NCBI RefSeq assembly: GCF_002487355.1
Contig: NZ_NTMG01000006.1
Span: 1-47,128 of the forward strand
From: Candidatus Methanoperedens sp. BLZ2
Lineage (GTDB): Archaea > Halobacteriota > Methanosarcinia > Methanosarcinales > Methanoperedenaceae
Reading direction: 5' to 3'
Length of the DNA: 47,128 nt
Shown here one piece after another: positions 1 through 47,128 of this stretch. Numbering within the stretch: position 1 is the stretch's first letter; each line of letters opens with the position of its first letter. Made by a program: the position numbers and the translations under genes. The notes beneath the pieces are model-generated. The model was not told the DNA's origin. It did not search any database and saw nothing but the letters and a program-made list of their open reading frames with translations.

Positions 1-1076
1 TGAGTTACAGGCAGCCTGCCGTTTCCAGATATACCGAGAACGGCAATATTCCGAGCAGCATTGAGGTCAGCATGTATTTGAAAACCACACTTAACACATT
101 TGAAAGAATGTCCTTTCCTGTTTCCTTTGTAGATATGTCCGCAAACAGAACATTTCTGGCTTGTGTACCGCGGGTCAATAGTTACAACAGATTTACCCAT
201 AGCTTCAGCCTTATATCTGAGAAATTGGTCAAGTTCATAGAACGCCCAATTATTGAGTTTGCGAGTAAAATCTGTTCCTTTAGTTCTGCTCTGAACTCTT
301 ATACTGGTCAAATCTTCAATAGCAAAAATATCAAAAGGCATCGCCACAATTCCCTTAGAGATACAGTGATTGACCCCGGAAACAAACCGTTGCTCTTTCC
401 CGCTCATCTTCCTGAGAAGTTTTTTAGCAGATTTAGTGCCTTTGCTTTGAAGTTTCGCTCTAAGATATGCGTACTTTGCCCTCACGTTCTTGATAGGTTT
501 ACTATTGAAAAATCTATTATTGGAAGTCACGGCGATATTAACGATCCCCCGATCAATTCCAAGAACCTTATCGCCAACGGGTTCAGGAGAAAGTTTATGA
601 ATAACCACATGCAAATAAAAAGTATCCTTCTGTCTGTTATATCTCAACGTGGACGTTTTAAATTCCCAATTAAGATATTGCCTGTAATATTCAGGAATGG
701 AGTATGTTGCAGTCACTCTCCCCTTAACCGAAGAAAGACTAACATTCTGTTTGATAAGATTGATTCTATGCACACGCTTATTATACCGAATAGCAGAGAA
801 TGGTTTGCTTGCAGGACATTTTTTAAGTTCGAGTCCCTTGAGAGATTCGCAGGCAACATCTCTGATTCCTTGAAGAATAGAACATGGAAGTTCAGGATGC
901 TTTTCCCGGATACTGTAATAAGTGGCACGGTGGACAGATACCTTGCTGCAAGTATGGTTTTCAAAACCGTATCTGGCAATTTCATTGAAAACCTGATTGC
1001 TCAAAGCCATTGTCTGTCTAAGCGTTTCTTTATTTTCCTCAGACAATTCCAGTTTCAGTTTAATCGTTCTTTCCAT
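1..1076 (-). CDS. tnpB: TnpB-family RNA-guided nuclease (IS200/IS605 element), partial at window edge
   Basis: Reading the minus strand from the ATG at 1076 gives one open frame of 358 codons that leaves the window at base 1 without a stop, so the C-terminal end is missing. The three RuvC-type acidic residues are visible: D175 in GIDRG, E254 in FAIEDLT and D337 in HADLNAARNI. A four-cysteine zinc ribbon lies between the last two (CSVCG, then CVKCG). TnpB proteins are IS200/IS605-encoded nucleases guided by an RNA made from the element's end. No tnpA lies in the visible part, so it could be a solo-tnpB element mobilised in trans. The frame is undamaged, so it may be functional. Start choice: first ATG at the N-terminal basic motif MERTIKLKLEL. 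Confidence 0.9.
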   Translation of the reverse strand, partial: MERTIKLKLELSEENKETLRQTMALSNQVFNEIARYGFENHTCSKVSVHRATYYSIREKHPELPCSILQGIRDVACESLKGLELKKCPASKPFSAIRYNKRVHRINLIKQNVSLSSVKGRVTATYSIPEYYRQYLNWEFKTSTLRYNRQKDTFYLHVVIHKLSPEPVGDKVLGIDRGIVNIAVTSNNRFFNSKPIKNVRAKYAYLRAKLQSKGTKSAKKLLRKMSGKEQRFVSGVNHCISKGIVAMPFDIFAIEDLTSIRVQSRTKGTDFTRKLNNWAFYELDQFLRYKAEAMGKSVVTIDPRYTSQKCSVCGHIYKGNRKGHSFKCVKCGFQIHADLNAARNIAVLGISGNGRLPVT

Positions 1077-1137
1077 TCAAGATTCCATTATAATAAGGGA
1101 TTATATAGCCATTATGATAGCGATGTGAAAGTATTAT

Positions 1138-1200
1138 TTTGGGGCGGGGTACGATCCCTCCCCGTATTGAAATACGGGGTATCTTCTACCCCTGCGCCCC
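1138..1200. repeat. Nested hairpins at the left end of the tnpB element
   Basis: A perfect 9-bp stem, CCCCGTATT/AATACGGGG (1160-1168 and 1171-1179), sits inside a longer GC-rich imperfect stem (GGGGCGGGGTA at 1141 against TACCCCTGCGCCCC ending at 1200). It lies upstream of tnpB in otherwise AT-rich DNA. Subterminal hairpins are typical of IS200/IS605 ends, so this may mark the element boundary. It could equally be a transcription-related structure for the next gene, whose ribosome site GGAGG directly follows at 1201. Confidence 0.5.
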
Positions 1201-1210
1201 GGAGGACACA

Positions 1211-1858
1211 ATGAACCAGAGAAAAATTATTGATGGCTGGGTGAAACTATATATAGCTATCATAATCCTATTAATTGCATTAAATATTCCTTATACGACT
1301 AAGGAAACTTTTACGGAAAAGGAATTTTACACGGAACAAGAACCGTATAATCTTACTCAAACATACTATGAAAAGGAATCATATATAGACAGTGTACCGT
1401 TGAAAATTAATACGACCCTGGACTGGTATATTACTGACTATCGATATAAAGATGAGTTTGACTTGATTGCAACGTTAAAGAATATCGATAATATCAGCGG
1501 GGAGTTCTGGGTTACTTTTCATGTTGAAACCACGAATGGTTCTTCCGATTTCACAACAGAAAGTATATTTTTGATGCCAGGTGGGATTTATCAGATCAAA
1601 CATGGATTTACAGGTCTTTTTTCATATGTTACATATAAGGTAAAACAGCCAACCAGAGAGGTAGAAAAATTCCGGGACATACCTGAAGAAAGAACCATAA
1701 CAAGCTATCGCGATATTGAAAAATCTCGTGAAGCAGTCAGGGTGAAGAATAATACATTGTCTTTACTTCAACGTATATTGAAATATCCTCCGAACTATGA
1801 GTCTGAGCCAACTTTGCAGATACCATCTAATAATATGTACGATGACTGGGAAGAGTAG
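1211..1858 (+). CDS. Membrane-anchored hypothetical protein
   Basis: A protein of 215 residues. The ATG at 1211 is preceded at good spacing by GGAGG (1201-1205); the frame is open further upstream to a TTG at 1139, but that stretch is the hairpin region and is rejected. An N-terminal hydrophobic segment (about residues 12-27) should act as a membrane anchor or signal. It is followed by a Glu/Tyr/Thr-rich stretch, a beta-rich middle, and a charged C-terminal part (about 160-195) that may form helix. I do not recognise a family with confidence. A terminator-like hairpin follows directly, so it is probably monocistronic. Confidence 0.75.
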   Translation: MNQRKIIDGWVKLYIAIIILLIALNIPYTTKETFTEKEFYTEQEPYNLTQTYYEKESYIDSVPLKINTTLDWYITDYRYKDEFDLIATLKNIDNISGEFWVTFHVETTNGSSDFTTESIFLMPGGIYQIKHGFTGLFSYVTYKVKQPTREVEKFRDIPEERTITSYRDIEKSREAVRVKNNTLSLLQRILKYPPNYESEPTLQIPSNNMYDDWEE

Positions 1859-1883
1859 CCTGGTAAGGATTCAAACCCTAAAT

Positions 1884-1914
1884 AAAATCCACAATATTTA
1901 AGGGTGGATTTTTT
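1884..1914 (+). terminator. Terminator-like hairpin after the 1211-1858 gene
   Basis: A 9-bp perfect stem, AAAATCCAC (1884-1892) with GTGGATTTT (1904-1912), has an 11-nt loop and ends in a run of T. Confidence 0.55.
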
Positions 1915-1970
1915 ATGAGGAAGTTAATTCCGTTAATCTTATAATTACACAACCCTCAGAGAAGGCTTAT

Positions 1971-3179
1971 ATGAAATTAAAATTAATAAAACTATTTATC
2001 TTTTTGTTCGCAGTAAGTTCAATAATTGGAATGGCATCCGCAAAATGGAATGAGCCATATTTTATTTTACCGGATTCTGACCGTCCTTCTATAATACAGG
2101 ATAATAATGGGACATACTGGATAGCTTTTAATTCCTATACAAACCCTCAAAATATCTGGATAATGAATTCTAATGATAGCATTAATTGGACGAATTTCTA
2201 TCAGGTTACAGCCTCAAATCTTACAGATTATGAACCGAATTTAATCCAGGATAATAAAGGCAGGTTCTGGATACTTTTTTCCTCTCTTATAGAGATCAGA
2301 GGAACATTGAATTTCAATTATGATCTGAAACTTGCCCATTCTGATAATGGAATTAATTGGTCCGAACCTGTTAATATTACGAATAGCCCATTCATAGAAT
2401 CGTATCCTTATATTATGCAGGATAGAACAGGGCGATATTTTATTACATATTCCACTTACGGCAATGCATCAAATAATCTTGATATTTATTTGAAATATTC
2501 TGATGATGGGTTCGAGTGGTCACAACCGATAAGGATAACAGATTCCTCTGAAAGTGATATTTTTCCAATTATGATTCAGGATAATAATGGAAAATACTGG
2601 ATGCTCTTTTCCCGGAATACTCGTGAAAGGCATAAACCTTTATTAAATAAATATGACTTATTCTTAATATATTCGGCTGATGGGATTCGATGGTCAGATG
2701 CAGGTGAAATAACAAACCTGAGCTATAATATCAACTATCCTTATTTCATGCAGGATAAAGATGGAGTATTCTGGGTCCCTCACATGACCGGTGTTACAGG
2801 GTCTGAAGAGCTGGGGATCATGGGATCAATGAACGGTACTGAATGGACGGACTCAGTTTTATTGTCAAATTATAGTATTGAAGGATATTTCAAGACCGAT
2901 TATAAGTCCATGATACAGGACAGGAGTGGAAACTATATCTATGCTTTTACTTCTGCAAAAATTGGACGGGGAATATGGCTGATGAATGGAACTCCTGATC
3001 TGAATTTCTCAAAGACCAGAAAGGTGGAGTTCAATAACACCAGAATAACAGTAGAAAACGATACGAAAAATATCATAAGAACAATCCCTGAAAGGAAAAG
3101 CAATGAGCTTGGAATAGAATTAGGATCATTGACCCTATTGATTTTCGTTTTAATTGTAATTCTGAAAAGATCATCATGA
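1971..3179 (+). CDS. Secreted BNR/Asp-box-like repeat protein with C-terminal membrane anchor
   Basis: A protein of 402 residues. Residues 1-24 are a signal peptide (hydrophobic core, then MASA-K). At least five repeats follow the pattern S-x-[DN]-[GS]-x-x-W, as in SDNGINWSEPVNIT, SDDGFEWSQPIRIT and SADGIRWSDAGEIT. They alternate with Y-x-x-[MI]-Q-D-x-x-G-x-[YFW] strands. This is the look of sialidase-type Asp boxes and suggests a beta-propeller. The catalytic residues of real sialidases cannot be placed, so an enzyme activity is not claimed. A C-terminal hydrophobic segment (about 383-398) followed by KRSS suggests anchoring in the cytoplasmic membrane with the propeller outside. It carries many N-x-S/T sequons. 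Confidence 0.8.
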   Translation: MKLKLIKLFIFLFAVSSIIGMASAKWNEPYFILPDSDRPSIIQDNNGTYWIAFNSYTNPQNIWIMNSNDSINWTNFYQVTASNLTDYEPNLIQDNKGRFWILFSSLIEIRGTLNFNYDLKLAHSDNGINWSEPVNITNSPFIESYPYIMQDRTGRYFITYSTYGNASNNLDIYLKYSDDGFEWSQPIRITDSSESDIFPIMIQDNNGKYWMLFSRNTRERHKPLLNKYDLFLIYSADGIRWSDAGEITNLSYNINYPYFMQDKDGVFWVPHMTGVTGSEELGIMGSMNGTEWTDSVLLSNYSIEGYFKTDYKSMIQDRSGNYIYAFTSAKIGRGIWLMNGTPDLNFSKTRKVEFNNTRITVENDTKNIIRTIPERKSNELGIELGSLTLLIFVLIVILKRSS

Positions 3180-3282
3180 TACTTATTACATAATAATGAT
3201 GCTAATCATTTTAATCATCACGACATATATTAATAGAAAAATTTATAAGGGATAAGGTTAATTATTTTTTAATATTTCATAT

Positions 3283-3338
3283 GGATAGGATAGGAAATTC
3301 TATATGGATAGGATAAAAGTTCCTCTAAGAGGATAGGA
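3283..3338 (+). promoter_or_regulatory. Leader of the giant cytochrome with three GGATAGGA copies
   Basis: GGATAGGATAGGA (3283-3295), GGATAGGA (3306-3313) and GGATAGGA (3331-3338) lie in the 75 bases before the start codon. A TATA-like AAATTTATAAG occurs at about 3239-3249 and a second AT box at about 3270. The first two copies lie in an 11-codon open frame, ATG 3281 to TAA 3316. The short palindrome TCCTCT-A-AGAGGA precedes the third copy. Related motifs precede four other genes in this locus, so a shared ribosome-binding or leader function is inferred. Confidence 0.5.
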
Positions 3339-3352
3339 AAACAGCTAAAATA

Positions 3353-6300
3353 ATGAAGGGAAAGAATGATATGGCCATTGAAAAAGGGAACAATAAAAAA
3401 GGTTTGAACAGCGTCTTTAATATATTATTAATTTTAATTATAGTTTCGATATATTTTATACCGGCAGCTATGGCGGCTAATCCGCAGATAAAACTTACAA
3501 CGAACAGGTATATCATTCTTGATGACCCAAATAGAAATTATTTAAGTGTAACCGCAAATGCAGAAACTGGTTTTGGTTTACCGGGAAGCTGGAGTACGGA
3601 TGCGTGGAAAGGTGAATCCACCACCATTCGCGGCGTTGCTCTCGTCCTCAATGCCGATGGTACTCCAGCAAGCGGTGTGACTGTTACATTCTCGGTTCTG
3701 GACTGGGATGATGGAGCACCAAGAACACTTAAGAGCGATACGAACAGCAAGACAAATGTGACCAATGCTTACGGTCTTGCAACAGTTCCTTTTGATCTTA
3801 ACAATGAGCAGCAATACGGGAGATGGGAAATAGCTGCCACAGCAACAGTAGCCGGGACTCCTGTAAGTTCAACCTCTAATTTCGTTTATAACTGGTGGGG
3901 ATGCCAGAACTGCCACGGAAGCCCATACTCTGGCTCCGGGAGCAGTAAAAGTTATACATCGAGAATAGGAACCTCTAATAGATACGACCCATATTCACCA
4001 TATATCACAGGAAGGGATTTCCATGCCACGATGTACCGCAACGACCACGTTGCAGGTTCTGGCAACGGATTAAATGAGGGAGAATGCTGGGCATGTCACA
4101 ATTCCTATGATAAAGACCTGAATTTAGGACAGGCAAAAGATGTCAATGGTAATTCATATGCAGGAAAAGATGCACCTTCAACATATGGGGTACATACGAA
4201 TTTAGCATGCGCCCAGTGCCATAGCATAATAGGAACAAGTTCAGCCGGAATTGACCAGACCGTTAAATCATGCGATGCAACAGGATGTCACGCAGGTGCA
4301 ACAGATTATAATTCTCATATAGGGTCTGAAACAGTTACAGCAGCTTCTCCAAATAAATATGTAAATTATTCTGGTCTTGATGCAACTTTGGGTATCAGGT
4401 CATTTGGTTCTCCAACTTATATTCCAACACCAGCAACTTTCAATTCAAATCCGCTGACAGGAGCAAGAGCGCATACCTCAGCCGCAATCCAGAATATCCC
4501 CTGTACTGTATGCCACGGGCCGATGCACAATGTGACAAAACCCAATATCAACACTGTAGCAAAGAACACAATTACTGAAGATACACAATGCACCACGTGT
4601 CATCAATCCCTGAAACATTCAAGCAATAATCCTGTTTATTGTACAGCATGCCATTCGCAGGATGCTCATAACATTACGGTGCTCAGCAAAACGGCAACTT
4701 CCCAGCCTTCCTATGTATTCCTGGGTTCGACGAATGCGATTACATCTTTGACAACTGATTGTGAACAGTGTCATGCATCAGGTCCTGAAGCTACATTCTT
4801 TGGCTCATTGACCACAGTTGACAGTGCAGCGTATTCTACAAATTTCGCACCTGCCACACCTGCGCATAACAGGCATAATGGCAGTGTTGCATGTACAGTT
4901 TGTCATGACAATGCCAATTTCCACGACATTAAATTCTTACAACCAAATGGTGCATATTCAACATCTAATATAACAGCGGTGAAATGCGTTGACTGCCATG
5001 ATGGAACAAACTCTGCAGTACGCAGTGTCGTACAGACCAGGTTTGGCTCATTGCCGCCAACGGTAAATGCCAATATGAACCATACTTCAGATAACGGCGG
5101 CCAGAAATGGGGTAATTATTGGACAACGCTCAACGATGCATGTCTCTACTGCCATGGTGAAACGCAGCATAATACATCTGCGATAGGTGCAGCTGGCAGT
5201 GCGCTTGGTACTGATAAAGTCGGTGACCCGATCGGTTCAGGCACTGTTTGTTCAAGCTGCCATAACCAGGATGATAGCAACTATAATATTGTGAATTCAC
5301 TTTCTCCGAAACCACCTGCAAATAAACCAGGTGCGAATTATCCATCAAGCGGAGCAGTGGATCACTCAAGCTATGGCGTAACAGATAATGATTGCAAAAG
5401 CTGCCATGATGCCAACCTTGTTGGCGGGGAGAATATGGTTGGATTCACCCACAATGTAGCACCAGGAGGTGGCGGAGGTTCCTGTATGACTTGCCATGCC
5501 CAGGCTACAGGTCCGGGTGGAATATACGCAGCCATCAACGCCGCATCATTTGCAAAACACAGGAATGTTAATACCACAGATGGTCAGGATAATCTAACAA
5601 ACGATGACTGTAAGACCTGTCATACAGATATTAGCAACATGTATAATAATGGCTGGACAACACCCACAAAAGTCTGTTCGGATTGTCATACCGGCTCTGG
5701 CCAGTACGGAGCTAAGGTAATAGATAACCACAGGCAGAACGGTGTAAACATCACTACAGGAGCATCATGTGCTACCTGCCATAATAATAGTATAAACAGT
5801 ACCTTTGCCTATTCAGACAATGCAACAGTAAGCCATTATGCAACCAAGACCAATCTTATTGCCACCCAGGATTGTTCCAATTGTCACAAGAACAGTGTAA
5901 ATGGGACCACATGGGGCAATGCACTTGACCCTGCAGGCAGCCCGTCATTCCCGCATTCGATCTCAAATACTCCCACAGAAGAATGCTACACATGCCACAA
6001 CTCTGCAATCAACTTCCATAACAAGACACTTGTAAAACCCTTAGTTTCAACAGTTACATGTCTGGATTGCCACAAGACTACGGCGACAATGGCACCTAAA
6101 AAGATCGATGCCGCAGTAATAGCAACCGGTGTTCATAAGGACAGGGCATGCGATAATTGCCATGCAGGTGCAACAAACACTAACATGGATACATATTCGT
6201 TCACAACTGATCCAGCCAGGACATGCACATACTGCCATACCGGAGCAGGCAACTTCAGTGCTCCATTAGTAGCTGAACACAACCAGAACGGCCAGGATGT

Positions 6301-9300
6301 AACTACAACAGCCTCATGCACCACATGCCATGATAATAACGGTATGTACCTGAGCAATAGTGGAACGAACGGTACAACAACAGCTATCACGCATTACCTT
6401 AAAGACGTGACCAACACGTCAACAACACCGTACCAGCATCTGGGTCCTGTCAATACTTCGAACTGTATTGACTGTCACAATGGGCCCAACACCAGCAATC
6501 CGGATTGGGGCAGCCCTGTGAATATTTCCACAAGCACAAAGAGAGAACATACTGAAACCACAACAGCCCAGTGCAACACATGTCATAAAGATGGAACTGT
6601 CTCAAGCCTTGCAAATGTGGATTTCCATAATGCTTCGATAAAACTTGCAGATGCAACAGACTGCATAAGCTGCCATATATCAGCCGCAGGCCCAGGCGAT
6701 ATTTATAAGGCAATCAACACTGCTTCATTCACACAGCACAAGAATGTTAACAATACAGATGGCGGTCTTACAAACAGCGACTGCACGGCCTGTCATACTG
6801 ATATCACTAATATGATGACAACCGGGTTCACCACAACCACCAAAGTATGTTCTGATTGTCATACAGGAACAGGTGTGCCAAATGCAGTAATAATCGATAA
6901 CCACAGGCAGAACGGCGTAAACATCAGCACAGGAGCATCATGCGCCACATGCCACAATAACAGTGTAAACAGCAGTTTTGCCTATTCAGACAATGCAACA
7001 GTAAGCCATTACACAACGAAAACCAACCTTATCGCCACTCAGGATTGTACCAATTGTCACAAGAACAGTGTAAATGGGACCACATGGGGCAATGCACTTG
7101 ACCCTGCAGGCAGCCCGTCATTCCCACATTCGATCTCAAATACTCCCACAGAAGAATGCTACACATGCCACAACTCTGCAATCAACTTCCATAACAAGAC
7201 GCTTGTAAAACCCTTAGTTTCAACAGTTACATGTCTGGATTGCCACAAGACTACGGCGACAATGGCACCCAAAGAGATCGATGCGACCGTATTCGGAACA
7301 GGCGTCCATAAGAACAGGGCGTGCAAAGACTGCCACGTCAACGCGACAGACAGCAACATGAATACCTATTCGTTCACAACCGATCCTGCAAAGTCCTGTA
7401 CCTACTGCCATGTAAACAGCAGCAACCTCGCAGCACCGCAGATAGCTGAACATAACCAGATCGGCCAGGATGCGACTACACCCGATGCCACATGCAACAC
7501 ATGCCACGATAACAGCGGTATGTACCTTTCAAATATCGGTACGAACGGTACAACAACAGCTATCACACATTACCTGAAAGACGTCACCAACAGATCAACA
7601 ACACCATACCAGCACTTTGGCCCGATCAATACTTCGAACTGTATCGACTGTCATAACGGCCCGAATACAAGCAATCCGAACTGGGGCAACCCGACCAATA
7701 TAAGCACAAGTACGATCAGACCTCATACAGAGACACTCACCAGCCAGTGTGATACATGTCATAACGACGGAAATGTATCTACACTAGCCAACGTTGATTT
7801 CCATAATAAATCAATTAAACGTGCCCCTGCAGACGATTGCATAGGCTGTCATCAAAATGCGGTCGGAATCTATGCAGCAATCAATACAGCCTCATTCACC
7901 AAACACGAGAATGTCAATACCACAGGCGGTAACAATGTTACTACAAACGATGACTGTAAGACCTGTCATACAGATATTAGCAATATGTATAATAATGGCT
8001 GGACAACACCCACAAAGGTCTGTTCGGATTGTCATACCGGCTCTGGCCAGTACGGAGCAAAGGTAATAGATAACCACAGGCAGAACGGTGTAAACATCAG
8101 CACAGGAGCATCATGCGCCACATGCCACAATAACAGTGTAAACAGCAGTTTTGCATATTCAAACAATGCAACAGTAAGCCATTATGCAACCAAGACCAAT
8201 CTTATCGCCACCCAGGATTGTTCCAATTGTCACAAGAACAGTGTAAATGGGACCACATGGGGCAATGCACTTGACCCTGCAGGCAGCCCGTCATTCCCGC
8301 ATTCGATCTCAAATACTCCCACAGAAGAATGCTACACATGCCACAACTCTGCAATCAACTTCCATAACAAGACACTTGTAAAACCCTTAGTTTCAACAGT
8401 TACATGTCTGGATTGCCACAAGACTACGGCGACAATGGCACCTAAAAAGATCGATGCCTCAGTAATAGCAACTGGTGTTCATAAGGACAGGGCATGCGAT
8501 AATTGCCATGCAGGTGCAACAAATACTAACATGGATACATATTCGTTCACAACTGATCCAGCCAGGACATGCACATACTGCCATACCGGAGCAGGCAACT
8601 TCGGTGCTCCGTTAGTAGCGGAACACAACCAGAACGGCCAGGATGTAACTACAACAGCCTCATGCACCACATGCCATGATAATAACGGTATGTACCTGAG
8701 CAATAGTGGAACGAACGGTACAACAACAGCTATCACGCATTACCTTAAAGACGTGACCAACACGTCAACAACACCGTACCAGCATCTGGGTCCTATCAAT
8801 ACTTCGAACTGTATTGACTGCCACAATGGCCCTAATACAAGCAATCCGAACTGGGGCAACCCTGCCAATATCAGCACAAGCACCATGAGACCGCATACAG
8901 AAACGCTTACAAGCGAATGCGACACTTGTCACAGCGATGGTGTAGTCTCTCTAGATGACGTTGATTTCCACAACGCATCTGTACAGCTTGGGGCAGGTGG
9001 CTGTATAGGATGTCACAGCAATGTAGGTACTGTAAGTCTTGGCCTCCATTCAAACTTGAACGGCACATCCGCAGTTGAAGACAGTGATTGCCAGACATGT
9101 CACTTTGGAGCGGCCAGCATCCCAATGATTGCGGGAGCTGGCACTGGTGCAGCTAATAGCAGCAATACATACTATTGTCAGGATTGCCATACCAGTGAAG
9201 GAACAGGATATCCTAAACCGAGTATTTTATCATCAGTAAGTCATGGAAAAATCGACTGCAAATGGTGTCATGCAGCAGGCGATCAGCCAACCTCTAAGTA

Positions 9301-10126
9301 TCATTCAAATAATCTTGGATCGCAGCAAGGGCCAACAGGTACAGCAACAGGAGCTAATTGTGCCACCTGCCACGGTGCTAATCTTCAAGATATATTTAGA
9401 GCTCCGGGAATAACACATTTAGGAGACATCAATAGTTGTGGTGAATGCCATGGCAGTGTTAACAACCACTTAGTTACAGCATTAAACAATTTTGTCTCTC
9501 CAACACTTTCAGGCATATCAATAACTACCCCGGTAACAGTCGGAACACCTGCTCAGATCCAGGCTACAGTATCAGACAGTATGGTGATGATAGCAGCTGC
9601 CCAGTATCAGGTAACAAATACCTCAGGAACGGTCATTCAATGGACAAATATGACACCCTTGGATGGATTTAATTCACCAACTGAAACTGTTATTGCATCA
9701 ATACCTACATCAAATCTAATTGGTCCTTATACAGTTAGCATTAAAGGTATGTCTTCAGCATACAAGACTGATCCTTCAAAGCCATATTATCCACTCAATG
9801 GCCAGTGGAGTTCGATTGGCAGTACCCAGCTTATCGTTACAGAGTCTAAAGGGTATATTAACGGAACCGTAAGAAATAATTCAGTTAATATCTCAGGTGC
9901 TGCAATTACTACAAACACAGGAGTTACGGCGATCAGTGATGCAAATGGTTTCTATTCCCTGAGTCTTACAAATGGTACATATCAATTGACCACAGTAAAG
10001 GAACCGGAATTTTACATCAACAGCAGTGTAAGTGTAACAGTAACAGCGCCAGCAACAATTACCAGGGATATAATCCTGAATAGGAAGCCAACAGGAACTA
10101 TAAGCGGAATAGTTACAGTAAAGTAA
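3353..10126 (+). CDS. Giant secreted multiheme c-type cytochrome (about 55 haem motifs)
   Basis: A protein of 2257 residues with an N-terminal signal (hydrophobic core about 22-38, then AMAAN). An Ig-like/invasin-like beta domain follows (about 40-180). I count 54 CxxCH motifs plus one CX4CH (CDATGCH). From about residue 751 the protein is built of three tandem 12-haem units; the first two are each exactly 391 residues, the third slightly shorter. After the last haem come an Ig-like domain (about 2048-2160) and a carboxypeptidase-regulatory-like domain (about 2165-2257) ending RKPTGTISGIVTVK. Known multihaem cytochromes of this type in ANME archaea carry electrons from the membrane to outside acceptors; that role is inferred here. 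Start: ATG 3353; ATG 3371, with GAAGGG ten bases upstream, is an alternative. It heads a same-strand group with two smaller paralogues. Confidence 0.95.
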   Translation: MKGKNDMAIEKGNNKKGLNSVFNILLILIIVSIYFIPAAMAANPQIKLTTNRYIILDDPNRNYLSVTANAETGFGLPGSWSTDAWKGESTTIRGVALVLNADGTPASGVTVTFSVLDWDDGAPRTLKSDTNSKTNVTNAYGLATVPFDLNNEQQYGRWEIAATATVAGTPVSSTSNFVYNWWGCQNCHGSPYSGSGSSKSYTSRIGTSNRYDPYSPYITGRDFHATMYRNDHVAGSGNGLNEGECWACHNSYDKDLNLGQAKDVNGNSYAGKDAPSTYGVHTNLACAQCHSIIGTSSAGIDQTVKSCDATGCHAGATDYNSHIGSETVTAASPNKYVNYSGLDATLGIRSFGSPTYIPTPATFNSNPLTGARAHTSAAIQNIPCTVCHGPMHNVTKPNINTVAKNTITEDTQCTTCHQSLKHSSNNPVYCTACHSQDAHNITVLSKTATSQPSYVFLGSTNAITSLTTDCEQCHASGPEATFFGSLTTVDSAAYSTNFAPATPAHNRHNGSVACTVCHDNANFHDIKFLQPNGAYSTSNITAVKCVDCHDGTNSAVRSVVQTRFGSLPPTVNANMNHTSDNGGQKWGNYWTTLNDACLYCHGETQHNTSAIGAAGSALGTDKVGDPIGSGTVCSSCHNQDDSNYNIVNSLSPKPPANKPGANYPSSGAVDHSSYGVTDNDCKSCHDANLVGGENMVGFTHNVAPGGGGGSCMTCHAQATGPGGIYAAINAASFAKHRNVNTTDGQDNLTNDDCKTCHTDISNMYNNGWTTPTKVCSDCHTGSGQYGAKVIDNHRQNGVNITTGASCATCHNNSINSTFAYSDNATVSHYATKTNLIATQDCSNCHKNSVNGTTWGNALDPAGSPSFPHSISNTPTEECYTCHNSAINFHNKTLVKPLVSTVTCLDCHKTTATMAPKKIDAAVIATGVHKDRACDNCHAGATNTNMDTYSFTTDPARTCTYCHTGAGNFSAPLVAEHNQNGQDVTTTASCTTCHDNNGMYLSNSGTNGTTTAITHYLKDVTNTSTTPYQHLGPVNTSNCIDCHNGPNTSNPDWGSPVNISTSTKREHTETTTAQCNTCHKDGTVSSLANVDFHNASIKLADATDCISCHISAAGPGDIYKAINTASFTQHKNVNNTDGGLTNSDCTACHTDITNMMTTGFTTTTKVCSDCHTGTGVPNAVIIDNHRQNGVNISTGASCATCHNNSVNSSFAYSDNATVSHYTTKTNLIATQDCTNCHKNSVNGTTWGNALDPAGSPSFPHSISNTPTEECYTCHNSAINFHNKTLVKPLVSTVTCLDCHKTTATMAPKEIDATVFGTGVHKNRACKDCHVNATDSNMNTYSFTTDPAKSCTYCHVNSSNLAAPQIAEHNQIGQDATTPDATCNTCHDNSGMYLSNIGTNGTTTAITHYLKDVTNRSTTPYQHFGPINTSNCIDCHNGPNTSNPNWGNPTNISTSTIRPHTETLTSQCDTCHNDGNVSTLANVDFHNKSIKRAPADDCIGCHQNAVGIYAAINTASFTKHENVNTTGGNNVTTNDDCKTCHTDISNMYNNGWTTPTKVCSDCHTGSGQYGAKVIDNHRQNGVNISTGASCATCHNNSVNSSFAYSNNATVSHYATKTNLIATQDCSNCHKNSVNGTTWGNALDPAGSPSFPHSISNTPTEECYTCHNSAINFHNKTLVKPLVSTVTCLDCHKTTATMAPKKIDASVIATGVHKDRACDNCHAGATNTNMDTYSFTTDPARTCTYCHTGAGNFGAPLVAEHNQNGQDVTTTASCTTCHDNNGMYLSNSGTNGTTTAITHYLKDVTNTSTTPYQHLGPINTSNCIDCHNGPNTSNPNWGNPANISTSTMRPHTETLTSECDTCHSDGVVSLDDVDFHNASVQLGAGGCIGCHSNVGTVSLGLHSNLNGTSAVEDSDCQTCHFGAASIPMIAGAGTGAANSSNTYYCQDCHTSEGTGYPKPSILSSVSHGKIDCKWCHAAGDQPTSKYHSNNLGSQQGPTGTATGANCATCHGANLQDIFRAPGITHLGDINSCGECHGSVNNHLVTALNNFVSPTLSGISITTPVTVGTPAQIQATVSDSMVMIAAAQYQVTNTSGTVIQWTNMTPLDGFNSPTETVIASIPTSNLIGPYTVSIKGMSSAYKTDPSKPYYPLNGQWSSIGSTQLIVTESKGYINGTVRNNSVNISGAAITTNTGVTAISDANGFYSLSLTNGTYQLTTVKEPEFYINSSVSVTVTAPATITRDIILNRKPTGTISGIVTVK
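5603..9020 (+). repeat. Triplicated 12-haem coding unit, period 1173 bp
   Basis: Equivalent codons start at 5603, 6776 and 7949, so the first two units are each exactly 1173 bp (391 codons). The third, from 7949, loses the register by about 13 codons after its twelfth haem. Each unit has twelve CxxCH motifs in the same order. Long stretches of copies 1 and 3 (for example 5860-6480 against 8206-8826) are almost identical in bases, while copy 2 differs more. This suggests recent duplication or gene conversion. Confidence 0.9.
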
Positions 10127-10134
10127 CTGGAGAT

Positions 10135-10174
10135 CTTACTGGGACATTCATTAGAATGAATGATTTCCAGTAAG
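10135..10174 (+). terminator. Long hairpin after the giant cytochrome gene
   Basis: CTTACTGG (10135-10142) pairs with CCAGTAAG (10167-10174). Inside it CATTCATT (10145-10152) pairs with AATGAATG (10155-10162). There is no strong T-run directly after, so it may be an mRNA 3'-end stabiliser rather than a simple terminator. Confidence 0.45.
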
Positions 10175-10264
10175 ACTCTATGAATAATGATCTAATCAGT
10201 TGAGAAATTAAAAATCAAATAGATAGCTTTATTGTATCGTATATTCATAGAATAAAACAATATT

Positions 10265-10277
10265 GGATAGGATAGGA
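10265..10277 (+). promoter_or_regulatory. Tandem GGATAGGATAGGA leader before the second cytochrome
   Basis: The motif ends two bases before the ATG at 10279 and is preceded by TT. A TATA-like CGTATATT is centred at about 10238, roughly 26 bp upstream of the motif, so transcription may start almost at the motif itself. A further GGATAGGA lies inside the coding region at 10316-10323. Confidence 0.45.
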
Positions 10278-10278
10278 C

Positions 10279-13023
10279 ATGTCTGAATATGGAATATTTT
10301 CACAAAAAAACGATTGGATAGGAGTTGCATTATTTCTGGTGGTTTTTGGATTTTTTATTCCGGTAGTTCTTGCAGAATCTCCAAACGATGCGTGTTTTGG
10401 CGGTGCATGCCATAGCTCTTCTGGTCCTACGATTGACCGCGCATTATATGACTCCAATCCCCACAAAATAATCAAGTGTGTCGAGTGCCATGTAAATTCT
10501 ATAGATAACTCAAGTTCTGATCATGGTGATTTTATAAGGCAATTGAATGGAAGTAAAATTACAGGGCCATTAACAACAAATTATAGTTCCGAAAATTTCT
10601 CTCTATGTTATTATTGTCATGAAGAGGGGAAAGTAGTAGGAATGGCACCTGGATTTATCGCTTCGGCTTATCATATAAATCCTGATATAACTGTTCAAAG
10701 CATAGGTACTAATTTTATTAATATGGATCCCTTAGGTTATCATAATGGTAGTCCTCCTCCAAATTTAGTACCGGATATACCCACTAATATTCATTGGAAT
10801 CATCTGGATGCCTTTGGGAGTACGAATTATGGAATTATTGGAAAATTTGACTCGAACAGGGATGGGACAATAGATTCATTCCAGTCATGTCCGGCCTGTC
10901 ATAACGTACACGGAACAAACTACCCCAAAATGACCAAAAATGATCTGGGGATTACGTATGGTTCTGATACAAATGGTACTTTTGGATATATTGGAAGCGA
11001 CGATTACAATCGAGGTGGTGGTGACCTTTATTGTACAGGTTGCCACACCAGTGGAACACAATTTAAATACTACAGGAACGAAATAAATCTTTTCGGGGAT
11101 TGTGTCTCATGTCATATTGATGGGGCAACAGGCGGTGTTAACAGAACAGCATTCAGCCAGGGAGTACATGTTAATATTAATACTTCCGGTGGACCAGGAG
11201 CAGTCAATAATGCTGATTGCTTGACATGCCACTATAACGGAGATATGAATAGAAGTAACATCTGGCAATGTAATGACTGTCACACAGGCACAGGCAAGCC
11301 AGAAGCCTCGCTGGCGCCAAAAATAAAAACTCATATATCCGGTGTAAAAATAACAAATTATTCATGCGCGGATTGCCACAGCAAAGTGATCGTTGATCCT
11401 GGAGCAGGAATTCCAAATATAACATCCCATTATCTAAAGAGACCCACTGTATTAAGTGAAAAGTATTGCGATTATTGCCACGGGCCGAATCCAAGCTCTC
11501 CATTCAATGCAACAAACAAGACTATTTCAGCGTTCAACCATGATAATACGGACTGGAACGGAAATGCCACATGCAGAACATGTCATTCAAATTCCAGTGT
11601 TCCGGCCGACCCTCTGGCTAATAATTCTACATCATTCCATGATCTTACTACTGAATTAGGCGATGTATATAATGGAACGGCAAAGGCAGACTGTTTCATA
11701 TGCCATGTCCAGAAACCTTCACAGTTTGTCGACGCTCCTACTCCCTCGCATGATATTACAGGCTATGTCGCAGAAGATTGCCGTAACTGTCATACATCAG
11801 GATCAGGCACTGAGGGGCAAAAGCTTCACAGCGTATCCGCATCTGCGACTGGCGGGTGCATACCCTGCCATTCAAATAATGCAACCAGGTATTATGCAAA
11901 CACAAGCCTCTTTGGAAGACATGCAAATATTAATGCAACAGGTGGCCTGAATAACGTAACAGATGATGATTGTAAGACCTGTCACTTTGGTACTGCAGAT
12001 GGGACGATGCCGATGAAGTTGGGTGCAGCCAACTCCAGTAACACATACTTCTGTGACGCATGCCATACATCAGCAGGCGCAGGACCGATCCATCCAACAG
12101 ACGCCAACCTTATTAAAGATGGTTTGCGGCATGGTTCAACAAATTGTCAATGGTGTCATATTGCAGGAGCTCTTCTTCCAAGGCCATTAGATACTACTTT
12201 AAGATATCACCCCAGCGGGCCTCGAGGAACTGCTGCCGGAAAGAACTGCCTGACATGCCATGGTTCCAATCTCCCGGATCTACCTTTCCATGCACCTGGA
12301 ATAGTACATTCTTCTGATTTAGAGAGTTGTGGTTATTGTCATTCACAAACAAATAATCATGCTGTTAGCCCATTGAACGCTGACACTCCACCATCGATTT
12401 CAGGTTTGTCCGTTACTACAGTAGTTACTGCAGGCAATGTAGTGCATGTTCAAGCTGCGGTAGCGGATGATATGACTCAGATAGCAGCAGGCCAGTATCA
12501 GGTCAAGAAAGGTACAACCACAGTTATTGATTGGACAAATATGACTCCAAAGGATGGAAGATTTGATTCATCAAGTGAAATCGTGAACACCAGTATTGAT
12601 ACTTCAGCTCTCCTGGGTACCTACACAGTCAATGTTAAAGGCATGGCTTCAGCATACAAGACCATTCCAGCATTACCTTATTATCCATTGAACGGTCAAT
12701 GGAGCGGTATCGTCAGTGCACAATTTATTGTTAACCAACCCACCGGGTATAATAATGGAACTGTGAGTGGAAGATTGGGTAATGGTTTAGCAGGTGCGAT
12801 AGTATCTGCCAATAATAGCGTATCAACGACTACTAATGAAACCGGATATTATTCTTTGAGCTTGACAAATGGTACCTATCGGTTGACAGCAAGCAAGGAG
12901 CCGGAATACTATTCAAATAGCAGCGTGATAGTAACTATAGTGGCACGTACGAATATAACCACGAATATCATTCTCGATCTGAAACCAACAGGTAATATAG
13001 CAGGTAGAGTTACGAACAAGTAA
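10279..13023 (+). CDS. Secreted multiheme c-type cytochrome (about 19 haem motifs)
   Basis: A protein of 914 residues with a signal peptide (about 17-36, ending VLAES). I count 18 CxxCH motifs plus one CX4CH (CFGGACH) just after the signal. The last haem block, an Ig-like domain (about 703-815) and the carboxypeptidase-regulatory-like domain (821-914, ending LKPTGNIAGRVTNK) closely match the corresponding end of the giant cytochrome. The N-terminal two thirds differ in spacing, so the paralogues share a constant C-terminal cassette. It is probably exported and haem-loaded outside the membrane, as part of an electron-transfer chain with its neighbours (inference). Start: ATG 10279 behind GGATAGGAC. 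The terminator at 13043 suggests its own transcript end. Confidence 0.93.
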   Translation: MSEYGIFSQKNDWIGVALFLVVFGFFIPVVLAESPNDACFGGACHSSSGPTIDRALYDSNPHKIIKCVECHVNSIDNSSSDHGDFIRQLNGSKITGPLTTNYSSENFSLCYYCHEEGKVVGMAPGFIASAYHINPDITVQSIGTNFINMDPLGYHNGSPPPNLVPDIPTNIHWNHLDAFGSTNYGIIGKFDSNRDGTIDSFQSCPACHNVHGTNYPKMTKNDLGITYGSDTNGTFGYIGSDDYNRGGGDLYCTGCHTSGTQFKYYRNEINLFGDCVSCHIDGATGGVNRTAFSQGVHVNINTSGGPGAVNNADCLTCHYNGDMNRSNIWQCNDCHTGTGKPEASLAPKIKTHISGVKITNYSCADCHSKVIVDPGAGIPNITSHYLKRPTVLSEKYCDYCHGPNPSSPFNATNKTISAFNHDNTDWNGNATCRTCHSNSSVPADPLANNSTSFHDLTTELGDVYNGTAKADCFICHVQKPSQFVDAPTPSHDITGYVAEDCRNCHTSGSGTEGQKLHSVSASATGGCIPCHSNNATRYYANTSLFGRHANINATGGLNNVTDDDCKTCHFGTADGTMPMKLGAANSSNTYFCDACHTSAGAGPIHPTDANLIKDGLRHGSTNCQWCHIAGALLPRPLDTTLRYHPSGPRGTAAGKNCLTCHGSNLPDLPFHAPGIVHSSDLESCGYCHSQTNNHAVSPLNADTPPSISGLSVTTVVTAGNVVHVQAAVADDMTQIAAGQYQVKKGTTTVIDWTNMTPKDGRFDSSSEIVNTSIDTSALLGTYTVNVKGMASAYKTIPALPYYPLNGQWSGIVSAQFIVNQPTGYNNGTVSGRLGNGLAGAIVSANNSVSTTTNETGYYSLSLTNGTYRLTASKEPEYYSNSSVIVTIVARTNITTNIILDLKPTGNIAGRVTNK

Positions 13024-13042
13024 GATAGAGATAATAAATATT

Positions 13043-13071
13043 AGAGTGAATCTTTTCACTCTTCATTTTTT
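13043..13071 (+). terminator. Terminator after the second cytochrome
   Basis: AGAGTGAA (13043-13050) pairs with TTCACTCT (13055-13062) around a 4-nt loop, followed by TCATTTTTTT. Confidence 0.65.
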
Positions 13072-13212
13072 TCAATTTTGTAAGTACCTTGAGGCTCTCA
13101 GAGCTAAAACGATACAATTATATGCAAAGAGATTTTAATTATTCATTAGAAAAACGGGTTAGGATTTATAGTATCATAGAGATACATTTAAAAATAAAAT
13201 AATATTAATATT

Positions 13213-13243
13213 GGATAGGAGAAGTAATATGAATTGGATAGGA
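13213..13243 (+). promoter_or_regulatory. Paired GGATAGGA motifs around the start of the third cytochrome
   Basis: GGATAGGAG (13213-13221) gives a ribosome site seven bases before ATG 13229. A second GGATAGGAG (13236-13244) lies just inside the gene and encodes W-I-G. A TATA-like TTTAAAAATA at about 13187-13196 would place transcription start at or near the first motif. Confidence 0.45.
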
Positions 13244-16200
13244 GATAGTCTAAATTCGCATAGCAGAGCAAATCATATAATCAACGCATTTTTAATTTTG
13301 ACATTGTTTGTATCGTTATTATTTACTATAAATACAGCCCAGGCAATATCGAATATCAAGAGTCATAATATTACTGGAAATATAACGGATTTGGAATGCA
13401 TTATCTGTCATCCCACTCAAGAAACACAATTCCAACCAGGATTGAATCAATTGGATAAGCCTCTACTGATCGAAAATGCACCCAAAACAAGTATTAATTC
13501 ATTACTTCAAGTTGGGGAAAATTATACCGCAATCCTTACTTTCGGACAAACACCTTACCAGCTTGGTCCATTTTTCCGCAGTGGAGCTAATGGTTGGAGC
13601 TGGCTGGATAGTGATAACTGGGGAACAGAAAAACAGAAGAATCTCATCTTGCTTTCAATACTTGATAATACTACAGGTAGTTTAAAACCTGTCCAGGGGT
13701 TGACATCCTGGCCAACATGGCCACAGGCGGGTTTTAGATATCATAATGGGGCATATAGCTACAAAGCAGATAATGCTCCTTCTCCTATAGATATTCAGAA
13801 AAATTATCCGGATGCCAGCGAATTCTGGATGGTTAAGGAGATCGATTTAAGCGGACTGAGCAGCGCAAATCTTAATTTCTGGACATGGTTTTCGATGGAA
13901 ACAGATTGGGATTATGGATATGTTGCCATATCCTCTGATGGAAATAGCTGGACAAATCTTCAAGGAACACTAACTACAAACACAGATCCTAATGGCAATA
14001 ACCTTGGAAATGGAATAACCGGTAACAGTAGTGGAATATGGGTGCAGGAAACGATGGATTTGACACCATATGCTGGAAAAAAGGTTTTGATCGGATTCAG
14101 ATTTGTGTCAGACCCTGCGGTCAATGAAGAGGGGATGTATATAGATGATATAACTGCTACCGGGGGATTCAGCGATGATGCAGAAACTCCTCTTGAAATA
14201 AAAACTCTAAGTGTCAATGTTACATATCCCCGTCTGGCCATACTGAATCCAACAGATCCATTGACAGGTGCAAGCACATTGCAGTATAACCAATATATCC
14301 AAAGAGTAGAATTACATGAGGATATTGGGCATCCTGGTACATATGCCGGATATTTTAAATATGACCCATTTGCAAGCCAATATTCAGGAAGATATACAGT
14401 AAATCTTGATACTATAATAAACGGGGAACTGGTTATTGGAAGTACAACATTTGATACTACTATATTTGGTTGCCAGGATTGCCATAATAAGAATTATAAT
14501 GGTGCTGAAACGAGCTTTGTTCATGCAGACGGTGGCGGAATGCAATCATGTGAATATTTATGTCACAGCGGATCAAGAGGCTTATATGACAATGCATTTA
14601 TGGGGCCGCCTCTTCCCGCAAATCCGATACATGTGCACGAAATGAAATTCGGGCATCAGGGGGGATATCTGGATGGTGCATATTATCCTCAGCCTCCATA
14701 TAATGTTCCTTCACATGTAACTGAAGTAAGTTGTGTACAATGTCATACATCGTTCATTCATGACAATACAGGAAGCGATACTGCAAAAATTGGAAATTAC
14801 ACATTATACGGTACAAATATAACTTTTTCTTCTGGTACACACAACAGTTTGACATGTGAGCAATGTCATGGGACATTAGATTATCCTGAGATACCACATA
14901 ATCAATATAGTATAACAAATAAACTCGGAAATAATAACCGTTCTTTTACGTCTTCTGAATCATTTACGGATACTTATGCAGTAGATGTGAATGGAATTGA
15001 TAATCTTACGATAGATGTGCATGCTAATGATGGTTCTACAAATTCTATTGTTATATATGTTATAGGCCCGGTAGATAACACTACAACTGCTATACAGGGA
15101 CCCGATCAGAATGGAAATCCTTACTATATGACTCAAAGCCTTTCCACACCGATCAACGTAAATGTAGCAGGTCCATATACTGGAACATGGTTAGTCAAGT
15201 TATATTCGACACAAGAAGGGGTTGTAGATTATACAATAACTAGCAGTTATCCTATTGAAAGAAAACCAATAATAAAAATACCGGAATGTAATGAATGTCA
15301 TAATTCTGATTCTACAGGCAAAACATATGCAAAAGATCCAATTCCAAATTGGAATCCTGGATTTGCACATACCGATGTAAATGATGATGGAACTCCAGAC
15401 ATCCAGTGCAGGATGTGCCACAATGCAATGCACGACATAACGGTCAAAGCCTGCCTTAACTGCCACACCACGGCACCGACCGGCCACCCAATAGCTGAAC
15501 CTGCATTTTCCCAATATACTCAAGTTCAATGCCTCGCTTGCCACGGTGATCCTCACGAAGTGACCATGGCGGGTGGAGGATGCATTGGCTGTCACTCTAA
15601 TTCAGACACGCGATACTATGTCAACACAAGCTTGTTTGGAGAGCATGCCAATGTGAATGCATCAGGCGGTCCAAATAATGTCACAGATGCAGACTGCATG
15701 ACCTGTCACTTTGGATCATCAGACATTATGATGAGCCCGGATGCGGGTCTTGGTGCTGCAAATCACAGTAACACCTGGTTCTGTGATGATTGCCACACTG
15801 AAGGTGGATCAGGACCTCTCAAATCAACAATTCTAAAATCTGTTAGCCATGGTTCAACAGATTGTAAATGGTGTCATATTGCGGGGGACCCTCTACAAAG
15901 ACCATTAATTAATGAAAATGAAACATTGAGATATCATCCCAATGGACCTAAAGGAACTGCGGCTGGACAGAATTGCTTAACCTGTCATGTATCTGGCAAT
16001 CTTCCTGACCTGCCATTCCATGCACCTGGAGAAGGCCATTCAACCACGACTACAGATGACTGTAGTGAATTTTGCCACCAGAATTCCGATCCTCACAGGG
16101 TCACTCCTTTAAATGCAGGGACTCTTCCAACCATTTCAGGTTTAACAGTAACCACGCCAGTCACATCAGGAACACCCGCTCTAGTTCAAGCTACAATAAA

Positions 16201-16762
16201 GGATGATTATATGCAGATAGCAGCAGCACAATATCGAGTTACTGATGCTTCAGGGGAAATAATTCCATGGACAAACATGACTCCAGTCGGAGGAAGATTT
16301 AGTTTATCGACACAGGGTGTTTCTTCGAATATAATCACATCGAACCTGAAAGGCACCTACACGGTATATGTCAAAGGGATGGCTTCAGCTTATAAGACGA
16401 ATCCATCACTCCCTTATTATCCGATGAATGGGCAATGGAGTAGTGGTGTTTATAGTGCACAATTTAAAGTGGAAGAACCAGAAGGATATGGTAATGGCAC
16501 GGTTTATGGTATCCTTGACAAAAAAATCGCAGGAGCAATAGTATCCACAAATACCAGCGTTTCTACAACTACAGATCAGAATGGGGCTTACTCATTGAGC
16601 CTGCCAGAGGGAACGTATCGATTAACCGCAAGCAAGGAGCCCGAATATTATTCTAACAGCAGCGTGGTAGTTACGGTGACAGCGTATACTACGGTAAATC
16701 GGGATATTATTCTCACTCCCAAACCAACGGGAAATATAAGTGGAACTGTCAGGAATAAATGA
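13229..16762 (+). CDS. Secreted multiheme c-type cytochrome with jelly-roll domain (about 15 haem motifs)
   Basis: A protein of 1177 residues from ATG 13229; the frame extends to a TTG at 13211, but AGGAG at 13217 fits the ATG. A signal peptide spans about 17-40 (ending AQAIS). Haem 1 (CIICH) is followed by a long non-haem part. Residues about 165-310 resemble the immune-inhibitor-A / MAM-type jelly roll (FWMVKEIDLSG ... YAGKKVLIGFRFVSD ... YIDDI). Haems 2-5 follow, then a beta domain like the pre-peptidase C-terminal type (about 565-690), then haems 6-15. I count 13 CxxCH and two CX3CH (CEYLCH, CSEFCH). The end repeats the Ig-like domain (about 965-1080) and the regulatory-like domain (1085-1177, ending KPTGNISGTVRNK). 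The extra domains suggest binding to a surface partner; this is inference. Confidence 0.93.
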   Translation: MNWIGDSLNSHSRANHIINAFLILTLFVSLLFTINTAQAISNIKSHNITGNITDLECIICHPTQETQFQPGLNQLDKPLLIENAPKTSINSLLQVGENYTAILTFGQTPYQLGPFFRSGANGWSWLDSDNWGTEKQKNLILLSILDNTTGSLKPVQGLTSWPTWPQAGFRYHNGAYSYKADNAPSPIDIQKNYPDASEFWMVKEIDLSGLSSANLNFWTWFSMETDWDYGYVAISSDGNSWTNLQGTLTTNTDPNGNNLGNGITGNSSGIWVQETMDLTPYAGKKVLIGFRFVSDPAVNEEGMYIDDITATGGFSDDAETPLEIKTLSVNVTYPRLAILNPTDPLTGASTLQYNQYIQRVELHEDIGHPGTYAGYFKYDPFASQYSGRYTVNLDTIINGELVIGSTTFDTTIFGCQDCHNKNYNGAETSFVHADGGGMQSCEYLCHSGSRGLYDNAFMGPPLPANPIHVHEMKFGHQGGYLDGAYYPQPPYNVPSHVTEVSCVQCHTSFIHDNTGSDTAKIGNYTLYGTNITFSSGTHNSLTCEQCHGTLDYPEIPHNQYSITNKLGNNNRSFTSSESFTDTYAVDVNGIDNLTIDVHANDGSTNSIVIYVIGPVDNTTTAIQGPDQNGNPYYMTQSLSTPINVNVAGPYTGTWLVKLYSTQEGVVDYTITSSYPIERKPIIKIPECNECHNSDSTGKTYAKDPIPNWNPGFAHTDVNDDGTPDIQCRMCHNAMHDITVKACLNCHTTAPTGHPIAEPAFSQYTQVQCLACHGDPHEVTMAGGGCIGCHSNSDTRYYVNTSLFGEHANVNASGGPNNVTDADCMTCHFGSSDIMMSPDAGLGAANHSNTWFCDDCHTEGGSGPLKSTILKSVSHGSTDCKWCHIAGDPLQRPLINENETLRYHPNGPKGTAAGQNCLTCHVSGNLPDLPFHAPGEGHSTTTTDDCSEFCHQNSDPHRVTPLNAGTLPTISGLTVTTPVTSGTPALVQATIKDDYMQIAAAQYRVTDASGEIIPWTNMTPVGGRFSLSTQGVSSNIITSNLKGTYTVYVKGMASAYKTNPSLPYYPMNGQWSSGVYSAQFKVEEPEGYGNGTVYGILDKKIAGAIVSTNTSVSTTTDQNGAYSLSLPEGTYRLTASKEPEYYSNSSVVVTVTAYTTVNRDIILTPKPTGNISGTVRNK

Positions 16763-17179
16763 GAAAGCATTGGTGCTCCACAGAAAAGACTTCTGGATTT
16801 GAAGTTGTTTTCGCAATAATGACCAGGTGTTATATGGTTTAAATTAAGATGATTCCTGACTATTTCCAGAAGAGCAAGAGTTCGAGATAATACTACTATG
16901 TGGACAAATCAGGAGCCGAGACTATCATTCACGACATCATCCTGGAAGGAATTAACGAATCGACAGAATTAATAGCTCCACAAAACCGAATTAAAATACA
17001 GCGAAATAAGAGCTTTTGAATTGAAAAGATATAGAAAGCTTATGGTATTATGCCAAGTGAATATTTGAGCTATTCTTCAGAATCCTGATTATAATAGCTA
17101 AACAAATGGTTTTTCTCTATTCCATGACTTCATTCTAGTGTTTTGAGATATCTTTTCCTGTTTCTGAGATTTTTCAAAA
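16763..17179. other. Non-coding gap after the cytochromes
   Basis: This 417-bp stretch has no convincing gene. A 40-codon open stretch around 16890-17020 is closed by stops, has no start context, and was not matched to a family. No clear terminator or promoter was found except AT-rich DNA before 17180. Confidence 0.5.
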
Positions 17180-18190
17180 ATGAAAAATACGATCGAAACA
17201 GGAATTTTATTAATTTTGTCGATATTGCTTTTAACCAGTGTGGCAAACGCTGCGGACACAGGCTGGGTGGCTCCGGGCGCAAATACAGGTGGATCAGGGG
17301 TGTCAAATCCACAAAATGCTCACATTGATAATACTTTATATGCATCCTTCTCCAACAATGGTTATTGGAACTGGTATGGTTATGCCTTATCCTCAATTCC
17401 TTCCGGGAGTATTATAGATGGTATTGAAGTAAACGCAAAAGGACGTGAATCTTCTGGTTGTAGTAGTTGTTATATGCGATTGCGACTAAGCTATGATGGC
17501 GGGGCGACCTGGACAAGTTATATCAATACTGCATCTTCATTTTAGACAACTACCATTTCGAATCATATTGCCGGAGGCCAGACAAATAAGTGGGGTCGTG
17601 ATTGGACAAGAGACGAGATAGTGAATAATCTTAGAGTTCAGGCAAATTGGATTGGTTCTACTTCAGGACGTCTTACCTATCTTCCTGTAAGAATATATTA
17701 TACTGAAGCGGTTGATATAACCCCACCCGTAATTACGTTAACAGGTCTAAGTTCGGTGACCGTCGAAGCAGGTTCAGTATATACCGATGCCGGGGCAACT
17801 GCACAGGACAATATTGATGGTGACCTTACTTCATCCATCGTAACAGGAGGTCTTCCGGTCAATACGAACGTACTCGGACCTCACACAGTTACTTATGATG
17901 TGACTGACTTTTCAGGGACTGTCATCGATAGCGTCCCAGCACATACACCACTTGCAGGAGTAATAGTTTCAACAACAGGCGGAATTTTATCAGTTACAGA
18001 TGGATCCGGAAAATATTCACTTGTTGTCAATAAAGGATCATATCCATTGGCCGCATCGTATGATATCAGATATTATACAAATAGCTCTGTGACCGTATCC
18101 ACAACGGGATTCACCAGTGTGACGCAGGATATCGAACTTGAATTGAAACCAACTGGAAATATAACAGGGGTTGTCAGTGTAAATGTTTAA
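17180..18190 (+). pseudogene. Secreted Ig-like (DUF5011) protein with in-frame TAG codon
   Basis: Two open pieces, 17180-17545 and 17546-18190, are in the same frame, separated only by TAG at 17543-17545. Reading through gives 336 codons with continuous sense on both sides. The protein has a signal peptide (about 7-24, ending ANAAD) and a beta-rich domain with a CSSC motif that spans the TAG. A DUF5011-type Ig-like domain comes next (about 180-250; pattern VEAGSVYTDAGATAQDNIDG). The shared regulatory-like domain ends it (LKPTGNITGVVSVNV). It may be a nonsense pseudogene, a readthrough or pyrrolysine codon, or a sequencing error. TAG is used as an ordinary stop elsewhere here (for example at 1858), which argues against a global code change. 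No ribosome site is obvious before ATG 17180. Confidence 0.7.
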
Positions 18191-18205
18191 TGAGCATAGA
18201 CAATT

Positions 18206-18239
18206 CCGGGATGCCTGGCATGATAGGCAGGCGCTCCCG
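18206..18239 (+). terminator. GC-rich hairpin, first of two related copies
   Basis: CGGGA-T-GCCTG pairs with CAGGC-G-CTCCCG after the Ig-like gene. The start ATTCCGGGATGCCTGGCAT is nearly repeated at 22851 after another gene of this locus, so the two 3' ends share an element. Confidence 0.5.
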
Positions 18240-18458
18240 ACTGTATATGTGCTGGAGAACTCGAGCTAACTCTATACGAACTCACGAAGTCTGAAATTTT
18301 GAGTTTTACACACTCTGATGCCGGTGTATGTTAGATGGAAAATTTATGATACTAATAGTAATTATAATAATGCCCCTAATATAAAAAAGAAAGTTTTAAA
18401 TACTTGCAGATATCTCTCAAATCCAGAACGGGTAGAAACTTTAGAGTGATGACCCGAA

Positions 18459-18465
18459 GGATAGG
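18459..18465 (+). promoter_or_regulatory. GGATAGG leader before the beta-helix gene
   Basis: AAGGATAGGTGG lies nine bases or less before ATG 18474 and can act as its ribosome site. A TATA-like TTTTAAATA at about 18394-18402 would give a leader of about 50 nt. Confidence 0.4.
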
Positions 18466-18473
18466 TGGTAAAA

Positions 18474-21005
18474 ATGGTATCATATAACTTTTACAGAGGG
18501 CACCTCAGAACAGAGGTTGGAATAGCAATATTATTGATCATGTTGATGGTCAGCAGTGCAGATGCAGCTGTTCTTGAGGTAAACTCAAATCATGGGTCAG
18601 GAATACAAAGCATTGTTTATCCCACAATTCAAGGTGCTATAGACGGTGCAAGTGACGGGGATTTAATTATAGTCACAGCAGGTACATATTATGAAAATTT
18701 GACTATTTCAAATAAAATCAACCTTACGATAACAGGGGCCGGGATCGGTTCAACGATCATCCAGCCGAATGTTCTAAAGACTGCAGGTGTGGCACATAAA
18801 TATGATACTGATATGCGTGTTGCATTATTTGTGAATAGATCAACGAACTTGACAATTCAGGGTGTGACTATTTCAGGAAGCGGTCTTGCCCCCAATGCAG
18901 TAGTTTTCTGGAATGCAGCAAGCGGGGAGATCAAAGACGCAAGGATAACGGATACGACTCCTATCACGGGGGTTCAGACAGGGCAGGGGGTAGCAGTTGA
19001 TGCAAGTTCAGGCATGACAAGTTCCCTGAACCTGACAAATGTTCAGATCAACGGGTTTAATAAGAACGGCATTGATGCAGTAGATGGAAACGGGGGAACC
19101 AGTCCTGGCACTATTATAGTGAACTTAAATGGTGGGAGTATAACGGGTTTTGGTCCAACCGATAGGATAGCCCAGAATGGTATTCTCTTCTGGGAACGCG
19201 CCGGGGGCACAGTTGGCGGTTCCATCAATGGAGTGAGCATTTCTAATTTAGATTATACTCCCACAGACAATGAAGCATCAGGAATTTTGGGTTTCGTAGG
19301 TGGTCCGGATTCGATATCTAATAGCGTATTCTCAAATGTTGAGTTAGATATTTACGCAAGTGAAAATATCGATGCAAGCATTGGCAACACATTCGATGGA
19401 GTTGCAGCAAGCAGCGCCACAGATGCCCAGCTATTTGCCATCGAGGACATGATCTACCATAAAATCGATAATGCAACCCTAACTCTTGGCCTGGTAACGA
19501 TCAAGCCGAACAATGTTTATGTTACTCCTGCCAGCGGCTCTATCAAGCGCGGTATTGATGCAGTCCCCATCGGCGGCACAGTTAACGTGGCTCCAGGGAC
19601 GTATACGGAACCATCGACGATCGGTCCACAGATTTCGATAAGCAAGGATTTGTCGATAGTGGGTGCGGATAAAACTACAACAATAATTAAACCTTCGGCT
19701 GATACAGGAGTCGGACTTACAACTAATGATGTCAACGGATGGTTCCTTATTGATCCGGGAGTTACTTTTGATCTAAGCAATGTGACTCTGGATGGTGATG
19801 GAAAGAATATATCCCAGGCTATTCGTTCGCATGGTTCAGGGACGATCCAGAACAATATTATAAAGAATATGGGGTATAATCCTTCAACTGCCTACAAAGG
19901 CATGGGCATTGTTACGTTTGATGCTAATATGTTGATAAGAAACAACGAATTATCGAACATTGGCAGGATCGGCATCTACGTAGGCTCAGGTGTTACGAAC
20001 TCGGTGATCAGCGGAAATACATATACTGGTAAAGGAAATGGCAACTGGCTCGACTACGGAATTGAAGTGGGAAGAGGAGGGAATGCCACAATTACCGATA
20101 ATACGGTCTGTAATTGTACAGGCGTTGCAACCGTGGACGGATCGACATCAGCAGGCATTCTGGTAACGACTTATTATAACCCCGGAACATCTGCCACGAT
20201 CACTGGCAATAATATATGCAATAACTCTGTCGGCATCGCGGTTGGATACAATGACGCAGATGCAAGCACAGTTATTGCGCATTATAATAATCTCACTGGC
20301 AATGGTGAAGGTGTAAACAGCACAAATGCAACTGTTGACGCCACACTCAACTGGTGGGGCAGCGATTCAGGCCCCGGACATGTTGGACCGGGAAGTGGAG
20401 ATAATGTAAGCATCAATGTCCTTTATGATCCATGGCTTCCCGTTGATCTCACCCCTCCCGCAAGTGTAACAGACCTTGTGAATATGAGCTATGCGACGAA
20501 CTATATCAACTGGACATGGACTGATCCAGCCGATCTGGATTTTGAAAAAGTGTTGATATACCTGGATGGGGTTTCAATGGGTGAAGTCCCAATAGGAGTT
20601 CAATTCTACAATGCAATAGTTTCTCCAGGAACTTACACCATCGGGACAAAAACAGTTGATGAGAGAGGAAATATCAATGCTACCATGAAGACGCATACTG
20701 CAACCACGATACTTCCATTGGTAAGGTTCATCAACGGCACAGTATTTGAAAGTCCTGATCCCCTCGCTGGCATCCCTGGAGTGACCATCACTATAGGCAG
20801 CCAAACAACCACAACGAATGCAACAGGCTTCTATTCGTTCGCGGTTCCTGATGGCTCATACAGCCTTACAGCAACATTAGATCCCACATATTATTCCAAT
20901 AGCTCGATCCCGGTCTCAACGACAGGGGAAACTGTTGTGGTGCAGGACATTAAACTTCAATTAAAACCTACAGGAACAATATCCGGAAGTGTTAAAATAG
21001 GATAA
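18474..21005 (+). CDS. Secreted right-handed beta-helix protein with FN3-like and shared C-terminal domain
   Basis: A protein of 843 residues from ATG 18474; the frame also has a GTG at 18465, but that overlaps the ribosome site. The signal segment (about 14-32) ends SADAAV. A long parallel beta-helix (about 35-640) shows pectate-lyase-like rungs, starting with TIQGAIDGASDGDLIIV and repeating G-x-x-I-x-x-N patterns such as ISGNTYTG, ITDNTVCN and ITGNNICN. A fibronectin-III-like domain follows (about 660-745; NYINWTWTDPADLDFEKV), then the regulatory-like domain ending LKPTGTISGSVKIG. Such helices bind or cleave polysaccharide; no catalytic residues were identified, so a structural adhesin is as likely. 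The next gene starts 40 bp downstream, suggesting one operon. Confidence 0.88.
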   Translation: MVSYNFYRGHLRTEVGIAILLIMLMVSSADAAVLEVNSNHGSGIQSIVYPTIQGAIDGASDGDLIIVTAGTYYENLTISNKINLTITGAGIGSTIIQPNVLKTAGVAHKYDTDMRVALFVNRSTNLTIQGVTISGSGLAPNAVVFWNAASGEIKDARITDTTPITGVQTGQGVAVDASSGMTSSLNLTNVQINGFNKNGIDAVDGNGGTSPGTIIVNLNGGSITGFGPTDRIAQNGILFWERAGGTVGGSINGVSISNLDYTPTDNEASGILGFVGGPDSISNSVFSNVELDIYASENIDASIGNTFDGVAASSATDAQLFAIEDMIYHKIDNATLTLGLVTIKPNNVYVTPASGSIKRGIDAVPIGGTVNVAPGTYTEPSTIGPQISISKDLSIVGADKTTTIIKPSADTGVGLTTNDVNGWFLIDPGVTFDLSNVTLDGDGKNISQAIRSHGSGTIQNNIIKNMGYNPSTAYKGMGIVTFDANMLIRNNELSNIGRIGIYVGSGVTNSVISGNTYTGKGNGNWLDYGIEVGRGGNATITDNTVCNCTGVATVDGSTSAGILVTTYYNPGTSATITGNNICNNSVGIAVGYNDADASTVIAHYNNLTGNGEGVNSTNATVDATLNWWGSDSGPGHVGPGSGDNVSINVLYDPWLPVDLTPPASVTDLVNMSYATNYINWTWTDPADLDFEKVLIYLDGVSMGEVPIGVQFYNAIVSPGTYTIGTKTVDERGNINATMKTHTATTILPLVRFINGTVFESPDPLAGIPGVTITIGSQTTTTNATGFYSFAVPDGSYSLTATLDPTYYSNSSIPVSTTGETVVVQDIKLQLKPTGTISGSVKIG

Positions 21006-21045
21006 TGAGGTTTTATATTTTTTCAGAAATCCATGAGAGGGAGAA

Positions 21046-22830
21046 ATGATTCAAAATAAAAAAAATAAACGGTGGAAAGTCTTAAGAAACGCGATCGGAA
21101 TAACTATTTTGTTCCTGATCCTGGGATATGGCGGGGCTCTTGGTGCAACAATAACTCAATGCGGCAATATTGACTCATCAGGGGACTACGTACTTGGCCA
21201 GGATATCTGGAGCACAGGGAACATGGCAGTTTCGTCTTGCATTAATATAACCTCAAGCAATGTGGTTTTTGATGGTGAAAGCCATTATATTATTGGCAAT
21301 TCAGCAGAGGTTGGTACGATCGGGGTTTACGTAAATAATCCGGCAAGCATTATTATAAATGTAACTGTAAAAAATGTGAACGTTACCCGGTGGGACTCTG
21401 GAATTTATCTAAAGGATTCATCTGATAATAATGTCACAGGCAACAATGCCTCAAATAACTCAAATGGGATAAAATTGTTTAATTCCAGCAATAATTTTAT
21501 CTATAACAATTATTTTAACAATACAAATAATGTTATAATTGACTCAAGTGTAAATTATTGGAATACAACAAAACTATCGGGAAAAAACATTATCAATGGC
21601 TCTTATATGGGAGGCAACTTCTGGGCAGACCCGGGCGGTAACGGCTGGAGCCAGACATGCCCGGTCAATAATATTTATGGGATGTGCGATTCACCATACA
21701 TTATCAATTCTGCCAACAAAGATTTCCTGCCGCTTACGAAATTACTCCCAACGCAAAGGTTCATTACCGGCACGGTGAGGGACAGTGTTACTAAAATGGG
21801 TATTGCAGGGGTGAATGTATCTCTTAATAACAGCAACTCAACTATTACCGATGCAATGGGGTTCTATTCTTTCGTGGTAGAGCCAGGTACATTTGAAATT
21901 ACGGCGACTTTTGATATAAGGTATTATACGAATAATTCGGTAATCGTTTCGACAGTATCAAATCCTGTTGTGGAGCAGGACATTTTACTTGTTAAGAAGC
22001 CAACAGGAACGATAACAGGTAAGGTGTCCGGGTACAGTACGATTATAATATCTTCGCCTGAAAATATCTTTTACCACACAACTGATATTCCATTAATTGT
22101 TTCAGCAGATAAAGTAATCAGTTTATGGCAATATAGCTTGAATGGTGCAGTTAATGTCACATTCACACCACCTATCACTATAACAGCTTCACAGGGACAG
22201 AATAACCTGGTCGTATATGCACAGGATTCAACAGGCAATTGGGGTTCAAGTTCGGTTTCATTTTCTGTGGATTCGATACCTCCGGCGTCTGTGGATAACC
22301 TTCAGAATGTAAGCTATGCCCTTGATTATATCAACTGGACATGGGCTGACCCGGCAGATGAGGATTTCGAAAAGGTGCTTGTGTATCTTGATGGTGTCCC
22401 GCAGGGTGAGGTTCCAAAAGGAGTGATGTATTACAACGCTACTGGCCTGGAACAGGCAACATACACTATCGGTACAAGAACAGTGGATATCAATGGCACT
22501 GAAAATGCGACCCTGAGGACGCATACAGCAGCCACAATTCTTCCGGCAGAAAGGTACATTAACGGTACAGTAATGGAAAAAGGCACCACAAACGGCATTT
22601 CTGGTGTAACAGTGACCACCAATACCTTAGTTTCAACAATGACGAATGAAACAGGATTCTATTCACTGTCCCTTACTTCAGGCTCGTTTGACCTTACGGC
22701 AATGCTTGAGCCAGGGTACTATACTAACAGTTCGGTATCGGTGTCAACAGAATTGAGAGCTGTTACGATACAGGATATCGAACTTGAATTGAAACCTACG
22801 GGGAATATAACAGGGACTGTCAGCGGATAA
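21046..22830 (+). CDS. Secreted NosD-like beta-helix protein with two copies of the shared domain
   Basis: A protein of 594 residues; GAGGGAG lies just before ATG 21046. The signal segment (about 14-34) ends LGATI. A short NosD/CASH-type beta-helix (about 40-225) shows GIYLKDSSDNNVTGNN and GIKLFNSSNNFIYNNYF rungs. A first regulatory-like domain (about 237-325) ends KPTGTITGKVSG, here internal. An Ig-like domain (about 330-405), an FN3-like domain (about 410-500; YINWTWADPADEDFEKV) and the terminal copy ending LKPTGNITGTVSG follow. The FN3 and terminal parts are clearly paralogous to the upstream gene. The internal copy shows that the KPTG segment also links to further domains, which bears on whether it is a sorting signal. 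Confidence 0.88.
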   Translation: MIQNKKNKRWKVLRNAIGITILFLILGYGGALGATITQCGNIDSSGDYVLGQDIWSTGNMAVSSCINITSSNVVFDGESHYIIGNSAEVGTIGVYVNNPASIIINVTVKNVNVTRWDSGIYLKDSSDNNVTGNNASNNSNGIKLFNSSNNFIYNNYFNNTNNVIIDSSVNYWNTTKLSGKNIINGSYMGGNFWADPGGNGWSQTCPVNNIYGMCDSPYIINSANKDFLPLTKLLPTQRFITGTVRDSVTKMGIAGVNVSLNNSNSTITDAMGFYSFVVEPGTFEITATFDIRYYTNNSVIVSTVSNPVVEQDILLVKKPTGTITGKVSGYSTIIISSPENIFYHTTDIPLIVSADKVISLWQYSLNGAVNVTFTPPITITASQGQNNLVVYAQDSTGNWGSSSVSFSVDSIPPASVDNLQNVSYALDYINWTWADPADEDFEKVLVYLDGVPQGEVPKGVMYYNATGLEQATYTIGTRTVDINGTENATLRTHTAATILPAERYINGTVMEKGTTNGISGVTVTTNTLVSTMTNETGFYSLSLTSGSFDLTAMLEPGYYTNSSVSVSTELRAVTIQDIELELKPTGNITGTVSG

Positions 22831-22850
22831 CGGTGCGAATAATAAAGGCA

Positions 22851-22890
22851 ATTCCGGGAGGCCTGGCATAACAGCCGGGCACCCTGGAAT
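22851..22890 (+). terminator. GC-rich hairpin, second related copy
   Basis: A 17-nt arm (22851-22867, starting ATTCC) pairs imperfectly with a 17-nt arm ending GGAAT (22874-22890) around ATAACA. It follows the NosD-like gene by 20 bp and resembles the hairpin at 18206. Confidence 0.55.
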
Positions 22891-22927
22891 AACAACAAGA
22901 TATATATTATATATATATATATGTATA

Positions 22928-22947
22928 ATATAGTAAGAATACTATAT
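22928..22947. promoter_or_regulatory. Inverted repeat and AT tract upstream of the four-repeat protein
   Basis: ATATAGTA-AGAA-TACTATAT is a perfect 8-bp inverted repeat, just after an (AT)n tract at about 22900-22920. A TATA-like TATATAA (22966-22972) follows, so the palindrome lies where an upstream operator would sit. Confidence 0.4.
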
Positions 22948-23004
22948 GAAATTAAGAACGAAAGGTATATAAGATAATGAATCTTAGATATTTTATCCAC
23001 TTTA

Positions 23005-23012
23005 GGATAGGA
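23005..23012 (+). promoter_or_regulatory. GGATAGGA leader before the four-repeat protein
   Basis: GGATAGGAGAG lies five bases before ATG 23020, and AGGAGAG is a sensible ribosome site. Confidence 0.45.
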
Positions 23013-23019
23013 GAGTTTA

Positions 23020-24684
23020 ATGAAAATAATTGAAAATATGACAAACGGCTATCGGAAGATAGCGTCAGGAATAGCAATAGTGGCATTTTTAACATTAATG
23101 TACTTCGCATTGATCCCGGGCGGAACAATGGCAACATCATTCGTTACCGCAGTCAGTGGCGACCCGATAATCGGAGCATTCATTAAGCTTGTGGATTATC
23201 CGCAGTATAATGCTACATCAACGGGTCCACTTGGGGAATATACATTGAATAATGTGCCGTATGATGCAATAGCAGGAGGATCGACCTATACAATGAGAAC
23301 TCGTGCGACCGGATATGCTCTAAATACTACCACCGTTTTTATTAACGGAGCGAGTGCGACTAAAGACATTCAATTAATACCTGGTTATAAATACACGGCG
23401 GCTGGCCAGATATACGGGGGCCAGTGGAGAACTAATTTCATAGTCGGTAATCTGGGGACCCAAGATACAACCTTAGATGTTAACTTTATTGATTTGTCAG
23501 GTATCACCAGGAATAATTCAGAGGATGTAATTTCAAATATGGCCTCAAAAGATTACACCTGGTTTGATAGAGCAGGTGCTATTGAAGGATCAGGAACAAT
23601 AACTTCTGAACAGTTAATTGATACAGTAACCTTACAGAGAAGTAGTTCAGCAGGTAAAATAGGATTCTTTGAAGGAACACCATTGAACATCGAAAAAACC
23701 CAATGGTTTATGCCAGGTATGATCTTCTCTGGCCAGTGGAGATCAGGGTTTAAAGTTCTGAATCTTGGAACCGTTGATGCGGATGTGACTATGTATTGGT
23801 ATAATTCAACCGGTGAATTGATAAACACAATAACCAGAACAATACCCCCAAATGCTGCGCCATATTATGATTGGAATACATATGGGTTAATTGCAAGCGG
23901 TAACTCACCACAAGCAGCTGAAGGTACTGTTACTATCGTCTCTAACAATGCTCAACCCCTCAGTGTAACCGCATCCCAGGCAAGTGAAACCGCAGGGAAA
24001 TTTGGGTTCTGGAACGGCATTTATATGAATGACCAGAAAACTGATGTATTTGTTACAGGTCAATTATGGTATAATCCAGCATGGAGATCAGGCTTTAAAG
24101 TAGCGAACATTGGTTCAGTTGATGCTGATGTAACTATGTATTTCTATAATTCTGCAGGCACTTTGATAAATACTGTCAACAGAATTGTATCACCAAAAGC
24201 ATCACCATACTTTGATTGGTATACATATGGATTTGTTCCAAGCGGAAATGTTGCAAGCGACGGCACTGTCAGGGTAGTATCAAATAATGGTACACCTATA
24301 TATGTGGTAGAAAGCCAGGCCAGTGAAGTTTCAGGGTTTATTGATTTCTATCAGGGTGTAGAAATTAATGGAAATAAGACTGCTGGCCTCATTAACCTGA
24401 AATTTGGAGGCGGTGAGCGAAGTGGATTCAAGATTGCAAATCCAGGGAATTCGCCAATAACTGCTACTATCAAATTCTATAACGCCACTGGAGGACTTCT
24501 AAGAACTGAAACCGGTTTTAGTGTTCCTGCGAAAGGATCGCCATATCTTGCCTGGAATTCGTATACAACAGAACCTTCAGGTTCAGTGACTGTGGAAGCA
24601 ACAGACAGGATCAGTGTTACAGCAAGCTTCGCAAGTGATACAGAAAGCAAAATGGGTATGTTCAAAGGAATAGCCGGACAATAA
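23020..24684 (+). CDS. Secreted surface protein with four beta-sandwich-like repeats
   Basis: A protein of 554 residues behind GGATAGGAG. The signal region (about 16-39) ends TMATS. Residues about 40-118 resemble a carboxypeptidase-regulatory-like domain. Four repeats of about 110 residues follow, each opening with a W-R or E-R-[ST]-[GN]-F-[KI] pattern (QWRTNFIVGNLG, QWRSGFKVLNLG, AWRSGFKVANIG, ERSGFKIANPG). Each contains a Y-N-[SA]-[TA]-G strand and a SQAS/SFAS-E-[TSV] strand. I do not recognise a named family. It lacks the KPTG ending of its neighbours, so it may be a surface-layer or scaffold component that uses another route. It ends in a strong terminator shared with the convergent gene. 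Confidence 0.85.
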   Translation: MKIIENMTNGYRKIASGIAIVAFLTLMYFALIPGGTMATSFVTAVSGDPIIGAFIKLVDYPQYNATSTGPLGEYTLNNVPYDAIAGGSTYTMRTRATGYALNTTTVFINGASATKDIQLIPGYKYTAAGQIYGGQWRTNFIVGNLGTQDTTLDVNFIDLSGITRNNSEDVISNMASKDYTWFDRAGAIEGSGTITSEQLIDTVTLQRSSSAGKIGFFEGTPLNIEKTQWFMPGMIFSGQWRSGFKVLNLGTVDADVTMYWYNSTGELINTITRTIPPNAAPYYDWNTYGLIASGNSPQAAEGTVTIVSNNAQPLSVTASQASETAGKFGFWNGIYMNDQKTDVFVTGQLWYNPAWRSGFKVANIGSVDADVTMYFYNSAGTLINTVNRIVSPKASPYFDWYTYGFVPSGNVASDGTVRVVSNNGTPIYVVESQASEVSGFIDFYQGVEINGNKTAGLINLKFGGGERSGFKIANPGNSPITATIKFYNATGGLLRTETGFSVPAKGSPYLAWNSYTTEPSGSVTVEATDRISVTASFASDTESKMGMFKGIAGQ

Positions 24685-24717
24685 AGTGAATTATTATTCA
24701 CTTTATTTTCATTTTTT
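24683..24717. terminator. Bidirectional terminator between convergent genes
   Basis: AAAGTGAA (24683-24690) pairs with TTCACTTT (24697-24704) around a 6-nt loop, followed by ATTTTCATTTTTTT. It overlaps the end of the plus-strand gene and precedes the stop of the minus-strand gene at 24709. Confidence 0.65.
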
Positions 24718-25956
24718 TGCGGTTAAAACAATAACCGATCCAAATTTTGTATTATATTCTTTTTGTAGCCTAATTATTTTATGAATTAGATTTCCAACGA
24801 TTGATTTTCTTTTTTCCCTATGATAAAAAGCTCCGCCCCCGGACGTAAAATAATGGAGGAATAATTGATAAAAATCATCGATCAACGGTGGTATTACAAA
24901 AAATCTCTCCTGACTAACAGAAGAAAAGTCAGCTTGTTTTAGACTGGATATTATATCTGCGGATTTAAGAGGACTATATGGGCCAAAAAAAGAATATATC
25001 CCGGATTTTCGAATATCATCATCAAATTTTATTTTAATTAATCTATGAATCAATCCATAAAGAGAATTCCTGGACCTGAAAACAATTATGAATCTACCAT
25101 CATCCTCGAGAACACGTTTGATCTCTGAAAATAGTTTATCATAAGCTTGGGGCGGAATTCGTTCAAGTTTGAAAACACAAATCGCATTAGATATACTTTT
25201 ATCTTTTAATGGAATAAAATCATCATAAATGAGCGGTTCGATTTTTCTATTAACAGCATATGTTGTGAACAGTGATGTTTCGCTTCCGAGGTTTAAACTA
25301 AAAATCTTCATGTCAGGATAATTATTAAGTAATGAGCCGTCATAAGAAAATATATCCAGGATATTATCATATTTTTCTCTTGAAAGTATATTTTGAATTA
25401 ATTTTATTTCCATTTCATTGACAATGTCCATTCTTGTTCCAAGATCGGTTTTTCTGCAATAACGTTCCTGGAAATCTCTCACTGAACTGAGTGTCCATTT
25501 ATTGGCATCATGGGAGAATGTCTCTTTGCTATATTTAGAAAAATAATTTTGATGTACAATTTCTTCAAGTGCTCTTCTTTTTGGTGGAGGTAGCTGTTTT
25601 TCAGGATATCCCAGCAGTATGAAGGCCACTATAAAAAGCTCATCTGGAATATTCAGTATTTGTTTGACTTTTATCTCTTTTCCGAAGCTATTAAGGTATA
25701 GTGAACCAATCCCCAATGAAGTCGCCACGAGGAGCATGTTTTCAATAGCAGCAGATGCACTTTGTATCCCTTCTTTGATATTTCCTGAATGATAACACAC
25801 AGCAATTGCAATAGGTGCTTTCAAAATAAGCTTTGAAGCACCAGCTTCCGTGGTCAATCTTATTTTCAGATCATTATCCTTTATAATGATAAATTGCCAT
25901 AATTGTTGATTGCAGGCAGAAGGTGCCCATTGAGCACTTTCTAAAATCAAATTCAA
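24709..25956 (-). CDS. Nitroreductase-like / SAM methyltransferase fusion
   Basis: A protein of 415 residues from the first standard start (TTG 25956). The N-terminal part (to about 135) is nitroreductase-like: ESAQWAPSACNQQLWQFIII, then APIAIAVCY and ASAAIENMLLVATSLGIGSLYL. The FMN-binding start of the family, IKTRRSVRSF, is present in frame upstream but has no ATG, GTG or TTG before a stop at 26053-26055. An ATT at 26041-26043, six bases after GAGGT, is a possible start. The C-terminal part (about 185-415) looks like a class I methyltransferase (ILDIFSYDGSLL motif I; AICVFKLERIPPQAYDKLFSEIKRVLEDDGRFIIVF), though motif I is degenerate. The substrate is unknown. It is divergent from the toroid gene at 26125 and shares that promoter region. 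Confidence 0.8.
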   Translation of the reverse strand: MNLILESAQWAPSACNQQLWQFIIIKDNDLKIRLTTEAGASKLILKAPIAIAVCYHSGNIKEGIQSASAAIENMLLVATSLGIGSLYLNSFGKEIKVKQILNIPDELFIVAFILLGYPEKQLPPPKRRALEEIVHQNYFSKYSKETFSHDANKWTLSSVRDFQERYCRKTDLGTRMDIVNEMEIKLIQNILSREKYDNILDIFSYDGSLLNNYPDMKIFSLNLGSETSLFTTYAVNRKIEPLIYDDFIPLKDKSISNAICVFKLERIPPQAYDKLFSEIKRVLEDDGRFIIVFRSRNSLYGLIHRLIKIKFDDDIRKSGIYSFFGPYSPLKSADIISSLKQADFSSVSQERFFVIPPLIDDFYQLFLHYFTSGGGAFYHREKRKSIVGNLIHKIIRLQKEYNTKFGSVIVLTAKK

Positions 25957-26124
25957 ACAATCATCAGGTATCTTTATGGGTAAAAAAGATCTTACACTTC
26001 TTCTGGTTTTAATTATATCGAATATTGGATTTTCTACTGTAATATAAATACCTCAATAAATCTAAATTTAGAATTGCTACAAATCTATCTATTGATAATC
26101 ATAAGTATTAAATAGTTATTACTT

Positions 26125-27753
26125 ATGTTCAGAATTATGGTTTATGAGACTTATAGGTTATTTATTCTTGAAAATACTCCTCGAATGTTAACTCAACTTG
26201 ACCGGGATAAAGATTCACCAACTTATGGCTCTTTTGACAGGGACTTCTGGCATTATAAGATAAGAGATTTCTCTTCAATAGTACTGCAGCAGGGATGTCT
26301 TTCTTTAGCACGGTTATATTCAAATAATTTTGAAGGTAATATTTATTTTAAAAATGAAAAAATATGCAATTGGGCAGCTGGTGCCGTAGATTTTTGGCAG
26401 CGCGTACAGTTAAGCGATGGGTCTTTTAATGAATATTATCCTTTTGAACATGGTTACCCGCCAACAGTATTTTCCCTCTATAGTGTATCTGAGACCTGCA
26501 GATTGCTCAATATTGTTAATCCTGATGTTACAGAGGCGATATTAAGATCATGTAAATTCATCTCAAAGCTGAGAAGTCATGGCGCCTTGAATCAAGATAT
26601 TGCGGCTATTGCTGCAATGTATAGTGCATATCTCTTGACCCGGGAAAAGTGGATACTCAATCAACTAAATGAGAATATCAGGAATATTTTCTCCCTTCAA
26701 ACCGGGGACGGCTATTTTCCAGAATATGGGGGAGCTGATATTGGATATCTAAGTGTTTCTCTTGCATGTCTGGCTGAATACTATACATTAAGCGGAAATG
26801 AGAATGTGACCCGTCCATTGGAGAAAATCCTTGATTTTATTCAGTATTTTGTCCATCCTGATGGAAGCATTGGGGGAGAATACGGAAGCAGGAATACTGA
26901 ATATTTCATGCCGGCCGGGCTTGAAATTCTCGCCACCAGAATTCCACTTGCTGGTGTAATTGCAGATAAAATATTTAAAAATCCACCAATATTTCATCAT
27001 TCTATTGATGATCGTTATTTAAATCATTTTATATTGCCTTCTTATATCAATGCGCTGATATTTTATAAAAAAAGAAATAACAATAATATTGCTCTACCAT
27101 ACGAATCAAAATTTCATAAATATTTTAAAAATGCTGATTTATTTATAAATAGTTCTGAAAAGTATTATTCTATCCTTTCCACATCTAAAGGTGGATTATT
27201 GAAAATCTTTAAAAAGGATGAAAAAGATAAAGAACTCGCCTGTGATTGCGGTTATAGAATAAAAGATGATGATAATATTTATGTAACAAACTGGATCGAT
27301 AGCAGCCAGGCTGTTAATGTCGAAGATAATCGCATCAAGATAAATGGTCACTTTCATCAGGCCAGATTCCTTGAACCTACGCCGTTGAAACATATCGGAT
27401 TACGAATTGCATCATTTTCAATGGGACATCGGTTAATACCGATGCTGAAGGACCAGTTAATTAAGGGAAATAAGAAAACTGACATACTTTTTAACAGGGA
27501 AGTTATTTTTAAAGACGATTCCATAGAAATCAATGATTCTATAGATTCACAAAAGAAAATAAAAGAATTATCCTTTGCAGATCGTTATTCTCTAAGATAT
27601 GTTCCTTCATCCAAATTTTTTAATCAAAATGAATTGAAACCTCATTTGTCAAAGACATTTAAGAATTTTAATGAAATTGAAATAAATAAAATTATCGATC
27701 TAAACACTGAAAATGTATGTTTTTCATTTAAAATAAAAAACAATCCAAAATAA
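26125..27753 (+). CDS. Alpha/alpha-toroid protein, heparinase II/III- or terpenoid-cyclase-like fold
   Basis: A protein of 542 residues without a signal peptide. Residues about 1-290 are helical repeats with regularly spaced W/G turns (DRDFWHYKIRDF, VQLSDGSFNEYYP, QTGDGYFPEYGGADIGYLSVS, VHPDGSIGGEYGSRNTEYF). This is the pattern of (alpha/alpha) barrel proteins such as polysaccharide lyases. The C-terminal part is beta-rich (about 340-540), as in heparinase-like lyases. The family and any activity are not certain. Its neighbours are a methyltransferase fusion and glycosyltransferases, so a role in glycan handling is plausible. ATG 26125 has no clear ribosome site; ATG 26137 is an alternative. 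Confidence 0.75.
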   Translation: MFRIMVYETYRLFILENTPRMLTQLDRDKDSPTYGSFDRDFWHYKIRDFSSIVLQQGCLSLARLYSNNFEGNIYFKNEKICNWAAGAVDFWQRVQLSDGSFNEYYPFEHGYPPTVFSLYSVSETCRLLNIVNPDVTEAILRSCKFISKLRSHGALNQDIAAIAAMYSAYLLTREKWILNQLNENIRNIFSLQTGDGYFPEYGGADIGYLSVSLACLAEYYTLSGNENVTRPLEKILDFIQYFVHPDGSIGGEYGSRNTEYFMPAGLEILATRIPLAGVIADKIFKNPPIFHHSIDDRYLNHFILPSYINALIFYKKRNNNNIALPYESKFHKYFKNADLFINSSEKYYSILSTSKGGLLKIFKKDEKDKELACDCGYRIKDDDNIYVTNWIDSSQAVNVEDNRIKINGHFHQARFLEPTPLKHIGLRIASFSMGHRLIPMLKDQLIKGNKKTDILFNREVIFKDDSIEINDSIDSQKKIKELSFADRYSLRYVPSSKFFNQNELKPHLSKTFKNFNEIEINKIIDLNTENVCFSFKIKNNPK

Positions 27754-27774
27754 TAATCCAAAATTCTTTTAGGA

Positions 27775-28683
27775 TTATGTGTTTTTCTTTTCATGCCCGG
27801 ATCTTAAAATGAATAAATATCCAATTAAGCTGGGAAATAAAGTGATCATTAAAAAAAGTAATGTTGAAAAAGAAAATCCTATCTCTGCATTTTCACCCAA
27901 TGCCTTGAAACTCATAATGGCAATATATTCCCTTAATCCAAGCCCGGATATAGTGATCGGAATATTCCCAATGAGCACAATTATTAGCCATGTGAATGCG
28001 ATGTATGGATTTGCTCCGTTGCTCAAAGCTTTTAGTATTATTACTGCCAGAATTATGTTTATTAAATAATAGCATATCGACAAGATAATAAGTTTAGATA
28101 AAAGTCTAATATCGCTCTTAATAAAATGAATAGTGTATATGAATTGTTTTGAAGAACTGATTTTCAAATTCATTAAACTTAGCAAAAAAGATATTATTTT
28201 TTTATTTAAAAAAATAGCACTTAAAACAATAAAAATAAAAAATGAAAAAACAGATGCTAAATATAAATTAGTATCCTTAAAAAGAAATAATATAGACAAT
28301 ATACTTAATATGATCAACACAAAAACATCAATTACTTTATCCCAGATAATTGTTGGAATAGTTATTGATTTTTCAGAATCCAAATAATACGCTCTTGCCA
28401 CTTCACCCGCTTTTCCAGGTGTAATCATTCCATAAAAATTGCCTATCAATAAAACCCTAAATAGTTTAAAAAAATCATATTGGATCCCTACCGAACGCAG
28501 TAAAGTATCCCATTTTAATACCCTGATCGAATATAATAACGGAACAAAGAGTAAACTGAGGAGTATTAAAAATATGTTACTGTTAATCATTACTTCATAC
28601 ACTTTGGAAAAATCCAGCTTAAGGAGCACAAAAGAAAACAGCAATATAGTTGCTAAAACTTTCAAAACAAATTTTTTACTCAT
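27775..28683 (-). CDS. Lysylphosphatidylglycerol-synthase-type transmembrane protein (UPF0104/AglD-like)
   Basis: A protein of 302 residues with about seven or eight hydrophobic segments. The family signature is visible: LLIGNFYGMITPGKAGEVARAYYL at about 79-102, then a central WDKVIDVFVL and a late ITISGLGLREYIAI. Members of this family are flippase-like proteins, and in archaea they are linked to glycolipid handling in N-glycosylation. It starts 20 bp downstream of the dolichyl-phosphate-sugar-synthase-like gene, so the two form an operon. In haloarchaeal AglD a glycosyltransferase and a similar membrane part are joined; here they would be separate. Confidence 0.85.
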   Translation of the reverse strand: MSKKFVLKVLATILLFSFVLLKLDFSKVYEVMINSNIFLILLSLLFVPLLYSIRVLKWDTLLRSVGIQYDFFKLFRVLLIGNFYGMITPGKAGEVARAYYLDSEKSITIPTIIWDKVIDVFVLIILSILSILFLFKDTNLYLASVFSFFIFIVLSAIFLNKKIISFLLSLMNLKISSSKQFIYTIHFIKSDIRLLSKLIILSICYYLINIILAVIILKALSNGANPYIAFTWLIIVLIGNIPITISGLGLREYIAIMSFKALGENAEIGFSFSTLLFLMITLFPSLIGYLFILRSGHEKKNT

Positions 28684-28702
28684 TGATAGGTAATTTATAT
28701 TT

Positions 28703-29572
28703 TCATTTTCTCATCATATCAGCCATCAATGCCATAAAGATCATCTGCACGCCTACGATAATTAACAAGGAAGTCAATATAACCGCAGGAGTATGACCAA
28801 TAAATCCAACTAAAGCGTATTTATAAACGAATGCAGTTCCAAATATAATGCCGAGTACGATAAAAATAATACCAGGGACACCAAAAAACCTCAAGGGATC
28901 ATAATCTCTAATTGTCCTGAGGATTATTATCCACGCGCGCCAGGCATACGAAAGCGGGCCAGACATCAGGCGTGAATCTCCAGCGCTTCTTTGATAAAAA
29001 TTTATAGGAATATTTGCTATTCTCCATCCTTCCCTGGATGCTTTTACGATCATCTCTTGAGTATAAGTAAAATCCCCATGTATCTTGAGTGTCTCAAAAA
29101 CCTCTTTGCGCGTTGCACGAAAACCTGTTTGACCGTCTCTTATATCAGCGCCAGTTAACCTGCGAAGCAGCCATGTGAAAGCTTTGTTACCCAGCTTTTT
29201 GATCCAAGGCATCTCATATTTAAGGTTTTCAAGCCTTGAACCAAGGACGAGATCGGCTTTGTTATCAATGATGGGTTGAATGAGTTTGGGTATTTCTTTC
29301 GGGTCGTATTGGCCGTCAGCATCGATCTGGATAACGATATCGGCGCCGCGTTTAATTGCTTCATCATAGCCTCGCTGGATGGTCCTGCCCAGACCGCGGT
29401 TTACGATGTTGTCTATGACGGTTGCGCCGGCGCTTTTTGCGATCTCGGATGTGTAATCTTTACTGCCGTCGTTGATCACAAGGATCTCATCAACAAAGCG
29501 GGAGGTGGCTTTGATCACGTCTTCTATAGTTGATTCTTCATTATAGGCCGGGATTATGGCTATGAGTTTCAT
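28703..29572 (-). CDS. Family 2 glycosyltransferase, dolichyl-phosphate sugar synthase-like, with two TM helices
   Basis: A protein of 289 residues. The GT2 domain opens with IAIIPAYNEESTIEDVI. The metal-binding DxD is D84-A-D86 in QIDADGQYD, followed by GSRLEN and DGQTGFRATRKEV. Residues about 232-289 hold two hydrophobic helices, as in dolichyl-phosphate mannose/glucose synthases of the membrane-anchored kind. It would load a sugar onto dolichyl phosphate at the cytoplasmic face for later protein or lipid glycosylation; the sugar is unknown. First gene of a two-gene minus-strand operon with the flippase-like protein. Confidence 0.9.
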   Translation of the reverse strand: MKLIAIIPAYNEESTIEDVIKATSRFVDEILVINDGSKDYTSEIAKSAGATVIDNIVNRGLGRTIQRGYDEAIKRGADIVIQIDADGQYDPKEIPKLIQPIIDNKADLVLGSRLENLKYEMPWIKKLGNKAFTWLLRRLTGADIRDGQTGFRATRKEVFETLKIHGDFTYTQEMIVKASREGWRIANIPINFYQRSAGDSRLMSGPLSYAWRAWIIILRTIRDYDPLRFFGVPGIIFIVLGIIFGTAFVYKYALVGFIGHTPAVILTSLLIIVGVQMIFMALMADMMRK

Positions 29573-29623
29573 ATTTTGATCGTTTTATGTATCTGTATTT
29601 CATTTTGTTAGATATATGGTAAA

Positions 29624-29989
29624 TTATTCATCCAATTCTAATATATTTCTTATAAAATTCATGAATTCACGAATACCTGAAATAGGATCGTCATTTATTC
29701 TGCTCTCTTCAATATTGTTTTGCGAGCCATTATGAAAATGCTTGGGGTATGTAGAAACTTCTTTCCAACATGGATCAGGAAAATTATCATGGCGATACAT
29801 TTTTCCATCGATTTGCCTTCTTTCCCAGTGATATGAGAATCGACCAGGTATCTTATTTGAGAACCAGATATCAGCAACAGATCCATCTTTTAGAAAAACT
29901 CTTAGCTTATCATGATATATATTCGAATCTATTGTAATATCATTATACTCGATATCAACAATTCTTTTCAGCTTCAGGATTTCTGCCAA
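29624..29989 (-). CDS. tumE: TumE-family toxin
   Basis: A protein of 121 residues with the family pattern: LRVFLKDGSVADIWF, then FSYHWERRQIDGKMYRHDN, then STYPKHFHNGSQ and a C-terminal helix (GIREFMNFIRNIL). This resembles the TumE (formerly DUF6516) toxins. Its start overlaps the end of the upstream antitoxin-like gene by 16 bases, as is usual for translationally coupled pairs. The molecular target is not visible from sequence. Confidence 0.75.
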   Translation of the reverse strand: MAEILKLKRIVDIEYNDITIDSNIYHDKLRVFLKDGSVADIWFSNKIPGRFSYHWERRQIDGKMYRHDNFPDPCWKEVSTYPKHFHNGSQNNIEESRINDDPISGIREFMNFIRNILELDE

Positions 29990-30264
29990 TTAATTTTCTC
30001 CAGAGCCTTTAACATGTCATCTCTTCTTGATTCAAGATAATCAAGTTCCATAAAGTCTTCTATCATATCTTTTTCTTTGATTTCCCCAATTTTTAACTTT
30101 TCATCCAATTCAAAAATTGATTTTATACCATGTTTTGCACCAATCTTGAATATTTCTGCTTCAATATTTCTTAATTCCTTTTCCAGAAAGGTTCTAATGC
30201 TTTCGATTTCCAATTTTTCCTTGCTCAAGTGGAGAACATGCGCCACATCTTCATATATTTGCAT
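29974..30264 (-). CDS. tumA: TumA-like antitoxin
   Basis: A protein of 96 residues, nearly all helical and charged: LEKELRNIEAEIFKIGAKHG, then FELDEKLKIGEIKE and FMELDYLESRRDDMLKALEKI. This is the expected composition of the TumA partner found directly upstream of TumE genes. No DNA-binding motif is obvious. Order antitoxin then toxin, with an overlap at 29974-29989. Confidence 0.7.
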   Translation of the reverse strand: MQIYEDVAHVLHLSKEKLEIESIRTFLEKELRNIEAEIFKIGAKHGIKSIFELDEKLKIGEIKEKDMIEDFMELDYLESRRDDMLKALEKINWQKS

Positions 30265-30443
30265 ATTTTTCCTCGTATTATAAACACTATGATTCTATTA
30301 TACATAATATTATTAATATCTTATTCTGAACTCCTTTCGACCTTACTCAGTGAGAGTTTTGTGTGCCAATAATTAAATATATTCATATAGTTTTGATAAA
30401 GATATATAAGAAATAACGTACGTAAACACTGCTTGTTCAATAT

Positions 30444-32336
30444 ATGGATACCATATTAGCATTAAAACTTGTTATTAGTACTATTATAGTACTCTTTTTA
30501 CCAGGTTATTTTCTATACAATATGTTTTTAAAAAAATTGAACATGGATTTTTTCCAGCGTTTGATCATATCACCTGGTCTAAGCTTATCGTTCATACCTC
30601 TTCTTACTTATTTTTTTACTTTGATCGGAATGAAATTAAATACTATTTTAATATTATTAATATTTTTAATTTTAGCAGCAATAATTTTATTGAAATACAT
30701 TCTGGAACATAGAAAAAATAAGGAGAATTTTTTCAATTTTAAAAAATTCAAAAATTCGTTTGAAAAATATGAGTTGTTATCCTACCTCATATTATTTGCT
30801 ATATTGTTAATCTCTTTATTTGTCCGGTTGATTCCTGTTAAGGATATGCTTGTAGGGCCGGGAAGCGACAGCTACCATCATACATTAATAGTGCAGTTAA
30901 TCATTGAAAATGGAGGAATCCCGCATTCTTATGAACCGTATGCTCAACTTAGCTCTTTTACGTATCATTTTGGATTCCATACTATAGTTGCATTCATTTA
31001 CTGGGTATCGGGATTAGATGTCGCAAAGCTCGTTCTGTACACAGGACAGATCTTAAATGCCTTTGCAATACTTCCGATTTTCTTATTTGCGGACAGGCTA
31101 TTTAAAGACCGGAAAATGGCATTAATAAGTTCATTTATAGTGGGATTGATATCGGTATTTCCTGCCTATTTGATAAACTGGGGAAGATTTACTTCATTAA
31201 CAGGAATGATTATTCTTCCGATAGCTTTTCTTCTGGTGATAGAATCTATTAAACTGGAAAAGAGGGATATTAAGATATTGATCTTATCTGGTCTGATCTT
31301 ATCAGGATTGTTTGTAACTCATTACCGTATTATTATCGCTGCTCTATGTTTCTTGTTGGTTTATATTTTATATGAACTATATTCAAATAGAACAAATTTA
31401 AAAATACAAAAAGAGATCATTTTTAGATGTGCAGTTATTGGTATTACAGCGATCATTTTGCTGATTCCATGGTTTATTCATCTTTTGAATAATAGCCGGA
31501 TATTATCTGAATGGGTAAATACGGCTAATTACTACTCGCTGGAAAGGATCGGAACTGCCGGAAGTTACTACTCTAATACCCTTTTACTGGTTCTTTCTTT
31601 AAGCGGGGCATCCGTAGGAATTTTAAAGAGAAATAAATATATTATCATAATTTCTATATGGGTTTCAATATTAATTGCCTTTTCGAATCCTTATTGGATT
31701 AAATTACCAGGTTCAGGCCGCCTTGATTTTGTGACCGTAGTGACGATGTTGTTTTTTCCTGTATCTGTGACCTGCAGCTATTTTATAATATATTTATCAG
31801 ATAAAATTAAACTGACAAAATCAAGGTGTTTGATTGTTTTATCTATAATCCTCCTGGTTTTAATTCCATTTTCTGCTATTAAAATGGCTGGATTATTTGA
31901 ATCGGAAAGCGTTTTTGTAAAAAATGGCGATATTGAAGCAATGACCTGGATTAAGTCCAACACTTCTAAAGATGCGGTTTTCTTAATAGATTCAATTGAC
32001 TTTGACTGGAACCGCGATTTTATAATGGGAATAGACGGTGGCAGCTGGATTCCTTTATTGACAGGCAGGAAAGTGATTATACCACCAATGGTTTTTGCTA
32101 CAGAAACAGCATACGAAAATAATTATACTGAAAAAGTAAAAGCAATATTCAAAGCGTCGGAATCAATTAATTCTGAATCTTCGATACAGTTTTTTAATGA
32201 AAATAACGTTAGCTATGTTTATTTCGGAGGGAAAAACTGGGGTAAATTGAAATTGCAGAATTTACAGAATAATCCGTATCTTGAACCTGTTTATAGCAAA
32301 GACGGGGTATGGATTTTCAGGATCGGCCGCAGATGA
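30444..32336 (+). CDS. Polytopic membrane protein, GT-C glycosyltransferase-like
   Basis: A protein of 630 residues with about 12 hydrophobic segments up to residue 485 and an extracellular C-terminal domain (about 490-630). A loop after the early helices has MLVGPGSDSYHHTLIVQLI and GIPHSYEPY, the kind of acidic first loop seen in GT-C enzymes that use lipid-linked sugars. The C-terminal domain begins EAMTWIKSNTSKDAVFL and includes FIMGIDGGSWIPLLTGRK, a pattern common in archaeal membrane glycosyltransferase-like proteins. The exact family and substrate are not certain. Flanked by a TA pair and a dispersed repeat. Confidence 0.75.
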   Translation: MDTILALKLVISTIIVLFLPGYFLYNMFLKKLNMDFFQRLIISPGLSLSFIPLLTYFFTLIGMKLNTILILLIFLILAAIILLKYILEHRKNKENFFNFKKFKNSFEKYELLSYLILFAILLISLFVRLIPVKDMLVGPGSDSYHHTLIVQLIIENGGIPHSYEPYAQLSSFTYHFGFHTIVAFIYWVSGLDVAKLVLYTGQILNAFAILPIFLFADRLFKDRKMALISSFIVGLISVFPAYLINWGRFTSLTGMIILPIAFLLVIESIKLEKRDIKILILSGLILSGLFVTHYRIIIAALCFLLVYILYELYSNRTNLKIQKEIIFRCAVIGITAIILLIPWFIHLLNNSRILSEWVNTANYYSLERIGTAGSYYSNTLLLVLSLSGASVGILKRNKYIIIISIWVSILIAFSNPYWIKLPGSGRLDFVTVVTMLFFPVSVTCSYFIIYLSDKIKLTKSRCLIVLSIILLVLIPFSAIKMAGLFESESVFVKNGDIEAMTWIKSNTSKDAVFLIDSIDFDWNRDFIMGIDGGSWIPLLTGRKVIIPPMVFATETAYENNYTEKVKAIFKASESINSESSIQFFNENNVSYVYFGGKNWGKLKLQNLQNNPYLEPVYSKDGVWIFRIGRR

Positions 32337-32359
32337 ACTTCAGACTGAAATTAAAAAAA

Positions 32360-32535
32360 CTGATTTCTGACAGGATGAACAGGATCGACAGGATACGATT
32401 TTATTGACAAATCCTGTAAATCCTGTCGATCATGTGAAATGTCTGATGACTGGCGGCGCAGGTTAAAATTCAAAACCACCATTGAGTTCAAAAAAATCTT
32501 TGGGCTACTTTCAAAGTGCATCTCGCTGGTCGATC
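32360..32535 (+). repeat. Dispersed repeat, copy A
   Basis: Contains 9-10-bp ACAGGAT iterations, a perfect 12-bp inverted repeat (GATCGACAGGAT 32383-32394; ATCCTGTCGATC 32420-32431), then a conserved stretch with TCTGATGACTGGCGGCGCAGG and CCACCATTGAGTTCAAAAAA. Related copies lie at 35371, 35826, 37366 and partly at 46194. Confidence 0.75.
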
Positions 32536-32673
32536 ATTTAAGAAAGAGGTTGATGTGGATTACTAAGCAGAAGTAGCAATATGCATTTCGGAATAACTAT
32601 TTTCTAAAATGCATACATTCTGGAAAATAAATTTGACAAAATGCTTATATACTTATCAACCCATAATTATTAC

Positions 32674-33891
32674 ATGATTCAACCGATGCAGATGGAAAAG
32701 ATACTGGAATTGCATAATCTGGCAAAGGAAAGCGCAGCAAAGTTTGACAAAAAGAGGTTTATCTATGAAGATATAAAAAAGGTTCTAAAAGACCGATTGT
32801 TCATAGGAGTTGCAGGGCTGCGGGGTGTGGGGAAAACAGTATTGCTCAGGCAGCTTTCAAGAGAACTTGAGAACTCGATTTATATAAGCATGGATGCTCT
32901 TGACGCTGGCATAAACCTTTTCGAGCTTGCGAAGGATCTGAGCAGCAATTATAAAATAAAATACCTCCTGATAGATGAGATACACAACCATGTGAACTGG
33001 CAGATGGAAATAAAAAAAATATACGATTTTTTGGATATCAAGCTTGTATTCACCTCTTCGGCATTCATCGACATCATTCGCAGCAAATATGACCTTTCAA
33101 GAAGAGTTGCGATCATAAACATGTTCCCCTTCTCTTTCAGGGAGTACCTGTTTTTTAAGAAAAATACTCTTGTGGACAAGATGAGCCTTGATGATATTTT
33201 GACAAAATACCGGGAACTTTACCTGAAAGTATATACTTTTGAGCCGGAGTTTAACGATTTTTGCATACGCGGAGCCCTTCCGTCAACAATAGATGCCCCG
33301 TTTGTGCAGACCATACGCAATATTGTCGAGAAAATAATCAACCACGACCTTTTGATATATGGAAAACTGAACCGGGAGGATATAATTAATATCGGCAATA
33401 TTCTCCGGTTCATGAGTCGCTCCCCGGTTGATGTCTGCAATTACTCTGTTATATCCCATAATACAGGAATAACAAAATATAAAGTTCAGGAATATATCGG
33501 ATTATTGGAACAGACATTTCTTTTGAAGGTCATGCTGCCATATGGATCTAATGTGACCCGAGAGCCGAAAATCCTATACAGACTCCCTTTCAGATCATAT
33601 TTTTCCCAAGGAACAGAGGATGACAAGATAATAGGAGCGATCAGGGAAGAATTTTTTGTTCACCATCTCTCGAATATTGATGTGGAAATGAATTATCTGA
33701 AAAGCGTAAGAGGGGAAAAACTGCCGGATTATGTCGTGTTCTATAAAAACGATAAAATTATATTTGAAATTGGTGGTGAGGGGAAAACAAGAAAACAATT
33801 GAAGGGAATTTCTGGAAGCAGGTTTGTTCTTTCCCAGCCAGGAAATTTAGACACAGGAATTCCTCTGATACTTTTCGGATTTGTATTTTAA
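32674..33891 (+). CDS. AAA ATPase with DUF4143-type C-terminal domain
   Basis: About 405 residues from ATG 32674; the frame is open from ATG 32641. A TATA-like CTTATATA (about 32644-32651) lies 26 bp before ATG 32674, so a leaderless start there is favoured. Walker A is GLRGVGKT and Walker B LLIDEIH, followed by an FTSSA sensor and RRVAIINMFPFSFREYL, typical of the ATPase paired with DUF4143. The C-terminal part has DYVVFYKNDKIIFEIGG, a nuclease-like strand arrangement. The family is common in archaeal accessory DNA and its role is not established. It converges on the next ATPase gene with a 4-base overlap. Confidence 0.85.
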   Translation: MIQPMQMEKILELHNLAKESAAKFDKKRFIYEDIKKVLKDRLFIGVAGLRGVGKTVLLRQLSRELENSIYISMDALDAGINLFELAKDLSSNYKIKYLLIDEIHNHVNWQMEIKKIYDFLDIKLVFTSSAFIDIIRSKYDLSRRVAIINMFPFSFREYLFFKKNTLVDKMSLDDILTKYRELYLKVYTFEPEFNDFCIRGALPSTIDAPFVQTIRNIVEKIINHDLLIYGKLNREDIINIGNILRFMSRSPVDVCNYSVISHNTGITKYKVQEYIGLLEQTFLLKVMLPYGSNVTREPKILYRLPFRSYFSQGTEDDKIIGAIREEFFVHHLSNIDVEMNYLKSVRGEKLPDYVVFYKNDKIIFEIGGEGKTRKQLKGISGSRFVLSQPGNLDTGIPLILFGFVF

Positions 33892-35261
33892 GAAGAGAAG
33901 GTCTCATTAAGGTCTGATAGATCGAATGCCTGATAGCCTTTTTCCCTTAACTTTTCTTTGCCTGCGATTTCTTTTGCGATAATTCCATAATGCTCTTTTC
34001 GCATGGAGTCATGCCATTGTACCAATGCTGCTTTTTGTTTCAGGTCTGTAAGGATCTTTAAAGCATCTCGCTCATTAAGTTTGCTCCATTTGCATTCAAA
34101 AAAGAAAATATCTTCCCCTTCATCATTCAAAGCAACTATATCTATTTCCTCACCTTTATGCCACCATCGTCCCATTTTAGAAAAGTTACCTTTACTTGTT
34201 TCCCACAGGAACTCCTTTGCTATTTCCTCAAATGCTTTTCCGATATACGCATTTAAGTCCCTTGAAATTTTACTTAGAACTTCTTCGCTTCTTCCCAGGC
34301 TGATCAAGTCTTCATAAGGGAAAATAAACCTGAACCAAAAAGTAAAAATGTTGTCTTTGAGCGAATATATCCCATTTTTAGTCTTCTTGATCGCAGTAAT
34401 CGAGATCTCCCTTCTTACAAGATCAAGCTCCATAAGAACACTAAGGTATTTCCCGACAAGGCTTCTCTCAAGTCCTGTGTAGTTGATTATCTCTCCCAGT
34501 GAGGCGTTACCTGCTGCTATAGCTTCCAGGATCGAGAAATAATACCTTGGCTCATTGAGTTCTTCCATCAAGACAAACCGCACATCCTGGTAAATATAGG
34601 AGTCCATACGCAGGAATTTCTCCTTTATGTTATCTACAATATTTTTTGATTGATCAACATCGGTAATATATGCAGGGGTTCCGCCAAATACGCAGTAAAG
34701 CTCGACTGCCCTCTGTGTATTTTTAATGAATTTTGCAACATCTTTAAATTGAAAAGGCTGCAGCTTGAGCTGTCCTGTGCGCCTGCCATAAATGGGTGAT
34801 TTATATCCCATAAGGCGTTCCATCATGGAAATGCTTGATCCCATGATGAACAGAAATATGTGGGTATTTTTCAGTTTATTGTCCCAGTAATCCTGAAGTA
34901 TAGAAGGAAGAGCCTTTTCTTCTTTTATAAGGTACGGGAACTCATCAAGGGCAATAATTGTCCTGCTGAGTTTGGATTTTTCATAAACGTACTCAAAGAA
35001 AGCATCCCAATTTGTGAAGCTTTGTTTTTTAAGGAAATCATCATCGTAATGCTCGGCAAGCAACCTGGAAAAATGCTCAAGCTGCAGTTTCTTTGATTCC
35101 TCCCGCCCCATCAAAATGATCCCTCCATGCAGGGTTATTATCTTCTTGACGAGCTCGGTCTTACCGATCCTTCGGCGTCCGAAGATCAACATAAATTCAG
35201 CTTTGTTGCTGTTGATTCTTTCTTCCAGAAGCTTGAGTTCGGTTTCTCGACCTATAAACAT
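33888..35261 (-). CDS. Archaeal AAA ATPase with DUF234 domain
   Basis: A protein of 457 residues. Walker A is G28-RRRIGKT35 and Walker B IIALDEFP (D106, E107), followed by the GSSISMMERLM sensor region. A winged-helix part (about 240-310; ASLGEIINYTGLERSLVGKYL) leads to a DUF234 end with the restriction-like motif EEIDIVALNDEG ... FFFECKW (E, D, E-C-K). The nuclease-like residues look intact. These ATPases are frequent in archaeal mobile regions; function is not established. The start is fixed by ATG 35261, just after an AGTATAT palindrome array. Confidence 0.85.
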   Translation of the reverse strand: MFIGRETELKLLEERINSNKAEFMLIFGRRRIGKTELVKKIITLHGGIILMGREESKKLQLEHFSRLLAEHYDDDFLKKQSFTNWDAFFEYVYEKSKLSRTIIALDEFPYLIKEEKALPSILQDYWDNKLKNTHIFLFIMGSSISMMERLMGYKSPIYGRRTGQLKLQPFQFKDVAKFIKNTQRAVELYCVFGGTPAYITDVDQSKNIVDNIKEKFLRMDSYIYQDVRFVLMEELNEPRYYFSILEAIAAGNASLGEIINYTGLERSLVGKYLSVLMELDLVRREISITAIKKTKNGIYSLKDNIFTFWFRFIFPYEDLISLGRSEEVLSKISRDLNAYIGKAFEEIAKEFLWETSKGNFSKMGRWWHKGEEIDIVALNDEGEDIFFFECKWSKLNERDALKILTDLKQKAALVQWHDSMRKEHYGIIAKEIAGKEKLREKGYQAFDLSDLNETFSS

Positions 35262-35262
35262 A

Positions 35263-35305
35263 ATATACTTTAGAGTATATTACTTGAAAGTATATAAATA
35301 TACTT
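35263..35305 (-). promoter_or_regulatory. Operator-like array of AGTATAT palindromes
   Basis: ATATACT-4-AGTATAT (35263-35280) and AAGTATAT-2-ATATACTT (35288-35305) are perfect inverted repeats, with TACTT/AAGTA between them. They touch the start codon of the DUF234 ATPase, whose own winged-helix region could bind them. Confidence 0.45.
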
Positions 35306-35370
35306 GCCAAAATAATCTGATCGCAAACCAAAGAAGATATTTATGGTGAAACAAATGAATCTATTAATAA

Positions 35371-35427
35371 CCGGCCGCTCAGGTTAAAATATGTTCAAAA
35401 CAACCATTGAGTTCAAAAAAAATCTAT
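35371..35427 (+). repeat. Dispersed repeat, partial copy D
   Basis: Carries only the 3' part: CCGGCCGCTCAGGTTAAAAT, then GTTCAAAACAACCATTGAG. It matches copies A, B and C. Confidence 0.6.
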
Positions 35428-35509
35428 CGGCAGGACATTGTACCATCATGGATCTTTTGGGAACAAAGCAATATCTATTTGGATATATTAGAATACTAAC
35501 CCAAACGAT

Positions 35510-35683
35510 ATGTTTCTGGATATCGAAACAGGATATCTTGTGGTAGTAGGCGCAAGATCATCTATTAAAGGTCACAAGCTTATAATAGTATATTCATCGG
35601 GCGAAAGAATTAAATTAATTACCTTCATTGATACTTCAAATATGGATATTATGAGAATGAGAGAGAAAAAGGTAGGTGGGTAA
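35510..35683 (+). CDS. Small ORF, possible remnant of a DUF4258-like protein
   Basis: A 57-codon frame. Its core, KGHKLIIVYSSGERIKLITFIDTS, has the beta-strand pattern of small DUF4258-like proteins associated with toxin-antitoxin loci. There is no ribosome site, the N-terminal helix expected for the family is absent, and a dispersed repeat lies about 80 bp upstream. It is probably a truncated remnant. Confidence 0.35.
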   Translation: MFLDIETGYLVVVGARSSIKGHKLIIVYSSGERIKLITFIDTSNMDIMRMREKKVGG

Positions 35684-35825
35684 GAAAAAAACAATAAATT
35701 TGATTCCTCAGTAAGATTAGCAGCTATTGGATAGAAGTAATAACTATTAATACATATATTTTTAGCCATGGCGCCTGTCAGAATCCCATGCAACCACCAT
35801 GCTCCACAGTACCGATGCAATCAAA

Positions 35826-36110
35826 AATCTGATTTCTGACAGGATTTATAAGATCCACAGGATACGATTTTAGTAACAATCCGGTAAATCCTGTCGATCC
35901 GGTCAAAAAAAGTAATGTCTCTTTGAAAACTATTTGTTTTCAGAGCTCTTCCAATGCGTTTTTGACAAGGTTTAAATAAATCCGCTCTAATTGGCATGTG
36001 AAATGTCTGATGACCGGCGGCGCAGGTTAAAATATGTTCAAAACCACCATTGAGTTCAAAAAATCTTGGCTACCGCTTTCAATGGGCGTCTCGCTGGTAG
36101 ATTCTTTTAG
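35826..36110 (+). repeat. Dispersed repeat, copy B (longest)
   Basis: Starts CTGATTTCTGACAGGATTTA like copy A. It has an extra ~100-bp middle containing AAATAAATCCGCTCTAATTGG (shared with copy C) and ends with TGACCGGCGGCGCAGG and ACCATTGAGTTCAAAAAATC. The rest of 35262-36246 holds no convincing gene beyond the small ORF at 35510. Confidence 0.7.
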
Positions 36111-36246
36111 GATGGCTTCAGTAACTCTTATATTAGCTGGAATATATATTAAAGAATAAACCAAATACAAAGGTAATCTATATATGGGAAAGTTCATAGA
36201 TATGATTATCCTATAAGATACAACAATATAAAATGGAGTATAATTA

Positions 36247-36504
36247 ATGGAAACAAGGTCTAAACAGGAGGAAGCAGTTTTAAAAGAAATTAGAGATCTA
36301 CCTGAAATAATACAGGAAAAGATATTGAAGATAATCCATTTTTTCAGATCTGAAATTATCGAAAGTAGATCTTCCGAGGAAAAAGCAACAGCTGAATTTT
36401 TATCTGTTTGTGGCACATGGGAAGACAATAGATCAGTTGAAAAGCAAATAGAAGATATTTATTCCAGCAGAAAGTCTACCAGCAGAACGGAGAAAATGTT
36501 TTGA
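36247..36504 (+). CDS. VapB-like antitoxin
   Basis: A protein of 85 residues; GGAG lies ten bases before ATG 36247. It is mainly helical: EIRDLPEIIQEKILKIIHFF, a phrase typical of antitoxins paired with PIN toxins. The C-terminal part is FLSVCGTWEDNRSVEKQIEDIY. Its stop TGA overlaps the TTG start of the PIN gene, so translation is coupled. Confidence 0.8.
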   Translation: METRSKQEEAVLKEIRDLPEIIQEKILKIIHFFRSEIIESRSSEEKATAEFLSVCGTWEDNRSVEKQIEDIYSSRKSTSRTEKMF

Positions 36505-36911
36505 AATTCTTATTGGATACTAATATTTGCATATATCTTTTAAATGGAAATGAAATATTGAAAAAGAAAATAGGCGAAATTGGTATTTATTCCCTTTCTA
36601 TATCAAATGCAACTCTTGCAGAACTATATTTTGGAGCATATAATTCTCGGAATGTAAGTGCCAATATGAAAAGAATTGAAACCTTCAAAAAGAATTTGAT
36701 AGTTTATTCAGACAGTAGCGCTTCTGCAGAAGCATTTGGACGATTTAAATCAAAATTAAAGGCGCAGGGGCAGATCATTGAAGATTTTGATATTTTGATT
36801 GCCAGTATTGCATATGCAAATGAATGCATTCTTGTTACTAACAATCCGATTCATTTTGAAAGAATAGATGAAATAAAGATTGAAAACTGGATGGAAAAGG
36901 ATAGAAGTTGA
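36501..36911 (+). CDS. vapC: VapC-family PIN-domain toxin
   Basis: A protein of 136 residues starting at TTG 36501, which overlaps the antitoxin stop by four bases. The PIN acidic residues are visible: D6 in LLDTNICIYLL, E41 in LAELYFGA, and D95/D97 in IIEDFDILIASIA, followed by LVTNNPIHFERI. VapC toxins are ribonucleases, often cutting tRNA or rRNA. All key residues are present, so it is probably active. Confidence 0.88.
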   Translation: MKFLLDTNICIYLLNGNEILKKKIGEIGIYSLSISNATLAELYFGAYNSRNVSANMKRIETFKKNLIVYSDSSASAEAFGRFKSKLKAQGQIIEDFDILIASIAYANECILVTNNPIHFERIDEIKIENWMEKDRS

Positions 36912-37365
36912 AAAAAAAGTTCCATCTGTCTTCTGCTCAGAGAAAAACCATGACCTAGGAAACGGATGGTGCGGATACGCATGGATCAACCAACCGGCGC
37001 CTTGCTGAGATAATAGATTAAGTATCATATTTAAGTAATAATAGTATAGGCGCACAATAAATCCCCTTCAACAACCATGGTCCCCGGGTTTCCGTCCGAA
37101 GCATCGTGACTCGCCAGGAATCAACCGAGTAGATGCGCGCCTGGTAGTCGCAAAAAAAAGAGTGCCTCAGCAATTTGAAACCGCAGATGCGCGCAGATTT
37201 AATTAACATTCCGGAGCAAATACATAACGTAAAAAGCATCCCTGCTTTTCATTCTTTGCAGTGAAAAGCGCGAAATATTTATCAACATTTTAATATAATT
37301 ATACTGGGCGCGCAGACATGTTCCCGAAGCAGCGAAATGTAACAAAACTAGGGAAAGAGCGCATT
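36912..37365. other. Non-coding gap with degenerate repeat
   Basis: No gene was found. The part 37050-37200 is richer in G+C than its surroundings. At about 37177-37200 ACCGCAGATGCGCGCAGATTT is an inverted, degenerate relative of the ATCTGCGTT repeat seen at 43881, 45202 and 46981. Confidence 0.45.
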
Positions 37366-37519
37366 TGGACAGGATGAACAGGATCGACAGGATACGATTT
37401 TATTGACAAATCCTGTAAATCCTGTCGATCTGGTCTAAATAAATCCGCTCTAATTTGCATGCATGAAATGTCTGATGACCGGCGGCGCAAGTTAAAATAT
37501 GTTCAAAACAACCATTGAA
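37366..37519 (+). repeat. Dispersed repeat, copy C, abutting an insertion sequence
   Basis: GACAGGATGAACAGGATCGA and the inverted repeat match copy A almost exactly, while the AAATAAATCCGCTCTAATTTG part matches copy B. It stops at ACCATTGA, where the terminal repeat of the IS begins. Confidence 0.75.
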
Positions 37520-39090
37520 CCTACATTCCTCACATCCTTTTAACACAAATACATTTTTTCATAACTTTTGCCCAAAAGTGCCAATATCTTCCTGTGAATT
37601 TCTCTAAGGTTCAACATACCCGCGATCCTCTCAACCCCGTTTCTAAGTTTGATTAATAAGCTAATTCCCTCAAACATCTGAAATACCCTCCTCATCGTCG
37701 GTTTCGCTGTAGGCTTTCCTTTCTGGTCAGGAATAGTTTCCCCGCATTCTTTCAGAGCTTTTCTCAATTTAAACTGTGCAACCGAGTAGATAAGTAAACT
37801 GAGAACCATCACCATTCCCAGACTTACAATTCTCTCAGGTTTCTTCAAAAATACCGATGATGCAAAGAATAATGGGTCTTTTAAAAATCTAAAACCTCTT
37901 TCTACGCTTTGCTGACCTTTATATTCCTTTAAAGCTTCATTATCATCCAATTTAATGTCATTCGTAGCGACAATGAACTTACCCTTCTTGTTTTTCTCAC
38001 GCCCTATTCTCATCTCATCTTTCTCAAATCCAACTTTTATTTTATAGACCTTTTTTAAATCCTGTGTATCCTTTTTCGGTCTTCCCCGTTTTCCTGTTTT
38101 GTTAACTTCTTCGACATTGACATCACTAATTTTATGATACTTCCACTTCGCTGCCTTATTATTAAGTTCAGAAATCCCATCCTCCTGGCAGTTGAATTCG
38201 GTATTCATAAAATGCCACAATCCTGTTTCTATGTTTTCCCTTTCTTTCCCTATACTTTTATTTAAAGTCTTGATCTCTCGATCATAACCTTTTTCTGAGA
38301 AAATAACCAGCCATTTTTGTTCCACACCACCATACGAATTTGTGTATCCCCTATAACTATAGCCCTCGATGCTACTTTTACTCATCTCTTCAATGCTTGT
38401 CTCTTCTACTAGCTTTTTAGCCTCTGAAATGGTTTCGGGAACTCTACTTATCCATTTTACAAGAGGTGAGATTTCTTTTACATTGTCTTCGATGTACGTG
38501 GCAGAGTCCATGACAAAATAAGCCTCATCATTCTCTTTGGAAAGTTCTTTTGAGAACTTTTTTATCACATGGTGATATTTTTATTGGAACTTGGTCGTTA
38601 TCTTCGAATTTATACTCTCCATGTACACTCATCGTGGTTGTATCTAAATGGAGAAACTTTCTCGAAATTCTAAGTGTGTCGGCCACCTTAAGGGCAATAT
38701 GCATGAAAATTTTTGTGGGATCATTCTCATACAATCTTTCTAGAGTTCTACCAATAGTGTCATCGTTGAAATCTTCCGGTTTTAGTTCTTCACGAAAAAA
38801 AAGCTCAGTAGGCTTATTTCTCATAAATTCCGGGAAAAGATAAAGCGGCCTATTTACAAAACCTAACGCATTTATCACCACAGCCATAACAGCTTCGCCT
38901 GTGGTTACTATTTGTTTGTCTTTTGTTCCTACCAGTTTGTCTATTTCTTCGACCAATCCTATTTCATGGCATACACCGGCTACTATGCCAAGATGGTCAA
39001 CGTTTTTACTTGCAAAGTTCATGAGATTAGATAGTTATAAGAATACGCATTGGATATTTAAAAAACTATAACCTCATGTGCGGAATATAG
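37520..39090 (-). mobile_element. IS1634/IS4-type insertion sequence, decayed
   Basis: Terminal inverted repeats CCTACATTCCTCACAT (37520-37535) and the complement of 39075-39090 (CCTATATTCCGCACAT) match at 14 of 16 positions, bracketing 1571 bp. The transposase fills the element in two overlapping frames. No clear target duplication was found in the flanks. Confidence 0.75.
37540..39022 (-). pseudogene. IS1634-family DDE transposase, frameshifted with internal deletion
   Basis: The N-terminal piece (39022-38528) has the family's opening (DHLGIVAGVCHEIGLVEEID) and the first catalytic region LHLDTTTMSVHGEY. The C-terminal piece (38568-37540) has YFVMDSATY (second Asp) and QSVERGFRFLKDP (Glu), then a hydrophobic end region. 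The two are in different frames near 38550. Intact relatives have about 45 more residues there, including a DHRPDLKQ-type motif that is absent here. A small deletion that shifted the frame is the simplest explanation. The transposase should be inactive, unless supplied in trans. Confidence 0.8.
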
Positions 39091-39134
39091 GATATTTAGA
39101 ACAATGCCATATTAAATCTTAATGAAAGCACATA

Positions 39135-42100
39135 TTAAATCCGTATCGAAAAATCCTCTTTTTCCAAAGTTAAATTAGGATTATAATAAGGATCTCCCCT
39201 ATCAATAACTGCCCCCCATTTTTCCCTTATATATTTTACTTCTTTAGAAAATCGTTCTTTTTTCTCTGGCGTATCTTCATAACCTCTGCTTAACGATTCA
39301 TGATGATATAGTTCAGCATAAGGAGTATAAACAATAAGATATCCTTTTTCTCTGATTTTTAGACACAGGTCAACATCATTAAAAGCAACTGCAAGATTTT
39401 CATCGAAACCACCGACTTCTTCAAACACATCTTTCCTTAACATCATGCAAGCAGCCGTTACAGCGCTCACATTGTCTATATGTTTAAGTCTTCCAAAATA
39501 ACCGGGACTTTCTTTTGGAAAATGTCTATGGGCATGTCCGCCGACTGGTGGATTTCCAACTATGCCAATAACGACACCGGCATGTTGTATTGTATTATTG
39601 TGATAGATTAATTTTGCTCCAACTGCACCGACTTCTTTTCTTTGAGCATGTTCTAGCATTGCAGTAATCCATTCGGAAGATATGACTTCGATGTCATTAT
39701 TAAGGAATAGAATGTATTTTGAATCAAGCGAGGAAACAGCAAAATTGTTTATTGTTGAAAAATTAAAAGGTTGTTGATAATTTACGATTTTTATTTTTGA
39801 ATTCTTTTCTAGTTCTTCATAATATTTAAAAGTGGCTTTTTCTTTGCTTTGATTGTCCACAATTAGAATTTCATAATTGGAATAATTAGTTCGTGTAAAG
39901 ATTGAATTGACACAGTTTTTCAAGATATCAACTTTATCTTTAGTTGGGATTATTATTGATACTTTTGGATTTTTAATTATGTTATATTTTAATCGAAATG
40001 AATTAGGGAATAGGCCATCCATAACTTCAACATCAAGTTTTCTTCGTTTAATCGCACTTCTTAAAGCGTTTTTTGAGGCCATGAATGCGTAAGGCTTATT
40101 TAAAAGAACATCTGATGAAGACCCTGCCACCATTCTCCAATGATATAAAATTTTTGGTATATGTGTAATATTTTTACTAATTTCCGTGACTCTTAAAAAC
40201 AAATCATAATCTTGAGAACCGTCAAAGCCCACTCTAAAATTTCCTGCCTTATCTATAAGGCTTTTTCTAATAACTGTAAAATGACACAAATAATTATGAG
40301 ATAAAAACATATCAGGTGACCAATTCGGTTTAAAGAATGGATTACTTCGGTTACCTTTAAGATCAATTTTATCCTCATCACTGTAAATTATATCAGCATT
40401 GCGATTTGCTTGAAGATATTTAACTACTTCATAAAGTGCATCTGGGGAAAGTTCATCATCGTGATCAAGTAAACCGATATAATCTCCTGTGGCAAGGGAT
40501 AGAGCCTCATTGGAATTTCCTGCTATTCCTTCATTTTTTGTCAGGAATTTGACTTTAATCCTCAAATCCTTCTTTGTGGATGCTTCAAGATATTCTTTAA
40601 CATCATCTCTTGTAGAAGCATCAGCAATACATAGTTCCCAGTTTTCATATACCTGGTTTATTACTGATTCTACCGCCGCCTTGATCCATGCCACATCAGG
40701 ATTATAAACTGGAGTTACAATACTGATTTTTGGTTTGTATTCAAAGCTTTTTACTTCCTTTTTGTATAGTTCGAGTTTTGAAGACGTCGGTTCATTTTTC
40801 AGTATCCATAGGTAATATTTGTTTGTTATTCCAATATCTGCAAATGCTTGAAAGCCTATTGAGCCTTTTATAGGTTTTTCATCGTAATATAATGTTAATT
40901 CAGGCAAGGTTATCGATTCATTAAACAGAACAGCAGCACTAGGGTCCCCTTTGGATATTAATTTAAATGAAAATGTTTTCTCTTTGCTATCTTTAATTGG
41001 TTTGAATCTAAATGATGTGTAATTATTGTCTTGAATTCTATAGCCTTTAGCTATTTTATTTCGTATTACATGCCCTTTTGTGTCTGTTATTTGAAGTATA
41101 AGGTCTGAATTTTTTCGTATAAATGTTGCAGTAAGTATTTTAATCTCATTTAAATTATCTGATGGAAATGTAAAACTTCCGCTTAAACTTTTCAAAAGAG
41201 GCAAAGGAACTTGTGGTGAAATTATTTTTGTTTCCACAATCGATATTTTTGAGGCATTGAGAGCACTTTCATAGAATATCTCTTCAAGTTTAAAAAAGAA
41301 CGCGCCAAAACCATCATTTACAATCATCCTGATGCCTAAAATTCCTTTATCATACGCAAGCCTTCTTTTCGTGGCATGAGGAAATATCATATCTACAAAT
41401 CTTTGATATTTTGATAATAATTGCCAGACAGTGCTTTTATGGATTTCTGCAATTGTAGCATTGAGATTTTGTATTTCATTGTCTTTATATTTAATAATTT
41501 CTAATTTTTGTTTTTCTAGATTATCTGTCGAATGTCCAATTGTCTCAAAGATAAGTGTTTCAAGAAAATGATATTTAGACAAGTTCATTATATTATTGAA
41601 TTTAATATCAACTTTACTCACAGTTTTGTTTTTCCAGATTAAGTATATTTTTCGATATGTTGGACCAAATGTGTCGCCTAGCTCAGAAAAATTCTCATTG
41701 TAAAATCTATGTACCTTGCCCATATTTTTTTCAGGAATACCGTATTTGTATGAATAAAAAATGAAAAGTTGCATCAAGACCCAGTTAGAGATATTATTTG
41801 TTTCTATTGCTACATAATCAAATGAATTTATTTTCAAAAAATCTTTAAGTTGTTTTTCGGATGGTAATCCATTTTTTATATGCTCTGCCAACCATTGATG
41901 GTCGTTACCTGTAAGTTTATGGAAAAACTCGTTTACTTTTATTTCTGCTTCTTTCGCTTCCTCTGAAAAAAAAGGTGCCCCCAAAATAATATAATTTTTA
42001 CTAACTCTCAACATTTCTGATACCGATCTCTCTCGATTTTCATGCACAATATGCTCATAAAGTTCTGAAGAAACAACTACATCAAACGTGAAATCTTTAA

Positions 42101-42338
42101 AGGGAGCATTTATAATATTACCTATAAAATAATTTTTTTCATTATATTCGGTATTTCTGATGTCAAGGATGTATAGATCATCATCTTCTTGAAGAAATTT
42201 CCTTAAGTCTCCGCTTCTTCCACCTACATCTAAGATTCTTAACGGTTGATTATTATTTCGCAATTTGCCTATCAAATCACTTATTATTTTATTTCTTGTA
42301 TATAAATCAAAAGGCAAATCGAGTTTATCATTCAGCAT
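39135..42338 (-). CDS. Giant methyltransferase / double GT2 glycosyltransferase
   Basis: A protein of 1067 residues with no signal. N-terminal class I methyltransferase (about 1-200): LRILDVGGRSGDL motif I and FDVVVSSELYEHI. A helical linker (about 270-310) and a beta-rich middle of unknown family (about 360-520) follow. GT2 domain 1 (about 535-760): ISIVTPVYNPD, DYIGLLDHDDELS, YDLFLRVTE. GT2 domain 2 (about 788-1045): VSIIIPTKDKVDIL, ILFLNNDIEV, GGFDENLAVAFNDVDLCLKI. This architecture is known from O-antigen/cell-surface polysaccharide loci, where the enzymes polymerise and cap a glycan before ABC export; the Wzt-like ATPase next door fits that. Both DxD-like sites look intact. Confidence 0.9.
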   Translation of the reverse strand: MLNDKLDLPFDLYTRNKIISDLIGKLRNNNQPLRILDVGGRSGDLRKFLQEDDDLYILDIRNTEYNEKNYFIGNIINAPFKDFTFDVVVSSELYEHIVHENRERSVSEMLRVSKNYIILGAPFFSEEAKEAEIKVNEFFHKLTGNDHQWLAEHIKNGLPSEKQLKDFLKINSFDYVAIETNNISNWVLMQLFIFYSYKYGIPEKNMGKVHRFYNENFSELGDTFGPTYRKIYLIWKNKTVSKVDIKFNNIMNLSKYHFLETLIFETIGHSTDNLEKQKLEIIKYKDNEIQNLNATIAEIHKSTVWQLLSKYQRFVDMIFPHATKRRLAYDKGILGIRMIVNDGFGAFFFKLEEIFYESALNASKISIVETKIISPQVPLPLLKSLSGSFTFPSDNLNEIKILTATFIRKNSDLILQITDTKGHVIRNKIAKGYRIQDNNYTSFRFKPIKDSKEKTFSFKLISKGDPSAAVLFNESITLPELTLYYDEKPIKGSIGFQAFADIGITNKYYLWILKNEPTSSKLELYKKEVKSFEYKPKISIVTPVYNPDVAWIKAAVESVINQVYENWELCIADASTRDDVKEYLEASTKKDLRIKVKFLTKNEGIAGNSNEALSLATGDYIGLLDHDDELSPDALYEVVKYLQANRNADIIYSDEDKIDLKGNRSNPFFKPNWSPDMFLSHNYLCHFTVIRKSLIDKAGNFRVGFDGSQDYDLFLRVTEISKNITHIPKILYHWRMVAGSSSDVLLNKPYAFMASKNALRSAIKRRKLDVEVMDGLFPNSFRLKYNIIKNPKVSIIIPTKDKVDILKNCVNSIFTRTNYSNYEILIVDNQSKEKATFKYYEELEKNSKIKIVNYQQPFNFSTINNFAVSSLDSKYILFLNNDIEVISSEWITAMLEHAQRKEVGAVGAKLIYHNNTIQHAGVVIGIVGNPPVGGHAHRHFPKESPGYFGRLKHIDNVSAVTAACMMLRKDVFEEVGGFDENLAVAFNDVDLCLKIREKGYLIVYTPYAELYHHESLSRGYEDTPEKKERFSKEVKYIREKWGAVIDRGDPYYNPNLTLEKEDFSIRI

Positions 42339-42455
42339 AATTCCATCTATTTTTTATTTTAATCCATTTAATCAATTAGATTGTCTTTTATTTTTTTTGA
42401 TCTATAAAGTTTTTTTCGAATATAAATTTCTATAAGTATGTGTTAAGTAATATAG

Positions 42456-43706
42456 TCAAGTTGTTTTCCATTCGGATCTGGTATATATCAATCCATATTC
42501 CTCAATTGAATTATCAAATACCTCAAAATAGTATTTTTTATCATGGTAATCTAATGCAATATAATTTCCATCTACAAAATTAAATATTCCTGCTGATACT
42601 ACATATAATCCCTTCAACAGAGGCAAATTATCAATCGTATATTCAATTATTCCCCCCCCATCGATCGCAGGTATTGAAACCTTATGCGCTCTCGTATTTG
42701 GACCAATGATCAATAGGCCATCATTTCTATGGATCGCAAAACCAAATATGGGGTCATTAATTTTTTTATTGGAAAAATATTTAATTTTAGCAGTAAATTT
42801 TTTATTAGTCAAAAATTTCTTAGTTTCATTACCATTTTCATCATACATTTTAACGTCTGTTATTCTTGCAACAGATGAAATATGCCCATCTTCTTTAGAC
42901 TTATCCCCGAACCTCTCTTCCAGCTTCTTCTCTTCAATTGCACGCACTTTCGTATTATAATGGTCCATCACATCTTTAGAAAACCCCATCTTTTCCATCG
43001 AACCCTTTGATAACAATAAAGCAGTCTTACACATATCAGTAATTGACTGCGAAGCATGCGATACCAGAATAATAGTCTTATTATTTGAAATAAATTCATC
43101 CATTTTTATTTTACATTTTCTCTGAAATCCTGCATCACCCACTGACAGAACCTCATCGATCAGCAAAATATCAGGATCTGTCGCCGCCGCAGTCGCAAAA
43201 GCAAGCCTCGCATACATCCCGCTTGAGAAGTTCTTGAGTTTCATGTTCCTGAACCTTTCAAGCTCGGCGAACTCGAATATCTCCTCGAATTTAGCCTCCA
43301 TCTGCCTTTTCGACATCCCCATGATCGCACCGTAAAGCCGCACATTGTCCTCTGCTGTTAGTTCCGGGTTGAAGCCAACGCCAAGTTCCAGGAAGGGAGC
43401 AACTTTGCCGTTCACTTTGACAGAACCTGAGTCGGGTGTGAGTACGCCCGCAATTATCTTTAGTAAAGTGCTTTTTCCGCTGCCGTTTTCGCCAATGATA
43501 CCTAAGGTCTCACCTTTTTTTACTGTGAAGCTGACGTCTTTTACTGCCCAGAATTCTTCGTAGGTTGAAGTGGTGCCTTTGAGTGCGCCGGTGATGTGTT
43601 CGAAGAGCTTTGTTTTCTTCTCGTGGGGGATGCGAAAGTGCTTGGAGACGTTGCTGACTATGATTGCGTCTTCGGATGGTTGTTTGGGGGTTTGGAGGTA
43701 GAACAT
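42456..43706 (-). CDS. Wzt-like ABC transporter ATPase for polysaccharide export (full-length copy)
   Basis: A protein of 416 residues. Walker A G72-ENGSGKST80, signature FSSGMYARLA (about 160-169), Walker B LLIDE (181-185) and the switch histidine in VSH (217) are all present. The C-terminal part (about 290-410) is a beta-sandwich of the Wzt type, which in bacterial homologues recognises the finished glycan end. The partner permease (Wzm-like) is not in this window. Two truncated copies lie at 44609 and 46261. Upstream there is a conserved inverted repeat at 43727-43797, also found before the third copy. Confidence 0.9.
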   Translation of the reverse strand: MFYLQTPKQPSEDAIIVSNVSKHFRIPHEKKTKLFEHITGALKGTTSTYEEFWAVKDVSFTVKKGETLGIIGENGSGKSTLLKIIAGVLTPDSGSVKVNGKVAPFLELGVGFNPELTAEDNVRLYGAIMGMSKRQMEAKFEEIFEFAELERFRNMKLKNFSSGMYARLAFATAAATDPDILLIDEVLSVGDAGFQRKCKIKMDEFISNNKTIILVSHASQSITDMCKTALLLSKGSMEKMGFSKDVMDHYNTKVRAIEEKKLEERFGDKSKEDGHISSVARITDVKMYDENGNETKKFLTNKKFTAKIKYFSNKKINDPIFGFAIHRNDGLLIIGPNTRAHKVSIPAIDGGGIIEYTIDNLPLLKGLYVVSAGIFNFVDGNYIALDYHDKKYYFEVFDNSIEEYGLIYTRSEWKTT

Positions 43707-43726
43707 ATTTCCTTAATAAAAACACC

Positions 43727-43797
43727 GAACTGGTACGAACTGAAATGAACTCATGGGGTCGGAGTTCGTTCGTGTTTGTTTTAGTTCGTTGTTAATT
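43727..43797. promoter_or_regulatory. Inverted repeat upstream of the full-length ABC ATPase
   Basis: CGAACTGGTACGAACTGAAATGAACT and GTTCGTTCGTGTTTGTTTTAGTTCGTTG are imperfect reverse complements built of GAACT/AGTTC units. The same structure, better matched, lies at 46831-46892 before the third ABC copy. The rest of 43707-44104 holds a shared duplicated upstream region and no gene. Confidence 0.5.
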
Positions 43798-43880
43798 TCT
43801 AATTTAGGGCTCATGCTTATTTTAACTGTAATTCCTATCCTTTAGCATTTATTCCTTTATTTTATTTAGCCATGGGCGCT

Positions 43881-43940
43881 AATAAATATCGATGCAATAA
43901 ATCTGCGTTCATCTGCGTTTATCTACGGTTTGGTTTTTTC
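43881..43940 (+). repeat. ATCTGCGTT short tandem repeat, copy 1
   Basis: AATAAATATCGATGCAATAA is followed by three ATCTGCG/ATCTACG-type units and GGTTTGGTTTTTTC. It is repeated at 45202-45262 and partly at 46981-47019, always upstream of an ABC ATPase copy. Confidence 0.65.
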
Positions 43941-44104
43941 TGATTTTATTAACCATAATTTGATATCATCAGTATAAAGCTTATCTTTAATTTTTATGAT
44001 AAGCTTTGGAGAATAATTATAAATTTAGCCATAATTTATCTGAAAACCATAAAAAAGCCGACAGAAACCATTTTTAATAGTTCATTACATTAAGGTAATG
44101 ATTT

Positions 44105-44374
44105 ATGGTCAATTGGAAAAAAATAGATCTGGAATTTGACGAGCATGCCTTTAAACATGGGGTCAAAGATTATGAAATAGAACAAATTTTTAAAGGCAAG
44201 ATTTATAAAAGAAAAATCTATTTCAACAAAGAATTACGCTATCAGATAATTGGCCGTGCATTTGGCAGACTCATAATGGTTATAGCAGCATCGTTAGGCG
44301 GAAACAAACTTAAAGTCTTTAGTGCAAGGATAGCTTCTGAATACAAAGAGATATATGATTACAAGGCGAAATGA
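44105..44374 (+). CDS. BrnT-like toxin
   Basis: A protein of 89 residues matching the BrnT pattern: DLEFDEHAFKHGVKDYEIEQIF at the start, RYQIIGRAFGRLIMVIAA in the middle, and the conserved FSARIASEYKEIYDY near the end. BrnT toxins are RNase-fold proteins that are neutralised by a small partner encoded directly downstream; a matching small gene overlaps the stop here (ATGA). The start is ATG 44105 next to TTTAT. Confidence 0.75.
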   Translation: MVNWKKIDLEFDEHAFKHGVKDYEIEQIFKGKIYKRKIYFNKELRYQIIGRAFGRLIMVIAASLGGNKLKVFSARIASEYKEIYDYKAK

Positions 44375-44550
44375 ATATTATGAAAGCCAAGAAATATGAA
44401 GGAAAAGATGAGGATGATCTTCTCAAGCTAATTGATGATGATCCGGATAAATTCAAGGGATGGGAAGGTCCTATAGAAGCGAATTTGAGCTCAGTACGTT
44501 ATCCACCAAAGAAAAAAAATGTACGAAAAATTCGTTCAACGAATAAATAA
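44371..44550 (+). CDS. Small acidic/basic partner of the BrnT-like toxin
   Basis: A protein of 59 residues starting at ATG 44371, overlapping the toxin stop as ATGA. The acidic half (KDEDDLLKLIDDDPDKFKGW) is followed by a basic tail (YPPKKKNVRKIRS). It does not look like the usual ribbon-helix-helix BrnA antitoxin, so the pairing is inferred from position and overlap. ATG 44380 is an alternative start. Confidence 0.6.
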   Translation: MNIMKAKKYEGKDEDDLLKLIDDDPDKFKGWEGPIEANLSSVRYPPKKKNVRKIRSTNK

Positions 44551-44608
44551 ACCATTTCTGTTCATATTTACTGATTTTTAAGTGGATTATTTCAAGAACA
44601 CATCCCCC

Positions 44609-45169
44609 TCACTTTGAACTTACCCCAGAACTCCTTGCCAGCGGAATAGCCGCCGCCTCATTTGCAAGTCGTGCGTACATCCCGCTTGAAAAATTCTTAA
44701 GTTTCATATTCCTGAACCTGGGAAGCTCCGCGAACTCGAATATCTCCTCGAACTTATCCTCCATCTGCCTTTTCGACATCCCCATGATCGCGCCGTAGAG
44801 CCTGACATTGTCCTCTGCTGTTAGTTCCGGATTGAAACCCACGCCCAGCTCCAGGAAGGGAGCAATTTTGCCGTTCACTTTGACAGAACCTGAGTCGGGG
44901 GTAAGTACGCCCGCAATTATCTTTAGTAAAGTGCTTTTTCCGCTGCCGTTCTCGCCGATTATGCCAAGTGTCTCGCCTTTTTTTACAGTGAAGCTTACGT
45001 CTTTCACCGCCCAGAATTCTTCGTAGGTTGAGGTTGTCCCTTTGAGAGCGCCGGTGATGTGTTCGAACAGCTTTGTTTTCTTTTCGTGGGGGATGCGGAA
45101 GTGCTTGGAGACGTTGCTGACTATGATTGCGTCTTCGGATGGTTGTTTGGGGGTTTGGAGGTAGAACAT
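44609..45169 (-). pseudogene. Truncated copy 2 of the Wzt-like ATPase
   Basis: 186 codons, almost identical to residues 1-168 of the full-length copy including Walker A (GENGSGKST). It breaks off inside the signature (SSGMYARLA), followed by an unrelated tail NEAAAIPLARSSGVSSK. It lacks Walker B, the switch histidine and the glycan-binding domain, so it should not work as a transporter ATPase. Copy 3 breaks off at the same place. Confidence 0.85.
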
Positions 45170-45201
45170 TGATGAGTTTAGTTTTTATAAACAGAAGACG
45201 T

Positions 45202-45262
45202 TAATAAATACCGATGCATTAAATCTGCGTTTATCTGCGTTCATCTGCAGTTTGGTTTTTTT
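45202..45262 (+). repeat. ATCTGCGTT short tandem repeat, copy 2
   Basis: TAATAAATACCGATGCATTAA is followed by ATCTGCGTTTATCTGCG units and TTTGGTTTTTTTC, as in copy 1. A later ATAAAGCTTATCTTTTAATT stretch (about 45297) also matches the sequence after copy 1 (about 43975), which shows a segmental duplication. Confidence 0.65.
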
Positions 45263-45399
45263 CAGAATGACCTATCATTATTCGATAACATAATTCATAA
45301 AGCTTATCTTTTAATTTCATGATTAAAAAAATCTCAGTGCACAGAGAATACCGAATGCGTCTAAAGCAAATGGTTCATCATAAAGTAAAAAGAATAAAT

Positions 45400-45825
45400 T
45401 CAGAATTCACTCTCTTTACTTTTACCATATATTAACTCTACAAATTGCCTGGGTGTTCTGTATTCTTCCTGACCTATGAAATCCCTGTCCAGGCTTATGA
45501 TATATTTAATTCCATATTTCTTCACAACAGCTAATTGTTCAAGGTCTTTTTCTTTTATTTGTCCACTGTATTTTTTCATAGCATCTTCAACGTCTCTGGC
45601 AAGTATTATCATGCAGGCTTTATATAGATAATTCCTGAAGCTGTCTGCAAGTTTTTTATCATGATACTTTTTAAAATAACAATACACTTCCTTTATTACG
45701 CGTTCTGAAATTATTACCTCTATTTTTTCATCGTTTAGCAGTTCTATGATAGTATTCGAATTTGAGTCGGAATATTCAAATGCGAATATGAAAACGTTTG
45801 TATCCAGAAAAATTCTATGCTTCAT
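45400..45825 (-). CDS. PIN-domain toxin
   Basis: About 141 residues from ATG 45825, which has GGAG eight bases upstream; an earlier ATG at 45843 lacks a ribosome site. PIN-domain features: FLDTNVFIFAFE with the first Asp, ISERVIKEVYCYF, KDLEQLAVVKKYG and a late IISLDRDF. It overlaps the end of the upstream RHH antitoxin gene by 11 bases. Probably a VapC-like ribonuclease of a type II pair. Confidence 0.8.
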   Translation of the reverse strand: MKHRIFLDTNVFIFAFEYSDSNSNTIIELLNDEKIEVIISERVIKEVYCYFKKYHDKKLADSFRNYLYKACMIILARDVEDAMKKYSGQIKEKDLEQLAVVKKYGIKYIISLDRDFIGQEEYRTPRQFVELIYGKSKESEF

Positions 45826-46063
45826 CACGTATACTCCGAACATCTACAATAAGTTGTTCGGGGCTGACTTTTCTCTTTTTATTTGCCTGTATCTCCTGCC
45901 ATATTGTTTTTTTATCAAGCAGGTTAAGGTCTATAGCATATTTTATTAATGCTGATCTGATTGCCTCTGATTTGTTGTTGAATAAGCCCAGATCAACCAT
46001 CTGTTTAAGAAGATGTGCCTCGATTCCTTTGAATTTTAGTGTTAATGTTGTAGTTTCAGTCAT
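45815..46063 (-). CDS. Ribbon-helix-helix antitoxin
   Basis: A protein of 82 residues. The ribbon TTTLTLKFKGIEAHLLKQMV is followed by the helix-turn NNKSEAIRSALIKYAID, a standard RHH DNA-binding arrangement (xxxSEAIRxAL). The C-terminal part (VSPEQLIVDVRSIRDEA) would bind the PIN toxin. The protein likely represses its own promoter just upstream. Confidence 0.82.
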   Translation of the reverse strand: MTETTTLTLKFKGIEAHLLKQMVDLGLFNNKSEAIRSALIKYAIDLNLLDKKTIWQEIQANKKRKVSPEQLIVDVRSIRDEA

Positions 46064-46193
46064 AAAAATTTATAGTGATTTAATAGTATTTATAAGTTGC
46101 CAGCTTCTATTGATGCTCTTTAAAATTCAATAGGTATGGTCGATCTCAGAACCCCATTCAACCATTATGCATTATAGTAGCGATGAAATAAAA

Positions 46194-46220
46194 AAAACCG
46201 ATTTCTGACAGGATTTACAA
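46194..46220 (+). repeat. Dispersed repeat, small fragment E
   Basis: CCGATTTCTGACAGGATTTACAA matches the opening of copy B. Nothing else is seen in 46064-46260. Confidence 0.4.
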
Positions 46221-46260
46221 TGTGCCATAATATCAGTAATCCATCCCCCTCACCACTAAC

Positions 46261-46812
46261 TTATCCCCTAGTAATCATTGCCAGCGGAACAACCGCCGCC
46301 TCATTTGCATGCCGGGCGTACATCCCGCTTGAAAAATTCTTGAGCTTCATGTTCCTGAACCTCGGAAGCTCTGCGAACTCGAATATCTCCTCGAACTTAT
46401 CCTCCATCTCCTTTTTCGACATCCCCATGATGGCGCCGTAAAGCTGCACGTTGTCCTCTGCTGTTAGTTCCGGGTTGAAGCCAACGCCAAGTTCCAGGAA
46501 GGGAGCAATTTTGCCGTTCACTTTTACGCTACCTGAATCAGGAGTTAATACGCCTGCAATGATCTTTAATAAAGTGCTCTTCACGCTTCCGTTTTCACCG
46601 ATAATACCTAAAGTTTCGCCTTTTTTTACTGTGAAGGAGATATCTTTTACTGCCCAGAATTCTTCGTAGGTTGAGGTTGTACCTTTGAGTGCGCCGGTGA
46701 TGTGTTCGAACAGCTTTGTTTTCTTTTCGTGGGGGATGCGGAAGTGCTTGGAGACGTTCTGGACTATGATTGCGTCTTCAGATGGTTGTTTGGGGGTTTG
46801 GAGGTCGAACAT
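46261..46812 (-). pseudogene. Truncated copy 3 of the Wzt-like ATPase, Walker A mutated
   Basis: 183 codons homologous to residues 1-168 of the full-length copy. Walker A reads GENGSVKST instead of GENGSGKST, replacing an essential glycine. The frame breaks off at the same signature position as copy 2 (SSGMYARHA, then NEAAVVPLAMITRG). Its upstream 200 bp is nearly identical to that of the full-length gene. Confidence 0.85.
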
Positions 46813-46830
46813 ATTTCCTTAATAAAAACA

Positions 46831-46892
46831 ACGAACGTAAACGAACTGAAACGAACTCACGGAGTTCGTCCGGATTCGTTTTAGTTCGTTGT
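46831..46892. promoter_or_regulatory. Inverted repeat upstream of ABC copy 3
   Basis: ACGAACGTAAACGAACTGAA with ACGAACTCACGG pairs with AGTTCGTCCGG and ATTCGTTTTAGTTCGTTG. It is the better-preserved version of the structure at 43727. Confidence 0.5.
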
Positions 46893-46980
46893 TAATTTCT
46901 AATTTATGGCTCATGCTTATTTTAACTGTTATTCCTATCCTTTAGCATTTATTCCTTTAATATATTTAGCCATGGACGCT

Positions 46981-47019
46981 AATAAATATCGATGCAATAA
47001 ATCTGCGTTCATCTGCGTT
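46981..47019 (+). repeat. ATCTGCGTT short tandem repeat, copy 3 (truncated)
   Basis: AATAAATATCGATGCAATAA and two ATCTGCGTT-type units match copy 1, then the similarity stops at GCGTGCCCC. Confidence 0.6.
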
Positions 47020-47085
47020 GCGTGCCCCGAAGCACAAGAAGGAAAGAATAACAAACAGAACATTTGGAGGAAAAAAAAAAAAAGA

Positions 47086-47128
47086 ATGTATGTTCAAAGG
47101 GTTAAAATCCCACTGCATGGGTCTGCTC
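47086..47128 (+). other. Possible start of a further gene at the right edge
   Basis: GGAGG (47066-47070), a 13-A run and then ATG 47086 or 47090 precede short open frames that run off the window. Too short to identify. Confidence 0.2.

Follow-up and report, generated by a model that had tools for sequence, protein, structure and literature searches.

Does an in-frame TAG that splits the gene of a secreted protein in Candidatus Methanoperedens sp. BLZ2 encode a special residue, serve as a switch, or simply mark a broken gene? The gene lies within a window of 47,128 nucleotides (contig NZ_NTMG01000006.1, positions 1 to 47,128), which is the whole stretch of DNA that was analysed. An earlier note, made from the letters of this window, pointed out that related methanogenic archaea can read TAG as pyrrolysine, but favored a recent nonsense mutation or phase-variable loss as the more cautious reading.

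The interrupted frame and its unbroken relatives

On the plus strand, a single in-frame TAG (17543-17545) breaks a frame that is otherwise open from the ATG at 17180 to the TAA at 18188-18190. The translation comprises 121 residues, the TAG, and then 214 residues up to the TAA. An in-frame stop, TGA at 17165, precedes the ATG. Over the same interval the other forward frames contain 23 and 22 stops and the reverse frames contain 14-21, and the chance that a 214-codon frame of the same composition would stay open is about 1.5e-6. Frame translation and these stop counts confirm that a lone TAG interrupts an otherwise continuous secreted-protein frame, as the earlier note had proposed.

The N-terminal domain is unbroken in two other Methanoperedens genomes (G002/L094 and G020/L095, with 57% and 49% identity), where it aligns across the TAG and belongs to single reading frames longer than 860 codons. 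Strongly conserved blocks occur both 5' of the TAG (ADTGWVAP and SSIPSG) and 3' of it (WTRDE.VN and PVR). Thus, we conclude that the TAG falls inside one homologous domain. Because single uninterrupted proteins match the sequence on both sides of the TAG, the two halves of the frame represent one gene, which bears out the impression of sensible sequence on both sides. Opposite the TAG, within a loop of variable sequence and length, the relatives carry unrelated, ordinary amino acids (Asp and Thr), and nothing in these aligned residues suggests a special residue at this position. No further relatives were identified in a scan of genome contigs with a short query or in IMG/VR, an alignment scan returned only the same two, and a class-wide search yielded only four remote ones.

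The two relatives are large surface cytochromes that share the signal peptide and N-terminal domain with the interrupted gene. In both, this domain heads a multihaem c-type cytochrome protein of more than 860 aa, whereas in the interrupted gene it is followed by an Ig-like domain and a C-terminal domain, and there are no haem motifs. In two relatives (loci L045 and L046), a large multihaem cytochrome begins with the N-terminal domain and is encoded directly downstream of two membrane-protein genes that, by eye, look like cytochrome c maturation genes (ResB- and CcsA-like).

Table 1. Features of the interrupted gene (positions in the window).
Feature	Position	Strand	Remarks
Whole interrupted gene	17180..18190	+	Signal peptide, N-terminal beta-sandwich-like, Ig-like PF16403 and C-terminal CarboxypepD_reg-like domains
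Predicted signal peptide MKNTIETGILLILSILLLTSVANAA	17180..17254	+	By eye; model helix 2-18; hydrophobic N-termini aligned in relatives
N-terminal domain, interrupted by TAG	17255..17706	+	Conserved in G002/L094 and G020/L095
In-frame TAG	17543..17545	+	Aligned codons in relatives: Asp (GAT), Thr (ACA); variable loop
Ig-like domain PF16403, last part missing	about 17711..17922	+	Profile 1-61 of 71
C-terminal domain, ends ...KPTGNITGVVSVNV	17912..18187	+	Common to five neighbouring secreted proteins

The match to the Ig-like domain stops ~10 profile positions short, and the C-terminal domain follows immediately; in relatives, a last segment comes next (NPAIRKTRTVDV in G002). Given that the domain lacks its last part and abuts the next one, an internal part of the gene may have been lost as well. 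The shortening may represent a second, in-frame internal deletion, or ordinary domain shuffling. The interrupted frame closes normally at its far end, as all six genes of the neighbourhood end in the same, paralogous domain.

In the predicted structural model, the TAG maps to a low-confidence loop (residues 118-136), with four strands of the N-terminal domain after it (130-132, 152-158, 162-167 and 170-175). Model quality is fair only within stretches of the N-terminal domain, where ten-residue means reach about 84 pLDDT, and poor in the remainder. A fold search with this model gave no match at E <= 0.001; the weak matches include carbohydrate-binding beta-sandwich modules, and sialidases match weakly at the sequence level (E 0.02).

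Nonsense mutation, consensus error or two genes

We consider a recent single-codon nonsense mutation in the gene of a secreted, probably cell-surface, protein to be the best explanation, with a probability of roughly three in four. Uninterrupted homologues span the stop, as is required of a nonsense pseudogene, and no pyl system was found (see below); the cautious reading of the earlier note is supported in this respect. Translation would start at 17180 and a release factor would end it at the TAG. The 121-residue product would consist of the signal peptide and the first half of the beta-rich domain, would lack the last strands of that domain as well as the Ig-like and C-terminal domains, and most likely would be unable to fold or to reach its place. 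We propose that the lesion is young, which explains why the remainder of the frame has stayed intact. Against this reading stands that codon-position differences look no more relaxed 3' of the TAG than 5' of it, a pattern that fits either a very young lesion or no lesion. We infer that the cells do carry this mutation and that the truncated product is functionless. Single-nonsense pseudogenes of prokaryotes, which likewise combine one premature stop with an intact, conserved frame and uninterrupted relatives, are an already known kind of case, from which the present gene differs in nothing notable except a possible additional internal loss at the junction of the Ig-like and C-terminal domains.

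The main rival, which we regard as less likely than a nonsense mutation and unlikely overall, is an error in the consensus that arose from sequencing, assembly or strain mixture, in which case most or all cells would carry an intact gene and the TAG would be an artefact or a minor allele. The 85 contigs are consistent with a draft or metagenome assembly, in which a lone lesion looks alike whether it stems from mutation or from error. Moreover, no other lesion occurs in about 1 kb, and the substitutions on the two sides of the TAG look alike. However, short-read assemblies rarely contain single-base consensus errors, and no homopolymer at the site exceeds four nucleotides.

It is very unlikely that the locus encodes two working genes, one for a secreted fragment of 121 aa and another for a protein of 189 aa that begins at GTG 17621. 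A GTG-started frame is indeed present downstream, but the split lies inside one homologous domain, the second part would lack a signal peptide, and the relatives are single proteins.

Possible decoding or switching of the TAG

Decoding of the TAG as pyrrolysine, or by another suppressor tRNA, would yield a full-length protein. This could account for a frame that stays open for 214 codons past the TAG, and TAG is a rare stop in this genome, where it ends 4 of the 49 long frames examined. In these four cases, the next in-frame stop occurs only 2-15 codons on, compared with 214 codons here. Since the TAG-ended long frames meet another in-frame stop within 15 codons, TAG functions as an ordinary stop in this genome, and the earlier statement that it also ends ordinary genes holds.

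The genome searched for the pyrrolysine system comprises 3.74 Mb on 85 contigs and is 99.99% complete by the tool's estimate. None of the 31 genomes of the genus contains the PylS_Nterm family, whereas Methanosarcina acetivorans, used as a control, gives a match. The sole PylS_Cterm match in the genome scores 31 bits (cut-off 178) and is a histidyl-tRNA synthetase, as judged by its sequence. The best matches to PylD (24.5 bits, cut-off 150) and PylB (99 bits, cut-off 348) are far below threshold, as are those in control genomes that lack a pyrrolysine system. Also not found in the genome is MtmB, a hallmark pyrrolysine enzyme. A search with M. barkeri pylT, run without a positive control, gave no match in the genome, and no tRNA with a CTA anticodon occurs among 42 tRNA hits, a census that lacks Trp, Tyr and Cys tRNAs and is hence incomplete. 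Five intron-containing tRNAs in this census were read by eye (Lys TTT, Met CAT, Arg CCT, Gly and Glu TTC), of which the program had named the Lys and Met tRNAs differently.

These results contradict the pyrrolysine option. In Methanosarcinales, the pyrrolysine-decoded genes mtmB, mtbB and mttB likewise carry an in-frame TAG, and the archaeon belongs to this wider group. Unlike them, the interrupted gene does not encode a methylamine methyltransferase, the residue at the TAG is not conserved, and PylS, PylB and PylD were not found. Pyrrolysine at this position was rejected, on PylS, PylB, PylD and MtmB and on the Asp and Thr of the relatives. Even with the incomplete tRNA list taken into account, we judge decoding of any kind to be very improbable; slimmer still is the chance that an undescribed suppressor tRNA reads through some Methanoperedens TAG codons and supplies a low level of full-length surface protein. 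With no pyrrolysine machinery found and unrelated amino acids in the relatives, the gene is broken in the ordinary way, unless a single base was misassembled. The earlier note had held that unrelated sense codons in orthologues and a lack of pyl genes would make the TAG a plain nonsense mutation, and by those terms it is one.

For a surface protein within a multi-gene set of modular secreted proteins, on-off switching of the gene by phase variation or a diversity-generating mechanism might be envisaged, but it is highly improbable and the earlier suggestion of phase-variable loss is unsupported, as no tandem repeats were found in 16700-18500, no second DNA copy or template of 17380-17740 in the genome, and no protein paralogue of the N-terminal domain.

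Neighbouring genes for secreted proteins

The interrupted gene is the fourth of six consecutive plus-strand genes for secreted proteins (3353-22830). It is preceded by three multihaem cytochromes (with 54, 18 and 13 CXXCH motifs) and followed by two beta-helix/NosD-like proteins. The protein with 54 of these haem-binding motifs (3353-10126, plus strand) is 2257 aa long. Different in architecture, all six proteins end in one shared CarboxypepD_reg-like domain of about 85 residues, which bears KPTGxIxGxV shortly before the stop. This domain could have a role in surface anchoring or in sorting. The intergenic segment 16784-16847 is 82% identical to positions 45530-45595 of a contig from another genome of the genus (G013, contig C7), near a gene on the opposite strand (45697-45960) that encodes this C-terminal domain family. 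This segment is possibly a conserved non-coding element.

The case removes a false lead for pyrrolysine in Methanoperedens and matters little on its own. The PylS N-terminal family missing from 31 genomes of the genus is a small, reusable negative result. As for the organism, the gene lies in a run of modular surface proteins beside large multihaem cytochromes, where the loss of one member may be tolerated.
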